From NCBI RefSeq assembly GCF_003148385.1, contig NZ_CP029463.1:682001-746000 (forward strand): a stretch of DNA of 64,000 nt. The letters run 5' to 3'. This document shows positions 1 to 64,000 of the stretch, one piece after another; the stretch's first letter is position 1, and each line of letters starts with the position of its first letter. The translations under genes were made by a program, and so were the position numbers. The DNA is from Flavobacterium sediminis. GTDB taxonomy: Bacteria; Bacteroidota; Bacteroidia; Flavobacteriales; Flavobacteriaceae. The notes under the pieces are model-generated. The model searched no databases. It saw only the letters and a list, made by a program, of their open reading frames with translations, and was not told where the DNA came from.

Positions 1-506
1 TCATCATATTTGGTATAACTATAACCGTTAGAATATGTCGCCGTAAGATAATTCTTTGCTCTTTTTGAAGTCACAATATTAATAATAGCCCCTCCCGAAG
101 TCGCCGGAAATTCAGCTCCTGGTTGTGTGATCACCTCTACTTTTTCTATAGCATTTGCCGGTAAGCTTTCTAAATAAGAGTTTAACTCATTCGAATAAAT
201 ATTAAGAGGTCTCCCGTCCATATAAACCTCTAACTGCTTCCCTTGATACATCATCCCGGCAACATCTGAAATAATTAATCCCGGTAACTTTTTCAGCCCT
301 TCCATTACTGAACCGGAATTCAGATGAGCTTGCTCAGAAAAATCAAAAATGGTTCGATCTGCTTTTTGCTCTATAGCTTTTTTCTTTTGTACTACTATAA
401 CTTCGTTTAATTCTTTCGTTTTTAAACTATCTTGTGCTGCTTTGTTTTGGGCTTTTGATACATTCGAAATACAACTCAAAGCAATCAGTAATACAAAAAA
501 TCTCAT
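1..506 (-). CDS. TonB-dependent outer-membrane receptor, N-terminal part (cut by window edge)
   Basis: I translated this from the sequence: an ATG at 506 opens a frame that stays open to base 1, about 168 residues. Residues 1-19 form a signal peptide ending in KAQ. A TonB-box-like ELNEVIVV stretch follows, then a plug domain with the typical pattern of a sequence near LKKLPG, a YMDGRPL segment, IEKVEVITQPGAEF and GGAIINIVTSK. The family imports siderophores, sugars or peptides across the outer membrane using TonB energy. The usual N-terminal carboxypeptidase-regulatory-like repeat of Bacteroidota receptors is absent, so the plug starts straight after the TonB box. The barrel lies outside the window, so the substrate cannot be guessed. 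Confidence 0.88.
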   Translation of the reverse strand, partial: MRFFVLLIALSCISNVSKAQNKAAQDSLKTKELNEVIVVQKKKAIEQKADRTIFDFSEQAHLNSGSVMEGLKKLPGLIISDVAGMMYQGKQLEVYMDGRPLNIYSNELNSYLESLPANAIEKVEVITQPGAEFPATSGGAIINIVTSKRAKNYLTATYSNGYSYTKYD

Positions 507-659
507 GGGCTTTCTTATCAGGTTGGTTAAATAAACTATACTACTTTAGTCACAATTTTTAGCTGTATGTTACACATTAACCCTTATTTTTCTTTAAATC
601 AGGCTTTACCTACTAAAAAACAGGACGACCATACTTAAATAATCCTATTCTAAATTTAT

Positions 660-667
660 TATCTTTG
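660..667 (+). promoter_or_regulatory. -7 element of DMT transporter gene
   Basis: TATCTTTG matches the Bacteroidota consensus TAnnTTTG exactly. It lies 21 nt before the ATG at 689, so transcription would begin just upstream of that ATG. This excludes the TTG at 665, which lies inside the element, as the start codon. Confidence 0.6.
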
Positions 668-688
668 CGCCCCTTAAAAAAACAGAAA

Positions 689-1576
689 ATGTCAAACAAT
701 GCTATATTCAAAGGAGTTGTACTTGTAGGAATCGGAGCCATAAGTTATGGCCTTCTGGCTACTTTCGTAAAATTGGCCTATAAAGAAGATTATACTACGG
801 CTGAAGTAACACTGGCACAATTCATTTACGGCTTAGTCGGTGTGGTTATTTTAATGGCAATTTCTAAAAAAAAGAAAAAAGAAAAAGATCCTACTACCCG
901 AAGAGATATTACAGCATTAATAGTTGCCGGAACATCTCTGGGACTGACCAGTGTTTTCTATTATTTGTGTGTAAAAGAGATCAATGTTTCAATTGCTATT
1001 GTACTTTTAATGCAAACCGTATGGATGAGTGTTCTGCTGGAAGCTATTCTTGACAAAAAAATGCCATCTCCTAAAACTTTAATAGCGGTCATTATTGTTT
1101 TAGTCGGAACACTTTTGGCTACAAAAATTTACAACCTGCAAGAATTTCCGGGATTGCTTGGTATTGTTTGGGGATTACTGGCTGCTGCCTCATTCACCAC
1201 GACCATGTATACTGCTAACCGGATAGCTGTCGGAACCCCTAATTTAAAAAGAAGTTATTACATGCTTTGGGGAGGAACGATTGTTGTTCTGATCTTTACT
1301 TTCATCACTCAGAATACTCCTTTCAATTGGGAAATCTTCACAAAGTGGGGAATTTTATTAGCACTGTTCGGTACTATAATCCCACCTGTTCTGATGAATG
1401 CAGGTTTTCCTAAGACCGGCATCGGACTGGGAAGTATTGTGTCATCACTTGAACTTCCTGTCTCTGTCTCTATGGCTTACTTTATTTTAAATGAAAAAGT
1501 AGAGGTCTGGCAATGGTTCGGAATCTTTTTAATCCTTATCTCAATTGTGATTATAAACTTAAAAACCCGAAAATAG
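689..1576 (+). CDS. DMT-superfamily (EamA) permease
   Basis: The 295-residue protein starts MSNNAIFKG and has about ten hydrophobic segments in two EamA-type halves, the layout of drug/metabolite transporters. The longer frame from 665 uses a TTG inside the promoter and is unlikely. A basic stretch of about eight lysines near residue 70 marks a cytoplasmic loop between early helices. Family members export or import small metabolites such as amino acids; the substrate cannot be read from sequence. It is a monocistronic gene with its own -7 element. Confidence 0.85.
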   Translation: MSNNAIFKGVVLVGIGAISYGLLATFVKLAYKEDYTTAEVTLAQFIYGLVGVVILMAISKKKKKEKDPTTRRDITALIVAGTSLGLTSVFYYLCVKEINVSIAIVLLMQTVWMSVLLEAILDKKMPSPKTLIAVIIVLVGTLLATKIYNLQEFPGLLGIVWGLLAAASFTTTMYTANRIAVGTPNLKRSYYMLWGGTIVVLIFTFITQNTPFNWEIFTKWGILLALFGTIIPPVLMNAGFPKTGIGLGSIVSSLELPVSVSMAYFILNEKVEVWQWFGIFLILISIVIINLKTRK

Positions 1577-1668
1577 AACCATAGCTCTATTTGCACATCT
1601 TCAATATTTAAGTTTTTTTACGTACCTAAAATAATTATTTGTAAAAATTTTAACTATAAAAGTATTTT

Positions 1669-1702
1669 TTTGTATACTTTTAATATACAAATATTAAAAG
1701 TA
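1669..1702. repeat. Nested inverted repeats just upstream of aqpZ
   Basis: TACTTTTAATAT (1675-1686) and ATATTAAAAGTA (1691-1702) are a perfect 12-bp inverted repeat around a 4-nt ACAA loop. A second, overlapping inverted repeat pairs TTTGTATA (1669-1676) with TATACAAA (1684-1691). The structure ends 7 nt before the aqpZ ATG. It could be an operator for a dimeric repressor or an mRNA hairpin covering the initiation region. Confidence 0.6.
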
Positions 1703-1709
1703 AATTTTT

Positions 1710-2411
1710 ATGAAAAAATTATTTGCAGAATTCTTCGGAACATTTTGGTTAGTGTTCGGAGGTTGTGGTAGCGCCCTTTTTGCAGCCGGAATCCCTGATC
1801 TGGGTATTGGTTATGCCGGAGTAGCATTAGCTTTCGGGTTAACAGTCTTAACCATGGCTTATGCTGTTGGACATATTTCCGGAGGTCATTTCAATCCTGC
1901 TGTAACACTTGGTCTATGGGCCGGAGGTCGCTTTGATCCCAAAAAAATTATCCCCTACATCATTGCTCAATGTATAGGTGCCATTGCGGCGGCCGGAATA
2001 TTGTATCTGATTTTATCAGGTAAAGATGATTTTGCAATAGACGCTACACAAGCCGGAGCATTTGCTTCAAACGGTTACGGAGACTTTTCACCGCATGGTT
2101 ATCCTTTGATGAGTGCTTTCGTTGCTGAATTTATTTTAACCTTTTTTTTCTTATTAGTCATCATAGGTGCCACTGATAAACTTGCCAATACAAAATTTGC
2201 AGGGATCGCCATAGGGTTAGCCTTAACACTAATTCATTTAATTTCCATTCCTATTACTAATACATCTGTAAATCCTGCCCGTTCACTTTCGCAAGCTGTT
2301 TTTGTCGGTGGCGAACCATTAAGCCAAGTTTGGCTCTTTTGGATCGCACCTGTTTTCGGAGCTCTCATTGCCGGAATTGTTTATAAAAATCTATTGCAAA
2401 ATAATACATAA
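1710..2411 (+). CDS. aqpZ: Aquaporin (MIP family, AqpZ-like)
   Basis: This 233-residue channel has six hydrophobic helices and both NPA half-helix motifs: HFNPAVTLG near residues 60-68 and SVNPARS near 190. The arginine after the second NPA is the selectivity-filter arginine. The length matches AqpZ-type water channels, and there is no aspartate after the second NPA box as in glycerol facilitators. It acts in the inner membrane in osmotic water flow. It is followed by its own terminator and preceded by an unusual nested inverted repeat. Confidence 0.92.
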
Positions 2412-2440
2412 AAAAGAAGGGATTGATTTCCCTTTTTTTT
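2411..2440 (+). terminator. Intrinsic terminator after aqpZ
   Basis: The stem AAGGGA/TCCCTT around TTGATT is extended by A-T pairs and followed by eight T. It begins at the aqpZ stop codon and separates aqpZ from the alkB-like gene. Confidence 0.7.
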
Positions 2441-2451
2441 ATTTTTATCTA

Positions 2452-3051
2452 ATGAGTTTGTTTGGAAACGAAAAAATAATACTGCCTCTTCCGGATGCCA
2501 CATTTGAGTATTATCCGAATTTCTTAAGTGCAGAAACAGCCAACCGACTATTTGCAAAGCTTTATAAAGAAACGCCTTGGCAACAAGACAAGATTACTGT
2601 TTTTGGTAAAACACACCTTCAACCCAGACTAACGGCACTTTACGGAAATGAAGGAAGACTTTATGGCTATTCTGATATTCTTATGAAGCCGCATCCTTGG
2701 ACCACTACACTTATGTTTATTAAAGATGAAGTAGAAGCATTAACTCATCAGAGATTTACCAGTGTACTCCTAAACCTGTACCGCAATGAAAAAGACAGCA
2801 ATGGCTGGCATGCAGACGATGAAAAGGAACTGGGGAGAGATCCTTTTATTGCTTCAGTAAGTCTGGGAGCAGAAAGAACATTTCAGATAAAGCACAATAC
2901 AAACAAAGAAATTAAGCAAAGCCTGACACTTAACCACGGTAGCCTCTTACTCATGAAAGAAGGAAGCCAAATTCATTACAAACACCAACTTCCCAAATCC
3001 TCTAAACCTCAAAAAACAAGAATAAATTTAACTTTTCGAACTATTTTTTAA
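2452..3051 (+). CDS. AlkB-family 2-oxoglutarate/Fe(II) dioxygenase
   Basis: The product is about 199 residues when read from ATG 2452. An upstream in-frame start at 2368 would lie inside aqpZ and across its terminator, so it was rejected. The iron ligands are visible: HxD in NGWHADDE (about H120, D122) and a distal H in the HYKHQLP segment. The 2-oxoglutarate-binding arginine is in TRINLTFR near the C-terminus. The family removes alkyl groups from DNA or RNA bases by oxidative demethylation. It sits between aquaporin and a TIGR03643 gene and is probably transcribed alone. Confidence 0.88.
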   Translation: MSLFGNEKIILPLPDATFEYYPNFLSAETANRLFAKLYKETPWQQDKITVFGKTHLQPRLTALYGNEGRLYGYSDILMKPHPWTTTLMFIKDEVEALTHQRFTSVLLNLYRNEKDSNGWHADDEKELGRDPFIASVSLGAERTFQIKHNTNKEIKQSLTLNHGSLLLMKEGSQIHYKHQLPKSSKPQKTRINLTFRTIF

Positions 3052-3200
3052 AGATTATTTAAAAAAAGGTTGGTTCGGAAAAAAAATTAAAAAATTTCAA
3101 AAAAATACTATCTCCTTCTTTTTTCAATTTATTTTTTTAGTAATATTGACATAGTAAACCAAATAAAAATAAAAAACTTTAGGAATTAATTTTTCATCTG

Positions 3201-3479
3201 ATGAAAAAAAGAAAGATTTCAGAATTTGACAATCAAACGATAGAAAGAATTGTCAATATGGCTCAAGAGGAACGTAGACCTTTTGAAACAATTAAAGAAG
3301 AATTCGGTGTTTCTGAAAATGAAGTAACGGAATTGATGCGAACAAAACTTTCTAAAGAGAGTTTTGAAGTGTGGAAGAAAAAAGCGACAGCTAACAAACC
3401 TAAACCTAAACCTCAACGATTTAATGACATTGAAGATGACGACTTAGACAGCAAATACTATTTTAAAAATAAATTTTAA
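3201..3479 (+). CDS. TIGR03643/DUF2805 family protein
   Basis: A 92-residue basic protein. Residues about 10-50 (IERIVNMAQEE...FETIKEEFGVSENEV) look like a helix-turn-helix of the kind that reads DNA. The lysine/proline stretch KPKPKPQRF and the SKYYFKNKF C-terminus match my recollection of the TIGR03643 (DUF2805) family. Its function is unknown. It follows the alkB-like gene after a very AT-rich 149-bp gap and is closed by a strong terminator. Confidence 0.8.
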   Translation: MKKRKISEFDNQTIERIVNMAQEERRPFETIKEEFGVSENEVTELMRTKLSKESFEVWKKKATANKPKPKPQRFNDIEDDDLDSKYYFKNKF

Positions 3480-3490
3480 TCTACCTCCTT

Positions 3491-3525
3491 AAAATACTCT
3501 CTGAATCAGAGAGTATTTTTATTTT
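3491..3525 (+). terminator. Intrinsic terminator after the TIGR03643 gene
   Basis: AATACTCTCTGA and TCAGAGAGTATT form a nearly uninterrupted stem with a tiny AA loop, followed by a T-rich tail. Confidence 0.85.
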
Positions 3526-3527
3526 TG
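3520..3527 (+). promoter_or_regulatory. -7 element of the M61 peptidase gene
   Basis: TATTTTTG matches TAnnTTTG immediately after the preceding terminator and 55 nt before the ATG at 3583. Confidence 0.5.
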
Positions 3528-3582
3528 TGCTGTAACAAAATCAACGTTTTTATTACTAATAGGAACCAAAATAAATTTAATA

Positions 3583-5436
3583 ATGAAAAAAATAATTCTT
3601 ACACTAGCATTGGTAGGCATGTTCTGGAGTTGTAAACCAACTCAAACTTCTGTAAAAAATGAAGTTGATGTTACCATTGACCTAGTAAATGTAAAAGATG
3701 ATAAAGTAATGGTAACGACTGTCCCTCCGACCATTACAACTGAAACAGTTACGTTTCATATCCCTAAAACTGTTCCGGGAACTTATTCTGAAGATGATTA
3801 CGGAAGATTCATCGAAGGATTTAAAGCTTTTGATGCTAAAGGAAACACACTTAGTGTAGGCAAAATCGACGAAAACTCATATACTATTTCTGATGCTAAA
3901 AAATTAGCCAAAATAACGTATTGGGTAAATGACACATTTGATACTGAGACCGGAGCCGGTTTCGGAAACTCTGAAGATGTGTTTTCACCTGCCGGAACTA
4001 ACATCAAAGCCGGAGAGAATTTCATGCTTAACACACATGGCTTTGTGGGCTATTTCGATGAAAAAACAGAAACTCCTTATAAATTAGTGGTACAACATCC
4101 GGATAATTTATTAGGTGTATCTGCTATGAATGATGCAGACAACAGCGACACTTCTGACTTGTTCACTACTACTCGTTATGCCAGCTTAGTAGAAAATCCG
4201 ATCATGTACTCTAAACCTGATTTTACAGAATTTATGGTTGATGACATGAAGATTATCATTAGTGTATATTCTCCGACAGGAAAATACACTGCTAAAGACA
4301 TTACGCCTAACATGGAAAACATGATGAAAGCACAAAAACGTTTCTTAGGTAAAATGAATACGACTAAGAAATATGCGATCTTATTGTACCTGTCAGATGT
4401 AAGAGCACAAGATGCTAAAGGATTCGGTGCATTAGAACACCCGACATCTACTACTGTTGTAATGCCGGAAATGATGGGATTGGAAATGTTACAGGAACAA
4501 TTAAAAGATGTTGTATCCCACGAATTCTTCCACATCGTAACTCCTTTAACGGTTCATTCAAACGAAATTCAATACTTCGACTTCAACCAACCGCAAATGT
4601 CAGAGCACTTATGGATGTATGAAGGAGTAACAGAATACTTTGCTAACTTGTTTCAAGTGAACCAAGGTTTAATTACAGAAGATGAATTCTTTGAAAGAAT
4701 GTCTCAAAAAATTCTTCAATCCAAACAAATGGATGATAAAATGAGTTTTACTAAAATGAGTAAAAACGTTTTTGAACAACCTTATAAAGATCAATATGTA
4801 AATGTTTATCAAAAAGGGGCTTTAATTGCTATGTGTGTTGATATTATCATTCGCGAAAAAAGCAATGGTGAAAGAGGCATTTTAGACCTTATGAACAAAC
4901 TCTCTAAAGAGTATGGAACTACTAAAGCTTTTAAAGACAACGAACTGTTTGCTAAAATAACAGCTTTAACGTATCCTGAAGTAGGTGCTTTCTTAAACAA
5001 ATACGTAGCCGGAGAAACTCCGATACCTTATGATGAGTATTTTGCAAAAATGGGAGTTACCGAAGCTACTTTGCAAATTGACGGAAACCCTTTCTTAAAA
5101 GGACAAGTTCCATATATCACTGTTGATCCGTCAACAAAAGAGATCAAAATCTTACCGAATATTGAGCTGAATGCTTTCATGACCTCTTTAGGTATTAAAA
5201 ACGGAGATATCATTAAAGCAGTTGATGGTAAAGAATATAACCTTGACAATGTATACGATCTTGTTTTAGGCAGTATGAACTGGAAAGATGGCGACGACAT
5301 TGCCGTTACGATCAAAAGAGACGGAAAAGAACAAGTTCTAAAAGGCAAAATTACTTTACCTAAAGAAAGTAAAGAAGGATATCAGGTAACTGACGAAAGC
5401 AAAAAAGCATTACGTGAAGCTTGGTTAAAAGGGTAA
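3583..5436 (+). CDS. M61-family metallopeptidase lipoprotein with PDZ domain
   Basis: The 617-residue protein begins with a lipoprotein signal peptide whose cysteine is in FWSCKPT (about C17). The N-terminal beta-rich half is typical of M61 glycyl aminopeptidases. The zinc motif HEFFH lies at about residues 313-317 and the third ligand at E346 in MYEGVTEYF. A PDZ domain occupies about residues 510-590 (LGIKNGDIIKAVDGKEY). The enzyme probably trims peptides at the outer membrane or in the periplasm. The gene stands alone between two terminators. Confidence 0.9.
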   Translation: MKKIILTLALVGMFWSCKPTQTSVKNEVDVTIDLVNVKDDKVMVTTVPPTITTETVTFHIPKTVPGTYSEDDYGRFIEGFKAFDAKGNTLSVGKIDENSYTISDAKKLAKITYWVNDTFDTETGAGFGNSEDVFSPAGTNIKAGENFMLNTHGFVGYFDEKTETPYKLVVQHPDNLLGVSAMNDADNSDTSDLFTTTRYASLVENPIMYSKPDFTEFMVDDMKIIISVYSPTGKYTAKDITPNMENMMKAQKRFLGKMNTTKKYAILLYLSDVRAQDAKGFGALEHPTSTTVVMPEMMGLEMLQEQLKDVVSHEFFHIVTPLTVHSNEIQYFDFNQPQMSEHLWMYEGVTEYFANLFQVNQGLITEDEFFERMSQKILQSKQMDDKMSFTKMSKNVFEQPYKDQYVNVYQKGALIAMCVDIIIREKSNGERGILDLMNKLSKEYGTTKAFKDNELFAKITALTYPEVGAFLNKYVAGETPIPYDEYFAKMGVTEATLQIDGNPFLKGQVPYITVDPSTKEIKILPNIELNAFMTSLGIKNGDIIKAVDGKEYNLDNVYDLVLGSMNWKDGDDIAVTIKRDGKEQVLKGKITLPKESKEGYQVTDESKKALREAWLKG

Positions 5437-5460
5437 AACTAAAATTTATTCTAACATATA

Positions 5461-5500
5461 AATCCTCAAAGTACTCAGTATTTTGAGGATTTTTTCTTTT
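5461..5500 (+). terminator. Intrinsic terminator after the M61 gene
   Basis: AATCCTCAAA (5461-5470) pairs with TTTTGAGGATT (5481-5491), followed by TTTTTCTTTT. Confidence 0.8.
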
Positions 5501-5522
5501 ATTTGTGCCAAAATAACACAAA

Positions 5523-6826
5523 ATGCATAATCCACCTTTCTTTACTGATGATACAATAGTTTTCGGAATTCTAATGTTTCTTATAGGATTAGTTTTCTAT
5601 ACTTCCTCAAAAGAAGAAGGCTTCTGGAAAAAATTCTACAGCATTGTTCCGGCTTTATTACTATGCTATTTGTTACCCGCGTTTTTTAGTTCGTTCCACA
5701 TTATTTCCCCGAATGGACAGAACTGGATTCCAAAGGCGAAATAGTAACTAAAAGCTCAAAAATTTACTTTGTTGCCAGTCGTTACTTACTACCGGCAGCT
5801 TTAGTGCTGATGACAATCAGCATTGACTTAAAAGCCTTACTAAACTTGGGTCCGAAGGCCTTAATTATATTTCTGGCAGGAACTATAGGGATCATTCTAG
5901 GCGGTCCTGTAGCCATTTTGATCGTTTCAGCTTTTTCACCTGAAACTGTAGGAGGTCAAGGTTTTGATGCCGTTTGGAGGGGATTATCTACTTTGGCTGG
6001 TAGCTGGATAGGCGGCGGTGCCAATCAGGCAGCTATGCTTGAAATATTCAAATACAACCAACAAAAATATGGCGCCATGGTCTTGGTTGACATCGTTGTT
6101 GCTAATATCGGAATGGCTGCCTTACTTTATGGTATTGGCAAAAAAGAAGTCATCAACAAATGGCTGAAAGCCGACAATTCTTCTATTCAGGAATTACAAG
6201 ATAAAGTTTCGAGCTATCAGGAAAGTGTTAAACGAAACCCCACACTGACCGATTACATGATAATTGCGGCAATAGCCTTTACCTCAGTCGGATTGGCACA
6301 TTGGGGTTCAAAAGTGTTAGCCGATTTTTTCAACACTCATTTTGAAACGGTTCGCGACCCAAAAAGCTTTGCCTCTACATTCGGTGGCACCTTCTTTTGG
6401 ATGATTACTATTGCTACTATACTGGGTATTGCTTTGTCTTTTTCTCCCCTAAAAAAATATGAAGGAGCCGGAGCCAGCAAAATAGGAAGTATTTTTATTT
6501 ATATATTAGTGGCTTCAATCGGAATGAAGATGGATCTGTTTGCTGTATTAGAAAATCCGGGGTTAATTATGGTAGGAATCCTTTGGATGACCATTCACTT
6601 TTTAATTATTTTTATAGTGGCTAAACTTATCAGAGCACCTTATTTCTTTATAGCTGTCGGAAGTCAGGCCAATGTAGGAGGCGCCGCTTCAGCACCGGTT
6701 GTCGCATCGGCTTTTCATCCGTCACTCGCAAGTGTTGGTGTTCTATTAGCCATTTTTGGCTATATTGCCGGAACATACGGAGCTATTCTTTGTACTTATT
6801 TAATGGAAATTGTATCACCTCAATAA
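5523..6826 (+). pseudogene. DUF819-family membrane protein, split by a one-base frameshift
   Basis: Two frames encode one protein. The first, 5523-5744, gives the N-terminal helices and ends at TAG after NWIPKAK. The second is open from about 5693 through 6826; its first ATG at 5804 is internal. Joined at the CCCC run at 5707-5710, they read IISPEWTELDSKGEI then SKIYFVASRYLLPAALVL, giving about 434 residues, normal for DUF819. One C is missing. DUF819 proteins are predicted inner-membrane carriers of about ten helices; the substrate is unknown. Either this is a sequencing error or the gene is inactive. A DUF4369 lipoprotein gene follows closely and may be cotranscribed. Confidence 0.82.
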
Positions 6827-6842
6827 TTTGTTTATCTCATAT

Positions 6843-7556
6843 ATGAAAAAAGTTATTCTTTTCGGATTAGGTCTATTGGCTTTCGTTGCCTGCAACAAAC
6901 AAGAACAAAACGGTAATGTTCATCTTACAGGTGATATAAAAGGTTTAAGCCAGGGAAAATTATTCATTAAAAAACTTCAAGACACTACTTTAGTTACTAT
7001 TGATAGTATCAATTTTAAAGGAAATTCTAATTTTGATACGGCTTTTGATCTGGAATCACCTGAAGTAATTTATTTATTTCTGGATCGCGGTCAAACCAAT
7101 TCTATAGACAACAGTCTGGCTGTTTTTGCTGAACCTGGAAACATTACCATCAATACTTCTTTAAACGAATTCTATAGAAGTGCGAAAGTAAAAGGTTCTA
7201 AAAACCATGATCTATGGAAAAAATTTGATTCCTTAAATTCTAAATTTACAGATGCTAATCTGGAATTGATTACTAAGAGACTTCAAAACGAAATCGATTT
7301 TAATCAAAAAACACACGATAGCATTGAAGATGCTTACCAAAAACTATTGGTTCGCAAATACCGCTACGTAGCTAATTTTGCCGCAACTCATGGTGACTAT
7401 GAAATAGCGCCTTATTTAGCATTAACTGAAATTCCGGATATTGCTTTACCTTATTTAGATACAGTTGCTAAAAAAATGACTCCGAAAGTAGCTGAGTCTA
7501 AATATGGTAAATTTTTAAAAGAACATATTGAAGAACGTAAAAAATCAGAACAATAA
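6843..7556 (+). CDS. DUF4369-domain lipoprotein
   Basis: The chosen ATG at 6843 gives 237 residues with a lipoprotein signal (MKKVILFGLGLLAFVAC, lipobox cysteine C17). A longer frame from 6810 overlaps the DUF819 gene and puts a polar stretch before the signal. After the signal, GDIKGLSQGKLFIKKLQDT matches the DUF4369 pattern found at the N-terminus of Bacteroidota thiol-disulfide lipoproteins. The thioredoxin half with its CxxC motif is absent here, so this is a DUF4369-only protein of unknown role, probably anchored in the periplasm or outer membrane. Confidence 0.8.
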   Translation: MKKVILFGLGLLAFVACNKQEQNGNVHLTGDIKGLSQGKLFIKKLQDTTLVTIDSINFKGNSNFDTAFDLESPEVIYLFLDRGQTNSIDNSLAVFAEPGNITINTSLNEFYRSAKVKGSKNHDLWKKFDSLNSKFTDANLELITKRLQNEIDFNQKTHDSIEDAYQKLLVRKYRYVANFAATHGDYEIAPYLALTEIPDIALPYLDTVAKKMTPKVAESKYGKFLKEHIEERKKSEQ

Positions 7557-7561
7557 ATAAC

Positions 7562-7587
7562 AAGAGGCTTTTGCCTCTTTTTTTATT
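7562..7587 (+). terminator. Intrinsic terminator after the DUF4369 gene
   Basis: AAGAGGC-TTTT-GCCTCTT hairpin followed by a long T tract. Confidence 0.85.
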
Positions 7588-7593
7588 TCTTCG

Positions 7594-7601
7594 TAAATTT
7601 G
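7594..7601 (+). promoter_or_regulatory. -7 element of the aldo/keto reductase gene
   Basis: TAAATTTG matches TAnnTTTG and implies a 5' leader of roughly 75 nt before ATG 7681. The spacing to a possible -33 falls inside the preceding terminator, so that half is not convincing. Confidence 0.45.
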
Positions 7602-7680
7602 AGGAACTACTTATTTTTACAAGCTATTCCCGTTAGGGAAAACACTTCATTCGTAAATTAATTTACAACAAATAAGAACT

Positions 7681-8670
7681 ATGGAATTCAGAAAACTAGG
7701 AGAAACAGATTTAGCCGTTTCTGCAATTACTTTTGGAGCATGGGCTGCCGGAGGATGGATGTGGGGCAAAACCGAACATAACGATGCTGTCGAAGCAATT
7801 AAAGCTGCTTATGATCTAGGCGTAACCTCTATTGATACGGCTCCCATTTACGGGCAGGGAACCAGTGAAGAAATCGTTGGAGAAGCTATAAAAGGAATTG
7901 CCCGTGACAAAGTACAGATTCTGACAAAATTCGGAATGCGCTGGGATCTGGCTAAAGGAGATTTCGCTTTTAAAAGTCAAAAGAACAACGGTGAACCTAT
8001 TGCTATTTATAAATACGCCGGAAAAGAAAGTGTTATCAAAGAATGTGAAGACAGTTTGAAAAGGCTGGGTACTGATTATATTGACCTGTACCAAATACAC
8101 TGGCCGGAAAGCACAACACCTATCACAGAAACTTTTGAAGCCGTAGAACGTTTAATTGAACAAGGAAAAATACGTTATACCGGGGTATGCAATTACACTG
8201 CTGCGCAAATGGCTGAAGCTGAAAAAGTCGTTAAATTAGCATCCAATCAAATTCCATTCAGTATGGTAAATCGTGATGTGGAAAAAGAAACTGTACCCTA
8301 TTGCATAGAACACAATAAATCCGTTTTAGCTTATAGTCCGTTAGAAAGAGGTTTACTAACCGGAAAAATGAAACCCGGTTATCAGTTTCAAGAAGGGGAT
8401 CACAGGGCTCAAAACAAGTTTTTCACAGATGAAAGTATTACTAAAACTAATGCTTTTTTAGCGAAAATAAAACCTCTAGCTGATGAGAAAGGCGCTACTT
8501 TAGCCCAATTGGTCTTACGTTGGACCATAGAACGCCCGGGAATCACTATTGCATTAGCCGGAGCCAGAAATGCGGAACAATCCGTTCAAAACGCAAAAGC
8601 GATTACTATTAAACTTACTACTGAGGAAATTGCTTTTATCAATAAAGAATTAGAACAAGCCGGTTTATAA
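7681..8670 (+). CDS. Aldo/keto reductase
   Basis: A 329-residue TIM-barrel NADPH-dependent oxidoreductase. The catalytic tetrad is visible: D in SIDTAPIYG (about D53), Y in the same motif (Y58), K in ILTKFGM and H in QIHWPE. The C-terminal NADP-binding signature ALAGARNAEQ lies near residue 291. Such enzymes reduce aldehydes or ketones or oxidise sugars; the substrate is not evident. It stands alone between terminators, with its own promoter. Confidence 0.92.
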   Translation: MEFRKLGETDLAVSAITFGAWAAGGWMWGKTEHNDAVEAIKAAYDLGVTSIDTAPIYGQGTSEEIVGEAIKGIARDKVQILTKFGMRWDLAKGDFAFKSQKNNGEPIAIYKYAGKESVIKECEDSLKRLGTDYIDLYQIHWPESTTPITETFEAVERLIEQGKIRYTGVCNYTAAQMAEAEKVVKLASNQIPFSMVNRDVEKETVPYCIEHNKSVLAYSPLERGLLTGKMKPGYQFQEGDHRAQNKFFTDESITKTNAFLAKIKPLADEKGATLAQLVLRWTIERPGITIALAGARNAEQSVQNAKAITIKLTTEEIAFINKELEQAGL

Positions 8671-8690
8671 AAATGGTTTGTTTACAGTAT

Positions 8691-8725
8691 AAAAAAAAGG
8701 AAAGCAAATGCTTTCCTTTTTTTTT
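8691..8725 (+). terminator. Intrinsic terminator after the aldo/keto reductase gene
   Basis: GGAAAGC-AAAT-GCTTTCC stem flanked by A8 and T9, so it can work in both directions. Confidence 0.85.
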
Positions 8726-8760
8726 GATTTGATAGAGTAACTTTTCTTTCTTTTTTTCCA

Positions 8761-8791
8761 AAAAAAGAGAAAACAAAAGTTTTCTCTTTTT
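8761..8791 (-). terminator. Terminator of the tRNA-Thr gene
   Basis: AAAAAGAGAAAAC-AAAA-GTTTTCTCTTTTT hairpin immediately downstream of the leftward tRNA-Thr. The T run on the minus strand fits termination. Confidence 0.7.
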
Positions 8792-8795
8792 AAGA

Positions 8796-8868
8796 GCCGA
8801 TGGAGGGACTCGAACCCACGACCTGCTGATTACAAATCAGCTGCTCTAGCCAGCTGAGCTACACCGGC
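8796..8868 (-). tRNA. tRNA-Thr (anticodon TGT)
   Basis: The reverse complement folds as a cloverleaf: acceptor GCCGGTG/CATCGGC, D arm with AGCTCAGCTGG, anticodon stem GCTGA/TCAGC around TTTGTAA (anticodon TGT, reads ACA) and a TTCGAGT T-loop. The T stem has one T-T mismatch (second pair). The 3' CCA is not encoded. A perfect Bacteroidota promoter lies 49 nt upstream. Confidence 0.95.
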
Positions 8869-8916
8869 ATTTAAAATTCACGTTATCACTGATGTCCCGT
8901 GAACTTTATTGCGGTG

Positions 8917-8947
8917 CAAATATAAATCTGTTTTTTACATTTGCAAA
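8917..8947 (-). promoter_or_regulatory. tRNA-Thr promoter
   Basis: On the minus strand TTTG (8944-8947) is separated by exactly 19 nt from TATATTTG (8917-8924), the textbook Bacteroidota -33/-7 arrangement. The same hexamer choice and spacing recur in front of the tRNA-Asn pair. Confidence 0.8.
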
Positions 8948-8976
8948 AAAAAACCGCATTTTTTTTATACTTTTTT

Positions 8977-9246
8977 TTAGTTTAAATCGTTGATTTTTGC
9001 AACTAATTGATTAGCAGCTTCCTCATATTCTTTACGAATTTCTTTGAAGTATGCTTTTTTATTTTCAACTGAATTATTGTTGATTTTAGTAATCAATTCA
9101 TCATATTTGTCGTAAATACTATCAACAATTTCATCCGTAGCCTCAGTCGGTTTCCCTCCGTGAGTCATCTCCCATACATAAACGATGTTTACTAAATCTC
9201 CTAAAACGTAGTTGATTTCTTTTTTCAAGTTTTTAACGCTTGCCAT
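8977..9246 (-). CDS. Conserved hypothetical small protein
   Basis: An 89-residue acidic, helix-rich protein (MASVKNLKKEINYVLGDL...). It has no signal peptide or membrane segment and is predicted to form helical, possibly coiled-coil, segments. I recognise it only as a type of small hypothetical protein common in flavobacteria; no function can be named. It lies downstream of manA with a 58-bp gap that contains a possible -7 element (TAATTTTG, minus strand 9272-9279), so it may have its own promoter. Confidence 0.72.
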   Translation of the reverse strand: MASVKNLKKEINYVLGDLVNIVYVWEMTHGGKPTEATDEIVDSIYDKYDELITKINNNSVENKKAYFKEIRKEYEEAANQLVAKINDLN

Positions 9247-9271
9247 TTTTTCTTTGGTTTAAAAATTTATG

Positions 9272-9279
9272 CAAAATTA
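9272..9279 (-). promoter_or_regulatory. Possible -7 element of the 89-residue hypothetical gene
   Basis: TAATTTTG on the minus strand matches TAnnTTTG, 25 nt before the ATG. A TTTG lies 15 nt further upstream, which is shorter spacing than usual. Confidence 0.35.
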
Positions 9280-9304
9280 AAGAAATATCTTTTACAAAGC
9301 CTTT

Positions 9305-10264
9305 TTATAGAAAAATTTCTAACAAAGTTGCCTTACCTTCTATAACTATTGAAGATATTTCAGCCGGTATCAGTACTGTATCTCCTTTTTGATATGTATA
9401 CGTTACACCCTCGACAGTGAATGTAACTTTTCCTTCTGCACACATAAAAACAGTAAAAGAACCTTCATGCGATTTCCATTTTACTGTTCCATCCACCGGT
9501 AAAGCATCGGTATTGAAATAAGGACAGTGTACTAATTCTGTAGCTTGATTCTCATTTGCTGTATACGTGATCTTTGAAGGCGTCAGTTCATAATTAATTG
9601 CTTCTAACGCTAATTCTGTATGCAATTCTCTGGATTTTCCTTCGGCATCTACTCTGCCCCAATCATATAAACGATACGTCACATCACTGGTTTGCTGAAT
9701 TTCAGCGATTAAAACACCTGACCCGATAGCATGAATGGTTCCGGTTTCTAAAAAGAATACATCACCTGCCTTTACCGGAATTTCTTCCAATAACTCTAAC
9801 AATGAATTATTTTCCAAATGTTGTACATATTCTTTCTGATTACTTGCTTTTTTAAACCCAACCACTAAACGTGATTGTTCTTCAGCCTGCATTACATACC
9901 ACATTTCGGTCTTACCAAAAGAATTATGACGCTTTTTAGCCAACTCATCATTGGGATGCAATTGAATAGACAGATCTTCACGGGCATCAATGAATTTGAA
10001 CAGCAACGGAAACTGCTGTCCGAAATTCTCTAAAACTCTTTCTCCTAAGATCTCTTTCGGGAAATCGGCTATGATCTCATTGAGATTCCGACCTTTCAAA
10101 TCGCCATTTGCCACAACACTTATATCACCGGGAACAGTCGATATCTCCCAACTTTCGCCGGTAATCTCAGAAATAATGGGTTTATTCAAGTAATCTTTTA
10201 ATTTGGTTCCTCCCCAAATTCGTTCTTTTAAAATTGCTTCAAATTGAATAGGATAAGCTTTCAT
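9305..10264 (-). CDS. manA: Mannose-6-phosphate isomerase, class I
   Basis: A 319-residue cupin enzyme that interconverts mannose-6-phosphate and fructose-6-phosphate, feeding GDP-mannose and nucleotide-sugar pools. The type I signature is present: the N-terminal KERIWGGTKLKDYL, zinc-ligand motif QLHPND near residue 102, KTEMWYVM, and the distal ligand in ETGTIHAIGSGV. The length is in the range of the short bacterial class. It is followed at 6 bp by the PTPS-like gene upstream and probably shares transcription with it and idi (order idi, PTPS, manA). Confidence 0.93.
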   Translation of the reverse strand: MKAYPIQFEAILKERIWGGTKLKDYLNKPIISEITGESWEISTVPGDISVVANGDLKGRNLNEIIADFPKEILGERVLENFGQQFPLLFKFIDAREDLSIQLHPNDELAKKRHNSFGKTEMWYVMQAEEQSRLVVGFKKASNQKEYVQHLENNSLLELLEEIPVKAGDVFFLETGTIHAIGSGVLIAEIQQTSDVTYRLYDWGRVDAEGKSRELHTELALEAINYELTPSKITYTANENQATELVHCPYFNTDALPVDGTVKWKSHEGSFTVFMCAEGKVTFTVEGVTYTYQKGDTVLIPAEISSIVIEGKATLLEIFL

Positions 10265-10270
10265 GTTACA

Positions 10271-10681
10271 TTATTCGCCTTTATAGGTTACAAAATTTCT
10301 TGGGGTTTCATATAAAGTTACTTCCAATTCTTTATCTGTACTGATCAAAGATCTCAGTTTATTCCAGATAACGACGGCTATATTTTCGGCTGTAGGGTTT
10401 AAGTCTTTGAACTCCTCTACATCCATATTTAGATTCTTATGGTCAAAAGCTTCTTCTATGTGTTCCTTAATCAGATCGGCCAGAATTTTTATATCCATTA
10501 CAAAGCCGGTTTCTACATCTATTTGTCCGGTTACACTTACAACCAGTTCGTAATTGTGCCCATGGAAGTTCGGATTGTTGCATTTTCCAAAAACGGATTC
10601 GTTTTTTTCCATAGACCAATCTTTGCGGTACAAGCGGTGCGCAGCATTAAAATGGGCTTTTCTGGAAACAGTAGCTCTCAT
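10271..10681 (-). CDS. queD: 6-carboxy/6-pyruvoyl-tetrahydropterin synthase family enzyme
   Basis: A 136-residue T-fold enzyme acting on dihydroneopterin triphosphate. The zinc ligands are H15 (NAAHRLY), H40 and H42 (FHGHNY); the catalytic Cys is C34 in GKCNNPN; the Asp-His pair is in AFDHKN. Bacterial homologues are usually QueD (queuosine pathway). The Cys-x5-HGH spacing and the C-terminal ET...YKGE resemble 6-pyruvoyl-tetrahydropterin synthase of biopterin synthesis, so the exact product is uncertain. It overlaps nothing and sits 11 bp from idi and 6 bp from manA in an apparent three-gene unit. Confidence 0.88.
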   Translation of the reverse strand: MRATVSRKAHFNAAHRLYRKDWSMEKNESVFGKCNNPNFHGHNYELVVSVTGQIDVETGFVMDIKILADLIKEHIEEAFDHKNLNMDVEEFKDLNPTAENIAVVIWNKLRSLISTDKELEVTLYETPRNFVTYKGE

Positions 10682-10692
10682 AATACTAGTTT

Positions 10693-11220
10693 TTAAACTT
10701 TATGACTTTCTAAGTGATGGTAAAATTCATCAAAAATTATCTTGAACCAAACGGTATACATTTCAGGATTTAGCTGCAGATCTTCCTTAATATCATCTAT
10801 TGCCATCCATTTCCAACTTTCCACTTCTTCGGGATTTATCTTCGGCTCTCCGTCAAATCTACCGATCATAACATGATCCAGTTCGTGTTCTGTTAAACCG
10901 TTATCAAATGGTGCTTTATAAATAAAATGGAATAACTCCTTCAACTCTACCTCAAATCCCATTTCTTCTTTCAGCCTTCTCTTTCCGGCTTCTACATTGG
11001 TTTCTTCCGGTCGCTGGTGACTACAACAAGTATTGGTCCATAATAAGGGAGAATGGTATTTTGACTTTGCTCGTTGCTGAAGTAAAACCTGATTCTTATC
11101 ATTCAATACAAAAACGGAAAAAGCCCTATGTAACAAAGCTCTTTCATGAGCTTCTATTTTTTCCATAAGTCCGACCGGTTTGTCGTTTTGGTCAACCAAT
11201 ATTACTTTTTCTTCTTTCAT
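10693..11220 (-). CDS. idi: Isopentenyl-diphosphate delta-isomerase, type 1
   Basis: A 175-residue Nudix-fold enzyme that interconverts IPP and DMAPP, the C5 units of isoprenoids. Diagnostic features are the catalytic cysteine in WTNTCCSH (about C65/C66), the RRLKEEMGFEVE Nudix-like helix and the glutamates in the HELDHVM region. It is first in a leftward unit with the PTPS-like gene and manA and has a -7 element 36 nt upstream. It would supply precursors for the carotenoid cluster at 33-37 kb and for quinones. Confidence 0.93.
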   Translation of the reverse strand: MKEEKVILVDQNDKPVGLMEKIEAHERALLHRAFSVFVLNDKNQVLLQQRAKSKYHSPLLWTNTCCSHQRPEETNVEAGKRRLKEEMGFEVELKELFHFIYKAPFDNGLTEHELDHVMIGRFDGEPKINPEEVESWKWMAIDDIKEDLQLNPEMYTVWFKIIFDEFYHHLESHKV

Positions 11221-11255
11221 AAATTGAATACTTAATCCTTAGTTTTCACGAAATA

Positions 11256-11263
11256 CAAATTTA
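11256..11263 (-). promoter_or_regulatory. -7 element of the idi operon
   Basis: TAAATTTG on the minus strand matches TAnnTTTG, 36 nt before the idi ATG. No good -33 is visible. Confidence 0.5.
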
Positions 11264-11414
11264 ATAATATAAACCGATAAAAAAACTTTTCATTTACCTC
11301 TATAGCTCTAACCTTTATCATAATCTTTTCATAAAAATCATTTTTCGTTTTAACTACTCTTGCCCGATTACATTTCTTTGCTTAATTTGGAGGGGAAAAA
11401 TCTAATAGAATTAT

Positions 11415-13655
11415 ATGCCGTTTTATAGTTTATCACAAAATGCAATTCATTTACCCGGACTAATCACTGACTTGGGCCTGATCCTGATTACCGCAAGTAT
11501 TGCTGTAATTATTTTCAAGAAGCTAAAACAACCATTAGTCTTGGGATATCTGGTTGCAGGTTTTTTAGCCGGTAATAATTTTCATTTTTTTCCGACAGTA
11601 GAAAAAACACACGATGTTTCCATCTGGGCAGAAATAGGTGTTATCTTCCTTTTATTCAGTTTAGGGCTAGAATTCAGTTTTAAGAAACTAACAAAAGTAG
11701 GCGGAACAGCTTCTATTACGGCATTAACACAAATTGTCTGTATGGTCCTTTTAGGTTATACAGTTGGACAACTAATGGGCTGGACTAATATGGACAGTTT
11801 GTTTTTAGGTGTCATTCTATCTATTTCGTCTACCACCATCATTTTAAAAGCATTTGAAGAATTAGGTGTGAAGAGCCAGAAATTTGCCGGAAATGTTATC
11901 GGTTCACTGATCGTTCAGGATATTTTAGCCATTTTAATGATGGTCTTACTTTCCACTGTTGCTGTAAGTAGTCAGTTTTCAGGAAGCGAATTAATCTTTG
12001 CTATCTTGAAGCTGATCTTCTTTTTAATCTTATGGTTTATTTTAGGAATCTTTTTTATCCCTAGTTTCCTCAATAAAGCCAAACATCTTTTAACGGACGA
12101 AATGCTCCTGATCATATCTATCGCACTTTGTTTATTAATGGTCATCTTTGCTGCCAGTGCTGGGTTCTCACCCGGATTAGGTGCTTTCATCATGGGATCT
12201 ATTATCGCTGAAACAACCGAATCAGAACATATTGAAAAATTGATCAAACCTGTAAAAGACCTTTTCGGTGCAATTTTCTTTGTTTCAGTCGGAATGCTTA
12301 TCAATCCGCAAACCTTAGTTACCTACTATGTTCCGGTAATTATTTTGACTTTAGTTACCATTTTCGGGCAATCCATAAGTTCTACGATTGGTTCTCTTCT
12401 TTCCGGACAACCTTTAAAACAATCCATACAGGCTGGTATGAGTTTATCCCAAATAGGAGAATTTTCATTTATCATTGCTACTTTAGGCTTATCACTAAAA
12501 GTAACTCAGGACTTTTTATATCCGGTAGTAGTTGCCGTTTCTGCAATCACTACTTTTACAACGCCTTACATGATTAAGTTCTCTACCCCGTTTGCCGCTT
12601 TTGTTGAAGACAAACTTCCTAAAAGATGGGTAAAACAAATTGAACGATACAGTGCCTATACCCAAGCAATAAAACCGACAAGCCTTTGGAAATCTTATAT
12701 CTTTGATTACACAAGACAGGTAACCATCAATACCGTTTTAGCTGTTGCTATTATTTTATTATCCCGTTTTTATTTGCTTCCCTTTACCGAAGAACTTAAA
12801 TTACCTTTCAGTTCCATCATTACAGCTTTGGTTACTCTGATGTTTTTATTGCCGTTTTTATGGGCGATCTCTTTGAAGCGTATCAATAAAGAAGCTGTTC
12901 AGAGTTTAATTCAGGAACGAAAATACAGAGGTGCTATAATTATAATGTTCATCGCGAGAATGCTGCTTTCTGTATTTTTGATCGGTTTTATGCTTAATAA
13001 GATCATCTCGCCTTTCTTTGGCATTATAATGTTCTTTCTGGCTATATTCGTTTACATTACCTATACAAAACAGATCAATCAGTTCTATTATCGTCTGGAA
13101 GATCATTTTCTGAAAAATTTCAAAGAGAACGGAAAAGAAAGCAAACCTAAAATCGAACGTCAGAACCTTACACCCTGGGATGGTCACATAGCGTCTTTTG
13201 TTGTTCCGTGCGATTCTGTTTTCAGCGGTCATACTATAGAAGACTTAAAGATCAGGGAGCGATTCGGAATTAACATTGCTTTCATTAAACGAGAAAACAA
13301 AACCGTATACATTCCTTCAAAAACGGAACTCATTTATCCTCAAGATGAATTGCACGTGATCGGAACGGATTTACAAGTCAATGAGTTCAAAAAATATTTA
13401 GAGAACCACCTCATATCCACAGACAATTCTGATATGGAAATTGTACTTTGGAAACTGGATATTAAAAACACTTCTTTCGTTAACAAAAGTATTAAAGACT
13501 CTCTCATACGAGAAGAAACGAACGGAATTATCGTTGGAGTAGAACACAATGGTCATCGCATGCTAAATCCTAAATCAAGCTATATCCTTCACGATAGCGA
13601 TGTCGTTTGGATCGTTGGCGACAAAAACAAAATTAAATCCTTTATTGAAGAATGA
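11415..13655 (+). CDS. KefB/CPA2-type monovalent cation:proton antiporter with RCK-C domains
   Basis: A 746-residue protein. Residues about 15-400 form the 12-13-helix CPA2 exchanger, including SLIVQDILAILMM, where the aspartate carries ions. A second membrane block spans about 430-560. The C-terminus holds two TrkA-C (RCK-C) domains, about 590-670 and 672-745. There is no Rossmann RCK-N domain, so NAD(H) or glutathione gating as in KefB/KefC is not evident. It likely exports K+ or Na+ in exchange for protons. The last codon overlaps the start of the NAD(P)HX repair gene (ATGA), so the two are coupled. Confidence 0.9.
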   Translation: MPFYSLSQNAIHLPGLITDLGLILITASIAVIIFKKLKQPLVLGYLVAGFLAGNNFHFFPTVEKTHDVSIWAEIGVIFLLFSLGLEFSFKKLTKVGGTASITALTQIVCMVLLGYTVGQLMGWTNMDSLFLGVILSISSTTIILKAFEELGVKSQKFAGNVIGSLIVQDILAILMMVLLSTVAVSSQFSGSELIFAILKLIFFLILWFILGIFFIPSFLNKAKHLLTDEMLLIISIALCLLMVIFAASAGFSPGLGAFIMGSIIAETTESEHIEKLIKPVKDLFGAIFFVSVGMLINPQTLVTYYVPVIILTLVTIFGQSISSTIGSLLSGQPLKQSIQAGMSLSQIGEFSFIIATLGLSLKVTQDFLYPVVVAVSAITTFTTPYMIKFSTPFAAFVEDKLPKRWVKQIERYSAYTQAIKPTSLWKSYIFDYTRQVTINTVLAVAIILLSRFYLLPFTEELKLPFSSIITALVTLMFLLPFLWAISLKRINKEAVQSLIQERKYRGAIIIMFIARMLLSVFLIGFMLNKIISPFFGIIMFFLAIFVYITYTKQINQFYYRLEDHFLKNFKENGKESKPKIERQNLTPWDGHIASFVVPCDSVFSGHTIEDLKIRERFGINIAFIKRENKTVYIPSKTELIYPQDELHVIGTDLQVNEFKKYLENHLISTDNSDMEIVLWKLDIKNTSFVNKSIKDSLIREETNGIIVGVEHNGHRMLNPKSSYILHDSDVVWIVGDKNKIKSFIEE

Positions 13656-15163
13656 AAATCTTAACAGCGGAACAGATCAAAAAAGTTGATGTATTTACCA
13701 TACAAAACCAACCTATTTCTTCCATTGACCTTATGGAAAAAGCGGCAGAAGCATGCAGTAAATGGATCATGAAACATTTTGACAACCAACATAACTTTCA
13801 TGTATTTTGTGGCATAGGCAACAATGGCGGTGACGGTTTGGCAATTGCCAGAATATTGAAACAAAAACTCTACAATGTAACGGTATACGTCAAAAAAAGC
13901 GATCATTATTCTGAAGATTTCGAATCTAATTTTGAGCTTTGGCATGCCAATAAAGGACAAACCATTACCATTGAAAGCATGGTCGATCTCACTCTTCAAC
14001 CGGACGAAAATACCATTATTATTGACGCTATTTTTGGCTATGGATTAAACCGCCCTGTGACCGGACTGGAATCTTCAATTATTCAATACCTTAATTCGCT
14101 AAATAAAAAAACGATCAGTATTGATCTTCCTAGCGGTCTTTTTACGAATGACAATCATAAAAACACTTACGATACGATTATAAATGCCGATTACACGCTT
14201 ACTTTCGAATTTCCGAAACTATCCTTATTACTTCCGGACAACGAACATAAAAGCGGCACAATAATCATTTTACCCATTGGCTTGCTACCGGAAGGCATTG
14301 CCCAACAAAGTACTGATGTGTATTTCACTACCTTTGAAGATTGCCACCGGATCTATCAACCCAAAACAAAATTTGCGCATAAAGGAACAAACGGACATGC
14401 ACTCCTGATTACAGGAAGTCTAGGAAAAATGGGAGCTGCTGTTTTATCGTCGAAAGCATGTTTAAAAAGCGGAAGCGGATTAGTAACTGCACTAATTCCA
14501 CGAAGCGGAAACACTGTTATTCAGACAGCAAATCCGGAAATCATGACACTTTTAAGTGAAGAAGAAAACATTGTTTCAGGAAATTTTGCTTACCACTACG
14601 ATGCCGTAGGCATTGGCCCGGGTATCGGAAAAGAGCAAAATACCTTAGCACTCCTGAAAGAAGTACTTATGAATTGTAACAAACCATTGGTTATAGATGC
14701 AGATGCCTTAAATTTATTGGCCGAACATACAGAACTTCAAAAAACAATTCCCGTAAACAGCATTATCACACCACATCCGAAAGAATTATCTCGCTGGATC
14801 GGTTCATGGAAAAACGACACTGAAAAAATAGACAAAACACTCAAATTAGTAGACCAACTAAAAATTTATGTTGTGCTGAAAGGTGCTTATACCTGTATCT
14901 TTTGTCCGGACGGAACACTCCATTTCAATAGTACCGGAAATCCGGGAATGGGAACGGCCGGAAGCGGTGATGTTTTGACCGGAATAATAACCGGTTTATT
15001 AGCTCAAGGATATACTGCAAAAGAAAGCTGCATTCTGGGTGTTTACCTTCATGGTTTAGCAGGTGATCTGGCTTCTACAGAAAAAAGTCAGGAAAGTTTA
15101 ATTGCCTCTGACATTATTGATTTTCTAGGAAAAGGCTTCCTTCAATTTCAACCTACTTTTTAA
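13652..15163 (+). CDS. nnr: Bifunctional NAD(P)HX epimerase / ADP-dependent NAD(P)HX dehydratase
   Basis: A 503-residue YjeF-type fusion that repairs hydrated NADH and NADPH. The N-terminal epimerase (about 1-215) shows FCGIGNNGGDGLAIARIL. The C-terminal ribokinase-like dehydratase (about 225-500) shows KGTNGHALLITGS, GIGPGIGK and the catalytic GNPGMGTAGSGDVL. The start overlaps the antiporter stop by 4 bp. The 3' end overlaps the convergent FAD oxidoreductase gene by 11 bp. Confidence 0.93.
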   Translation: MKILTAEQIKKVDVFTIQNQPISSIDLMEKAAEACSKWIMKHFDNQHNFHVFCGIGNNGGDGLAIARILKQKLYNVTVYVKKSDHYSEDFESNFELWHANKGQTITIESMVDLTLQPDENTIIIDAIFGYGLNRPVTGLESSIIQYLNSLNKKTISIDLPSGLFTNDNHKNTYDTIINADYTLTFEFPKLSLLLPDNEHKSGTIIILPIGLLPEGIAQQSTDVYFTTFEDCHRIYQPKTKFAHKGTNGHALLITGSLGKMGAAVLSSKACLKSGSGLVTALIPRSGNTVIQTANPEIMTLLSEEENIVSGNFAYHYDAVGIGPGIGKEQNTLALLKEVLMNCNKPLVIDADALNLLAEHTELQKTIPVNSIITPHPKELSRWIGSWKNDTEKIDKTLKLVDQLKIYVVLKGAYTCIFCPDGTLHFNSTGNPGMGTAGSGDVLTGIITGLLAQGYTAKESCILGVYLHGLAGDLASTEKSQESLIASDIIDFLGKGFLQFQPTF

Positions 15164-16715
15164 GGTTTTCAGCGATCTTCAGAGCACATTTTTCTCCGTC
15201 TATAGCGGCTGAGATAATTCCTCCGGCATAACCCGCTCCTTCACCGCAAGGGTAAAGTCCCTTAATCTGTATGTGTTCTAAAGTTTGCGGATCTCTCGAA
15301 ATTCGTACAGGAGAAGATGTTCTGCTTTCAGGTGCATGCAAAATCGCTTCATTGGTAAAATAACCTTTCATACTTTTTCCGAACTCCTGAAATCCCTGAC
15401 GCATCGTTTGTGTCAAGAATCCGGGAAAAACCTCTCCTAATTCGATTGAAGTTGTTCCGGGCACATACGACGTTTTGGGTATTTCAGCAGATGTTTTTCG
15501 TTGCGAAAAATCTACCATTCGCTGTGCGGGAACTTTTTGAGTTTGTCCTGCCAAACGCCAGGCACGTTGCTCAATATCTTTCTGAAATTCCATTCCGGCT
15601 AACGGTCCGAATTTAGCAAACGGTTTAAAATCTTCCAATCGTAATTCTACCACAATTCCGGAATTTGCAGTAGCCTGATCTCGTTTTGAAGGAGACCAAC
15701 CGTTAGTTACCACTTCTCCCTCAGCAGTAGCACAAGGTGCAATAACTCCACCGGGACACATACAAAAAGAGTACATTCCCCTTCCGTTCACCTGCTTCAC
15801 AACCGAATAAGGTGCCGGTGGCAAATATTGCCCTCTGAAATCACAAGAATACTGAATACTATCGATCAGACTTTGCGGGTGTTCAGCCCGAACTCCTAAT
15901 GCAAAAGGCTTTGCTTCAATCTCAATCCCTTTTTGGTATAACAATTCAAAAATATCCCGTGCCGAATGTCCGGTTGCCAAAATAATATTAGGCGCTAAAA
16001 TAGTATTGCCATATTGCGTAACAATTCCTTTTACCTCATTATTCTTAATGAGAATATCCGTTACTTTAGTTTCAAACAAAACCTTTCCGCCATGTTCAAT
16101 AATTTTTTCACGAATATCCTGAATAATCTGTGGTAGTTTATTAGTCCCAATATGAGGATGCGCCTCAACCAAAATTTCCGATGACGCACCATAAGCTACT
16201 AATAACTGAAGAATTCGATCTACATCGCCGCGTTTTTTAGAACGGGTGTATAATTTTCCGTCAGAATACGTTCCGGCACCTCCTTCTCCGAAACAATAAT
16301 TCGATTCCGGATTAACCACATGATCTCTATTGATCGCTTTTAAATCGCGACGACGCCCACGGACATCTTTTCCACGTTCTAAAACAATTGGCTTTAATCC
16401 TTTTTCAATCAATTGCAAAGCCGCAAACAGGCCAGCCGGACCTGCTCCAACTACAATGACTTCCTGTGCATTTTCTACATTCGGATATTCCGGAATTCCA
16501 ATAGTCGTTTCATGGTATTCTTCTCCTACTAAATAAACGATAGCCTTAATGTTGATTTTGATGCTCTTTTGACGCGCATCAACAGAGCGTTTCACAACAT
16601 TTACCTTCTGAATATCCTGAGGAGAAACTTGGAACAGCTTAGCCACATGTTGTTTTAACAGCACTTCCTGAGCTGCTACTTCCGGAGAAACTTGAAATTG
16701 AAATTCACGTGGCAT
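15153..16715 (-). CDS. NAD(P)/FAD-dependent oxidoreductase (HI0933/FAD-dependent protein C family-like)
   Basis: I chose ATG 16715 (MPREFQFQVSPE, 520 residues). An upstream in-frame ATG at 16757 lies inside the tRNA terminator hairpin. An N-terminal domain of about 85 residues precedes the Rossmann motif VVGAGPAGLFAALQL and ERGKDVRGRRRD. FCMCPGGVIAPCA is a characteristic later motif, and the C-terminal FAD motif is GLYPCGEGAGYAGGI. Proteins of this layout are widespread and uncharacterised. It is likely cytosolic. It converges on nnr with an 11-bp overlap. Confidence 0.85.
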   Translation of the reverse strand: MPREFQFQVSPEVAAQEVLLKQHVAKLFQVSPQDIQKVNVVKRSVDARQKSIKINIKAIVYLVGEEYHETTIGIPEYPNVENAQEVIVVGAGPAGLFAALQLIEKGLKPIVLERGKDVRGRRRDLKAINRDHVVNPESNYCFGEGGAGTYSDGKLYTRSKKRGDVDRILQLLVAYGASSEILVEAHPHIGTNKLPQIIQDIREKIIEHGGKVLFETKVTDILIKNNEVKGIVTQYGNTILAPNIILATGHSARDIFELLYQKGIEIEAKPFALGVRAEHPQSLIDSIQYSCDFRGQYLPPAPYSVVKQVNGRGMYSFCMCPGGVIAPCATAEGEVVTNGWSPSKRDQATANSGIVVELRLEDFKPFAKFGPLAGMEFQKDIEQRAWRLAGQTQKVPAQRMVDFSQRKTSAEIPKTSYVPGTTSIELGEVFPGFLTQTMRQGFQEFGKSMKGYFTNEAILHAPESRTSSPVRISRDPQTLEHIQIKGLYPCGEGAGYAGGIISAAIDGEKCALKIAENLKK

Positions 16716-16744
16716 GACAACAGTAGTATTTAACGTATTGATAC

Positions 16745-16776
16745 AAAAAAAGCCCAACTTTCGCTAGGCTTTCTAT
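16745..16776 (-). terminator. Terminator of the tRNA-Asn pair
   Basis: Minus strand AAAGCC...GGGCTTTTTTT hairpin, 7 nt past the 3' end of the distal tRNA-Asn copy. Confidence 0.6.
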
Positions 16777-16782
16777 TTTTTG

Positions 16783-16855
16783 CTCCCCTCTTGGGCTCGA
16801 ACCAAGGACCCTCTGATTAACAGTCAGATGCTCTAACCAACTGAGCTAAGGAGGA
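16783..16855 (-). tRNA. tRNA-Asn (anticodon GTT), distal copy with shortened acceptor strand
   Basis: Identical to the neighbouring copy through the whole body: D arm, anticodon stem ATCTGA/TCAGA with loop CTGTTAA (anticodon GTT) and T arm. In the 3' acceptor strand it has AGGGGA where the other has AGGGGGA (C run at 16785-16788 on the + strand). The acceptor can then form only six regular pairs or a mispaired stem. It is either a sequencing miscount or a defective duplicate. Confidence 0.85.
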
Positions 16856-16894
16856 ATAACCGTATAGGTTAAATTCCGTTTACAAAAAAGTTTG

Positions 16895-16968
16895 CTCCCC
16901 CTCTTGGGCTCGAACCAAGGACCCTCTGATTAACAGTCAGATGCTCTAACCAACTGAGCTAAGGAGGA
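16895..16968 (-). tRNA. tRNA-Asn (anticodon GTT), promoter-proximal copy
   Basis: The 74-nt cloverleaf has acceptor TCCTCCT/AGGGGGA, D arm TAGCTCAGTTGG, anticodon loop CTGTTAA (GTT, reads AAC/AAU), T arm CTTGG-TTCGAGC-CCAAG and discriminator G. CCA is not encoded. The promoter lies directly upstream. It is separated by 39 nt from the second copy and was probably cotranscribed with it. Confidence 0.95.
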
Positions 16969-16993
16969 AGGTGTATTACCTTTTTTGCGAGTG

Positions 16994-17024
16994 CAAATAT
17001 AAACCGTTTTTTTATACTCACAAA
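16994..17024 (-). promoter_or_regulatory. tRNA-Asn promoter
   Basis: Minus strand TTTG (17021-17024), 19 nt, TATATTTG (16994-17001), followed by GCAC as in the tRNA-Thr promoter. Confidence 0.8.
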
Positions 17025-17041
17025 TTATTTTTCTAAAAAAA

Positions 17042-18367
17042 TCAGAAAAATTTATCGATTATTAACTGTACAATATCTTTACCAAATGTTAATGCCATCA
17101 ATGTTAGCAAGATAATCATTCCTGCTGTCTGAACATAGCCAGCTGCTTTATCACTTAATGTTTTTCCAGTAATCATTTCAGCAATAGTGAACAAGGCATG
17201 ACCTCCGTCTAATCCCGGAATAGGTAACAAGTTCATAAACGCTAAACCGATTGAAAATAATGCTGTGAAATTCCATATAAACTCCCAGTTCCATGTATCC
17301 GGTAATTGGCGTGCAATCCCCACCGGGCTTTTCACTTGTTTATAAGCTCCTGTAGCCGGTCTTAAAATCAATTTGAAACTTTTGACATTATATACTAATA
17401 AAGACCATGATTCTTTTATAGCAGCAGGTATCGCCTCAAAAAGACTCATTTTTTGTTCAATCACATAATCATCTTTTAAATACGTTCTAAACATAAAACC
17501 AAGTTTTCCAATAGAATCGGTTTTTGCTTTTAGTATTTCTTCTTTGTTATTTCTAATAAGAGTTATCGATACCGAATCATTTTTATAATGTCCCAATGTT
17601 GATGAAAACTCATCTGTAAATTTAAACTTATTCCCGTTTAAGGCAATAATAGAATCGCCTTTTTTCAGCCCAGCTTTTTCTGCTTGTGTATCAGCCCAAA
17701 CAGAATCAACAGTTGCTCCCTGCATACGAGGCGCTATAAAATTTCTCCCTTCTTTCGCTAAAATATCACCGATTTGCTCGTCTGTCAAGTTTAGGGTAAC
17801 CACTTCGCCGTTTCTATCTACTTTAACTTCGCTACTGAATAAAATATCCATTACCATGCGGCTAAAGTTGTCCTGAAATTTTCCGTCTACCGAAACAATT
17901 TTATCACCGTTCTTAAACCCTGCTTTTTGACCTACTTCTCCAAAAGCCAATCCGTTTTTCTGAATAACTTCCGTAGAAACGTACTTTTTACCAACCGTCG
18001 TATACATTACGGTATAAATGAACCAGGCTAAAAGAATATTTACAATAATACCTCCTAACATAATGATCAATCGTTGCCAAGCCGGTTTTGAACGAAACTC
18101 CCATGGTTGCGGTTCTTGTTTCATTTGTTCAGTATCCATACTTTCATCGATCATTCCGGCTAGTTTTACATATCCTCCTATAGGCAACCAACCGATCCCC
18201 CATTCTGTTTCTCCTATTTTCTTTTTAAATAAAGAAAAACCGGCATCCATAAAGAGATAAAATTTTTCTACTCTTACTTTAAACCATTTTGCTGTGATGT
18301 AATGACCAAACTCGTGAAGAATAACTAAAACCGATAAGATAAATACGATTTGTGCTAATTGAATCAT
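17042..18367 (-). CDS. rseP: Site-2 intramembrane metalloprotease RseP
   Basis: A 441-residue M50 protease of the inner membrane that cleaves anti-sigma factors and remnant signal peptides. The zinc motif HEFGH is at residues 18-22 in the first helix, with the distal ligand in LLPIPGLDGGH near residue 385. Two PDZ-like segments lie between (about 120-200 and 205-290), for example GFKNGDKIVSVDGK and GLKKGDSIIALNGN. The gene lies between the tRNA-Asn promoter and the M1 aminopeptidase gene. Confidence 0.94.
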   Translation of the reverse strand: MIQLAQIVFILSVLVILHEFGHYITAKWFKVRVEKFYLFMDAGFSLFKKKIGETEWGIGWLPIGGYVKLAGMIDESMDTEQMKQEPQPWEFRSKPAWQRLIIMLGGIIVNILLAWFIYTVMYTTVGKKYVSTEVIQKNGLAFGEVGQKAGFKNGDKIVSVDGKFQDNFSRMVMDILFSSEVKVDRNGEVVTLNLTDEQIGDILAKEGRNFIAPRMQGATVDSVWADTQAEKAGLKKGDSIIALNGNKFKFTDEFSSTLGHYKNDSVSITLIRNNKEEILKAKTDSIGKLGFMFRTYLKDDYVIEQKMSLFEAIPAAIKESWSLLVYNVKSFKLILRPATGAYKQVKSPVGIARQLPDTWNWEFIWNFTALFSIGLAFMNLLPIPGLDGGHALFTIAEMITGKTLSDKAAGYVQTAGMIILLTLMALTFGKDIVQLIIDKFF

Positions 18368-18443
18368 TTTATAATTTCATTTTTACTTAGAACGACAAAA
18401 GTAAGGTTTTCACCTTACTTTTTATCATTATTTTAGGGTTAGT

Positions 18444-20357
18444 CTATTTTTTTATCAATTTTTTATGAATTTCCCCTTCGCTTGTCTGCAGCTTCACGGC
18501 ATACATTCCGTCTGCCAATGCCGTTAGATCTATCTCAGACTGTTCGCTTTCCAAAACTTTTTGTCCCAAATCATTATAAATAGTCACATTCTGTAAAAGC
18601 ATTGAATTCGGCATCTTTATCGTCAAAACATCCTGTACAGGATTCGGGTACAATGTAATTGATTCATCAATTGTAAAAGAATCTGTTCCTAAAGTCGCTG
18701 TATTATTTCTGGAAATAATGTGGTAATTAGGGTCAAACTCAACATCTGAAACCACAAACGGGACAGCAACCACAAATTCTTGTCCGTTGTATGTATTATC
18801 GACAACTACATCCTGAATCTCTCCTCCGGCGCCTAACAACCGGATCTCTAAAGGCATTTCAAAATACGTCACAGAAGCAGTAGACTGGCTTTGATTTACT
18901 GTGATCTTTGCCTGACCGGCACCCCAGTTCTGAGCTGTAATTGTATAACTCGGATACCCCTGATTGTAGATCCAGTCATTAAAAAATTCTGTCAAACTAC
19001 TTCCGTAAACAGCTTCTAAATGAGATTGCAACTGAGGCGTGATCGCATACGCATAAGCCAAGTTAGCATCTGCCAAATAATTTTGCAAGGCTTGAAAGAA
19101 CAGGGCATCTCCCATTTTCCAACGCAACATGTGCAAAACCATTGCTCCTTTATTATAGCTTAATCTACCACTAAAAATCCTACTCACATTTGTTGCTTCA
19201 GTATCTGTTAAATATACTGCCCCATCGACCTGAGACGTAATATTACTAATTTTTGACGCTTTCCAAGAGACAAAATTAGTTACCCCGTCCAGGTTTTCAA
19301 CAATCAGACCTGATAAATATTCGGCAAAGCCTTCATTCAACCAGATATCTTTCCATGTTCCGCAAGTAATCTTATCTCCGAACCATTGATGGGCTAATTC
19401 ATGCGCAATCAAATTCCTTCCGAAACTCCCCATAAAAGAAACCGTAGTGTGTTCCATTCCTCCGCCCCAACCAAACTGAGCATGTCCGTATTTTTCATTC
19501 AAAAAAGGATAAGGTTCAAACAACGTTTCAAACACATTCATTATAGGCAAGGTTTCTGCTAATTGTGTCTGCGCCGTAGTGTAGTTTTCAGGATAAATAT
19601 AGTTCACAATCGGAAATGTCGTTCCGATCCCTGCCGTTTGTGTATAGATCTGATAATTAGTTACTGCAATTGCTACCAGATAAGCCGGAATAGGATGACC
19701 ATGATGAAAATGTGTCGTTTTTGTTCCGTTACCGTTATCCACAACCGATTGTTCTAAACCATTGGTCACACTCACATAAGTATCCGGTGCCGTAATATAC
19801 ACATCAATTGAATCCACTTTGTCGTTTAAATCTTGCTTACACGGCCACCAATCTCGAGCACCGAAAGGCTCTGAGAGTGTATAAATAACAGGTGTACCAC
19901 TATGAGTTGTTGCAGTAAAAGCCGCTTCGTCAGTGTCAGGCGCTCCCGAATAATTAATCGTAATTGTCGCCGATGTTCCGTTTATTATAGTTGTTGGTAA
20001 ATTAATTACCAGCTCTTCACTTACATTCTGAGTAAAGGTTAAAGGCACTCCTCCCAAAGTAACGCTACTGACTGTTAAAACATCAGTCAAGTCAAAAGTA
20101 ATACTGTTCATATCCTCTAAAGCAGTAAACGTAGTCGTTACCTGCCCGCTAATAAAATAAACAGCCGGATCTACGGAAAATCGTAATTCATGATAGGTTA
20201 TATCATAATTTTGAGTATTCGGATTAACTTGAAAATTCTGAATCGCAGCAGCAGATTTCATTTCTGCTTCTACCATTCGGTTAAATTCTTCCTGTTCCGT
20301 TTGAGCAAAAGCAACAAAGCCTAAAACAAGAAGCATTATTAAGTAAAGTTTTTTCAT
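18444..20357 (-). CDS. Secreted M1-family aminopeptidase with T9SS type A sorting domain
   Basis: A 637-residue protein with a signal peptide (MKKLYLIMLLVLGFVAFAQ). The M1 beta-domain comes first, then the exopeptidase motif GWGGGMEHTTV, then HELAH at 319-323 with the third zinc ligand E342 in NEGFAEY. The last about 75 residues (LYPNPVQDVLTI...IHKKLIKK) are a T9SS C-terminal sorting domain, so the enzyme is sent across the outer membrane and attached to the surface or released. The ERAP-like C-terminal helical domain is absent. It probably releases amino acids from peptides outside the cell. Its stop lies 76 bp from the rseP start. Confidence 0.92.
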   Translation of the reverse strand: MKKLYLIMLLVLGFVAFAQTEQEEFNRMVEAEMKSAAAIQNFQVNPNTQNYDITYHELRFSVDPAVYFISGQVTTTFTALEDMNSITFDLTDVLTVSSVTLGGVPLTFTQNVSEELVINLPTTIINGTSATITINYSGAPDTDEAAFTATTHSGTPVIYTLSEPFGARDWWPCKQDLNDKVDSIDVYITAPDTYVSVTNGLEQSVVDNGNGTKTTHFHHGHPIPAYLVAIAVTNYQIYTQTAGIGTTFPIVNYIYPENYTTAQTQLAETLPIMNVFETLFEPYPFLNEKYGHAQFGWGGGMEHTTVSFMGSFGRNLIAHELAHQWFGDKITCGTWKDIWLNEGFAEYLSGLIVENLDGVTNFVSWKASKISNITSQVDGAVYLTDTEATNVSRIFSGRLSYNKGAMVLHMLRWKMGDALFFQALQNYLADANLAYAYAITPQLQSHLEAVYGSSLTEFFNDWIYNQGYPSYTITAQNWGAGQAKITVNQSQSTASVTYFEMPLEIRLLGAGGEIQDVVVDNTYNGQEFVVAVPFVVSDVEFDPNYHIISRNNTATLGTDSFTIDESITLYPNPVQDVLTIKMPNSMLLQNVTIYNDLGQKVLESEQSEIDLTALADGMYAVKLQTSEGEIHKKLIKK

Positions 20358-20468
20358 TTTTGGGAAATTTTAAGCTAATGTAGCCAAAAGCAATCATTTA
20401 TTAAAATTTTAATAATCAACTTGTTTAAAAATAAAGTATTTCGTTAACAAACTCCCGCTAAATTTCTT

Positions 20469-20476
20469 TAAATTTG
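20469..20476 (+). promoter_or_regulatory. -7 element of serS
   Basis: TAAATTTG matches TAnnTTTG, 19 nt before the serS ATG, giving a very short leader. Confidence 0.6.
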
Positions 20477-20495
20477 CCACTTAAATTTTTTAATC

Positions 20496-21770
20496 ATGTT
20501 ACAGATAGCTTACATTAGAGAGAACAAGGAAGAAGTTATCAAACGTTTAGCCAAGAGAAACATGGATGCTAACGATTTGGTAAATTTAGTAGTAGATTTA
20601 GATGAAAAAAGAAGAACTACTCAGGTTGAATTAGACAACACTCTTGCCGAATCCAATAAGTTATCCAAAGAAATTGGCGAATTGATGCGAAGTGGCGAAA
20701 AAGCCCAAGCAGAAACATTAAAAGAAAAAACAGCTCAGTTAAAAGAAAAAAGTAAAGAACTCAGCGATATTTTAAACGAAGTAGCTGCATCTTTACAAGA
20801 AGAACTATACAAGTTACCGAACGTTCCGAATGAAATTGTTCCGGAAGGCAAAACAGCTGATGACAATTTGAACGTATACCAGGACGGAGAAATTCCGAAT
20901 CTGTTTGAAGGCGCTTTACCACACTGGGAATTGGCAAAAAAATACGACATCATCGATTTTGACCTCGGTGCTAAAATTACCGGTGCCGGTTTTCCGGTGT
21001 ACAAAGGTAAAGGAGCTCGTTTACAACGTGCTTTAATCAATTATTTTTTAGATAAAAACACAGCAGCCGGTTATCAGGAAACTCAGGTTCCGCATTTAGT
21101 AAATGAAGCTTCAGGTTACGGAACCGGACAATTACCGGATAAAGAAGGACAAATGTATGTAGTAAATGAAGAACAACCTTTGTTTTTGATCCCTACAGCA
21201 GAAGTCCCGGTAACTAATTTATACCGTGATGTTTTGTTAAACGAAAATGACCTACCGGTTCTTTGTACCGGTTACACTCCTTGTTTCCGTAGAGAAGCAG
21301 GTTCTTACGGTGCACACGTAAGAGGTTTAAATCGTTTGCACCAATTTGATAAAGTGGAAATTGTTCGCATTGAACATCCTGACAAATCATACGAAGCTCT
21401 TGACGGAATGGTGGAACACGTTAAAGATATTCTTCAAGAATTAAAATTACCGTTCCGTATTTTAAGACTTTGCGGTGGCGATATGGGATTCACTTCTGCT
21501 TTAACGTATGACTTTGAAGTGTTTTCAACAGCGCAGGATCGTTGGTTAGAGATTTCATCTGTTTCTAACTTTGAAACGTTTCAAGCCAATCGTTTGAAAT
21601 TGCGATTCAAAGACAAAGAAGGTAAGAATCTACTGGCTCACACCTTAAACGGAAGCTCATTAGCTTTACCGCGCGTACTTGCAGGAATCTTAGAAAATTA
21701 TCAAACACCTGAAGGAATTGTAATTCCGGAGGTATTAAGACCTTACACCGGATTTGACATTATTGACTAA
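20496..21770 (+). CDS. serS: Serine--tRNA ligase
   Basis: A 424-residue class II aminoacyl-tRNA synthetase. Residues about 1-110 form the coiled-coil arm that grips the long variable arm of tRNA-Ser. Class II motifs follow: motif 2 in TPCFRREAGSYG and motif 3 in NGSSLALPRVLAGILENYQ, with the serine-binding region at ISSVSNFETFQANR. The length is normal. It has its own promoter and a strong terminator, so it is probably monocistronic. Confidence 0.97.
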   Translation: MLQIAYIRENKEEVIKRLAKRNMDANDLVNLVVDLDEKRRTTQVELDNTLAESNKLSKEIGELMRSGEKAQAETLKEKTAQLKEKSKELSDILNEVAASLQEELYKLPNVPNEIVPEGKTADDNLNVYQDGEIPNLFEGALPHWELAKKYDIIDFDLGAKITGAGFPVYKGKGARLQRALINYFLDKNTAAGYQETQVPHLVNEASGYGTGQLPDKEGQMYVVNEEQPLFLIPTAEVPVTNLYRDVLLNENDLPVLCTGYTPCFRREAGSYGAHVRGLNRLHQFDKVEIVRIEHPDKSYEALDGMVEHVKDILQELKLPFRILRLCGGDMGFTSALTYDFEVFSTAQDRWLEISSVSNFETFQANRLKLRFKDKEGKNLLAHTLNGSSLALPRVLAGILENYQTPEGIVIPEVLRPYTGFDIID

Positions 21771-21789
21771 GCGTTAATCTTATACAAAC

Positions 21790-21837
21790 AATGCACTATT
21801 TTAACACAAATATGTTAACTTAGTGCATTATTTATTT
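21790..21837 (+). terminator. Intrinsic terminator after serS
   Basis: AATGCACTA (21790-21798) pairs with TAGTGCATT (21821-21829), with inner pairing of TTTTAACA and TGTTAA, followed by a T-rich tail. Confidence 0.75.
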
Positions 21838-21841
21838 TAGT

Positions 21842-23623
21842 ATGCAAAAAGCCATTTTCACTTTCTTCCTTTTGTTTCAGTTGGTTGCCTTTTCCCAAAA
21901 CGATCAATTGGCTTTAGATTATTTTGAGAAAGGCGAATTCGACAAAGCGCTTACGTTACTGGAACCTTTAGCCGAAAAACAACCTTCAAACAGCTTTTAT
22001 TTTGACAAAGTTCTTTTTTGCTATCAGCAATTGCAACAATATGACAAAGCCGGCGAATTAATTGCTAAAAGAAGTAAAAGATACTTTCAACCGTATTTAT
22101 TTATTGAAGAAGGATACAACTGGCAACTTCAGAAACAGGAAAACAAAGCACATAAAAAATACGAAGAAGCCTTAAAGTCCATCGAAGACAATCCTAATTA
22201 TGCCTACCAGATAGGAAGTGCATTTGATAAAAAAGTTCTACCGGAATGGGCTTTAAAAGCCTATCAAAAAGGTCAGGAATTAAATCCGAACTTAAATTTT
22301 GACTATCAGATCGCATTACTTTACGGACAAATGGGACAACTGGATGAGATGACAAATAAATTACTGGACTATGCTTATCATAAAAAAGAAAGTGCTGTTC
22401 AGGTACAAAGCTATCTGACTCGTTTTTTGATCGATGAAGCAAACGAATCTTTCAGCAATAGCTTAAAAAAGGCACTTATTATCCGTACACAAAAAAATCC
22501 GGATATTTTCTGGAATGAATTTTTAAGCTGGTATTATGTTCAGCAAAAAGATTACGGAAAAGCATTTATTCAGGAAAAAGCCGTTTTTAAAAGAGATCCG
22601 GAATCCTTATACAATATCATTTCATTGGCTAAAATGGCTGTTGAAGATCAACAAACAACAGAAGCTACTTCAATGTTCGAGTTTATCTTGGCAAATACCC
22701 AAAATACCTCTTTACAGGTTGAAGCCGAGCATTTTTTAATGCAATCTAAAATTGATTCTGCCGATAAAAAGGAATATCCTGCTCTTGCCGAAGAGATGGA
22801 CTTACTACTTAAAAAATACGGTTTTACACCTTACACTTTAGACCTGCAAATTCTGACTGCTCATTTTGAAACTTTTTACAGAAATGATGCTTCGTCCGGA
22901 ATTGCTCTTCTGCAAAAGTCGTTGGAATTACCTTTGAACACCAGACAGTCTTCTAAAATTAAAATGGAGTTAGCCGATATTTTCTTATATGACGAGAAAT
23001 TCAATCAGGCTATTTTGTATTACGCACAAATTGAAGACAATTTAAAGAATGACGAAATGGCTCATCAGGCCAGTATGAAAATGGCAAAAGCCAATTATTA
23101 TAAGAAAGATTTTGACTGGGCATTGCAAAATGTAAAAATGTTAAAACAATCACCAAGCTTATTAATTGCTAATGATGCATTGGAACTATTCCTGCTCATT
23201 CAGGACAACTCTTCCACAGAAGACAGCACTCACATTGCATTACAAGCTTTTTCAGAAGCTGACCTCAAATTATATCAAAACAAAAAAGCCGACGCTCTAC
23301 AAGGTTTTCAACAAATTTTAGAACGGCACAAAGGAGAAGAAATCGAAGGAGCAACCTTGATGAAAATCGGACAGATTTATCAGGACTTTAAAAATTACGA
23401 CAAAGCTTTAGTTTATTACAATACTATCTTAACAGAGCACAAAGACGGGGTTTATATAGACGAAGCTTTATTTTTCTCCGCAGAAATTTATAATAAATTC
23501 CTAAGCGATCCCGAACAGGCAAAAGCATTTTACGAAAAAATAATTTTTGAGCATCAGGACAGCATTTATTATACTGATGCCAGACGACAGTATAGAATTT
23601 TAAGAGGTGATACTAATATTTAG
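21842..23623 (+). CDS. Tetratricopeptide-repeat protein, exported
   Basis: A 593-residue protein with a signal peptide (MQKAIFTFFLLFQLVAFSQ). TPR-like helix pairs run along most of the length, clearest at the N-terminus (ALDYFEKGEFDKALTLLEPL) and near 490-580 (IGQIYQDFKNYDKALVYYNTIL). Such proteins scaffold other proteins in the periplasm; the partner is unknown. It heads a rightward operon with the DUF4286 gene, rsmA and mgtE; the gap to the next gene is 9 bp. Confidence 0.85.
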   Translation: MQKAIFTFFLLFQLVAFSQNDQLALDYFEKGEFDKALTLLEPLAEKQPSNSFYFDKVLFCYQQLQQYDKAGELIAKRSKRYFQPYLFIEEGYNWQLQKQENKAHKKYEEALKSIEDNPNYAYQIGSAFDKKVLPEWALKAYQKGQELNPNLNFDYQIALLYGQMGQLDEMTNKLLDYAYHKKESAVQVQSYLTRFLIDEANESFSNSLKKALIIRTQKNPDIFWNEFLSWYYVQQKDYGKAFIQEKAVFKRDPESLYNIISLAKMAVEDQQTTEATSMFEFILANTQNTSLQVEAEHFLMQSKIDSADKKEYPALAEEMDLLLKKYGFTPYTLDLQILTAHFETFYRNDASSGIALLQKSLELPLNTRQSSKIKMELADIFLYDEKFNQAILYYAQIEDNLKNDEMAHQASMKMAKANYYKKDFDWALQNVKMLKQSPSLLIANDALELFLLIQDNSSTEDSTHIALQAFSEADLKLYQNKKADALQGFQQILERHKGEEIEGATLMKIGQIYQDFKNYDKALVYYNTILTEHKDGVYIDEALFFSAEIYNKFLSDPEQAKAFYEKIIFEHQDSIYYTDARRQYRILRGDTNI

Positions 23624-23632
23624 CAAAACAAT

Positions 23633-23959
23633 ATGATTATATACAACGTTACTATCAATATAGACGAAACCGTACACCACCAATGGTTAGACTGGATGAA
23701 AAACAAGCATATTCAAGATGTTTTGGCAACCGGTTTATTCACCAATGCCAGAATGGTTAAAGTCTTAGTGGAAGAAGAAATGGGCGGAACTACCTACTCT
23801 ATTCAATATTTTTGTCCAACCAGAGAGAATCTGGATCTTTATTACAAAGAACACGCTCCGAGATTGCGTCAGGAAGGTTTTGAACTTTTCGGTGACAAAA
23901 TGTTGTCTTTCAGAACAGAGTTGGAAGTCATGAACGAATTTTTCTCTGAAAGCAACTAA
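23633..23959 (+). CDS. DUF4286 family protein
   Basis: A 108-residue soluble protein beginning MIIYNVTINIDETVHHQWLD, the characteristic opening of DUF4286. The overall pattern suggests a ferredoxin-like alpha/beta fold. Its function is unknown. It lies between the TPR gene and rsmA, 34 bp before rsmA. Confidence 0.85.
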   Translation: MIIYNVTINIDETVHHQWLDWMKNKHIQDVLATGLFTNARMVKVLVEEEMGGTTYSIQYFCPTRENLDLYYKEHAPRLRQEGFELFGDKMLSFRTELEVMNEFFSESN

Positions 23960-23993
23960 AAAAACTTCCTTTATTCACCATTAAACAAAATAA

Positions 23994-24773
23994 ATGGACA
24001 AAGTCAGAGCCAAAAAGCACCTTGGGCAACATTTTTTGACAGATGAAAATATAGCCAAAAACATAGCCGACACGCTTACATTAAACGGGTATCAAAAAGT
24101 ATTGGAGATAGGTCCTGGTATGGGTGTATTAACAAAATATTTGTTAGAAAAGCCTATAGAAACTTTTGTTATTGAGATCGATACGGAATCTGTAACGTAC
24201 TTAGAAACACACTACCCTAAATTGCAAGGGCATATCATTTCTAAGGATTTCCTGAAGTATAATATTAATGAAGTTTTCCAGAACGAACCTTTTGCTATCA
24301 TAGGGAATTATCCATATAACATTTCTTCCCAAATTGTTTTCAGAACATTGGAAATGCGCGATCAGATCCCTGAATTTTCAGGAATGTTCCAAAAAGAGGT
24401 TGCCGAACGCATTTGCGAAAAAGCAGGCAGTAAGACTTACGGCATTCTTTCGGTATTGACTCAGGCTTTTTACGAGGCAGACTATTTATTCACCGTACCG
24501 GAACATGTTTTTAATCCGCCTCCGAAAGTAAAATCAGGTGTTTTACGTTTGATCCGTAAAGAAAATTATCATTTACCTTGTGATGAAAAATTATTTTTCT
24601 CTGTAGTTAAACAAGCCTTTAACCAAAGAAGAAAAACACTTCGAAACAGCTTAAAAAGCTTTATTAATTCTGATAATTTAAAAGAAGATAGTATCTTTGA
24701 CCTGCGCCCGGAGCAACTTCCGGTGGAACAATTCATTGAACTCACTCAAAAAATAGCTGCCTATGGAGTTTAA
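23994..24773 (+). CDS. rsmA: 16S rRNA (adenine1518/1519-N6)-dimethyltransferase
   Basis: A 259-residue KsgA-type enzyme that dimethylates two adenines in helix 45 of 16S rRNA. Visible signatures are [16 protein letters not shown] at the N-terminus, the SAM-binding [11 protein letters not shown], and the catalytic NYPYNIS (motif IV) near residue 105. Normal length. The 3' end overlaps mgtE by 11 bp. Confidence 0.96.
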
Positions 24774-26115
24774 AATCAGCAGAGAGCTTATTCACGAACT
24801 TGAAGTTTTAATTCAAGAAAATAAAGAGCAGGAAGTTTTTCACTTGCTTAAAGATATGCACTATGCTGATGTCGCCGAAATCATGGAAGAACTGGATGAT
24901 TATGGCGCTATTTATGTTTTCAACACTTTAGATTCTGAAAAAACAGCCGAGATCTTACTGGAACTTGACGAAGAAGTAAGGATTAAAATTCTGAAAAGCC
25001 TTTCGGCTAAAGAGATTGCTGATGAGCTGGACGAATTAGACACTGACGATGCCGCCGATATCATTGCTGAATTACCTCAGGAGAAAAAAGAACAGGTAAT
25101 ATCAGAGCTGGAGGATGTTGAACATGCTAAAGATATTGTTGACTTATTACGCTATGACGAAGATTCTGCCGGCGGATTGATGGCAAAGGAACTCGTAAAA
25201 GTCAATGAAAACTGGAATGTTCTGACTTGTGTAAAAGAGATGCGCGCTCAGGCAGAAAATGTTACCCGAGTACATTCGATCTATGTCGTAGATGATGAAG
25301 GTCGCTTAAAAGGCCGCCTTTCCTTAAAAGATTTACTAACCACTTCTACTAAAACACCTATCAGCGAGGTATACATTCCCAAAGTAGACTATGTTAAAGT
25401 GGATACTGAAGGTGTGGAAGTTGCCCGTATTATGCAAAAATATGACTTGGAAGCTATCCCTGTAGTTGATGAATTGGGACGATTAGTAGGACGCATTACC
25501 ATTGATGACATTGTAGACGTTATCAAGGAAGAAGCTGATAAAGATTACCAATTAGCTGCGGGTATCTCACAAGACGTAGAAGCTGATGATAGCATTTTAG
25601 AGTTAACCAAAGCACGCTTACCATGGTTGGTTCTGGCTTTATCCGGAAGTTTTATAGCCGTTAAGATTGCCAGTACTTTTCAGGGAGCAATGAATGATTT
25701 TCCGGTAGTATTCTTCTTTACGCCGCTTATTGCTGCCATGGCCGGAAATGTAGGCGTTCAATCTTCTGCCATCATTGTTCAAGGTTTGGCCAACAATTCT
25801 TTGAGTGGCTCCCTTTGGAAACGTTTAATTAAAGAGTTGCTTCTGAGTTTATTGAATGGTCTTTTTTTAGCTGTTTTATTACTAATAGGTAGTCATTTTA
25901 TTATCGGGGTCGATTATCTAGTTGGTTTTACAGTAGCTATTTCATTAGTTTCCGTCATTATTTTAGCAGCATTAATCGGGACTTTTATTCCGATAACGTT
26001 AAACCGCTTCGGCATTGATCCGGCTTTAGCTACCGGACCGTTTATTACCACAAGCAACGATATTTTCGGGATCTTGATCTACTTTTCCATTGCTAAAATC
26101 ATTTTAGGTTTTTAA
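24763..26115 (+). CDS. mgtE: Magnesium transporter MgtE
   Basis: A 450-residue Mg2+ channel/transporter. The cytoplasmic MgtE-N superhelical domain covers about 20-125, rich in acidic residues ([19 protein letters not shown]). A CBS pair covers about 130-255. Five membrane helices run from about 280, with the pore segment [14 protein letters not shown] near 425. Binding of Mg2+ to the cytoplasmic domains closes the channel in the family. Translation is coupled to rsmA. Confidence 0.95.
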
Positions 26116-26124
26116 ACTTTAATT

Positions 26125-26373
26125 ATGAACAGAAAAATAAAATTAATCTGGGATTTCAGAGGTCCGGCTGCCGCCAAAACTGCCGAACATCACGATATTC
26201 ACCTAAAAGAGTTTCTGGAACAAGAGAAGTACAGCTTACAAATTACCGGTTTTGAGATTATAAATGACATGTATGCGACCGCTTTTCTGGTAGTTGAAGA
26301 AAAAGATATGATCACATTCCGAGATAGTTTAAAACCACACAGGGGTGAGGTTTATATTGAACCAGAGGCATAA
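26125..26373 (+). CDS. Conserved hypothetical small protein
   Basis: An 82-residue protein (MNRKIKLIWDFRGPAAAKTAEHH...) without membrane segment or signal. It has a mixed alpha/beta pattern and an acidic C-terminus (VYIEPEA). It is the last gene of the operon after mgtE (9-bp gap) and abuts the convergent DUF4010 gene directly. I recognise no function; its length and context suggest a genuine conserved gene. Confidence 0.75.
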   Translation: MNRKIKLIWDFRGPAAAKTAEHHDIHLKEFLEQEKYSLQITGFEIINDMYATAFLVVEEKDMITFRDSLKPHRGEVYIEPEA

Positions 26374-27642
26374 TCAATACGTATACAATAATAGTATTGC
26401 TGCAATATTAAAAAGTAATACAACGCCAAAGCCTTTCAAAACCCATTTCTTTGTTCCTTCACCACTTAAAAACCAGGCATAGCCCAACTTTATAATATTA
26501 TTTCCGACAATAGCCTGAAGGGTTGCTGCCAACAAAGCATGGCTAGTCACATCATAATGTCCCTGAAATAAATTCAACAGAAAAGGATCAATATCTGTAA
26601 ACCCAACTATAATGGACAGTCCGTTTAGTCCTTGCTGCCCGAAATGAGTAATAGAAAACTGAGTAATAGCCGAAAACAACACATACAACAGTGAAAAAAC
26701 TACAGCTACTTTAAATTCTAACGGATTACGATCATCTAATATGGGCTGAGAGGCTGAAACTTCATCTTTCCCTGATCTATACATCCAAAAACCGACAGTT
26801 AGTGTTACCCCAAACAAGACAATAAAATAAGGCAATGCTTTTAGCGCCAAAGCAACATTAAAAATAACGATCAGGATATAAATGCGTAAAAACATCATAG
26901 CTGTTGCCATTACAATTGTAGCTGCGTATGTTTTAGGTTGTCTTCCTGTTTCTTTGCTTTTCTTCGCTAAAATGATCGTACTGGCCGTACTACTATACAA
27001 ACCACCTAAAATACCGGTAAGCAAAAGTCCCGCTTTAGGAAAAGCATATTTGCGCAACAAATAACTTAGATATGAAATTGCTGATACTACTACTACTGCT
27101 AACCAGATATTATAAGGAGATACAGGAAGCCAGTCCAATCCTGTTTCTTTGGGTAACAGCGGTAACACGACTCCTGTTATAATAATGAATTTTGCCAGCG
27201 TAATGAACTCCTCCGAATCAATCTCATCGCTAAAATCCTGTAACGGCTTTTTTATCTGGGCTAAAATAATAACTGCTACAAAAAACAATAATGAAAACCA
27301 ATGCGGATTTTTCAACAAGATCAGTGAAAAAGAATACGTAATTAATCCCAATATCACTGTTGTCAGCCCGTAACGTCCTTCTATCTTAATCTTTTGGAAA
27401 TAGTAAATCGCAAGAAAAACCCCGACCATGACAAAACCGACCAAAAAAGGAATCAGTGTTTCTTTATCGGCTAACAAAAGTAAAAACCCTAATACTCCGA
27501 TGAATGCAAATGTTCTGTCTGTACCGAAGGTTTGTTTCTCTTTCGGAAATCTTTTTCTTTGCTCTAAACCGATACTCAAAGAAAATAACACAACGAGAAC
27601 AAACTCAATTAAAGTTTGAGGAATCCAGTTTTCTACTTCCAT
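26374..27642 (-). CDS. MgtC/SapB and DUF4010 domain membrane protein
   Basis: A 422-residue protein with about 12 hydrophobic segments. The N-terminal part has the MgtC/SapB-like signature (SLSIGLEQRKR...FGTDRTFAFIGVLGFLLLL) and the rest matches DUF4010 (for example GGLYSSTASTIILAKKS). The role is unknown; distant relatives act in Mg2+ homeostasis, and the convergent neighbour is mgtE, though the two are on opposite strands. Its stop abuts the 82-residue gene with no room for a terminator. Confidence 0.85.
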   Translation of the reverse strand: MEVENWIPQTLIEFVLVVLFSLSIGLEQRKRFPKEKQTFGTDRTFAFIGVLGFLLLLADKETLIPFLVGFVMVGVFLAIYYFQKIKIEGRYGLTTVILGLITYSFSLILLKNPHWFSLLFFVAVIILAQIKKPLQDFSDEIDSEEFITLAKFIIITGVVLPLLPKETGLDWLPVSPYNIWLAVVVVSAISYLSYLLRKYAFPKAGLLLTGILGGLYSSTASTIILAKKSKETGRQPKTYAATIVMATAMMFLRIYILIVIFNVALALKALPYFIVLFGVTLTVGFWMYRSGKDEVSASQPILDDRNPLEFKVAVVFSLLYVLFSAITQFSITHFGQQGLNGLSIIVGFTDIDPFLLNLFQGHYDVTSHALLAATLQAIVGNNIIKLGYAWFLSGEGTKKWVLKGFGVVLLFNIAAILLLYTY

Positions 27643-27710
27643 TTATTATGACTTAAAATGTATTCCCGTAAAGTTACAAAGTTTTTACAGACAAAACTTT
27701 GTACAACAAA

Positions 27711-27740
27711 AAACGCAAAGTCAGAGACTTTGCGTTTCAT
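27711..27740 (-). terminator. Terminator of recQ
   Basis: AAACGCAAAGTC-AGA-GACTTTGCGTTT is a perfect 12-bp hairpin. A T-rich run follows on the minus strand, in the right direction for recQ. Confidence 0.8.
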
Positions 27741-27768
27741 TAAAGTTATCTTTTAAAATCGCATGAAT

Positions 27769-29967
27769 CTAATTAGCTACTTCACTAATAAATTTGATAC
27801 GCATTAATCGAAGTTCTTCTGTATCATAATCCCCGTCAAATTCTTTTAAAGCATCTTTAATATTATCCGACTCTGATTCCATAAAGTAATCGTGTATCTC
27901 TTCTTGTTGATCTTCATCTAAAATCTCATCAACCCAATAGCTAATGTTCAGCTTAGTTCCGGAATAAACAATTTGCTCCATAGCCTTTAATAACTCCTCC
28001 ATTTCCAGTCCTTTTGCCTTAGCAATATCATCCAAGCCTAATTTTTTATCCACGCTCTGAATAATATACAATTTCAATGCAGAATTTGTCCCTGTCGATT
28101 TTACGACCAAGTCATCTGGTCTTATAATATCATTCTCATCTACATAACGCGCAATTAAAGCTACAAATTCTTTTCCGTATTTCTTAGCTTTTCCTTCTCC
28201 TACGCCATGAATATTACTCAATTCATCAATAGACACCGGATATTTAAGCGACATATCTTCTAAGGAAGGATCCTGAAAAACCACAAACGGAGGTACCCCC
28301 AGTTTTTTAGCTACTTTTTTACGTAACTCTTTCAACATATTCATCAGTGCTTCATCAGTTGTTCCTGAAGATTTTGAGGTCGACACTACATTTTCTTCTT
28401 CATTTTCACTGTATTCGTGATCTTCCGACATCATAAAAGAAATCGGATTTTCAATAAATTCTTTCCCCTTATCTGTAAGTTTAATTACACCGTATGATTC
28501 AATATCTTTTTTAATATAACCGGCAACCAGAACCTGACGAATCAATGCCATCCAGAACCTCTCATCAAAATCAGATCCTTTTCCGAAAAGCGGATTGGCA
28601 TCAATCTTATGCGATTTAATAACCGCATTGATCTTTCCGAGTAATGTCAGGATAATTTCTTTGGATTTAAACAATTCCTTTGTCTCACGTATTACTTCTA
28701 ACAGAAGTTTCACCTGATCCTTAGCCTCTACTTTTTTCTTTGGATTGCGAACATTGTCGTCCATATCCGCTCCCTCTCCGTTCACTTCATCAAATTCTTC
28801 TCCGAAATAGTGTAATAAATATTTTCTTCTGGACATGGAGGTTTCTGCATAAGCAACTACCTCTTGTAGCAATGCATAACCAATTTCCTGTTCGGCAACC
28901 GGTTTTCCGGCCATGAATTTTTCCAGTTTTTCAATATCTTTATACGAATAATAGGCTAAACAATATCCCTCGCCTCCGTCGCGTCCTGCACGACCGGTTT
29001 CCTGATAGTAACTTTCTAGTGATTTCGGAATATCATGGTGAATAACATAGCGTACATCCGGTTTATCTATTCCCATTCCAAATGCAATCGTTGCTACAAC
29101 CACATCTACATCTTCCATTAGAAACATATCCTGATGCTTAGCGCGTGTTTTAGCATCCAGTCCTGCATGATAAGGAACGGCACTGATCCCGTTTACCTGG
29201 AGCAATTGTGCTATATCTTCAACTTTTTTTCGGCTTAAACAATAAATAACACCCGATTTCCCTTTGTGTTGTTTAATAAAACGAATGATATCAGCTTCTA
29301 CATTCTTCGTTTTAGGTCGCACTTCGTAAAACAAATTCGGACGGTTAAAAGAAGCCTTAAATACATTCGCATCCGGCATGTCCAAATTTTTCAGAATGTC
29401 TTCCTGAACTTTCGGTGTAGCAGTAGCTGTTAATCCGATAATCGGCACATTATCTCCCAATTGACGGATAATGTTTTTAAGATTTCGGTATTCCGGTCTA
29501 AAATCGTGTCCCCATTCTGAAATACAATGCGCTTCATCTATGGCAACAAAGGAAATGTTTACTTCATTAAAAAATTGGATATACTCTTCTTTAGTTAAAG
29601 ATTCGGGAGCAACATATAGCAGTTTGGTTACTCCTGAGGTAATATCACTTTTTACCTGATTTACTTCTGTTTTGGTTAACGAAGAATTAAGCACATGTGC
29701 CACACCGGGCTCAGAACTTAAACTTCTAATAGCATCAACCTGATTTTTCATCAAGGCAATTAATGGAGAAACAACAATCGCTGTTCCATCAAGCACAAGT
29801 GCCGGTAATTGGTAACACAACGACTTACCACCACCTGTCGGCATGATTACAAAAGTATTATGTCCGTTTATGATACTGTTAACAACTTGTTCTTGTAGTC
29901 CTTTAAATTGGTTAAACCCGAAATATTTTTTTAATTCTTTGTGTAAATCAATTTCGTTCGGTTTCAT
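27769..29967 (-). CDS. recQ: ATP-dependent DNA helicase RecQ
   Basis: A 732-residue 3'-5' helicase. Walker A is MPTGGGKS (about 42-49), the DEAH box is at 144-147, and helicase-C motifs include QETGRAGRDG. A winged-helix RQC region follows at about 400-520, and an HRDC-like segment (IDELSNIHGVGEGKAKKYG) at about 595-640. The C-terminal about 100 residues are an acidic extension. It acts in recombination and replication-fork repair. It is divergent from kdsD. Confidence 0.94.
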   Translation of the reverse strand: MKPNEIDLHKELKKYFGFNQFKGLQEQVVNSIINGHNTFVIMPTGGGKSLCYQLPALVLDGTAIVVSPLIALMKNQVDAIRSLSSEPGVAHVLNSSLTKTEVNQVKSDITSGVTKLLYVAPESLTKEEYIQFFNEVNISFVAIDEAHCISEWGHDFRPEYRNLKNIIRQLGDNVPIIGLTATATPKVQEDILKNLDMPDANVFKASFNRPNLFYEVRPKTKNVEADIIRFIKQHKGKSGVIYCLSRKKVEDIAQLLQVNGISAVPYHAGLDAKTRAKHQDMFLMEDVDVVVATIAFGMGIDKPDVRYVIHHDIPKSLESYYQETGRAGRDGGEGYCLAYYSYKDIEKLEKFMAGKPVAEQEIGYALLQEVVAYAETSMSRRKYLLHYFGEEFDEVNGEGADMDDNVRNPKKKVEAKDQVKLLLEVIRETKELFKSKEIILTLLGKINAVIKSHKIDANPLFGKGSDFDERFWMALIRQVLVAGYIKKDIESYGVIKLTDKGKEFIENPISFMMSEDHEYSENEEENVVSTSKSSGTTDEALMNMLKELRKKVAKKLGVPPFVVFQDPSLEDMSLKYPVSIDELSNIHGVGEGKAKKYGKEFVALIARYVDENDIIRPDDLVVKSTGTNSALKLYIIQSVDKKLGLDDIAKAKGLEMEELLKAMEQIVYSGTKLNISYWVDEILDEDQQEEIHDYFMESESDNIKDALKEFDGDYDTEELRLMRIKFISEVAN

Positions 29968-29989
29968 TCTCTATTAATATGTTTTTACA

Positions 29990-29997
29990 TAAATTTG
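29990..29997 (+). promoter_or_regulatory. -7 element of the kdsD operon
   Basis: TAAATTTG matches TAnnTTTG, 53 nt upstream of the TTG start of kdsD and just outside recQ. Confidence 0.55.
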
Positions 29998-30050
29998 CAA
30001 TTATAAAGATACAATTTTCTTTAAAAGAACAAAACAATAATTAACACATT

Positions 30051-31016
30051 TTGAACACAACTACCACAATACTAGAATCTGCTAAAAAAACCATATTAGA
30101 AGAGAGTGAAGCCATTTCTGAATTAGCGAATTACTTAACGGAAGACTTTGCTATTTCAGTTCAGAAAATCTACGAAACTAAAGGTCGGCTAGTCGTAACG
30201 GGAATTGGTAAAAGTGCCATTATTGCTCAGAAAATAGTAGCAACTTTAAACTCAACCGGAACGCCTTCCTTATTTTTGCATGCTGCTGAAGCCGTTCATG
30301 GCGATTTAGGGATGGTTCAACCTGGCGATATCACTATTTGTATCTCTAAAAGTGGAAATAGTCCTGAAATCAAAGTTTTAGTTCCACTTTTAAAACGACA
30401 TGGTAATATCTTGATCGGAATGACGTCTGATAAAAACTCTTTTTTAGGTAAAGAATCACACTTCATTTTGCATGCTCACGTTGCTAAAGAAGCCTGTCCA
30501 AATAATTTAGCTCCTACAAACAGTACAACAGCGCAGTTGGTTTTAGGAGATGCTTTGGCTGTTGCCTTAATGGAGCTTCGCAACTTTAAAAGTGAAGATT
30601 TTGCTTTATACCATCCGGGTGGAGCATTGGGTAAAAAATTATTGCTACGGGTTCAGGATATGCTGGATGCAACTCACAGACCACAGGTTTCTTCTGATGC
30701 TCCTATCAAACAGGTTATTGTAGAAATTTCAGAAAAACGCTTAGGAGTAACAGCAGTCGTTGATCAGAATAAAGTTGTGGGAATCATTACAGATGGTGAT
30801 ATCAGACGAATGCTAAACACAAATGATACATTCAACCATTTAAAAGCCTCAGACATTATGACTAAAAATCCAAAACATATTGCCTCTGATATTTTGGTAG
30901 CAGACGCATTAAATATTTTAGAGAACAATGCCATTACTCAATTAATCGTTATTGATAACGGCGAGTACAAAGGCGTTTTACACTTACATGACATCCTAAA
31001 AGAAGGCATCGTATAA
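30051..31016 (+). CDS. kdsD: D-arabinose-5-phosphate isomerase (KdsD/KpsF/GutQ family)
   Basis: A 321-residue SIS-domain sugar isomerase making arabinose-5-phosphate for Kdo, the inner sugar of LPS. The SIS domain covers about 30-170 (VVTGIGKSAIIAQKI, SKSGNSPEIKVLVPLL) and two CBS repeats cover about 200-320. The start is TTG (MNTTTTILES): an in-frame stop lies 9 nt upstream and no ATG is available near the N-terminus. It heads an operon with tatC, a CMD protein and lptB. Its stop overlaps the tatC start by one base (TAATG). Confidence 0.93.
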   Translation: MNTTTTILESAKKTILEESEAISELANYLTEDFAISVQKIYETKGRLVVTGIGKSAIIAQKIVATLNSTGTPSLFLHAAEAVHGDLGMVQPGDITICISKSGNSPEIKVLVPLLKRHGNILIGMTSDKNSFLGKESHFILHAHVAKEACPNNLAPTNSTTAQLVLGDALAVALMELRNFKSEDFALYHPGGALGKKLLLRVQDMLDATHRPQVSSDAPIKQVIVEISEKRLGVTAVVDQNKVVGIITDGDIRRMLNTNDTFNHLKASDIMTKNPKHIASDILVADALNILENNAITQLIVIDNGEYKGVLHLHDILKEGIV

Positions 31017-31846
31017 TGGCAAATAAAAATCTTAGCGAAATGTCGTTTTTAGACCATCTGGAAGAATTAAGATGGTTACTGATCAGAAGTACACTTGCTG
31101 TAATAATATGTGCTGCTATAGCCTTTTTCTTCAGTGATTTTATCTTTGATCAGATCATTTTCGGACCTAAAAATCCGGATTTTATAACGTATCATATTTT
31201 TTGCGATCTGTCTCAAAAATTCGGTTTAAGCGGTGATTTCTGTGTTACTGAAATTCCTATCCGTATACAGAGTCGCGAAATGGGCGGTCAATTCTCCGCT
31301 CACATGTGGACATCTATAACAGCAGGGTTTATCATCGGGTTCCCTTTTATTTTATGGGAATTTTGGAAATTCATTAGTCCTGCCTTATATGAGAATGAGA
31401 AGAAATATGCAAGGGCTTTTGTTATTGTAGCTTCGCTATTATTCTTTTCCGGCGTCCTTTTCGGTTATTTTTTAATAGCACCGTTATCTGTAAACTTTTT
31501 AGCGAATTATAATGTCAGTAAAGAGATCTTTAATGACATTGACCTTTCTTCATACATCAGTTTGTTGCGTTCCTCCACAGTAGCCAGCGGATTGCTTTTT
31601 GAATTACCTATTATTATTTACTTCCTGACTAAAATTGGTTTGGTTACTCCGAAATTCTTAAGAGAGTATCGAAAATACACCCTTATTATTGTTCTGATTC
31701 TTTCTGCAATTATAACGCCTCCGGATGTATTGAGCCAAGTTATCGTTGCTGTTCCGATCATGATTTTATACGAAATCAGTATTTTGATCAGTTCCGTTGT
31801 AGTCAAAGGAATAGAAAGTAAAAACCAAGAACTAAAAAAATATTAA
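31016..31846 (+). CDS. tatC: Sec-independent protein translocase subunit TatC
   Basis: A 276-residue inner-membrane protein with six helices and the N-terminal TatC signature FLDHLEELRWLLIRS that helps bind twin-arginine signal peptides. An insertion of about 45 residues in the first periplasmic loop (around 45-95) is typical of Bacteroidota TatC. No tatA/B is present in the window. The start overlaps the kdsD stop by one base. Confidence 0.95.
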   Translation: MANKNLSEMSFLDHLEELRWLLIRSTLAVIICAAIAFFFSDFIFDQIIFGPKNPDFITYHIFCDLSQKFGLSGDFCVTEIPIRIQSREMGGQFSAHMWTSITAGFIIGFPFILWEFWKFISPALYENEKKYARAFVIVASLLFFSGVLFGYFLIAPLSVNFLANYNVSKEIFNDIDLSSYISLLRSSTVASGLLFELPIIIYFLTKIGLVTPKFLREYRKYTLIIVLILSAIITPPDVLSQVIVAVPIMILYEISILISSVVVKGIESKNQELKKY

Positions 31847-31849
31847 AAA

Positions 31850-32197
31850 ATGGCAGATCCGGTAAAAGAATTTAACGAGTATCGTTCCAAAATGAACGAA
31901 AAGTTACTGGCAGACAACAATAAAATCGTAAAGCGAATTTTTAATCTGGATACCAATGCATATATGGAAGGTGCTTTGGACGTAAAGACCAAAGAACTAT
32001 TAGGTTTGGTAGCTTCAGCTGTTCTGCGTTGTGATGATTGTATTAAATACCATTTAGAGACCAGTTACAAAAACGGCATTACGAAAGAGGAAATGATGGA
32101 AGCTATGGGAATAGCCACCTTAGTAGGAGGCACAATTGTAGTTCCGCATTTAAGAAGGGCTTACGAATTCTGGGAAGCTCTGGAAGAGTCTAAATAA
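31850..32197 (+). CDS. Carboxymuconolactone decarboxylase-family protein
   Basis: A 115-residue all-helical protein with the AhpD-like redox motif CDDC (CxxC) followed by IKYH near residues 63-70. The family includes gamma-carboxymuconolactone decarboxylase and alkylhydroperoxidases; the CxxC suggests a peroxidase or redox role rather than aromatic degradation. It is 3 bp after tatC in the envelope operon. Confidence 0.88.
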   Translation: MADPVKEFNEYRSKMNEKLLADNNKIVKRIFNLDTNAYMEGALDVKTKELLGLVASAVLRCDDCIKYHLETSYKNGITKEEMMEAMGIATLVGGTIVVPHLRRAYEFWEALEESK

Positions 32198-32200
32198 TTG

Positions 32201-32243
32201 TTAATTCGCTTATTTGTTTAAGCGTTTATTTGTTAATTTGCTA
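32201..32243 (+). repeat. Short TTTGTTAA-type repeat upstream of lptB
   Basis: TTAATTCGC, TTATTTGTTTAAGCG and TTTATTTGTTAATTTGC follow one another. The core TTATTTGTTTAA also forms a small hairpin with flanking CGC/GCG. Such low-complexity TTTGTTAA runs are common between flavobacterial genes in my experience. Confidence 0.45.
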
Positions 32244-32293
32244 ACTAATAGTCACATGTAACCTTTTCTTTGTTACTGAGCAACTAAAAAAAT

Positions 32294-33112
32294 ATGAAAT
32301 TAAGAGCTGATCACTTAGTCAAAACTTATAAAAAAAGAACTGTTGTAAAAGGGATTTCCGTTGAAGTTAATCAAGGAGAAATTGTGGGATTGTTAGGTCC
32401 TAATGGTGCCGGAAAAACCACCTCTTTTTATATGATCGTCGGATTGGTAAAGCCTAACAGCGGGAACATCTATCTCGACAACATGGATATCACGCATTTC
32501 CCGATGTACAAAAGGGCTCAAAACGGGATCGGTTATCTGGCTCAGGAAGCTTCGGTTTTCAGAAAGCTAAGTATTGAGGACAATATTATGAGCGTTCTGC
32601 AATTAACCGATCTTTCGAAAGCAGAACAAGAGGCTAAAATGGAAGCTTTAATTGATGAATTTTCATTACAACACATCCGTACTAATCGTGGTGACCTGCT
32701 TTCAGGAGGAGAACGTCGTCGTACAGAAATTGCACGTGCTCTGGCTACTGACCCTAAATTTATCTTATTAGATGAGCCTTTTGCGGGGGTCGATCCTGTT
32801 GCTGTAGAAGATATTCAGCGAATTGTAGCCCAACTGAAAAATAAAAACATCGGTATTTTGATTACCGATCACAATGTTCAAGAAACATTAGCCATTACTG
32901 ATAAAACGTATTTGATGTTTGAAGGCGGTATCTTAAAAGCCGGAAAACCGGAAGAATTAGCAGAAGACGAAGTAGTGCGTCGGGTTTATTTAGGTCAGAA
33001 CTTTGAACTTCGCCGTAAAAAAATTGATTTTGACGCTCCAAAAACTACTGTAGTTCACGGAAAAGGAGATCTTAACCTGAAGAACGAATCAGAAGAACAA
33101 GAAAATAAATAA
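32294..33112 (+). CDS. lptB: LPS export ABC transporter ATP-binding protein
   Basis: A 272-residue ATPase that powers extraction of LPS from the inner membrane by LptFG. Walker A is GPNGAGKTT at 35-43, the signature LLSGGERRR is near 135, Walker B is FILLDEPFAGVDP, and the H-loop is in ITDHNVQE. A Lys-rich tail of about 30 residues extends beyond the usual length. It ends the kdsD operon; a terminator follows. Confidence 0.95.
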   Translation: MKLRADHLVKTYKKRTVVKGISVEVNQGEIVGLLGPNGAGKTTSFYMIVGLVKPNSGNIYLDNMDITHFPMYKRAQNGIGYLAQEASVFRKLSIEDNIMSVLQLTDLSKAEQEAKMEALIDEFSLQHIRTNRGDLLSGGERRRTEIARALATDPKFILLDEPFAGVDPVAVEDIQRIVAQLKNKNIGILITDHNVQETLAITDKTYLMFEGGILKAGKPEELAEDEVVRRVYLGQNFELRRKKIDFDAPKTTVVHGKGDLNLKNESEEQENK

Positions 33113-33116
33113 AAAG

Positions 33117-33150
33117 AAAACCCCAATCAATTCTGAATTGGGGTTTTTCT
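33117..33150. terminator. Bidirectional terminator between lptB and the crt operon
   Basis: AAAACCCCAAT and ATTGGGGTTTT form a strong stem with A-rich and T-rich flanks on both sides. It can stop lptB transcription rightwards and crtY transcription leftwards. Confidence 0.85.
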
Positions 33151-33167
33151 ATAATTAAGAAAACTAA

Positions 33168-33851
33168 CTAATGCCGATTTTTTCTAAGGTATTGGAATCC
33201 GTCGAGAACTAAAGCAATTAACAAGAACCCGTAAAACATATCCTCAAAAGGTATAGTTCCCAAACGAAGAGCCATATTCTCTTCATTATTATACCAAACT
33301 ACGGGAGCATCTATCCAACTACCTGTTAAAATTCCGTTTACCACAAAAAAGAAAACCAAGGTTACTGCATAAGAAACATAATATCTCCCCAAATAGGTTT
33401 TCCTGTAAACATGATAAACCAGATACAATAGCAACAACCCGAACGTTGATACCGTATACCAGCGATCATAATATTGCCCTAACAGAACAATTGACAGAAT
33501 AATAAGCAAATACGTAATGTATTTATGTATTCTATACAAGGGATCTTTTTTCAGGAGATAATCCAGCGAAAAAAAGATAAAGACACTCGAATAAGGAATA
33601 CACAAAAAAAACAAAACTTCTTCTAACGGAAGCGTAAAAACTTTTATACCGGTCAAATAACGTTCGTTAAACCCCCAAACTCCTATTTTTGTAAAATAAG
33701 CATCCCAAATCAAAAAAAGGATTCCCACGATCATCAGAGACGGAAAAAGACACTTCCAACGCTTATAGTAGGCGTGTTTCGGATAGAAACTTGCCATAAA
33801 CGGAATAGACAGTGTTGCCAAATCGATTATGAGATACAAATAATGCTCCAT
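33168..33851 (-). CDS. crtY: Lycopene cyclase, CrtYcd-type membrane protein
   Basis: The protein has 227 residues and begins MEHYLYLIIDL at ATG 33851, which overlaps the crtZ stop by one base (TAATG); the longer frame from 33896 lies inside crtZ. It has six to seven hydrophobic helices. The duplicated domain motif appears twice as PLEEVLFFLCIPY and PFEDMFYGFLL, as in the heterodimeric or fused lycopene cyclases of Gram-positives, archaea and Bacteroidota. It cyclises lycopene to beta-carotene in the membrane. It is the last gene of the crt operon. Confidence 0.9.
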   Translation of the reverse strand: MEHYLYLIIDLATLSIPFMASFYPKHAYYKRWKCLFPSLMIVGILFLIWDAYFTKIGVWGFNERYLTGIKVFTLPLEEVLFFLCIPYSSVFIFFSLDYLLKKDPLYRIHKYITYLLIILSIVLLGQYYDRWYTVSTFGLLLLYLVYHVYRKTYLGRYYVSYAVTLVFFFVVNGILTGSWIDAPVVWYNNEENMALRLGTIPFEDMFYGFLLIALVLDGFQYLRKNRH

Positions 33852-34300
33852 TACATTGAAAAATATTTTTTGGGTACATACAACATTCCGAAACATTCCC
33901 CCTGCTCTTTCCCTAAGTGCTTATGATGTACTTTATGTGCTTTCCGCAAACCTATCAAATATTTATTTTTAGTATACTTAAACCATTTAAAACGTTGATG
34001 GATCAAGACATCATGAACTAAAAAATAAGCAATTCCATAAAAAAGAATTCCTAATGCAACAAAAAATAATAGGTTGAGCCCCGGATGTATACCAAAATAA
34101 AAAAGAGCGATACTTGGGATAGCAAAAATGACAAAAAAAGCATCATTCTTTTCAAATACTCCCTGATATTTAGGCTGATGATGATCTTCATGCAAGTACC
34201 ATAAAAACCCGTGCATTATATATTTATGTGTACACCAGGTAACGATTTCCATAAGCAGAAAAGTTACTATAGTTGCCAATATATATACTAAAACCATCAT
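33851..34300 (-). CDS. crtZ: Beta-carotene hydroxylase CrtZ
   Basis: A 149-residue di-iron membrane hydroxylase of the fatty-acid-hydroxylase fold. Histidine clusters are HKYIMHG, HEDHHQ, HDVLIH and HKVHHKH. It adds 3-hydroxyls to beta-carotene to give zeaxanthin. The start overlaps the crtB stop (ATGA) and the stop overlaps the crtY start, so translation is coupled through the operon. Confidence 0.94.
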   Translation of the reverse strand: MMVLVYILATIVTFLLMEIVTWCTHKYIMHGFLWYLHEDHHQPKYQGVFEKNDAFFVIFAIPSIALFYFGIHPGLNLLFFVALGILFYGIAYFLVHDVLIHQRFKWFKYTKNKYLIGLRKAHKVHHKHLGKEQGECFGMLYVPKKYFSM

Positions 34301-35136
34301 ACAATTAAATTCAATTGGTAACGCAAATATGATTTTCCTAAAATCAATAATTTCAAAGGGTCTGATACTCGGATTCGTTTTCTCAAAAACTCATTCGGTT
34401 GGGTTTGCCCTATCTTTTTCAACAAACTTTTATAATAACGAAAAGCGGTATAGACTCCGAACTTAGCTTCAACCGGCAATTGCAAAATACCTTTGTACGC
34501 CACCTCAAAGTCGGCATTGATCTCCGCGACGATTTTCTTTTTATTTGCTTCTGTCAACGCATTAAAATCAACTCCCGGAAAGTAAACTCTTCCTAAATTT
34601 TCATAATCGTATTTCAAATCGCGAAGAAAATTAACTTTTTGAAAAGCCGAACCTAATTTCATAGCACTTGTCTTTAAAGCCTCATATCTTTGCTCGTCTC
34701 CTTTTACAAAAACTTTCAAACACATTAAGCCCACCACATCTGCTGAACCGTAAATGTAGTCTTCATACTCGGCTATTGAAGTATATTCTTTCTTCGTCAA
34801 GTCCATTCGCATACTCTCTAAGAACGGTACTACCAAATCTTTCAAATCGTACTGATGAACCACGCTCTGAAAAGCATTCAATACCGGATTCAGACTGATC
34901 TTTCGCTCTAAAGTTTTTTCATATTCGGCTTCAAATTCGTTTAAAAGCAATTCCTGTTCATAGCCTTCAAACGAATCAACAATTTCATCTGCACAACGCA
35001 CAAAACCATAAATAGCATAAATATCATCCCGTATCTCGGGCGCTAACATTTTAATAGCTAAAGAAAACGAAGTACTGTAAGTATTCGTTATTTTTTTACT
35101 GCATTCCAAAGATGCTACGTCAAACAATGCTTTCAT
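34297..35136 (-). CDS. crtB: Phytoene synthase
   Basis: A 279-residue squalene/phytoene synthase that condenses two geranylgeranyl diphosphates. The two aspartate-rich motifs that bind the Mg-diphosphate are visible: CADEIVDSFE and LRDLKYDYEN. It lies between crtI (4-bp overlap) and crtZ. The geranylgeranyl diphosphate synthase gene (crtE) is not in the window. Confidence 0.95.
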   Translation of the reverse strand: MKALFDVASLECSKKITNTYSTSFSLAIKMLAPEIRDDIYAIYGFVRCADEIVDSFEGYEQELLLNEFEAEYEKTLERKISLNPVLNAFQSVVHQYDLKDLVVPFLESMRMDLTKKEYTSIAEYEDYIYGSADVVGLMCLKVFVKGDEQRYEALKTSAMKLGSAFQKVNFLRDLKYDYENLGRVYFPGVDFNALTEANKKKIVAEINADFEVAYKGILQLPVEAKFGVYTAFRYYKSLLKKIGQTQPNEFLRKRIRVSDPLKLLILGKSYLRYQLNLIV

Positions 35137-36599
35137 AACCCAAATTCTTTTCTGATTTTTTCACTTGCAATTTTTCCCGATATCAATGAGGGGGGAACAC
35201 CCGGTCCGGGAACAGTTAATTGTCCCGTAAAAAATAAATTCTGAACTTTTTTACTCTTTATTTTAGGTCTTAAAAATGCGGTTTGAAACAAAATATTGGC
35301 TAAACCGTAGGCATTCCCTTTATAAGAATGATAATCTTGAACAAAATCCTGTATTCCGAATGATTCATAAAACAAAACAGAATCTTTAAGTTCCTGTCCG
35401 GTGGTTTGCTCTAAACGGTTCATTAGCATTTCAAAATAATGTGCTCTGATCTCCGGAGAATCTTCTAAGCCCGGTGCAACAGGGATCAAAAATGTAGCTG
35501 CTTCTTTTCCTTCGGGAGCAAAAAAGGGATCTGTTTTTGAGGGAAAGCTAGCATAATACAAAGGCTTTTTAGGCCAAGCCGGTGTATCGTAAATTTCTAC
35601 AGCATGTGGTTCAAAAGGCTCATCAAAGAATAGCGTATGATGTTCTACATTACTGATCTTTTGACTGAAGCCTACATAAAATAACAATGATGAAGGGGCG
35701 AAAACTCTCGATTGCCAATATTTTTCGTCATACATTCTAAATTGTTGCGGCAATAACTGTTCAGTATGATGGTAATCTGCCCCGCTTAATACCACATCGG
35801 ATGCAATGAATTCTCCGTTTACTTCCAGTCCTTTTGCCTTTTTCCCTTCCAGTACAATCCTATTTACTTCAGCTTCACAAACAAAATGAACGCCTAAAGA
35901 TTGTGCCAATGTGACCATTGCTTCTACAACGGTATACATCCCTTTTGAAGGATGCCAGGTTCCCAAACCAAAATCAGCATAGTTCATAAAATTATAAAAC
36001 AAAGGCGTATCAGATGGTTTGGCTCCCAGAAATAAAACCGGAAATTCGAGTATCTGCTGTAATTTTTCGCTTTTGAATTCACTTCGTACTTTCTGACTGA
36101 TCGTTTTAAAGAACTGATGAACTCTGATCATGGTTTCCCAACTTACTAATTCTAAAACAGAATCTCCCGGTTTATAGACCATTTCATTTATAGCAATGTG
36201 ATAGTTCTTTTGGGCTTGCGCTATAAAATGTCTTAATTTTTCACCGCTTCCTCTTTCTTCTTGTTCAAAAACAGCAATAATAGTCTCTAAATGATCTGCT
36301 ATGGTGATACTTTCTTTATTCTTAAAGTAAACTTTATAAGCCGGAGACAAACGGTTGAGCTCATAGTAATCATGAGTTGACATTCCAAAATCATTAAAGA
36401 ATTTTTCAAAAACATCAGGCATCCAGTACCAAGTTGGCCCCATATCAAAATGAAAACCATCTCGGGATAATCGGCGTGCACGACCTCCTAAGCTTTTGTT
36501 TTTCTCAAAAACCACCACTTCAAATCCGGCTTTAGCCAAATAACAACTAGCCGCCAGAGAGGAAAATCCGGAACCAATTATACTTACTTTAGTTTTCAA
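35133..36599 (-). CDS. crtI: Phytoene desaturase
   Basis: A 488-residue FAD enzyme converting phytoene to lycopene. The dinucleotide motif SIIGSGFSSLAASCYL starts at residue 6 and the C-terminal signature is FFTGQLTVPGPGVPPSLISGK. The start codon is TTG at 36599: an in-frame TGA lies just upstream and no other start precedes the FAD motif. Its TTGA overlaps the stop of a possible 4-codon mini-ORF (ATG at 36610). It heads the crt operon; two motif copies that resemble MerR-type operators lie directly upstream. Confidence 0.94.
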   Translation of the reverse strand: MKTKVSIIGSGFSSLAASCYLAKAGFEVVVFEKNKSLGGRARRLSRDGFHFDMGPTWYWMPDVFEKFFNDFGMSTHDYYELNRLSPAYKVYFKNKESITIADHLETIIAVFEQEERGSGEKLRHFIAQAQKNYHIAINEMVYKPGDSVLELVSWETMIRVHQFFKTISQKVRSEFKSEKLQQILEFPVLFLGAKPSDTPLFYNFMNYADFGLGTWHPSKGMYTVVEAMVTLAQSLGVHFVCEAEVNRIVLEGKKAKGLEVNGEFIASDVVLSGADYHHTEQLLPQQFRMYDEKYWQSRVFAPSSLLFYVGFSQKISNVEHHTLFFDEPFEPHAVEIYDTPAWPKKPLYYASFPSKTDPFFAPEGKEAATFLIPVAPGLEDSPEIRAHYFEMLMNRLEQTTGQELKDSVLFYESFGIQDFVQDYHSYKGNAYGLANILFQTAFLRPKIKSKKVQNLFFTGQLTVPGPGVPPSLISGKIASEKIRKEFGL

Positions 36600-36609
36600 T
36601 CTTCAATCA

Positions 36610-36646
36610 TTTTGTTTAACAAAAATAATAATTTTATTAAACAAAA
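36610..36646 (-). promoter_or_regulatory. crtI promoter with two palindromic operator-like sites
   Basis: Site 1, 36610-36624, is TTTTGTTTAACAAAA, a palindrome save its centre. Site 2, 36632-36646, reads TTTTGTTTAATAAAA on the minus strand. Their centres are 22 bp apart, about two helical turns. A -7 element TATTTTTG (minus strand, 36620-36627) runs into site 1. A bound MerR-family regulator would block RNA polymerase. Confidence 0.6.
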
Positions 36647-36665
36647 TGAAATAAGGCAAAAAAAA

Positions 36666-37565
36666 TTACACTTGGTGCAACAATTCCTGAATACTCATAA
36701 ATTGTTGTATTCCAGTATTTAGTTTAGAAATATACTGTGTTTGTTGCCCTAACACCCAAAGCTCATGGGATGTTTCTTTTAATACTAAATCGGAGAATTG
36801 CGACAGGTAATTGTCTATTTCTGAAGCAGAAGGTTGTACCGTAAAATAAGATACAAAGACAAGATTCGGATGAATATCAACCATGAACTGCAAATCTTCA
36901 ACAGGAACACTTTCGCCTAAGAAGACAACTCTATAGTCTCTTTTCAGCAATTGATATTGCAGAAATAATAATCCTAGTTCATGGATCTCATTCAAAGGTA
37001 AAAATAAGACAAACAATCGATCCTCTTTTACATCCTTCACTTTAAGGTAAAGGTTTTCCATTTCAAAGAACAATTTTTGCTTTACTAACGAACTGATAAA
37101 GTGTTCATGGACCGGTTTTAAGGTCGCTGTTTGCCATAACAAGCCTATTTCGTCTAACAAGGGGATAAAAACATCAAAGAAAATAGCATCAAAATTTTTA
37201 ACCTCTTTCAACTGATTATACGCTTTGTGGAATAATTCCGTATCAAAATTGAACATAGCCAGTTTGAACTCTGATAAGGCTAAAGTAGCACTGGTTTTTT
37301 GCGAATACGTTTGCTGCACTAACTGAACCAATTGTGATTCATTCAATTGTGCGATCTTGGATATCTTATATCCGAAACGGTTTAAAAAAGCAATATTGAG
37401 TAATTTCTGAAGCTCTTCGGAAGTATAAGAACGAACATTGTTCTCGTTTCTATCCGGCGTAAAGATCTCATAGCGTTTTTCCCAAATTCTAATGGTGTGC
37501 GCTTTTATTCCAGAAAGATTTTCTAAATCTTTCACACTAAAAATTGTCTTAATATTGTTTAGCAT
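36666..37565 (-). CDS. MerR-family regulator with B12-binding domain (CarH/LitR-like)
   Basis: A 299-residue regulator. Residues 8-75 are a MerR winged-helix (TIRIWEKRYEIFTPDRNENNVRSY). Residues about 95-165 form a helical cap with W144, nine residues, then E154-H155, the W-x9-EH motif of CarH photoreceptors. Residues about 180-295 form a cobalamin domain with ExHxxG (E193, H195, G198), where H195 would be the lower cobalt ligand. In CarH, adenosylcobalamin-bound tetramers repress carotenoid genes in the dark and fall apart in light. It lies 66 bp upstream of crtI. The second Gly of the usual GG motif is Gln (VLGQQT). Confidence 0.85.
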   Translation of the reverse strand: MLNNIKTIFSVKDLENLSGIKAHTIRIWEKRYEIFTPDRNENNVRSYTSEELQKLLNIAFLNRFGYKISKIAQLNESQLVQLVQQTYSQKTSATLALSEFKLAMFNFDTELFHKAYNQLKEVKNFDAIFFDVFIPLLDEIGLLWQTATLKPVHEHFISSLVKQKLFFEMENLYLKVKDVKEDRLFVLFLPLNEIHELGLLFLQYQLLKRDYRVVFLGESVPVEDLQFMVDIHPNLVFVSYFTVQPSASEIDNYLSQFSDLVLKETSHELWVLGQQTQYISKLNTGIQQFMSIQELLHQV

Positions 37566-37578
37566 TTTATTTCAAATC

Positions 37579-37592
37579 ATTAAACAAATATA
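37579..37592 (-). promoter_or_regulatory. merR promoter with fused operator-like motif
   Basis: The minus strand reads TATATTTGTTTAAT: -7 element TATATTTG (37585-37592) continuing into TTTGTTTAAT, the same word as at crtI. It is 14 nt before the merR ATG, suggesting autoregulation. Confidence 0.55.
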
Positions 37593-37606
37593 AAACATTT
37601 TAAATA

Positions 37607-38455
37607 TTAAGGTTGCGTGTAGCTCATTAATTTAACCACATCCCCATTAAAAACATTCACATCTACCGTTCCGTCAATACCTTCGATCTTTGCTTTTTCT
37701 GTGAATTGCCAGATCAGCCAATGCTCATCCGGATTCTTCCGCCAAAAGTTGTAATTAGCAATCCAGAAAGGGTAATCTGAGAATTCTTTTTTCAAAAAGT
37801 CGTTGTAGTAACTCTCACCGGTATAAATGATCGGTTTAACTTTGTAATGTTGCTCTACTTTGGTCAACCAACGTTTCAACCCCAGTTTTAACCTTTCTAA
37901 AGACTGTGTTTTAGGTAATTTTTCAATATCTAGAACCGGTGGCAGATCGCCTTTCTCTAATTTGACGGTTTTGATAAAATTCTCAGCCTGTTTTATAGAG
38001 TTCTCATTAGGTCGATAATAATGATAGGCCCCTCGTAAAAAACCGTTTTCTTTTGACTTTTTCCAATTCCGTCGAAATTTCAGATCCACTTTATCCTGTC
38101 CGGCTGTAGCCCTAATAAAAGCAAAGGAAAGCTGAAAAGTATCTTCCAGTACCTGAATATTCTGCCAATCAATGTCTTCTTGGTATTCTGAAACATCAAA
38201 CCCGAATTCATGATTCGTATGAGAACTCAATACTTCATAAATTCTGATGTCGGCGATCTTTCTGTCTTCATGTGAAAGTTCACTTTTTTTAGCCCTGAAT
38301 CCTAAATAATATAAAAATCCGTCACGAAAATAGAACCCGAAAGCAGAAACCGTTAAAAAAACAACGACTACAAATAAATAGAAGCCTAATCCTTTAGCCT
38401 TTTTTTGTGTCTTTGGCTTGTAATTTCGTGAAGACGTATAATTTCTTTTCGTCAT
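37607..38455 (-). CDS. Membrane-anchored GH25 muramidase-like protein
   Basis: The 282-residue protein has a basic N-terminus and a membrane anchor at about 26-46, so the catalytic domain faces the periplasm. The GH25 lysozyme fold begins at about 80 with FGFDVSEYQEDIDW; AFIRATAGQDKVD, GAYHYYR and PPVLDIEKL follow, carrying the acidic catalytic residues. It probably cleaves the MurNAc-GlcNAc bonds of peptidoglycan during remodelling. Its start overlaps the pssA stop by one base (TAATG). Confidence 0.9.
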   Translation of the reverse strand: MTKRNYTSSRNYKPKTQKKAKGLGFYLFVVVVFLTVSAFGFYFRDGFLYYLGFRAKKSELSHEDRKIADIRIYEVLSSHTNHEFGFDVSEYQEDIDWQNIQVLEDTFQLSFAFIRATAGQDKVDLKFRRNWKKSKENGFLRGAYHYYRPNENSIKQAENFIKTVKLEKGDLPPVLDIEKLPKTQSLERLKLGLKRWLTKVEQHYKVKPIIYTGESYYNDFLKKEFSDYPFWIANYNFWRKNPDEHWLIWQFTEKAKIEGIDGTVDVNVFNGDVVKLMSYTQP

Positions 38456-39192
38456 TACTTTGCTTTAGCCACATTAACAACAATCGAAATTAAGATATAA
38501 GAAAGAATGATAAGCGGTAGTGCTACTACTTGGAAAAACACTAATAAAACGATGGAAAATAACACAAAACCGATCTGCAATTTACTTTTTTTCCAACTGA
38601 ATTCTTTTATTTTCAAAGAGAATAATACAATTTCAGCATTCAATAAATAAGTACTAACTAAAGTAATTCCTAACAGGACATAAGGATTGTATAATAAATC
38701 GGTTAACCACTGATAATAATCAGCATACTGAATCATCGGAATACTCATGATCAAAAGTGCATTGGCCGGTGTAGGCAACCCGATAAAGTTCTCCGTCTGA
38801 CGTTCGTCAATATTAAAATTAGCCAATCGGTAAGCGGAAGCTAATGTTATCAAAAAACCTAAATAAGGAACAAATCCCATATAGTAAGTATCATCAGTCA
38901 ACATATAATCCGGTGCTTCAGCCTGTATAAATTCAAACAACTTAAACATCATAAGTCCGGGAACAACACCACTGGTTACCATATCTGCTAAAGAATCGAG
39001 TTGCAATCCCAATTCACTGGAAACATTCAGTTTTCTCGCGGCAAAACCGTCCCAATAGTCAAAAAAGATTCCCAGACATACAAAATAGAAAGCATGATCG
39101 TAATATCCGTTGAAGATTTCAACAATGGCTAAAAGGCCGCTTAATAAATTTAACAGCGTAAAAGTATTGGGAATATGTTTTTTAATAGACAT
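38455..39192 (-). CDS. pssA: CDP-diacylglycerol--serine O-phosphatidyltransferase
   Basis: A 245-residue CDP-alcohol phosphatidyltransferase with about seven helices. The family motif D-G-AR-G-D-D is present in FDYWDGFAARKLN...LQLDSLADM (about residues 44-72). It makes phosphatidylserine, the precursor of phosphatidylethanolamine. A -7 element lies 29 nt upstream and the gene is coupled to the GH25 gene downstream. Confidence 0.92.
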   Translation of the reverse strand: MSIKKHIPNTFTLLNLLSGLLAIVEIFNGYYDHAFYFVCLGIFFDYWDGFAARKLNVSSELGLQLDSLADMVTSGVVPGLMMFKLFEFIQAEAPDYMLTDDTYYMGFVPYLGFLITLASAYRLANFNIDERQTENFIGLPTPANALLIMSIPMIQYADYYQWLTDLLYNPYVLLGITLVSTYLLNAEIVLFSLKIKEFSWKKSKLQIGFVLFSIVLLVFFQVVALPLIILSYILISIVVNVAKAK

Positions 39193-39221
39193 AAAAATAG
39201 GTTGATTTCTTTATTTTAAGA

Positions 39222-39229
39222 CAAAGATA
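39222..39229 (-). promoter_or_regulatory. -7 element of pssA
   Basis: TATCTTTG on the minus strand matches TAnnTTTG, 29 nt before the pssA ATG. Confidence 0.55.
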
Positions 39230-39298
39230 ACACAATAACTTACTACTTTTAAAGTTTAGTATTTAAGATTTTTATTTGATATTTGTAAAAAAAAGAAT

Positions 39299-40375
39299 TT
39301 GAAAAGGATTTTACTCTTCTGTATACTTGCCTTATATACATTAACCGGTGTAGGTCAATCCGTTCGAAAATATTCCAACGAATTTCTAAGCATCGGTGTT
39401 GATGCTGCTGCTTTAGGTATGAGCAATGCCGTAACAGCTCAAAGTGCTGATGTAAACTCGGGGTATTGGAATCCAGCGGGATTGATGAACATAGAAGATA
39501 AACAGTTAGCATTAATGCATGCAAATTATTTTGCGAACATTGCCAAATACGACTATGCTGCCTTTGCGATGCCGATTGACCCGTACAGTGCTGTGGGTAT
39601 TTCATTGATCCGTTTCGGAGTTGACGATATTATGGACACTACGCAGTTAATCGATAGTCAGGGAAATATTGACTACAATAGAATTTCTCTTTTTTCTACT
39701 GCTGATTATGCTTTAACAGTTTCCTATGCCAGAAGTTCTCCTATCGACTATTTGAATTATGGTATCAATGCTAAAGTGATTCACAGGGTCATAGGTGACT
39801 TCGCTTCCTCTTGGGGATTCGGTTTTGACCTTGGATTGCAATATATATCTGATGATGAAGACTGGAAATTCGGCTTAATGCTTCGGGATATTACCACAAC
39901 GTATAATACCTGGACCATAAATGAGGAAAAATATAATGACATTAAAGATGCTGTTCCGGGTGAAAATCAGGAATTACCGGAAACCAGTGAGGTTACACTA
40001 CCAAAAGCTCAACTGGGAATTGCGAAGAAATATATTATACGGTATGACTATAGTATTACCGGTGCAGCCAACCTGAACATGGAGTTTGCCAGAACAAATG
40101 ACATCATTTCGACCAATGTTGCCAGTATTGCTCCGGCAGTCGGCTTTGAAGCCGGATATCTGGATCTGATCTTTTTAAGAGGCGGAGTCGGTAATTTTCA
40201 AAAGATCACACAAATAGACAATTCAACAAAACTAAGTTTTCAACCGAATTTCGGAGTTGGTTTTAAATACAAAGGAATTGAAATTGATTATGCATTAACT
40301 GACTTAGGAAATCAAAGTGATGCCTTGTATTCTAATATTTTCTCTGTAAAGATCGATTTCGGATATTTCAGATAA
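39299..40375 (+). CDS. PorV/PorQ-family outer-membrane protein
   Basis: The 358-residue protein has a signal peptide (MKRILLFCILALYTLTGVGQ) and opens with the PorV-type segment FLSIGVDAAALGMSNAVTA...NSGYWNPAGL, the head of a FadL-like beta barrel. It ends in an aromatic residue (DFGYFR) close to barrel style. PorV and PorQ shuttle or retain T9SS cargo at the cell surface. The start is TTG, since no ATG lies upstream in frame near the signal peptide. It is followed at 19 bp by the DUF4105 gene. Confidence 0.85.
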   Translation: MKRILLFCILALYTLTGVGQSVRKYSNEFLSIGVDAAALGMSNAVTAQSADVNSGYWNPAGLMNIEDKQLALMHANYFANIAKYDYAAFAMPIDPYSAVGISLIRFGVDDIMDTTQLIDSQGNIDYNRISLFSTADYALTVSYARSSPIDYLNYGINAKVIHRVIGDFASSWGFGFDLGLQYISDDEDWKFGLMLRDITTTYNTWTINEEKYNDIKDAVPGENQELPETSEVTLPKAQLGIAKKYIIRYDYSITGAANLNMEFARTNDIISTNVASIAPAVGFEAGYLDLIFLRGGVGNFQKITQIDNSTKLSFQPNFGVGFKYKGIEIDYALTDLGNQSDALYSNIFSVKIDFGYFR

Positions 40376-40394
40376 TCTCGGAAAAAATTTCGCT

Positions 40395-41549
40395 ATGATA
40401 AGAAAATTAGTCCTACTGGTTACATTATTAACTTTTACTACGCTATTTTCACAAAATATCATCTTATCCAAAGATGCTAAAGTCAGTATTCTCAATTGCG
40501 GTACCGGAAATGAATCGTATTCTCTTTACGGTCATACTGCCATCCGGATCTATGATAGAGTCAACTTTTTAGACCTTGTTTTTAACTATGGGGCATTTGA
40601 TTTTTCTACTCCTAATTTTGCCTTAAAGTTTATCAAAGGGGATCTCCAGTATTTTGTCACTACTGACTCATATAATGAATTTGAATACAGCTACAGAGCA
40701 GAGCAACGTTCTATTTACGAACAGGAATTAAATAGTTTGACTATAGCACAAAAACAAGCTTTATTTGATAAATTATGGCAGTCACTCCATTCGGATGAAC
40801 GCTTTTATACATATAAATTTATTGACCGCAACTGTACGACAATGGTAATTGACAAAGTCAATGATGTTTTAGGAAGCAAAATTATCACAAGTGTAAAACC
40901 CATTACTCAAACTTACAGAGAGGTTTTATATCCTTATTTAGAAAATCATTTCTTTGAAAAATTAGGGATCAATATCATTTTCGGTACTAAAGTAGACCAA
41001 TCGGCAGAAAAGCTGTTTCTTCCGTTAGATTTTATAAAATCTTTAGATCAGGCGCAATACAACGGAAAACCACTGACAAAACCCATGGCAACAGTTTATG
41101 AAGCGCCAAACAACAACTTTACGGGATCTGTTTTTAACAGTATTTATACCGTCATATTTTTATTGCTTTTAATTGTTCTGATTCCGAAAAAATGGCTAAC
41201 GCTCTCTTATTTCTTTATTTTAGGATTGTTAGGCATATTCTTTTGTTTGGTAGGGTTTTATTCTGATCATCAGGAAGTTTTATGGAATTACAATGCATTG
41301 CTTTTCAATCCGCTTTATTTACTTCTATTCTTTTTTTCCGTTACACATAAAACGAAACAACGCATCTTAACCTCCAAAGTATTGATTGCAATGCTTTTAG
41401 GCTATTTGGTTTACATGCTAAACAAAATTCATTTAGGTATTGTACTGCCGTTTATTATTACTCATTTTATTTTGTTAGCAAAAATAGCTTTAAGTCAAAA
41501 AAGATCAGGTAATCTATTCTTTTTTACGATTCGGAAAAACAATGGGTAA
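40395..41549 (+). CDS. DUF4105 (Lnb N-terminal periplasmic domain-like) membrane protein
   Basis: The 384-residue protein has a signal peptide ending in LFSQ and a periplasmic DUF4105 domain (about 25-230). The domain carries HTAIRIYD and DRNCTTMVIDKV; the conserved His and Cys suggest a papain-like or NlpC-type fold. About four to five membrane helices follow at 250-370. Related proteins include the lipoprotein intramolecular transacylase Lnb. Function here is not proven. It forms a likely two-gene unit with the PorV-like gene. Confidence 0.82.
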   Translation: MIRKLVLLVTLLTFTTLFSQNIILSKDAKVSILNCGTGNESYSLYGHTAIRIYDRVNFLDLVFNYGAFDFSTPNFALKFIKGDLQYFVTTDSYNEFEYSYRAEQRSIYEQELNSLTIAQKQALFDKLWQSLHSDERFYTYKFIDRNCTTMVIDKVNDVLGSKIITSVKPITQTYREVLYPYLENHFFEKLGINIIFGTKVDQSAEKLFLPLDFIKSLDQAQYNGKPLTKPMATVYEAPNNNFTGSVFNSIYTVIFLLLLIVLIPKKWLTLSYFFILGLLGIFFCLVGFYSDHQEVLWNYNALLFNPLYLLLFFFSVTHKTKQRILTSKVLIAMLLGYLVYMLNKIHLGIVLPFIITHFILLAKIALSQKRSGNLFFFTIRKNNG

Positions 41550-41596
41550 TCACAATTTTGTTTTTCATTAAATAAAAAAGTCACAATACACTTCAC

Positions 41597-42979
41597 TTAT
41601 TGTCCTCTGAAGAACAACACCGTACTTAGCGTTTTAACAACAATGTTTATATCAAGAAATAAACTGCGGTGTTTAATGTAATACAGATCATAGCGCAATT
41701 TCATCAAGCTATCTTCCAGATTTTCTCCGTAGGGATAATTAACTTGTGCCCAACCGGTTAGCCCGGGTTTGATCACATGTCGTGTTTTATATAAAGGAAT
41801 ATTTTCGGCAATTTGCTCTACAAAAACCGGACGTTCAGGTCTTGGCCCTATAATAGCCATTTCGCCTTTCAACACATTAATAAACTGAGGAACCTCATCC
41901 AAACGTGATTTCCTCAGAAGCTTTCCTATAGGGGTAATACGAGCATCATTCACTCTTGCAAAAACAGCCCCATGCTTTTCAGCATCGACTACCATTGTTC
42001 TTAGTTTTACGATTTTAAACGGTTCACCGTTTCTACCGATTCTTTCCTGTTTATAGAAGAGTGGCCCTCTGTTTCCGATAAGGTTAAACATGGAGATGAA
42101 CGGCAGTAAAAAAAGTAAGCCTAATAAACCTAACACCGACATTACAATATCAAAAAAGCGAGTGTAAAAAAGGTACAGTTTGTTCTGATTGCTTCGGCTA
42201 AAAGGGAAAAAACGATACAGTTCTTTATTATCAAAATGAATAGGTAAACGATAAGTCGCTGATTCATATACATCAGCATATTGCTTAATTACGATTCCCT
42301 GTTCTAATAAATTTAATAATTTATCATACAATTCCACTGAAATTGATTTACCGGAATCGTTTGTAACGACTACTTCCGAAATACCTTTTTCGTATACAAA
42401 CCTTTCTAATTCATCTATATGAATCTCTTTTAAATTAACCGCTCGTTGTTTGTCATCTGTAGCAACAAATCCTCTTACAATATAATGCGGATTCCCCTTC
42501 ACAAGATCTTTGATTCGCTCTTCAATTTTTTTGCTATTCCCTACAAAAATGACATTCTTATAAAAACGATTAGACGCTAAGAACTGAATATAAAGATACC
42601 TCCAAACCAAAAGCGCTGTAAAAATAGATACAAAAAACAAAATAATCTGCAAACGATTTGAAGGGAGTACCGGTGTATAGAAAGGTGTTAACAAATAGAT
42701 CAATGTAGTCACTGCTGTTGTTAACACAATACTTTTAATGATCTGGTAACGATTACTCGCTATTTGCAGATTGTACATTTCAAAAATTGTCCCGATCGTG
42801 GTCAGGTATATAGCTAATACTATAGCCCAATAATAATTATCTACGGTAATTGAAAAGTAATCAAATTCAAAAAAGTTCCCGATAACCTGTAAAAATAAAA
42901 ACACAAAAAAGATGTCGAAAATACGCAATAGCACTTTTCGTTCGGATATCTCGAAATGCATTTTTTTCTTTGGGGACAT
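41597..42979 (-). CDS. Exopolysaccharide polyprenyl glycosylphosphotransferase (WcaJ/WbaP type)
   Basis: The 460-residue protein has four N-terminal helices, a CoA-binding-like domain (about 120-240), a fifth helix near 275 and the C-terminal sugar-transferase domain: FYKQERIGRNGEPFKIVKLR, SRLDEVPQFINVLKG, IGPRPERP and KPGLTGWAQ. It starts repeat-unit assembly by moving a sugar-1-phosphate to undecaprenyl phosphate. It is the last gene of the leftward polysaccharide operon, 66 bp after a glycosyltransferase gene. Confidence 0.93.
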   Translation of the reverse strand: MSPKKKMHFEISERKVLLRIFDIFFVFLFLQVIGNFFEFDYFSITVDNYYWAIVLAIYLTTIGTIFEMYNLQIASNRYQIIKSIVLTTAVTTLIYLLTPFYTPVLPSNRLQIILFFVSIFTALLVWRYLYIQFLASNRFYKNVIFVGNSKKIEERIKDLVKGNPHYIVRGFVATDDKQRAVNLKEIHIDELERFVYEKGISEVVVTNDSGKSISVELYDKLLNLLEQGIVIKQYADVYESATYRLPIHFDNKELYRFFPFSRSNQNKLYLFYTRFFDIVMSVLGLLGLLFLLPFISMFNLIGNRGPLFYKQERIGRNGEPFKIVKLRTMVVDAEKHGAVFARVNDARITPIGKLLRKSRLDEVPQFINVLKGEMAIIGPRPERPVFVEQIAENIPLYKTRHVIKPGLTGWAQVNYPYGENLEDSLMKLRYDLYYIKHRSLFLDINIVVKTLSTVLFFRGQ

Positions 42980-43045
42980 TTTTTAAAAATTAGTTATGCA
43001 AAATAATGAATTTATTTAGACTTTTTAACATTTCAAAAACAGAAA

Positions 43046-44053
43046 TTAACCTAAAAATAATTCTTTCCACAGCGTTTTTACCTCTTCCCAATCCCACTGC
43101 CCGGCTTTATCTCTTGCTTCGTAAACTAATTGTTTTGCTTTTAAAGGATTCTGTATTAATTCTAAAATTGCTGAAGTCATTTCTTCAACTGATCCGTCTG
43201 AAACCAAAATAGCATCTTTTTTATCTTCCAGTAAAAAAGGTAATCCTCCTACATTAGTTGAAATAACCGGAATACCAAGTGCCATAGCTTCCATGACGCT
43301 TACGGGAGTATTATCAAAATGGGTTGTATTAATAAAAAAGTCAAATGATTCTGAAAGTTTCCACCAGTCTTCTTTGGCTAATTTTCCGGTAAAAGTAACG
43401 TTCAGTTTTAATTTGTCAGCCAATTGCTTAACCTCCTCGAGAAGGTTCTCTTTATCGGGACCAACCATTGTAAGACTAGCCTCCGGATACGTTTCTGCTA
43501 TTTTTTGCAACACATATACCGCCATTTCAGGATTGTAAATTTCAGCAAACGCTCTTACCCAAAGTAAATCAGGTTTAAATTGCTCTCTTCTTTTAAAAGG
43601 ATACTGCTCAATCGCTATCGAGTTCGGTATAAAAACAACATTGGTATAGCCATGAGATTCAAAAACACTTTTCAAATAACCGGAGGGTGCAGAATTTTTA
43701 TAGGCATGAGCAAAGATCATTCGCGTCAGACGAGGATTTCTTTTCAGCCTTTCCGGCAAATTACCACCGTGCAAAACAGGTATATAGCGTATGTCCCTTA
43801 TTCTACAAATCTGACTGCATAAAAAAGCATACCAAAATGCTTTAGTGCTATAGGTATCTATCAGAACGTAATCGACATTCTTTTGAAAAGCGCAGGCAAC
43901 TGCCATTTCCAGAATTCTATGAAAAAAATTCTTTTTATCGGAAACAGAAACTACTTCATACCCTTCTTCCTGTAATGCTTTGCCTAACGTTTCAACAGTA
44001 GTTGCATTGATACCATGCTTAGTTAATTTGTTCCCTATGTACAGTAGTTTCAT
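43046..44053 (-). CDS. Glycosyltransferase family 4
   Basis: A GT-B glycosyltransferase of about 335 residues. The start MKLLYIGNKLTKHG at 44053 was chosen; ATG 44059 is equally possible. Either start lies within the end of wzy. The C-terminal donor-binding motif is NTTHFDNTPVSVMEAMALGIPVISTNVGG, with the EX7E-type glutamates. It adds one sugar to the lipid-linked repeat unit; donor and acceptor cannot be read. Part of the polysaccharide operon. Confidence 0.9.
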   Translation of the reverse strand: MKLLYIGNKLTKHGINATTVETLGKALQEEGYEVVSVSDKKNFFHRILEMAVACAFQKNVDYVLIDTYSTKAFWYAFLCSQICRIRDIRYIPVLHGGNLPERLKRNPRLTRMIFAHAYKNSAPSGYLKSVFESHGYTNVVFIPNSIAIEQYPFKRREQFKPDLLWVRAFAEIYNPEMAVYVLQKIAETYPEASLTMVGPDKENLLEEVKQLADKLKLNVTFTGKLAKEDWWKLSESFDFFINTTHFDNTPVSVMEAMALGIPVISTNVGGLPFLLEDKKDAILVSDGSVEEMTSAILELIQNPLKAKQLVYEARDKAGQWDWEEVKTLWKELFLG

Positions 44054-45379
44054 TGGCATCTGTGAACTGAATATTAAGTAATGATAATGCGTAAATAAAT
44101 GCCGGTGCTGCCAACCTCATAGCGGCATGATTGATCGTTAGTGCCCAAAACACGGCAAAGGAAAAAAGAAATATATTCTGCCGGTTGTTTAAATACATAA
44201 ACATTGGCACTGTAAGTAAGATCACAAAGTCTATAATTCCGAATAAGCCATGCTCGGCCAACATTCTGGTAATTTCATTATGTGAAGCAGCCTCGATACC
44301 TGTTAATTCTTCTCTGTATTCTTTATTTTTTCCTACTCCTACTCCTAAGATCGGATTATCCAGAAACATCTGAATTTCCGTATTCATCAATGTTTCCCTA
44401 CCTGACAATTTACTTTCTTTTTCTCTTCCTTTTATATCTTGGTTTGCATATCGTTTATCGATCATTCCTCCTGTTTGCAAGGAACTGTAAGCCCAGATGC
44501 CCATACTCAAAATAAAACCGACAATCAAATACACTAAGAACCTCCCTTTTGCTTTCAAATTCAAAACGATAAAGGTAAAAAAGGCTAAACCGCCTATCAT
44601 TGCCAAACCGGTAATAACTCCTCCTCTCGAAAAAGTTACAATAGCTCTGAACGCTACTAATGCTAACAAAGCCGTATTAACCAACACCAGTTTTCTGTTT
44701 TTAGAATTAAATAAGATCTGAACAAAAAACAAGAACATCCCTAATCCAGAATTGTAGAAACCTGATTAGGTCCATATCCTCCTGAAGCTTCAAAATTAGA
44801 TTGCGTATTAGTCACTACATTTTTTACACTTGGTGTAAATAAAAAGATATATGTAGTTACTGTTGCCAAAGGCAAAGTCATTGTTGTTAAAATATCTTTT
44901 ATCTTTTCGAATGTTATGTTTCTTCCGACACAATAGATAGCACTGATTCCCAAACAGGCAGGACCGGAAATATTAAACGCTATGGCTTTTCGGATATTGG
45001 TATCAAATCTTAGGGTTTGAACCCCTACCAGTATTCCCGGAATTAATAGTATCAAAAAGAAGACATAGATCATGGATCCTTTCTTAATTCCGCTGTAGAA
45101 CATTCCCAGCACCATTAGGATAATAATGGAATATTTTCCATATTCACTGAAGTGCATTCCGTTGGTCATCCTGAAAAAAACCTCTATAGCTGTTATGTAA
45201 GAAGCTACGTATAAAACTTCCTGATTCCTGTTCTGATTTTTGATAACATACCAAAGTCCGCCAAAAAAAAGGATCAGAGAAACAACTTTTGACAAAAAGG
45301 GAATTAAAAAACAAATTCCGCCTATCGCAATATGAATCACAATCAGTGTCAGATAATTATGTCGAACATCTAGCTTCAT
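44019..45379 (-). pseudogene. wzy: O-antigen/polysaccharide polymerase (Wzy-like), split by a one-base frameshift
   Basis: Two frames make one protein of about 452 residues. The first, from ATG 45379, ends GPNQVSTILD-stop at 44741. The second continues LGMFLFFVQILFNS... to 44019. Inserting one G at the GG pair (+ strand CC at 44746-44747) restores GPNQVSTILGLGMFLFF, the usual Wzy/O-antigen ligase reading. About 11 helices and a large periplasmic loop with ...RETLMNTEIQMFLDNPILGVGVG identify the Wzy_C/WaaL superfamily. It polymerises the lipid-linked repeats or ligates them. If the deletion is real, the polymer cannot be made normally. Confidence 0.83.
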
Positions 45380-45382
45380 TCT

Positions 45383-46477
45383 CTATTTTAATACCTCAAT
45401 ATAATCTGTTATTACTTTTTCAACGCCGTAACGTTGCTCTATTTTCTGTTTTAAATTTGCTCCGAATTTCTTCATTTGCTCCAAAGCTTCAGCATCCGTC
45501 AGTCGGGTTAAAAGTCCGGCTATACCTTCTTCATCTAAAGGATCGAAAAGCAATCCGGTCTTTTCATTTTCTATCAATTTGGAACAATAGCCCACATTGG
45601 TTGACAGAACCGGCAATCCATAAGTACCGTATTCCAGAAGCGTAACGGGAAAACCTTCGTAAGTAGAACTTAAAACTCCTAGTGTCCCCTGCTTTAAAAT
45701 ATGTGGGATATCGTTACAACTTCCATACAAATATATGGATGATTGTAAATTTTTCTCTTTTATAAAGTCTAAAATATGCTGAGCGTAAGCATCTTCAAAA
45801 TTCTTACCGATTAAATGAACTGTCCAGCCTTCTTCATAAACTGAAGATCGGTAGAATGCTTTTAAAAACAGAAGATGATTCTTAGGATTCTTTAAATTCG
45901 CTAAAAAAACAATTCGCTTTCCTTTTTCACCTTTTAGAGAAGTTTCTTTCTTTTCATGTTCTTGATCCTGAAGTGAAAAATTCGGAAGATATAAAACGGT
46001 TTTTGCATTTAATTTCTCTACACTCCACTCTTGCAATTCTTCGTTTACCGCTATGACCAGATAAAAGAATCTTGAAAATAGTTTTAACATAAAATCCGGC
46101 TTGGCTTGCCTAACTCTATTCCCGAAATGGTCGTGCCAAATCACTTTTACCTTGGGATGGGTTAATTTCACCAATACTGCCCAAAAAAAAGAGGAACTAT
46201 GTGCATGAATAAAATCTATCTTATTTTGAACACAATAACTTCTCAGTTTTAAAAAAGCTTTAAGATCTAAATTATTCCGCTTATGCAAAAAAGTATAATG
46301 AACTGATTGCTTTAACTGTTGTTTTAATTCGCCTTCCTTTCGGGTAGCTCCTAATCCGGAAAAACTCAGCTTATCTACGAGTGCATTTGCATAATTGACA
46401 GCCATTCGTTCAGCACCGCCGGGTTCTAAACTATCAATAAGTTGGACAATCCGTATGTTTTGCTTTTGCACTTTCAA
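45383..46477 (-). CDS. Glycosyltransferase family 4 (GT-B)
   Basis: A 364-residue enzyme read from TTG 46477 (MKVQKQNIRIVQLIDSLEPGGAERMAV). The N-terminal motif LIDSLEPGGAERM is typical of GT4 enzymes; the C-terminal donor site is SSTYEGFPVTLLEYGTYGLPVLSTNVG. No ATG lies nearer the N-terminus, hence TTG. Three bp before wzy in the operon. Confidence 0.9.
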   Translation of the reverse strand: MKVQKQNIRIVQLIDSLEPGGAERMAVNYANALVDKLSFSGLGATRKEGELKQQLKQSVHYTFLHKRNNLDLKAFLKLRSYCVQNKIDFIHAHSSSFFWAVLVKLTHPKVKVIWHDHFGNRVRQAKPDFMLKLFSRFFYLVIAVNEELQEWSVEKLNAKTVLYLPNFSLQDQEHEKKETSLKGEKGKRIVFLANLKNPKNHLLFLKAFYRSSVYEEGWTVHLIGKNFEDAYAQHILDFIKEKNLQSSIYLYGSCNDIPHILKQGTLGVLSSTYEGFPVTLLEYGTYGLPVLSTNVGYCSKLIENEKTGLLFDPLDEEGIAGLLTRLTDAEALEQMKKFGANLKQKIEQRYGVEKVITDYIEVLK

Positions 46478-46548
46478 AAAATTAGTTTGTAAATATAAGG
46501 AATATTGATGGAGCTCAGAATTGAAATATTGTATTCCATATCTCGGAA

Positions 46549-47250
46549 TTATTTATACAGCACTTTCTTAATGAACTTTTTAATCTTGGTTCCGAGAGCC
46601 GTTCGACTACTAGCTTTATTAACATGAGGAAAATCTCTTTGTGGCACTTTTACATTTAGAAAAGTACAGATCTTTTCCCATTTATCATCTTCTTTCAAAT
46701 TAATTTCCAATAATTGCTTCGGTTTATCTTTAAAAAACTCTCTTACCGATGAGTTATGTTGCTTGTACACCTGTATGTATTTTTCGCTATCACTGAACAT
46801 ATCCGAATCCTCATAAATGTAATCGTGATAAGGATAGCTATTCTTACCGAAATGACCTTGCATACTCTTTATCCATTTCTCTTCATCTCTAATCGTCAGG
46901 ATAAATTTAGCCTCCGGAAAACGATAGTATAGTTCTTTATACAATAAGAACCAAGGCGTATCCTGAAAAGCATCGTATTTATCAAATAAAGGCTGTGCCT
47001 GTTCCATTAAATATTCCGGAAAAGCTTTATCAGAGTCTTTATATCCGTATCCTTCTTTTAAACTTCCGCATACTCTGAATCCCAATGTAAGCATTGCTTT
47101 TCCTAATGAAGAGGTTCCCGTTTTATGATAGCCAATAACGAAGACTTTCTCCTTCCTTTTATTGAATATTCTTCTAAAAAGGCCTGCGAAGAACTCTCCT
47201 GAAGGCTTCATACTATTTACTTCATTTCTGACAAACTCGGGGAAAATCAT
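46549..47250 (-). CDS. Sulfotransferase-family protein
   Basis: The 233-residue protein has the PAPS 5'-phosphosulfate loop VIGYHKTGTSSLGKAML at about 37-53 and the 3'-phosphate motif FILTIRDEEKWIKSM at about 115-129. The family moves sulfate from PAPS to a hydroxyl group, here probably on a sugar of the surface polysaccharide because it sits between two glycosyltransferase genes. The N-terminal basic residues carry no signal, so it acts in the cytoplasm on the lipid-linked unit. It begins 2 bp after the upstream gene. Confidence 0.85.
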   Translation of the reverse strand: MIFPEFVRNEVNSMKPSGEFFAGLFRRIFNKRKEKVFVIGYHKTGTSSLGKAMLTLGFRVCGSLKEGYGYKDSDKAFPEYLMEQAQPLFDKYDAFQDTPWFLLYKELYYRFPEAKFILTIRDEEKWIKSMQGHFGKNSYPYHDYIYEDSDMFSDSEKYIQVYKQHNSSVREFFKDKPKQLLEINLKEDDKWEKICTFLNVKVPQRDFPHVNKASSRTALGTKIKKFIKKVLYK

Positions 47251-47252
47251 AT

Positions 47253-48368
47253 CTATGCTTTTAATAAATCCGATATTTCTGTTTCAAAATACTCAAGGGT
47301 ATAGGTTCTGGACCAGTTCTCTCCGGCTTTTGACATGTTCTTGAATCCGGATTCTGAAAACATCTTTGTAAACTTTTCAACTTCTTTTTCCGGAGAATCA
47401 GAAACTAAAATGCCTCTTTCGCTACCGCCTAACATCCAGGAAACACAAGATATCGGAGTCACAACCGGGATACATCCCCAAAACATAGCTTCTGCAACAA
47501 CTTTAGGCCAGCCTTCCGATTTGGACGGCAAAATTAAAAAGTGAGATACTTGCAGTTTTTCTTTCACTACAGCTTTAGGTTGGTTTCCATGTAAAGTAAT
47601 GATCGTTTCTAATCCTTTTTCCTTTATATAATGTGTCAACTGTTCCCGTTCTGTACCTTCTCCGAACATGTCTAAGCGAACCTCAAATCCTTTCTTATAA
47701 AGTCCTTCTACAAATTGTATTGCCCACAAAGGTTGCTTTCCTTTGGATAATGTTCCTATGAACAAGAATTGCATTTCAGAAGAATAATCTCTTACTATCA
47801 CAGGAAGTTTTTCTTGTTCAGAATAAGTTGCCGTGAAAAAAGGTTTAATATTCGTAGTCTGATCCGGCCATTCTCCATAAACCAACACCTGCATATTTCG
47901 GGTTAAAAAAGTATTTCCTACGATCTTTTTCTGTAAACGATAACTCCATGGCTGTTTACTTTTCGGATCCCAATTTCCGGCATATTTGACCGTTTTCTTC
48001 TTTTTAGGGTAACAAATTTGGGCTAAAGCTGCCAATAACCCTATATTTCCCGGGCAACGCAAATGGATGTGATCGGCATTCTTCATTGCCTTAAGAATGA
48101 TAAAGAAATTAAGGATTGAAAGCCAAATCGCCTTTGGTAATTTATAAAGCGATTGAATGTCAAATTCTTTAAGTTCAATAGTTGGTTCTATCGAAAACGT
48201 TATTTCGTCTATCAATAATTTTCTGTCTTCTTTCCAGATCGGACAACAAAACCGGATTTGATCTACATGCGAAGCCCAGATCTTCATTTCTTTCTGATAG
48301 GGGCCATACATAAACCATTTTTCTTCCTTATGAATTAATGGTGCTGAAGAAATAACGAGAAGTTCCAA
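47253..48368 (-). CDS. Glycosyltransferase (GT4-like)
   Basis: A 371-residue GT-B protein read from TTG 48368 (MELLVISSAPLIHKEE). The C-terminal segment has FLILPSKSEGWPKVVAEAMFWGCIPVV, the donor-binding pattern of GT4. The N-terminal half is divergent. It is likely one transferase of the repeat unit. It is 2 bp before the sulfotransferase gene and 69 bp after the acetyltransferase gene. Confidence 0.85.
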   Translation of the reverse strand: MELLVISSAPLIHKEEKWFMYGPYQKEMKIWASHVDQIRFCCPIWKEDRKLLIDEITFSIEPTIELKEFDIQSLYKLPKAIWLSILNFFIILKAMKNADHIHLRCPGNIGLLAALAQICYPKKKKTVKYAGNWDPKSKQPWSYRLQKKIVGNTFLTRNMQVLVYGEWPDQTTNIKPFFTATYSEQEKLPVIVRDYSSEMQFLFIGTLSKGKQPLWAIQFVEGLYKKGFEVRLDMFGEGTEREQLTHYIKEKGLETIITLHGNQPKAVVKEKLQVSHFLILPSKSEGWPKVVAEAMFWGCIPVVTPISCVSWMLGGSERGILVSDSPEKEVEKFTKMFSESGFKNMSKAGENWSRTYTLEYFETEISDLLKA

Positions 48369-48437
48369 GAATTTAATTTTTAGTGCAAGTTACTAATTTT
48401 GTTCAAAATTAACATTTTAGTTTATAGAGATCTCTTT

Positions 48438-48992
48438 TTAAATATAGCCTGTTGATCCTTTATCTGAAATTTTAACAGCCGGAACACCTAACATCACTGC
48501 ATTTTCAGGCACATCAGTTGTGACTAAAGAACAGGCCCCTATTACAGCTTTATTTCCGATTGCGATCTTTCCTGCCAGAACTGCATTGGCTCCGATATAA
48601 ACCTCATCTCCAATGATAGGCACTCCTCTTTTGCTTCCCTGACCTGAAACTCCAATCGTAACGCCTTGTGAAATATTGCAATTATCTCCCATCAAAACAT
48701 TAGCATTCAAAATAATACCTCCGAAATGACCTATATAGAACGAATGCCCTATTACAGCCGAAGCTGGTATACTAATCCCGGTGGTTATTTCAATTCCTTT
48801 TTGCCATAACAACATAAAGAGTTGCAGAATTTGCTTAAGCAAAGGAACTCTCATCCGATAAACCGTATGGGCAATCCTATATTGCATAATAGCCCAAAAA
48901 CCCTGTGTCAAAAACACAATGGAGAAAAAATTCCCTCCATATTTTTTATATTTCTTATAATCGGTTGCAATTAGCCCTGCCCAACTCATCAT
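48438..48992 (-). CDS. Serine O-acetyltransferase-like hexapeptide acyltransferase
   Basis: The 184-residue protein has an N-terminal helical part and a left-handed beta-helix (TGISIPASAVIGHSFYIGHFGGIIL, NCNISQGVTIGVSG, GDEVYIGANAVLAGKIAIG). It resembles the catalytic part of CysE-type acetyltransferases. In this operon it more likely acetylates a sugar than serine. It overlaps the upstream GT4 gene by 4 bp (ATGA). Confidence 0.88.
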   Translation of the reverse strand: MMSWAGLIATDYKKYKKYGGNFFSIVFLTQGFWAIMQYRIAHTVYRMRVPLLKQILQLFMLLWQKGIEITTGISIPASAVIGHSFYIGHFGGIILNANVLMGDNCNISQGVTIGVSGQGSKRGVPIIGDEVYIGANAVLAGKIAIGNKAVIGACSLVTTDVPENAVMLGVPAVKISDKGSTGYI

Positions 48993-50134
48993 GCTTTTAT
49001 TTTTGAATAGAATGCTATATTCTCGGTTATACTATTTGGCAATGAAAATTTCTCAACAGCAACGGTTCTTGCCTGTTTTGCTATGTTCTTTGCTTTTTCT
49101 TTATTCTTAAATAACCAGATTATCTTTTCTGCTATATCTTTCGGTTCATAAGGATTACAAAGCAAACCGGTCTCATAAGGTACAATTACTTCCGGACCTG
49201 GACCCATTTCGGTAAATATAACCGATTTTTCCATAGCCATTGCTTCAGGAGCAACTAACCCCAGTGTCTCCATGTGCGACGGAAATACACAAACTTCAGC
49301 TTTTGCATACACTTCAGGTATTTGCTGATAAGCTATACTTCCATGAAAAATAACATCTTGGTCGTAAGGCGCTATCTGAGGTAATTCCTCTCTTCGGAGC
49401 ATTTCAACATAAGAACTCCCATCCGGGTAAAACCAATCCCGTCCGTAAATATTCAATACGGCCTGTGGCACTTCTTTTTTAACCAGAGGAAAAGCTTGTA
49501 TCAGTTGTCTGACTCCTTTTTTTTCACAAACCGTTCCTGCGAATGTAATTGTATTTTCTTCAACTTTACCGGGAACCGGATTAAAAACATCCGTATTTAT
49601 CGGATTAAAAATAGTGACTACGGGTTTATCATTATAACTTAGATACTGAGCCGTATGCTGTTTTACATATTCCGAAACGGCGATAAAGGCATCTGCTTTC
49701 TTAAAAGATCTTTTTTCCTGAAAGCCTTTCCATTTGTTAATTTTTCTTTTTTCTGCTTCCGCAAAAAAATGATGACCGCCATGCAATCGTATCACATATT
49801 TGATGCCTTTTATTTTTTGCATGAAAGCTAAGCCCAGTTCGGCTGTTTCCACTATATCTATAGGGTTTTCTTTATGGATCTTTTTTATGGTTTTATTAAT
49901 TGCCATTGCATTAAAGAACCAGGAAATACCTTTTATTTTACTCTTCTTTATCCTGTATATTGCTATCCCTTGTTGTGTCTCTTCTTCATCTTTATCGCTA
50001 TAATTCATCCCGACTACAGAGACGTTGTACTTTTCTTTGACCAAAGCTTCTGCCATGGTTTTTACAAAGCTACCTACTCCTCCGTGAGGAAAGCCTTCTT
50101 TAGGGTATTCATTCGTGATAAAACAAATGTGCAT
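48989..50134 (-). CDS. Glycosyltransferase family 4
   Basis: A 381-residue GT-B enzyme. N-terminal FITNEYPKEGFPHGGVGSFVKTMAEAL is the acceptor-side GT4 signature and C-terminal VFPSHMETLGLVAPEAMAMEKSVIF the nucleotide-sugar site, with the EX7E glutamates. One bp after the exostosin-like gene. Confidence 0.92.
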   Translation of the reverse strand: MHICFITNEYPKEGFPHGGVGSFVKTMAEALVKEKYNVSVVGMNYSDKDEEETQQGIAIYRIKKSKIKGISWFFNAMAINKTIKKIHKENPIDIVETAELGLAFMQKIKGIKYVIRLHGGHHFFAEAEKRKINKWKGFQEKRSFKKADAFIAVSEYVKQHTAQYLSYNDKPVVTIFNPINTDVFNPVPGKVEENTITFAGTVCEKKGVRQLIQAFPLVKKEVPQAVLNIYGRDWFYPDGSSYVEMLRREELPQIAPYDQDVIFHGSIAYQQIPEVYAKAEVCVFPSHMETLGLVAPEAMAMEKSVIFTEMGPGPEVIVPYETGLLCNPYEPKDIAEKIIWLFKNKEKAKNIAKQARTVAVEKFSLPNSITENIAFYSKIKA

Positions 50135-50135
50135 T

Positions 50136-51173
50136 TTATACCTGTTTTTTCAGCTCTTGCTGAAAGTTACTAAAATATCCTTCCTTAGTGAAATACTGTT
50201 CCCAGATTGCCCTGTTCTCTGACTGAATTTGCTGAAATCTGTCGCCTTCTAATTGTTTATGGAAATTTGCGATTTTTTCTTCAATACTTTCAAATGCTCC
50301 CGCATCAACTATAACAGCCTGTTTATTCCAATCGATTGACTCACTATAAGGCAACTGACAATCTGTATCTACAAAAACAGGTATTCTTCCCATAGCCAGT
50401 GTTTCATAAAAACGAACAGAGAAATTCCCCGCTCCCCGTAAACAGAAGGTATAAGGGTTCTGCTGTATATTGCGGAAGAACTCTAAAGACGTTCTTTTAC
50501 GGTCTTCTTCAGTTTGAATTCCGGCTCTGTATTTTTCCCTGAAAATAAAATCTGTTTTAAGCTTACTTTTTGATTTTAATTCCATTAGATAATGGAACCT
50601 TTTAATACTGGACGGATAAAACAATTGAAAATCTGTAGCTTCTTTACCTAATAGTCTTTTTATATTTCCTTTTAAAAACACTATACCTTCTTTTGTCCAT
50701 TTTCGAATTCCTTTTGCCGAATGTCCTACAAATCCGATCGACGGTTTTTCTTCATAAGGCAAAAGTCTGAACTCTAATTGGAATTTTTCCAACGGATCTT
50801 CAATAAAAGGAGGCATGATAAATGTGTTTTCAGGCAGTTTACTTTTAAAACCTCCTAGCCTTATGGTGATGACATCCGCATCATGAATGGTTTTACCAAT
50901 ATCTCCGGCAGTAAAAACAAGTAATTTTTTATGTTCCTTTTTCGCTAATGCTAGAAAATCTTCATAGTACTTTTGCTGTCCGTTTTGTAATAAATATTCA
51001 ACGGAAAGCGGCAAAGCCAAAAAATCAGCATCCTGAACCTTAGTTACAATTTCATAATACTCTAAGAGCTTTTTATTCTCTTTGACCAAATATTCGACCA
51101 ATGGAAATACATACCCCCATTTAGGCGCTTCCTTTACTTTCAGAACATCAGTATAAAGTTTGATCTTTTCCAT
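50136..51173 (-). CDS. Exostosin-like (GT47) glycosyltransferase
   Basis: The 345-residue protein matches the exostosin pattern: SIGFVGHSAKGIRKWTKEG, YTFCLRGAGNFSVRFYETLAMGRIPVFVD near residue 245, and a start without a signal peptide. Exostosin relatives in bacteria are found in polysaccharide loci and use various donors. The exact sugar is unknown. Directly abuts the upstream gene with no gap. Confidence 0.83.
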   Translation of the reverse strand: MEKIKLYTDVLKVKEAPKWGYVFPLVEYLVKENKKLLEYYEIVTKVQDADFLALPLSVEYLLQNGQQKYYEDFLALAKKEHKKLLVFTAGDIGKTIHDADVITIRLGGFKSKLPENTFIMPPFIEDPLEKFQLEFRLLPYEEKPSIGFVGHSAKGIRKWTKEGIVFLKGNIKRLLGKEATDFQLFYPSSIKRFHYLMELKSKSKLKTDFIFREKYRAGIQTEEDRKRTSLEFFRNIQQNPYTFCLRGAGNFSVRFYETLAMGRIPVFVDTDCQLPYSESIDWNKQAVIVDAGAFESIEEKIANFHKQLEGDRFQQIQSENRAIWEQYFTKEGYFSNFQQELKKQV

Positions 51174-52559
51174 TTATTTTGTCAATAATTCGGCTATGTG
51201 AACGGAAGCTTTATCTAACGGATGTTTAACGATCTTTTGCAACCACTTCTTTCTATCTTTTGCTATTGCTTCCGGATGTTGCAAAGCATGTGCCACTTTG
51301 TTCTTTATTTCTTCTTTGGTATTGAACCATTCAACCGGTTCTAAACCGTTCATGCTTCTGAAATGCTGGTAATTATAAACCATCTGAACAGACCATTTCC
51401 CATCCGATACTTTATCATAATTGATATAAAAACAAGGCTTATTGAACATGGCAAAATCGTGTGCCATAGTAGACCCTAAATTTACAACGAATTCACAATG
51501 AAAAGCTAAATTGACCTGCATATCCACATCTTCGCGTTTAGCATAAAATGCGCCCCAATTTTCATCTTTATTCGGTACATTCCACAGCGGGTCGATCGGA
51601 ATGATTGTACCTTTATATTTTTCTAAAATGCTATCGTATCTTGCAGAAAAGTCAACCGGACAGCGTCTGAAAATAATTTGCGGTCGCAAGGATTCTTCTA
51701 TTTGAGAAACGGCTTGTGCCAAATCTTCTAAATATTGCGGATCGTACGGTGATGTTTTCACATCGTCTCCGCTGTAACAAATCCATTTTTTCTGAGCATC
51801 TAACCCGTGTTGTGAAGCAAATGTTTCCCTTGAAATGATCTTATTCTTTTGCAGGTAAAATTCAAACTGCGGTGTTCCTGCTACAATTACATTTTTGGCT
51901 TCTATTTCAGGATAATAGGTATGCATCTCCTCTTTCATATAATCTGACCAAACTACATAGGTATCTGCCAGAACAGCCAAGCGCCCTTTGGGCAAATTAT
52001 CCCACGAATAAATAACGGCTGTAACCGGAATATTCAGTTGCTTTGCGGCAATACAGATTGGCATTAATGCAGCTACTCTTTGATGGGTTATAAAGATTGA
52101 GGTGGGTTGAATCTCTTGTAGTTGCTTTTTGTAAAAGGCGATCGTTTTGACCGGCCAGTTGTTACGAGCTGTTTTTTCCAGAAAGAGAATATTTTCGTAA
52201 TTCTTAAAAGTTCTTTTTCCTAAAAACTGAGCTACTTTTGTCAGTGCTTTCAGTGCTTTCCCCTTAGGCGAATAATTCCAGTTTTTTAAAATAGTCGGGT
52301 TACTAACTTTATCAGCATTATTACACAAACGTGCATAGGTAGCTGATTCACGCGCTATTCTGGTTACTATTCCTTCCTTCGGTAAATTGAGCGGAAAATA
52401 TTCAAATTCATTTTCGATCTGATAAAATGCCTTTTCGGGCAAGGGACTTAATAAGGCTATTTTATTTCCTTTGAGTTCATCAAGTAAGTTAGAATACAAA
52501 TAATTACGAATTCCTACACCATCCGGTACAACAAATAAAATTTTAGTTGTTTTATCCAT
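51174..52559 (-). CDS. Unassigned GT-B-like glycosyl- or glycerophosphotransferase
   Basis: The 461-residue protein has two Rossmann-like halves. The first half begins KILFVVPDGVGIRNYLY; the linker is VIVAGTPQFEFY; the second half contains FRRCPVDFSARY and CEFVVNLGSTMAHDFAMFNKP. This looks like the sugar-epimerase/CDP-glycerophosphotransferase class rather than standard GT4. I cannot name its donor. It lies directly after neuA (53-bp gap), so it could be the CMP-sialic-acid transferase of the operon, but this is inference. Confidence 0.7.
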   Translation of the reverse strand: MDKTTKILFVVPDGVGIRNYLYSNLLDELKGNKIALLSPLPEKAFYQIENEFEYFPLNLPKEGIVTRIARESATYARLCNNADKVSNPTILKNWNYSPKGKALKALTKVAQFLGKRTFKNYENILFLEKTARNNWPVKTIAFYKKQLQEIQPTSIFITHQRVAALMPICIAAKQLNIPVTAVIYSWDNLPKGRLAVLADTYVVWSDYMKEEMHTYYPEIEAKNVIVAGTPQFEFYLQKNKIISRETFASQHGLDAQKKWICYSGDDVKTSPYDPQYLEDLAQAVSQIEESLRPQIIFRRCPVDFSARYDSILEKYKGTIIPIDPLWNVPNKDENWGAFYAKREDVDMQVNLAFHCEFVVNLGSTMAHDFAMFNKPCFYINYDKVSDGKWSVQMVYNYQHFRSMNGLEPVEWFNTKEEIKNKVAHALQHPEAIAKDRKKWLQKIVKHPLDKASVHIAELLTK

Positions 52560-52612
52560 TTTTTTCTACCCTAATATTATCTTTTTTGAACTTTATTTTT
52601 CTGTTCTCAATT

Positions 52613-53314
52613 TTATTTATATTGTCTGGCAATTTCTTCTGCTTTTAACCAATCTTCCATTGTATCTATGTTCACAAAATCATCTGAAGCAGATTCTATA
52701 TAACCTATTGTTTCGCCAAACAAGGTATTGTACTTTGTTATCCATTCTGTTTTTATCAGATAGACGGAACCGTCTCTGTAATAACTTTGCGGCAATTCCT
52801 GTCGTCTCGGAATTATTGTTTTTTCTCCGGTAGCTATTTTTAATTTACCCTCTTTGGCATCTGAAACTTCAAATACCCAATGAGGATTAAATTGATGCGG
52901 CACCGGTAAAACACTGATCAAAGTATCTGCATTTGTTCTGATAAATTTATCTATAGCTTCATCAATAAAACCTTCTCTTCTAAACGGTGTTGTAGGCTGA
53001 AGGATACAAATTGCATCAAAGAATTTGCCTTGATCTTCAAAAAATCTAATAGCATGCTTTAAGACTTCTATAGTGGGCGTTTTGTCTTCCGCCAGTTCTT
53101 TTGGCCTGATAAAAGGGATAGAAGCTCCATTTGCTTTGGCTATCTCGGCTATTTCTTCAGAATCAGTCGAGACAATCGTTGTGGTCAGTTTTTCACTCTG
53201 ATTCGCACTGTCTATGGTATACCCTAACAATGGTTTATTGCCTAATGGTTTAATATTTTTCTTAGGCACTCCTTTAGATCCGCCTCTTGCCGGAATTACT
53301 GCCAATATTTTCAT
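52613..53314 (-). CDS. neuA: Acylneuraminate cytidylyltransferase (CMP-sialic acid synthetase)
   Basis: A 233-residue nucleotidyltransferase with the N-terminal CTP-binding AVIPARGGSKGVPKKNI and the KPLGNKPLLGYTID continuation, LQPTTPFR and the metal-binding DDFVNIDTMEDW near the C-terminus. It activates sialic or a related nonulosonic acid with CTP. It is 7 bp after neuC. Confidence 0.92.
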   Translation of the reverse strand: MKILAVIPARGGSKGVPKKNIKPLGNKPLLGYTIDSANQSEKLTTTIVSTDSEEIAEIAKANGASIPFIRPKELAEDKTPTIEVLKHAIRFFEDQGKFFDAICILQPTTPFRREGFIDEAIDKFIRTNADTLISVLPVPHQFNPHWVFEVSDAKEGKLKIATGEKTIIPRRQELPQSYYRDGSVYLIKTEWITKYNTLFGETIGYIESASDDFVNIDTMEDWLKAEEIARQYK

Positions 53315-53321
53315 TCTTCAA

Positions 53322-54475
53322 TCAGTAAGTTATGGTTTTATGGAATTTTAACGGAACTGTCGACAACAAATCTGCTATTTTTTCTCCTGCATTCCCGCCA
53401 CCGTATACATCTGAACTTTGTGGTCTTGCATTTTCAATTTGTTTTAAAATAGCCTGTTTGATCTCTTCTTTGTTATAATCGACATCTTTTACGTTAAATC
53501 CTCTGTCTCTTTTATTTTGTCTTGATCCGATATTAACCACCGGCACTCCCAAGTAAGCACACTCCCGGATTCCGACACTGGAATTCCCGATCAGGCACAT
53601 TGATTTATTTAATAATTTCAAGAAATCATCTCCTGTCATGTTCTTAAAGAAATGGACGTGCTCTAATTTATTAAATTCTCTGTAAGCTCTTATTCCTGTC
53701 GAAGTTCCGTCGGCACCTGCATCAACATTCGGCCAGAACCACAAAGTAGGGATTTTTAAATCGTCGATTGCTTTTAAGGTTTCTTCTATATGTCTTCTGG
53801 AATCCTGATATTCATTTGTTACCGGATGCTGCATGACTACCAGATATTTTTCTAAATCCGGTTTGGCTCCTACTCCCCATATTTTTGGTATGGATCGAAA
53901 TCTAAATTTGAAGTCTGAACATCTTTAGCCAAGTCAATTGACGGGCAACCCGTATTGTATACAAAGTCCGGTTCTTCTCCCAACTTTATCACTCTCTCTT
54001 TTGCACTTTCTGAAGCTACAAAATGGTAATCTGCCAATTTAGTGATAGCGTGTCTCACTTTTTCATCGATGTTCCCTGTTACTTCTCCTCCCTGAATATG
54101 AGCTAACGGAATATTCATGTAAGAAGCAGCTATAGCCGTTGCCATAGTCTCAAAACGATCTGCAACAGTAACCACGATATCCGGTTTCAGATTATCAAAA
54201 ACCGTTGACAATTCTAAGATTCCTATTCCGGTTGTTTTTGCAGCAGCGGTCAGGTTTTCGCCCTCCAGCACATTGAAAACTTTTGCATGAATCTCAAAAC
54301 CGTCTTTTTTAATATAGTTCACGGCTGAACCGTAGCGATCTAATAATGCAGAGGCCGCTACAATAAGTTGCAATTCCAGTTCGGGATGGTTTTTTATAGC
54401 CTGAATAGCTGTTTTAACTCTACTATAAGATGGTCTTGCGGTAACCACTACCGCTATTTTTCTTTTTCTATTCAT
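53322..54475 (-). pseudogene. neuC: UDP-N-acetylglucosamine 2-epimerase (hydrolysing), split by a one-base frameshift
   Basis: The first frame, from ATG 54475 to 53870, ends PYQKYGE-stop. The second, from about 53880 to 53322, reads VGAKPDLEKYLVVMQHPVTNEYQ. Adding one G to the GGGG run (+ strand CCCC at 53875-53878) joins them as YGGVGAKPDLEKY, giving about 384 residues, normal for NeuC. N-terminal VVTARPSYSRVKTAIQAI and later LIGNSSVGIRECAYLGVPVVNIGSRQ are family hallmarks. The enzyme makes ManNAc from UDP-GlcNAc for NeuB. It overlaps neuB by 8 bp. Confidence 0.88.
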
Positions 54476-55484
54476 GTCCTAAATCTTCTTCATTTAAGAA
54501 ACTCCATTTCTTTAAAGGCTTTCTCAACTTCTTACCGATTACAGTTGAGAAAAGTGCGGCATCAATACCATATCCTTTGGGCTTTTTAGCTTCCAGATCT
54601 GCAAATGAAAGTTGATGTCCTTGCGGCAGGTCTTTATTCACTGCCAAAGATTTTTCAAAGATATGTTTTAATTCCTTAAATGTTTCGTTTCGGTTTTTAT
54701 CGACAGGATGATCCAATGCTATTTTTATATTGTTCACATAGTGAACTAATTCTTTGATCTCGTCAATAGTCAGAGATGATTTTGAATCGGGTCCGAATTG
54801 TCTTCTGTCGAATACAGCATGAAATTCTATAATTTCAGCACCTACAGCTACTGCTGCTATATTTGTCGCGATATTAGCTGAATGGTCTGAATAGCCCACT
54901 TTTACGCCATAACGTTCTTTTAGTTCCTGAATAACATTGAATCCGTATTGTTCCGGTAAAGTGGGATATGAAGTTGTGCATTGTAAAATGGAGAAAGGTG
55001 ATTTTTTGCCTCTTAAGAAAGCAACTGTCTCGTCCAGTTCTGCAAAACTGCTCATTCCGGATGATAAGATGACAGGCTTACCCGTCTGAGCAATTTTTTC
55101 CAGCATAAGTAAGTTATTTACTTCTCCCGAGCCTATTTTGTATTGTGTTACTCCGATTTCTTCCAACCAGTCAACAGCCTGATTACTAAAAGGAGAACAT
55201 AAAAAAACTACGCCTGATTCATCACATTTCTGTTTGATCATTTTCCACTGGTCCAGAGTAAAGCTCATTCTTTTCCAATAGTCATAACGCGTATTATCTT
55301 CTAATGAGAACTTTACCCGGAAAGGTTCGTGTTCACTGCTTTCGGCTTCAGGAATATGCATCTGAAACTTTACAGCACTGACTCCTGTTTCTGCTAAGGC
55401 TTCAATGAAAGAAAACAACATGCCTAAACTGCCTTCATGTGCCTGGCCAATTTCGGCTATTGTATAAATTAGGGAATTATCCAT
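54468..55484 (-). CDS. neuB: N-acetylneuraminate synthase-type enzyme
   Basis: A 338-residue TIM barrel that joins PEP to ManNAc or a related hexosamine. Signature stretches are EIGQAHEGSLG at the N-terminus, VFLCSPFSNQAVDWL, YKIGSGEVNN, ILSSGMSSFAELDE and YSDHSAN. A short SAF (antifreeze-like) domain occupies about 280-335. It is first in the operon. With neuC and neuA it makes and activates a sialic-acid-type sugar; no legionaminic-type genes are present. Confidence 0.92.
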   Translation of the reverse strand: MDNSLIYTIAEIGQAHEGSLGMLFSFIEALAETGVSAVKFQMHIPEAESSEHEPFRVKFSLEDNTRYDYWKRMSFTLDQWKMIKQKCDESGVVFLCSPFSNQAVDWLEEIGVTQYKIGSGEVNNLLMLEKIAQTGKPVILSSGMSSFAELDETVAFLRGKKSPFSILQCTTSYPTLPEQYGFNVIQELKERYGVKVGYSDHSANIATNIAAVAVGAEIIEFHAVFDRRQFGPDSKSSLTIDEIKELVHYVNNIKIALDHPVDKNRNETFKELKHIFEKSLAVNKDLPQGHQLSFADLEAKKPKGYGIDAALFSTVIGKKLRKPLKKWSFLNEEDLGHE

Positions 55485-55592
55485 ATATACTTTTTACGTT
55501 TAAGAAACCGTAGTGATCAAGTTCTTTGCTGTATTCAACAACAAATATGTCACTTGTTTGCACCTGATTTCTTTATCTTCATCCTATCTCGA

Positions 55593-55600
55593 CAAATGTA
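55593..55600 (-). promoter_or_regulatory. -7 element of the polysaccharide operon
   Basis: TACATTTG on the minus strand matches TAnnTTTG, giving a leader of about 100 nt before neuB. A TTTG-like -33 is weak. Confidence 0.45.
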
Positions 55601-55657
55601 ACATTTTTTGAAATAGCTGAAAACTTATTGCAAAAAGATTAAACGGATTTTGCTTTT

Positions 55658-56053
55658 TTATTTTGCTAATAATGGTTCTAAGAATTCTCTACTGATCGGC
55701 TTACTGGCAAATAATACCTTGACATCACTTTTCATCTTCTTAACATGAAAATCATCTATTGTAGTTGAAGTCACGCAAAGTTTTACTTTCTGACGCAGGA
55801 CGATCGGTATCTGATTGTATTTTTGAATAAACTCGAAACCATCCATCACTGGCATATAGATATCTATAAACAGAATATCAGGGAGTTTATCTACTTTCTC
55901 TAAATTTTCCATCAGATATTCTAAAGCTAATTTTGAAGAATTGAATTCCATTATCTCTATATCCGGATTAATGCTTTCGATTAACGCAGATGTGATGTAA
56001 CAATCGAACTCGTTATCATCAATAATCATGACTTTTTTTATTGTTTTCTTCAT
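55658..56053 (-). CDS. Single-domain response regulator (REC only)
   Basis: A CheY-like receiver of about 131 residues read from ATG 56053 (a TTG at 56062 also precedes it). The acidic pocket is IIDDNEFDC, the phospho-acceptor aspartate is in ILFIDIYMPVMDGFEF, and the conserved lysine is in LFASKPIS. No output domain is present, so it acts by phosphotransfer or protein contact. Most distal gene of the two-component cluster. Confidence 0.88.
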   Translation of the reverse strand: MKKTIKKVMIIDDNEFDCYITSALIESINPDIEIMEFNSSKLALEYLMENLEKVDKLPDILFIDIYMPVMDGFEFIQKYNQIPIVLRQKVKLCVTSTTIDDFHVKKMKSDVKVLFASKPISREFLEPLLAK

Positions 56054-56081
56054 CTTAAACAAAGTAGATTAATAACTATAA

Positions 56082-56837
56082 TCACAATCTCATAAATTTA
56101 AAAAACTCATCCTGTCTCCTCTTGGCAACAGGTAAAACGATCCCATTTATAAATTCACAATACGTACCGTCTTTTTTAATGATCTTATATAATTCTTTTA
56201 CATTAATCACATAAGAATGGTGTATTCTGAAAAAAGACTTCTGGGGCAACGTTTGTTTGTATTCGCCAAGATTTTTACTGGAAAATATCTTGGTTCCGTC
56301 TTTTAGCTGTATTATTGTATAAGCGCCTTCTGCTTTGAGAAAGATTATATCAATTATCTTAACAAGATTTATTTTATCTGACGAGGAAATAGCGATAACA
56401 TCCTCCATTTTATTTTCTTCTTCAGTAGTATTCACCTGAATCACTTTACTGTTTTGATAAGCCAATTCCATTTCTCGATATCTCATAACTCTATAAAATG
56501 CTATAATGAGTAAATTTAACTCTAAAGGTTTTAATAAAAAATCTATGGCATTATATTTAAACGCTACACAGGCATCAGAAGGTTCCCCAGACATAAAAAT
56601 AAATTTCGGAATCACGATCTGCATCTTTTTTAATTGTTCTATTGCCTCATAGTTTTGTTTATTGCAATTCATAATGATACAATCCGGGCGTTCTTGTACT
56701 ATCAGATTCAAAGCCTCTTTCAAAGTACTATTTACAGACACCACAGTTACAATAGCACTATAGTTTTCAATGATTTCATTGAAAAACTGTATAGTTTTCT
56801 TATCATTTTCAATTAAAACTGCTTTCAAATAATTCAT
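56082..56837 (-). CDS. LytTR-family response regulator with degenerate receiver
   Basis: The 251-residue protein has an N-terminal receiver (1-120) and a C-terminal LytTR DNA-binding domain (about 150-250: SSDKINLVKIIDIIFLKAEGAYTII, FFRIHHSYVINVKEL). At the position of the phosphorylatable aspartate the sequence is IIMNCNKQ, so the acceptor is N57. The later lysine (LLKPLE) is kept. It may bind DNA without phosphorylation. It lies 20 bp before the small receiver gene. Confidence 0.87.
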   Translation of the reverse strand: MNYLKAVLIENDKKTIQFFNEIIENYSAIVTVVSVNSTLKEALNLIVQERPDCIIMNCNKQNYEAIEQLKKMQIVIPKFIFMSGEPSDACVAFKYNAIDFLLKPLELNLLIIAFYRVMRYREMELAYQNSKVIQVNTTEEENKMEDVIAISSSDKINLVKIIDIIFLKAEGAYTIIQLKDGTKIFSSKNLGEYKQTLPQKSFFRIHHSYVINVKELYKIIKKDGTYCEFINGIVLPVAKRRQDEFFKFMRL

Positions 56838-56868
56838 AATGGGGTGCCCTAGATTCTACAGGGGGGAA

Positions 56869-57285
56869 TTAATTAAACTTTTTCAAATAGCCTTCTATTA
56901 TATCATCTAAAATTTCTTTGGTTAAAGGTTTGGTCTTAAAAGAGAAAAGCTCCTTTGCTTTCTTTGCCTTTAAAAAATCTTCCGGGTTTTCAGATGTTGT
57001 CAAGATCACTACGACTTTCCGGTCTTTCAGTCCATCTTCTAATTTTCCGTATTCTTCTAAGAACTCCCATCCATCCATTCCGGGCATGTTTATATCCAGA
57101 AAAATGATATTAGGGAAATTCCCATCTTCCGAATTTCCGGCCTCGAGATAATGGAGGGCTTCCAGTGCTGATTGTTTGGCAACAATATGTTCAGCGGCGT
57201 TGTGCTTTTTTATCACTCTTTCGTGAACAAAATTATCCATCTCATTGTCATCAATTAACATAATACATTTTACACTTTTATCCAT
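56869..57285 (-). CDS. Single-domain response regulator (REC only)
   Basis: A 138-residue receiver with acidic pocket LIDDNEMDN, acceptor aspartate in IIFLDINMPGMDGWEF, threonine in VVILTTSEN and lysine in FKTKPLTKE. There is no output domain. It follows the histidine kinase by 15 bp and is the most likely direct partner of it. Confidence 0.9.
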   Translation of the reverse strand: MDKSVKCIMLIDDNEMDNFVHERVIKKHNAAEHIVAKQSALEALHYLEAGNSEDGNFPNIIFLDINMPGMDGWEFLEEYGKLEDGLKDRKVVVILTTSENPEDFLKAKKAKELFSFKTKPLTKEILDDIIEGYLKKFN

Positions 57286-57300
57286 TTTTCTTTTTTTATT

Positions 57301-58596
57301 TTACCTTTTCAATGTAAACTTAAAAATGCTTCCCTGCCCTAAAACGGATTCAATCCATATTTTCCCTCCATGTAGCTCAACAATCTTTTTACAGTTTGTA
57401 AGCCCTATACCATAGCCTTCATACTCTTTATTGTTGTGCAGTTTTTGAAAAATATAAAATACTTTATCAAAATTTCGTTTTTCAATTCCTATTCCATTGT
57501 CTATTACTGAAAACTCATAATATCCTTCTATTTCTTTACATCTGATCTCTATTTTAAGTTTTTCGTCATTTCTTCTGAACTTAATAGCATTACTGATCAA
57601 ACTTTGAAAGAGCCTCTTCAATTCTAACGAATATCCGGCAATTAGGGGCAATCTATCAAACTCTATGCTCATATTTTCCTGTATCTTCAGGTCTTCTAAA
57701 TCGCCTAATATTCTCTTTACCACTATATCCAGATCACAAAGTACCAATTCTCTGTTCCTTCCTATTCTGGAATAAACCAGCAAACTGGTTATCAACCCTT
57801 CCATTCTTTTAGAAGCTTTCTCAATATTTTGCAGATAGCTTTTTACTTCGTCGTTTAAACTGTCTTTATGATCTTCATCTATAATCTGGATGAAGTTTGA
57901 TATTCCTCTCAAAGGTTCTTTCAGGTCATGAGACGCAATATGATTGAACTGTTCCAGTTCTTTATTTTTTTCTTTTAAAGTAAGGTTTGCTTTCTCCAGT
58001 TCTATTTCTTTGCTCTTATGTTCTTCTAAGGCAGCTTTTAACGATAAAAGCACATACCCCCCTACCAGAAGTATAATCATATTTGAAAAGATCACTAAAA
58101 AAATAACGACCCATAATTTTCGATCTACATGGTCTGTGTAAATTCTTATTGCTTTTTCCATCTCACCAAGATAAATATCCTGGTTTGCTACAATATCTTC
58201 TAAATCAATTTTTCGCCCGTCTTTATATTCGATAAGTTGCTTTTTGACAAACGCTATTTCACGATCTAATTTCGGAAAATCATCTAACAAAAATTGCACT
58301 TCATCTTTTGACAAAAGTAATTTCGACATATCTGTATTGAATCTTTTCAGTTGGTTTTGTCTATGTTCCCAATCTTGAACTGATTCTTCTATATCTGAAA
58401 TATTCTTTTCCTTATTTTTTTGCTGTAGACTGTAGAATTCTAAAGCTATTTTTTGACCGATCATTCTTTGCTTTCCTACCAGATTGATCAAATTAGCATC
58501 CTCCTTTTTATTGTATAGAAAATATTCAATAAGAAACTGATTTACAATGACGAGTAAAACAGAAAATACTGCAATTACAATATTCTTTTTTCTCAT
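57301..58596 (-). CDS. Membrane sensor histidine kinase with PilJ/NarX-like periplasmic domain
   Basis: The 431-residue protein has helices at about 6-25 and 158-181 around a helical periplasmic domain. The domain starts LVGKQRMIGQKIALEFYSLQ, the PilJ-type (type IV pili MCP) N-terminal signature also related to nitrate sensors. A coiled coil links to the H-box HIASHDLKEPLRG (H223), then N-box LISNAIKFRRND, G1 VIDNGIGIEKRNFDKVF and G2 GYGIGLTNCKKIVELHGG. Its ligand is unknown. Confidence 0.9.
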   Translation of the reverse strand: MRKKNIVIAVFSVLLVIVNQFLIEYFLYNKKEDANLINLVGKQRMIGQKIALEFYSLQQKNKEKNISDIEESVQDWEHRQNQLKRFNTDMSKLLLSKDEVQFLLDDFPKLDREIAFVKKQLIEYKDGRKIDLEDIVANQDIYLGEMEKAIRIYTDHVDRKLWVVIFLVIFSNMIILLVGGYVLLSLKAALEEHKSKEIELEKANLTLKEKNKELEQFNHIASHDLKEPLRGISNFIQIIDEDHKDSLNDEVKSYLQNIEKASKRMEGLITSLLVYSRIGRNRELVLCDLDIVVKRILGDLEDLKIQENMSIEFDRLPLIAGYSLELKRLFQSLISNAIKFRRNDEKLKIEIRCKEIEGYYEFSVIDNGIGIEKRNFDKVFYIFQKLHNNKEYEGYGIGLTNCKKIVELHGGKIWIESVLGQGSIFKFTLKR

Positions 58597-58710
58597 TAAG
58601 TTGTTTCTTTTACTATAGCATTAATAAATTTATCTAAAAAAAATAAAAAAAACAACTTTACTTGTTAAATAACCTATAAATACCGACAAAATGCACTTTC
58701 TTTATGCTTG

Positions 58711-60585
58711 TTATCTTACAATAAATTCACTTCTCCTATTTACTTTATGCTCAGATTCACTACAATTTACACCGTTTGAACAACGGTTTAACAAACGGGT
58801 TTCTCCAAAACCTTTTGCCCTTAATCTATCACCACTCACCCCGTTTACGACTAACCAACTCTTTGTCGCTTGCGCTCTTCTTTCTGACAGTTGCATATTG
58901 TATTCGTCCCCTGCCCGACTATCGGTATGAGATTGAATATCAATATAAATATCCGGAAATTGTTCCATTACAACCAGTAATAAGCCTAATTTTTCTTCGG
59001 CTTCTTTTGTTATGTTGTATTGATCCAGGTCAAAGTAAATATCATTGATCTGAAGTTTCTTTCCTACATCTTCTCCTTGCTCAATAATCAGATCTTTTGG
59101 TTCTAAAAATATCTCACTAGGCAGACCTTGCTCGAAGTTATATACCAGCTCTTCCGTGAAATATTTATCCTTTTCGACTCTGAGGATATAGATATCGGTA
59201 AGGTTTAATTTCTTAAATCTGAAAATACCTTTTTCATCACTTAAGGTTTTTTCTATCAATTCAAAATTTTCATTATACAAGGCTACCGTAGCATTAACCA
59301 ACGGATCGGAGCTAATCTTATTCAGTAAAGTGGCTGCAATACCTGTTTGAGCTTTCAGGTTAAATTTGTAAATATCATCTAGGCCTTTACCTCCTTCTCT
59401 GTTTGAAGACACATATCCGTAATCAGCATTCGGATTGCGGTAATAGGCAAAATCATCCCATGACGAATTTATAGGTTCGGGTAAACACAGTACATCCAAA
59501 ACCTCAATTCCGTTCCACAATTTTGCCTTAAAAATATCCAATCCTCCGAATGTCATCCTTCCGTCAGAAGCAAAATACAAACCTGAATTATCTTCTATGG
59601 CAGGAAAGGTCTCTCTTCCGGATGTATTTATTATGTTCCCCAAATTTATCGGCGTTCCGAACTGCCCTTTGTTAATTTCTACTGCATAAATATCTGATTG
59701 TCCGTAACCTCCGGGCATATCAGAAGAAAAATACAGTATCTTTTCATCTGTACTCAAAGCCGGATGAGCACAATTGTATTGGTTACTGTTAAATGGTAAA
59801 AAAACAATATCTTCCCAGTTTCCTTTTTCGTCAATAGTTGCTTTTACGATCTTTAAGCCATACTTTTCATTTTTGTGATCTTTTCCGGTAAGATCATTAA
59901 CCGTAAAATAAACGGTTCTCCCGTCTTTAGAAAACACAGGACTGGATACATTATAGTCTAACTTTTCAATTCCTTTGACCATAGCACTCTTATACTGCTT
60001 TTCCGTGCTTCCCGAATACAAACTCAAATACGGTAATTTTGTCCACTGATGTTTGTTACGGTGCTGTTTATTTTCCCTGTTACTGGTAAAGATCATTGTA
60101 TTTTTGTCTTCTATCAAACCATACTCAGAAGTAGCTGTATTTAAAGGTAAATTCTCAATTAAAGTAACAGAAAAAGGCAACAACTTTACGGTATCTTGTT
60201 CCACTATTTTTAAATTATATTTTTTACTGGCCCTAAGGTAAAGACTGAAATATTCTTTAGCTTTATCGTATTGTTTAAGTGTTTTCAATACTTGATAATA
60301 TCTGAAATAAACCATTTCATTCAGTGAGCCTTCCGGTTCATTAGTCAATAGTTTCTCATACCATTCGGCTGCTTGTTCATAAAATGAATTATAGTAATAG
60401 GAATCTGCTAACAACTGAATCATTTTAGCTGAACGGTATCCTCTGGCGATTGTCTTCTCATAAAGCTGAATCACTTCCATATAGTTTTTTTTGGCATACT
60501 GTTTTTCAAGCTCAGTTTGAAAATTAGTCTGAGCCATTGACAAAAAAGATTCAAATAACAATATGTGGAACAATACTCTTTTCAT
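58711..60585 (-). CDS. TPR-PD40-OmpA outer-membrane/cell-wall protein
   Basis: The 624-residue protein has a signal peptide (MKRVLFHILLFESFLSMAQ), TPR-like helices at about 25-120, PD40 beta-propeller-type repeats (FSKDGRTVYFT, LSTDEKILYFSSDMPGGYGQSDIYAV), a carboxypeptidase-regulatory-like segment (about 420-490), and a C-terminal OmpA domain with the peptidoglycan-binding NDIYFDLDQYNIT and HTDSRAGDEYN...LSERRAQA. It lies 12 bp after the PorP/SprF gene. Genes of this layout often accompany PorP/SprF and large T9SS surface proteins, and the resemblance to PorE is domain-level only. Confidence 0.88.
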   Translation of the reverse strand: MKRVLFHILLFESFLSMAQTNFQTELEKQYAKKNYMEVIQLYEKTIARGYRSAKMIQLLADSYYYNSFYEQAAEWYEKLLTNEPEGSLNEMVYFRYYQVLKTLKQYDKAKEYFSLYLRASKKYNLKIVEQDTVKLLPFSVTLIENLPLNTATSEYGLIEDKNTMIFTSNRENKQHRNKHQWTKLPYLSLYSGSTEKQYKSAMVKGIEKLDYNVSSPVFSKDGRTVYFTVNDLTGKDHKNEKYGLKIVKATIDEKGNWEDIVFLPFNSNQYNCAHPALSTDEKILYFSSDMPGGYGQSDIYAVEINKGQFGTPINLGNIINTSGRETFPAIEDNSGLYFASDGRMTFGGLDIFKAKLWNGIEVLDVLCLPEPINSSWDDFAYYRNPNADYGYVSSNREGGKGLDDIYKFNLKAQTGIAATLLNKISSDPLVNATVALYNENFELIEKTLSDEKGIFRFKKLNLTDIYILRVEKDKYFTEELVYNFEQGLPSEIFLEPKDLIIEQGEDVGKKLQINDIYFDLDQYNITKEAEEKLGLLLVVMEQFPDIYIDIQSHTDSRAGDEYNMQLSERRAQATKSWLVVNGVSGDRLRAKGFGETRLLNRCSNGVNCSESEHKVNRRSEFIVR

Positions 60586-60597
60586 GCCTTTCCAATT

Positions 60598-61512
60598 CTA
60601 AAAAAATCTCGGGGATTCTATAATTTTTCCTTTCTCAGGTAATTCTAAGCGTAAGAAGAATTCATGTGTTCCTGAATTATAGTTTGCAAGCCGCGAAGTT
60701 TCCGCATCATAGGAATACCCTATTAGCAAACCCGGTGTTAACTGAAAAGAAGCAACTCCGCTAACGGCTCCGCTTATCCTGTAAGACGCTCCGATTTCGA
60801 ATTTTTCATAAAATCTGAAATTAGAGGTCAGATCGACCTGTACTTTACCTCCTTGAATTACTTTTGTTAAAAAAGCAGGTTTGTATTCAATAGTAGAAGT
60901 TACTGTAAAAATATATCCTCCGACAAAATAATAATGCAGATGATCTGTCTTGGTACTTACTATTTCATCATTGTAATGTTTGGTCTCTAAAAAATTCGGT
61001 ATGGAGAATCCCAGATAGTAATTGTACGAGTACCAATACAATCCGGCACCGAAATTAGGCGACACCTGATTGTTTATATTATATTGATATCGCGGATCAG
61101 ATGGATCATAAAAGGATAATTTTGAATAATCTACATTTAAAACATCCAAAGAGGCTTTCAGACCAAAAGACAAAGTGGAAAGGTTAGAAAAATAAATGCT
61201 ATAGGAAAAATTAGCCGAAATGTTGTTTTCAACGGATGGTCCCAGTTTGTCATTATTTATTATTAATCCCATACCTACTCCTTTTAATCCTACCGGGCTA
61301 TTCACGGATACACAATTTGTTATCGGCGCACCGTCGAGCCCGGCCCATTGTGACCGATGTAATCCAAAAACACTGAAAACACCTCTCGAACCGGCATAAG
61401 CAGGGTTGAACAACATCGGGTTAAACATGTAATTGGTGTATTGTGGGTCTTGTTGTGCAAATAGTATAGTAGTGGAAAACAATAAAATAAGTAATTGTAA
61501 TTTCTTTTTCAT
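60598..61512 (-). CDS. PorP/SprF-family T9SS outer-membrane protein
   Basis: A 304-residue barrel protein with a signal peptide (MKKKLQLLILLFSTTILFAQ) and the family opening QDPQYTNYMFNPMLFNPAYAGSRG. SprF helps deliver and attach SprB-like adhesins in gliding flavobacteria; PorP is part of the secretion pore assembly. It lies 11 bp after the adhesin-like gene, the usual order. Confidence 0.93.
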   Translation of the reverse strand: MKKKLQLLILLFSTTILFAQQDPQYTNYMFNPMLFNPAYAGSRGVFSVFGLHRSQWAGLDGAPITNCVSVNSPVGLKGVGMGLIINNDKLGPSVENNISANFSYSIYFSNLSTLSFGLKASLDVLNVDYSKLSFYDPSDPRYQYNINNQVSPNFGAGLYWYSYNYYLGFSIPNFLETKHYNDEIVSTKTDHLHYYFVGGYIFTVTSTIEYKPAFLTKVIQGGKVQVDLTSNFRFYEKFEIGASYRISGAVSGVASFQLTPGLLIGYSYDAETSRLANYNSGTHEFFLRLELPEKGKIIESPRFF

Positions 61513-61523
61513 CTACATTTAAG

Positions 61524-64000
61524 TTACTGATTAATATACAAATAACCTGTCTTCTTCTTATCTTCAAAATTATTTTCAATCGGTGCATTGTACGTTATAA
61601 TGTAATAGTATGTTCCTGTCGGTAAAGCTTTAGTATCGACACGCATTCCGCTTTGAGCTCTCCCTTTAAAAACATTTAAACTATTATCATAGCCATGCGT
61701 TTCAAAAACGATACTTCCCCAACGATCGAAAATAGTAACCTGATTGTCCGGAAAACACTCTATCCCTTCGAGAATCAGATAATCATTTATTCCATCACCA
61801 TCAGGTGACAAAGCATTGTAGACATTTATATCACAGGTCACTTCTACTGTTTGTTCCAAAATATTAATATTCCCACAACCATCTACTGCTTTCCATTTTC
61901 TGTTTATTCTATAAAAACTGGAACAGTCTCCTTCTATCTTTTCCTCTTCATAAGTAACAGCTATAGGCTGTCCATTATCCAAAGCTGTAACGTCTACCTC
62001 CGGAAGCGTTGTTTCACAACTTAAATAAAGTGTTTCTAACCTATCAGGATAAAACTCCGGATAGGTGTTATCCTGAATAATAATTTCCTGAGTATATGAG
62101 CTTACATTACCACACCAATCTGTTGCAATCCAAGTTCTTATTATATTCATTTCTGTTTCACAAGTTCCTTCTATTGTTTCTTCATTAAAATCTATCTGCA
62201 CCTCACTACAATTATCTGTAACACTGACAGTATCTGATGAAGGAATTTCATCTGTAGGACCTAATACTATTGTTGCCGGTACTGTTGATGTAAATTGGGG
62301 AGGAATTGTATCCTGAATTAAAAATTGCTGTGTAAACTCGGTTTCATAAAGTATTTCTGCTGAATTATTGGTTACATTGCTTTGGTTATCATAGATTACA
62401 ATATGGTATGTTCTTGTTATAACTTGATTACAGCCGTTTACACCTTCATTTTCAGCCGTTATTACAATAACGCCACAGCTTGAACTAACCTGACCGGTTT
62501 GATCACCCAATGCCATAAAGTCTTCTACAGATAAACTTTCCTGAGTAGGAATCTCACCGTAGCACTGGACATGTTCCAATGAAAAACCGGGAATTGTAAC
62601 CTGAATATCACAATCATTTTCGATCAGACTTATAGTAGCAACATTAGACACATTTCCATCAAAATCTTCTACAGTATATTGAATTGAAGATGGCAAACCC
62701 GAAAAGCCGGTTTCCGGTAAAAAAGTCGTTTGTCCGTTCGTCAGATCAACGCTCCATGTTCCTTCAGCGGGAATTTGCAAGGTTAATTCAGCTGTAGTAC
62801 TTGTTGCATTTCCTTGATTTGACAGCAATACAACTGTTAACGGATCTACAACAGAACCCGAAGTATCATTATCTAAGATCGGTAAAGTCACTGACTGACC
62901 GACAGTATAAAAGCCGACATCATCTACGGCAATCGGTAAACAATCAAAATAAATACTGGCCTGGTTCGCTAAATTTCCCTCAATATCTTTTACAGTATAA
63001 GCTACGCTTGTTATACTCAAAGCAGAAGGAAATTTAGTGAAATGAACCTTGCCTACTACATCGTCTACAGACCATACCCCTTCACTAGGTACTGTAAACC
63101 CCTTCACCAACCCCCATTGATATACGAAGGATGTAGCATTATTGGGAGCAATAAGGTTAATAGATTGCATATCTAAACCTATGCTTGTATTATCATTTTG
63201 GAGTACATCAATAACATAATCACTATCTGAATCAGAACAATAAAATACATCATCATGCGATTCAGGACAATTTTCCGAAAACAGATATATAGTTAAAAAT
63301 GATGTAGATGTACAATTTGTATCATTATCTTTAACTTCAAAATTGTAGATCTGTCCCGGTAAATTCTCTAAATTAAATGTTGCAGTAGCGCCATTATATT
63401 CCTCATTTGTATCTACATTGGTAATCGTCCAGTCTGTCGGAAGATTTTCAAAAAGAACGACTCCATTACTTGTATTACATGATGGTTGGTTCACAATTTG
63501 AAAAGTCGGATCCGGAGCGGCATAAACGGTAAATGGTTGTGCAAATTCTCTACCACAATTATCTCTTGTTTTAGCTAAATAGGTCATTCCTACGGTCAAT
63601 CCGGAAAAAATATTTGAATCCTGATAATTTTCTAATAGTGTATTACCTGTACTGTCATATAATGAATACTTATACGGAGCTGTTCCTCCTGTAGCTTCTA
63701 ATTCTACCGTTGTTTCACAGGCTATTATTGAATCAAAGTGAAATGGCTCCAGGTTAATAGAGAATTGATACTCGTATAAAAAGCCCCCTTGTAATCTGGT
63801 ATTTAAATTACTTCCTCCTAATTGAGTCGGATAAACTGCTGTACCGAAACCGTCAACACCTCCGTATCTGAAGAAATAGGTTTCATTATTCTGCAATGTC
63901 AGATAAATTCTTCCGGTTTGAGCTACCGGTTGAAAATTAAATGGTGGTCCCACTTGTATCTTATCTGAATACACTAATGTTCCGTCCGATTTATAAATAG
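61524..64000 (-). CDS. T9SS type B (gliding motility-associated) secreted adhesin-like protein, 5' end missing
   Basis: An open frame runs from the window edge; a GTG at 63974 is not a real start because the frame continues upstream to base 64000. The 825 or so visible residues contain Ig-like domains and at least two CshA-type fibril repeats (VPSEGVWSVDD, IPAEGTWSVDLTNGQTTFLP with YTVKDIEGN and YTVEDFDGN). Two or three Cys-bearing repeats follow (RTWIATDWCGN, RKWKAVDGCGN). The last about 90 residues (LSPDGDGINDYL...GYLYINQ) are the gliding motility-associated C-terminal sorting domain. It is exported by T9SS; PorP/SprF follows. Confidence 0.9.
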   Translation of the reverse strand, partial: IYKSDGTLVYSDKIQVGPPFNFQPVAQTGRIYLTLQNNETYFFRYGGVDGFGTAVYPTQLGGSNLNTRLQGGFLYEYQFSINLEPFHFDSIIACETTVELEATGGTAPYKYSLYDSTGNTLLENYQDSNIFSGLTVGMTYLAKTRDNCGREFAQPFTVYAAPDPTFQIVNQPSCNTSNGVVLFENLPTDWTITNVDTNEEYNGATATFNLENLPGQIYNFEVKDNDTNCTSTSFLTIYLFSENCPESHDDVFYCSDSDSDYVIDVLQNDNTSIGLDMQSINLIAPNNATSFVYQWGLVKGFTVPSEGVWSVDDVVGKVHFTKFPSALSITSVAYTVKDIEGNLANQASIYFDCLPIAVDDVGFYTVGQSVTLPILDNDTSGSVVDPLTVVLLSNQGNATSTTAELTLQIPAEGTWSVDLTNGQTTFLPETGFSGLPSSIQYTVEDFDGNVSNVATISLIENDCDIQVTIPGFSLEHVQCYGEIPTQESLSVEDFMALGDQTGQVSSSCGVIVITAENEGVNGCNQVITRTYHIVIYDNQSNVTNNSAEILYETEFTQQFLIQDTIPPQFTSTVPATIVLGPTDEIPSSDTVSVTDNCSEVQIDFNEETIEGTCETEMNIIRTWIATDWCGNVSSYTQEIIIQDNTYPEFYPDRLETLYLSCETTLPEVDVTALDNGQPIAVTYEEEKIEGDCSSFYRINRKWKAVDGCGNINILEQTVEVTCDINVYNALSPDGDGINDYLILEGIECFPDNQVTIFDRWGSIVFETHGYDNSLNVFKGRAQSGMRVDTKALPTGTYYYIITYNAPIENNFEDKKKTGYLYINQ

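Follow-up and report, generated by a model that had tools for sequence, protein, structure and literature searches.

The MerR-family protein encoded at 36666-37565 of the window, which is the whole 64,000-nt stretch of DNA analysed (C1:682001-746000 of a 3.44-Mb, single-contig genome), is a genuine and conserved regulator of the CarH-like kind, for which a regulon can be predicted. The protein carries the adenosyl-pocket residues and, by structural model, the fold of CarH. An inverted repeat lies at its own start, before the adjoining carotenoid (crt) genes and before a DNA photolyase (phr) locus, and both the repeat and the genes behind it are conserved among relatives. On its sequence features, the regulator probably works like CarH. 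With a probability of about 0.65, it would be an adenosylcobalamin (AdoCbl)-dependent repressor of crt, phr and its own gene that is released by light. The genes concerned are as follows.

33168..33896, minus strand: lycopene cyclase, crtYcd type (Pfam/NCBIfam)
33851..34300, minus strand: putative crtZ-like carotene hydroxylase (His motifs read by eye)
34297..35136, minus strand: crtB, phytoene synthase family (Pfam SQS_PSY)
35133..36599, minus strand: crtI, phytoene desaturase family, start TTG 12 nt after the operator (NCBIfam CrtID, 717 bits)
36666..37565, minus strand: MerR-family regulator (CarH-like) of 299 aa, with MerR domain, B12-binding four-helix bundle and Rossmann domain (ORF, Pfam, match to Thermus thermophilus CarH, model)

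The regulator and its predicted cobalamin pocket

The first-pass annotation had placed the gene at 36666-37565 beside crtI, and both statements are exact: the gene is a single minus-strand ORF of 299 aa, the plus-strand reading is full of stops, and crtI (35133-36599, NCBIfam 717 bits) adjoins it. The other immediate neighbour is a GH25 gene. Pfam MerR_1 and B12-binding_2 both score above cut-off, and the protein has the class I CarH/LitR domain plan: a MerR DNA-binding domain with an RxWERRY-type recognition helix, a four-helix bundle and a Rossmann B12 domain, the last complete in the structural model. It matches T. thermophilus CarH/LitR (TtCarH) at E 7.3e-10 by sequence and 2.8e-14 with a family profile. 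The NCBIfam CarH equivalog model gives 58.7 bits, against a cut-off of 400. Named close homologues come from Flavobacterium, Aquimarina and Flagellimonas, and a scan of the genome contigs for relatives confirmed none. Family matches at E 1e-15 or better were found in 63 of 296 sampled phylum genomes, and 56 of these 63 belong to the class of the window; the family is thus widespread, though absent from some lineages.

Residues W144, E154, H155, E193, H195 and G198, already named in the first-pass annotation, were read again on the alignment. The Wx9EH adenosyl pocket (W144, E154, H155) is kept in 121 of 121 close homologues, these being the query and the 120 listed of 8000 scored, a listing that includes the window's own protein (P0001). 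The lower-ligand motif ExHxxG is present as E193, H195 and G198. W144, Q145, P151, E154, H155, E193 and H195 are invariant throughout this set, and the pocket residues among them (W144, E154, H155, E193, H195) are therefore not chance. TtCarH residue numbers were taken from printed alignments and the cited papers, which name W131, E141, H142 and H177 (PMC11796333) and Arg176, Asp201 and Gly192 (PMC10442372). In the TtCarH alignment, W144 corresponds to W131, E154 to E141, H155 to H142 and H195 to H177.

The earlier claim that the binding and sensing residues of CarH are preserved thus stands for the W/E/H/H pocket and fails at two further places. Q145, which had been passed over, occupies the position of TtCarH His132, and the Arg176/Asp201 pair, which in TtCarH belongs to the head-to-tail dimer, is replaced by I194/S219. 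N192, also passed over, stands where the published light signature has Gly. That signature, derived with SignatureFinder for light-responsive cobalamin domains, comprises GxxW, EH, GxxH and GxxxP (PMC11796333); three of its four elements fit (G141xxW144, E154H155 and G217xxxP221), and N192xxH195 replaces GxxH. In addition, the loop VLGQQT (271-276, positioned as first described) had been read as a sign of altered or lost sensing. Family conservation contradicts this reading and rules the loop out as a loss-of-function mark: of the 121 close homologues, all have G273 and 118 carry K, R, N or Q at position 274.

A wider sample of 119 proteins (115 distinct, the window's own included) was assembled from 30 regulator loci of a 150-genome search, 29 loci of the 296-genome phylum sample and 60 fetched stretches. 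The last were 43 further phylum-sample rows and 17 of 24 order-level matches of the 150-genome regulator search, of whose 103 matches 47 fall in the sample. His occurs at the TtCarH-132 position in none of the 115 (Gln 74, Leu 14, Met 5, Arg 5, others fewer), which is a statement about the sample because a plasmid-borne homologue from Persicobacter, also Bacteroidota (L124:2992-3894, outside the 115), has His after the pocket Trp as TtCarH does, without EH or the lower-ligand His. R or K paired with D or E at the Arg176/Asp201 positions was seen in 2 of 115 in the same order and in 4 of 115 in either order. By comparison, the CarH of Thermus brockianus carries W-H, Arg and Asp at the corresponding places.

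The W/E/H/H pocket is kept in 107 of the 115: in 83 of the 85 proteins whose fetched flank (about 1.5 or 3 kb) contains crtI or crtB and in 24 of the other 30. The crt-linked exceptions are L147 (H155Q) and L202 (H195N). The pocket is lost in six paralogues with no crt gene in the fetched flank (L178, L179, L182, L189, L190 and L191), the changes including His195 to Ala, Ser, Gln or Leu; by sequence, these are likely B12-independent MerR regulators.

Such losses lend some weight to a reading in which the present regulator is itself independent of cobalamin and controlled by a partner photosensor or antirepressor. Precedents exist in the LOV proteins of Pseudomonas class II LitR and in CarS for Myxococcus CarA (PMC9758184, PMC9304148). 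Class II LitR resembles the regulator in combining MerR and B12-binding_2 domains, and its light-induced regulon includes phrB and folE (PMC9758184). However, it is not expected to bind cobalamin, works with a LOV photoreceptor, often one encoded nearby, and kept the bundle only (PMC9758184), whereas the protein described here has, by model, a full Rossmann domain bearing H195. With the pocket also intact in those 83 of 85 crt-linked proteins, this reading is distinctly unlikely.

The predicted operator and the genes behind it

The following sites were found at the two ends of the regulator gene.

36612..36644, no strand: predicted inverted-repeat operator before crtI, TTGTTTAA-N17-TTAAACAA, between regulator stop and crtI (pattern search)
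36620..36627, minus strand: TATTTTTG, -7 box of the presumed crtI promoter, of flavobacterial type TAnnTTTG and lying within the operator (sequence reading)
37555..37587, no strand: second predicted operator, TTGTTTAG-N17-TTAAACAA, over the regulator's own start codon (pattern search)
37585..37592, minus strand: TATATTTG, putative -7-like box for the regulator gene, overlapping the outer half-site (sequence reading)

The pattern TTGTTTAR-N14..24-YTAAACAA occurs at three places genome-wide, all with a 17-nt spacer, and the reversed control pattern at none. Two lie in the window, against 0.00 expected from shuffles. The third (C1:3012050-3012082) precedes a small SRPBCC/polyketide-cyclase-like gene, whose Pfam match is just below cut-off, and DNA photolyase follows directly. 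A further site with a single mismatch (C1:620143, L029) falls at the 3' end of what appears to be an efflux-type ORF and was set aside; at three mismatches the genome scan was uninformative (205 matches against 217 for the control). The CarH operator core TnnACA is fitted by the half-site TAAACA (PMC9304148) and is present twice in the predicted operator, inverted, 25 nt start to start. Class I CarH/LitR operators consist of tandem 11-bp direct repeats, whereas the site predicted here is an inverted repeat of 32/33 bp. The regulator would bind this repeat, TGTTTA-N-TAAACA. Its own copy (37555-37587) overlaps codons 1-4 of the regulator gene, start codon included, and auto-repression would therefore operate right where the gene begins.

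Among the 150 genomes, the window's own included, the repeat pattern was found in 95 and the regulator in 103. Genomes of the genus with the regulator have at least one site in 76 of 79 cases (mean 3.05; reversed control 0.66), and those without it in 4 of 12 (mean 0.33; control 0.67). In the best 30 of the 103 regulator loci, own included, crtI is the next gene in all 30. With up to two mismatches and a spacer of 13-21, the regulator-crtI gap of these loci contains a site in 25 of 30 (control 1; exact matches 16 against 0) and the regulator start in 26 of 30 (control 1; exact 2 against 0). The five gaps without a site at two mismatches include that of G061, whose regulator is 61% identical and whose best match has five. 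At the best 30 of 116 genomes (own included) examined for the photolyase locus, a site precedes the SRPBCC gene in 27 of 30 (control 5; exact 11 against 0), counting one truncated locus as a miss and with some control matches overlapping the real site. Three mismatches gave 27 against 20 on the crtI side, 29 against 11 at the regulator start and 28 against 17 at photolyase, each of 30, and since the controls climb so far, only counts at two mismatches or fewer are informative. Among the 28 crtI-linked loci of L155-L214, one of which (L184) belongs to the window's own family, a site was found at the regulator start in 11 and before crtI in 3 (control 0 for both); regulator and crtI are separated by several hundred bases in 22 of these 28. 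All of these association counts ignore phylogeny.

TAnnTTTG is the flavobacterial -7 consensus (PMC3587595). It occurs at one fixed place within the repeat in 24 of 25 crtI-side sites, and in all 25 crtI has its nearest start codon 0-12 nt past the repeat. Because the -7 box is inside the repeat, binding there would block RNA polymerase, and this placement of box and start codon supports repression of crtI. If the protein were instead a classical MerR activator, untwisting a promoter with poor spacing, it would also have the MerR DNA-binding domain and a repeat straddling the promoter, and no -33 TTG was seen in the sequence at the customary spacing from the -7 box. Nevertheless, CarH/LitR proteins of the same domain plan are repressors (PMC9304148, PMC6739363), and the position of the site, over the -7 box and against or across start codons, suits occlusion. 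Activation is accordingly very improbable.

Repeats elsewhere indicate what else may be controlled. In the search of 150 genomes, 30 loci were viewed; nine were regulator-crtI sites and L030-L032 were left out. Of the other 18, 15 had a nearby-starting ORF of at least 90 aa (19 ORFs in total, 14 of them scanned by Pfam). The families were DUF2805 (3), fasciclin (2), GTP cyclohydrolase I (2), flavin reductase (2) and, once each, SDR, CHRD, DUF4397, DUF2452 and a pyrB-like carbamoyltransferase. In T. brockianus, carH stands beside photolyase and a phytoene/squalene synthase gene. The set of genes bearing the operator in the present genome, namely crt, photolyase and the regulator itself, fits light control. 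The DUF2805 genes behind the repeat come from three genomes (L037, L042 and L045), and this family may be tied to a light-protection regulon. Two sites within the genus precede pyrB-like genes (L054, and L059 on the evidence of its first 60 residues), and these two may have nothing to do with light.

Proposed mechanism, light state and known systems

In the favoured mechanism, AdoCbl would be held in the dark between the four-helix bundle (W144, E154, H155) and the Rossmann domain, with H195 as lower cobalt ligand. The regulator, presumably oligomeric, would sit on the TGTTTA-N-TAAACA inverted repeat, where it would cover both the crtI promoter's -7 box and the beginning of the regulator gene, and would also repress the SRPBCC-photolyase operon elsewhere in the genome. 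Green or shorter-wavelength light would break the Co-C bond; adenosine would leave, the bundle shift and the oligomer weaken, and crt, phr and the regulator gene would be switched on. Binding of the repeat, cobalamin binding, oligomerization, repression and light response are all predicted properties.

Supply of AdoCbl is plausible, because the genome encodes a PF01923-type adenosyltransferase, one other B12-binding_2 protein (a 911-aa frame, probably methionine synthase) and two cobalamin riboswitches, one preceding what reads as a TonB-type receptor gene. Co-occurrence with the adenosyltransferase did not discriminate as a test of AdoCbl need, since 134 of the 150 genomes carry it. The five regulator-bearing genomes without it (G034, G048, G050, G069 and G074) are 60-91% complete.

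In TtCarH, His132 turns into the upper cobalt ligand after photolysis (PMC10442372). According to an earlier report, the H132A variant disassembles in light, whereas a 2023 report found it to remain mostly tetrameric, so that the need of CarH-type proteins for the bis-His state is disputed (PMC10442372). In spectra, the hydroxo/aqua form is marked at about 352 nm, as in H132A, and the bis-His form at about 359 nm (PMC10442372). Both CtMerR, with Arg at this place, and SasPcob, with Gln, respond to light (PMC11796333), and the light state of SasPcob is a monomer in which water or hydroxide ligates cobalt (PMC10979010). Light sensing is therefore compatible with Gln, yet the chemistry should differ from that of TtCarH: with Gln replacing His132, the light state should be aqua- or hydroxo-cobalamin, as in SasPcob, and not bis-His. 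From the same two proteins, His132 is perhaps not strictly class-defining (PMC11796333).

Gln145 also bears on a reading in which the protein, while still a cobalamin-binding repressor of crt and phr, senses B12 status instead of light. Photolysis would then leave the oligomer intact, and low AdoCbl would derepress. The later H132A result (PMC10442372), the lack of His132 in all 115 distinct sampled proteins and the two riboswitches, which indicate that B12 is managed in this genome, agree with such a role. However, SasPcob has Gln at this position and a monomeric light state (PMC11796333, PMC10979010), and the repeat marks sun-protection genes, namely those for carotenoids and photolyase and, in relatives, FolE and flavin reductase. 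Sensing of B12 status alone is unlikely; light-released repression by a CarH-like protein is the preferred account.

Strict membership of the CarH class fails, since the protein lacks His132 and the dimer pair, has a different predicted operator plan and falls short of the NCBIfam cut-off. TtCarH (class I CarH/LitR; 5c8d, 8c31) has His132 and the Arg176-Asp201 pair, whereas the present regulator has Gln, lacks the pair and scores far under the CarH cut-off. CtMerR of Chloracidobacterium thermophilum (8jbs/8jbt) has Arg where this protein has Gln. The photocobilin SasPcob (8j2w/8j2x) is a stand-alone protein with a biliverdin-binding domain and the motif W-x10-EH; the regulator has a MerR DNA-binding domain instead, and Wx9EH. 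Strain GF1 (Flavobacteriaceae) has a similar arrangement, with a MerR protein bearing a B12-binding domain upstream of zeaxanthin genes, and its authors already suggested photooxidative control (PMC6974559); the presence of such a gene beside flavobacterial zeaxanthin genes is thus already known. MliR of Bizionia was considered as a relative and rejected, since its authors report no effector-binding domain (PMC9478572, as far as its available text goes). Light-induced zeaxanthin is described in Chryseobacterium lacus, whose authors report no car or lit operon (available text of PMC7064467). Among the literature matches listed, which left most subscription journals uncovered, CarH/LitR in Bacteroidota appeared only in the GF1 remark (PMC6974559) and in cluster listings, e.g. 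PMC11855829 (both in the text available), and none was seen to describe the repeat, the regulon or the lack of His132 in this phylum.

Taken more broadly, there is an even chance that these proteins form a widespread Bacteroidota branch of CarH-like B12 photoreceptors, with no bis-His state, no dimer salt bridge, an inverted-repeat operator and a sun-protection regulon of carotenoids and photolyase and, in relatives, FolE, DUF2805, fasciclin and flavin reductase. The bis-His question becomes directly testable in it, because His is found in 0 of 115 proteins and the adenosyl pocket in 107. The repeat and the genes behind it are ready reporters. They could also account for pigment control by light in many aquatic Bacteroidota, and might supply optogenetic parts that respond to green light and have a different off-state.

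Pigment genes and crtI start codons

The crtZ-like ORF (33851..34300) has no Pfam or NCBIfam match. The lycopene cyclase ORF overlaps it by 46 nt (33851-33896), and the true cyclase start may lie further in than the listed one. CrtI scores its 717 bits on the NCBIfam bifunctional phytoene desaturase/3,4-desaturase model, above the cut-off of 640, so the pigment end product need not be zeaxanthin only.

ATG lies 0-3 nt past the repeat in 19 of 25 loci (L060-L089), with the -7 box inside the repeat, which makes a leaderless or almost leaderless crtI mRNA probable. In the window, the sole in-frame start of crtI is TTG, 12 nt from the operator (36599-36612); at the usual place, an ATG begins a short frame of 4 codons (ATG ATT GAA GAT TGA) whose stop overlaps the crtI TTG. 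The five crtI-side repeats with a 17-nt spacer (L060, L062, L064, L065 and L066) have the crtI start at +11/+12, as GTG or TTG. Among the 20 with a 16-nt spacer, ATG is at 0 to +3 in 19 and at +10 in one (L067). Spacer length and crtI start codon are possibly parts of a co-evolved promoter plan.
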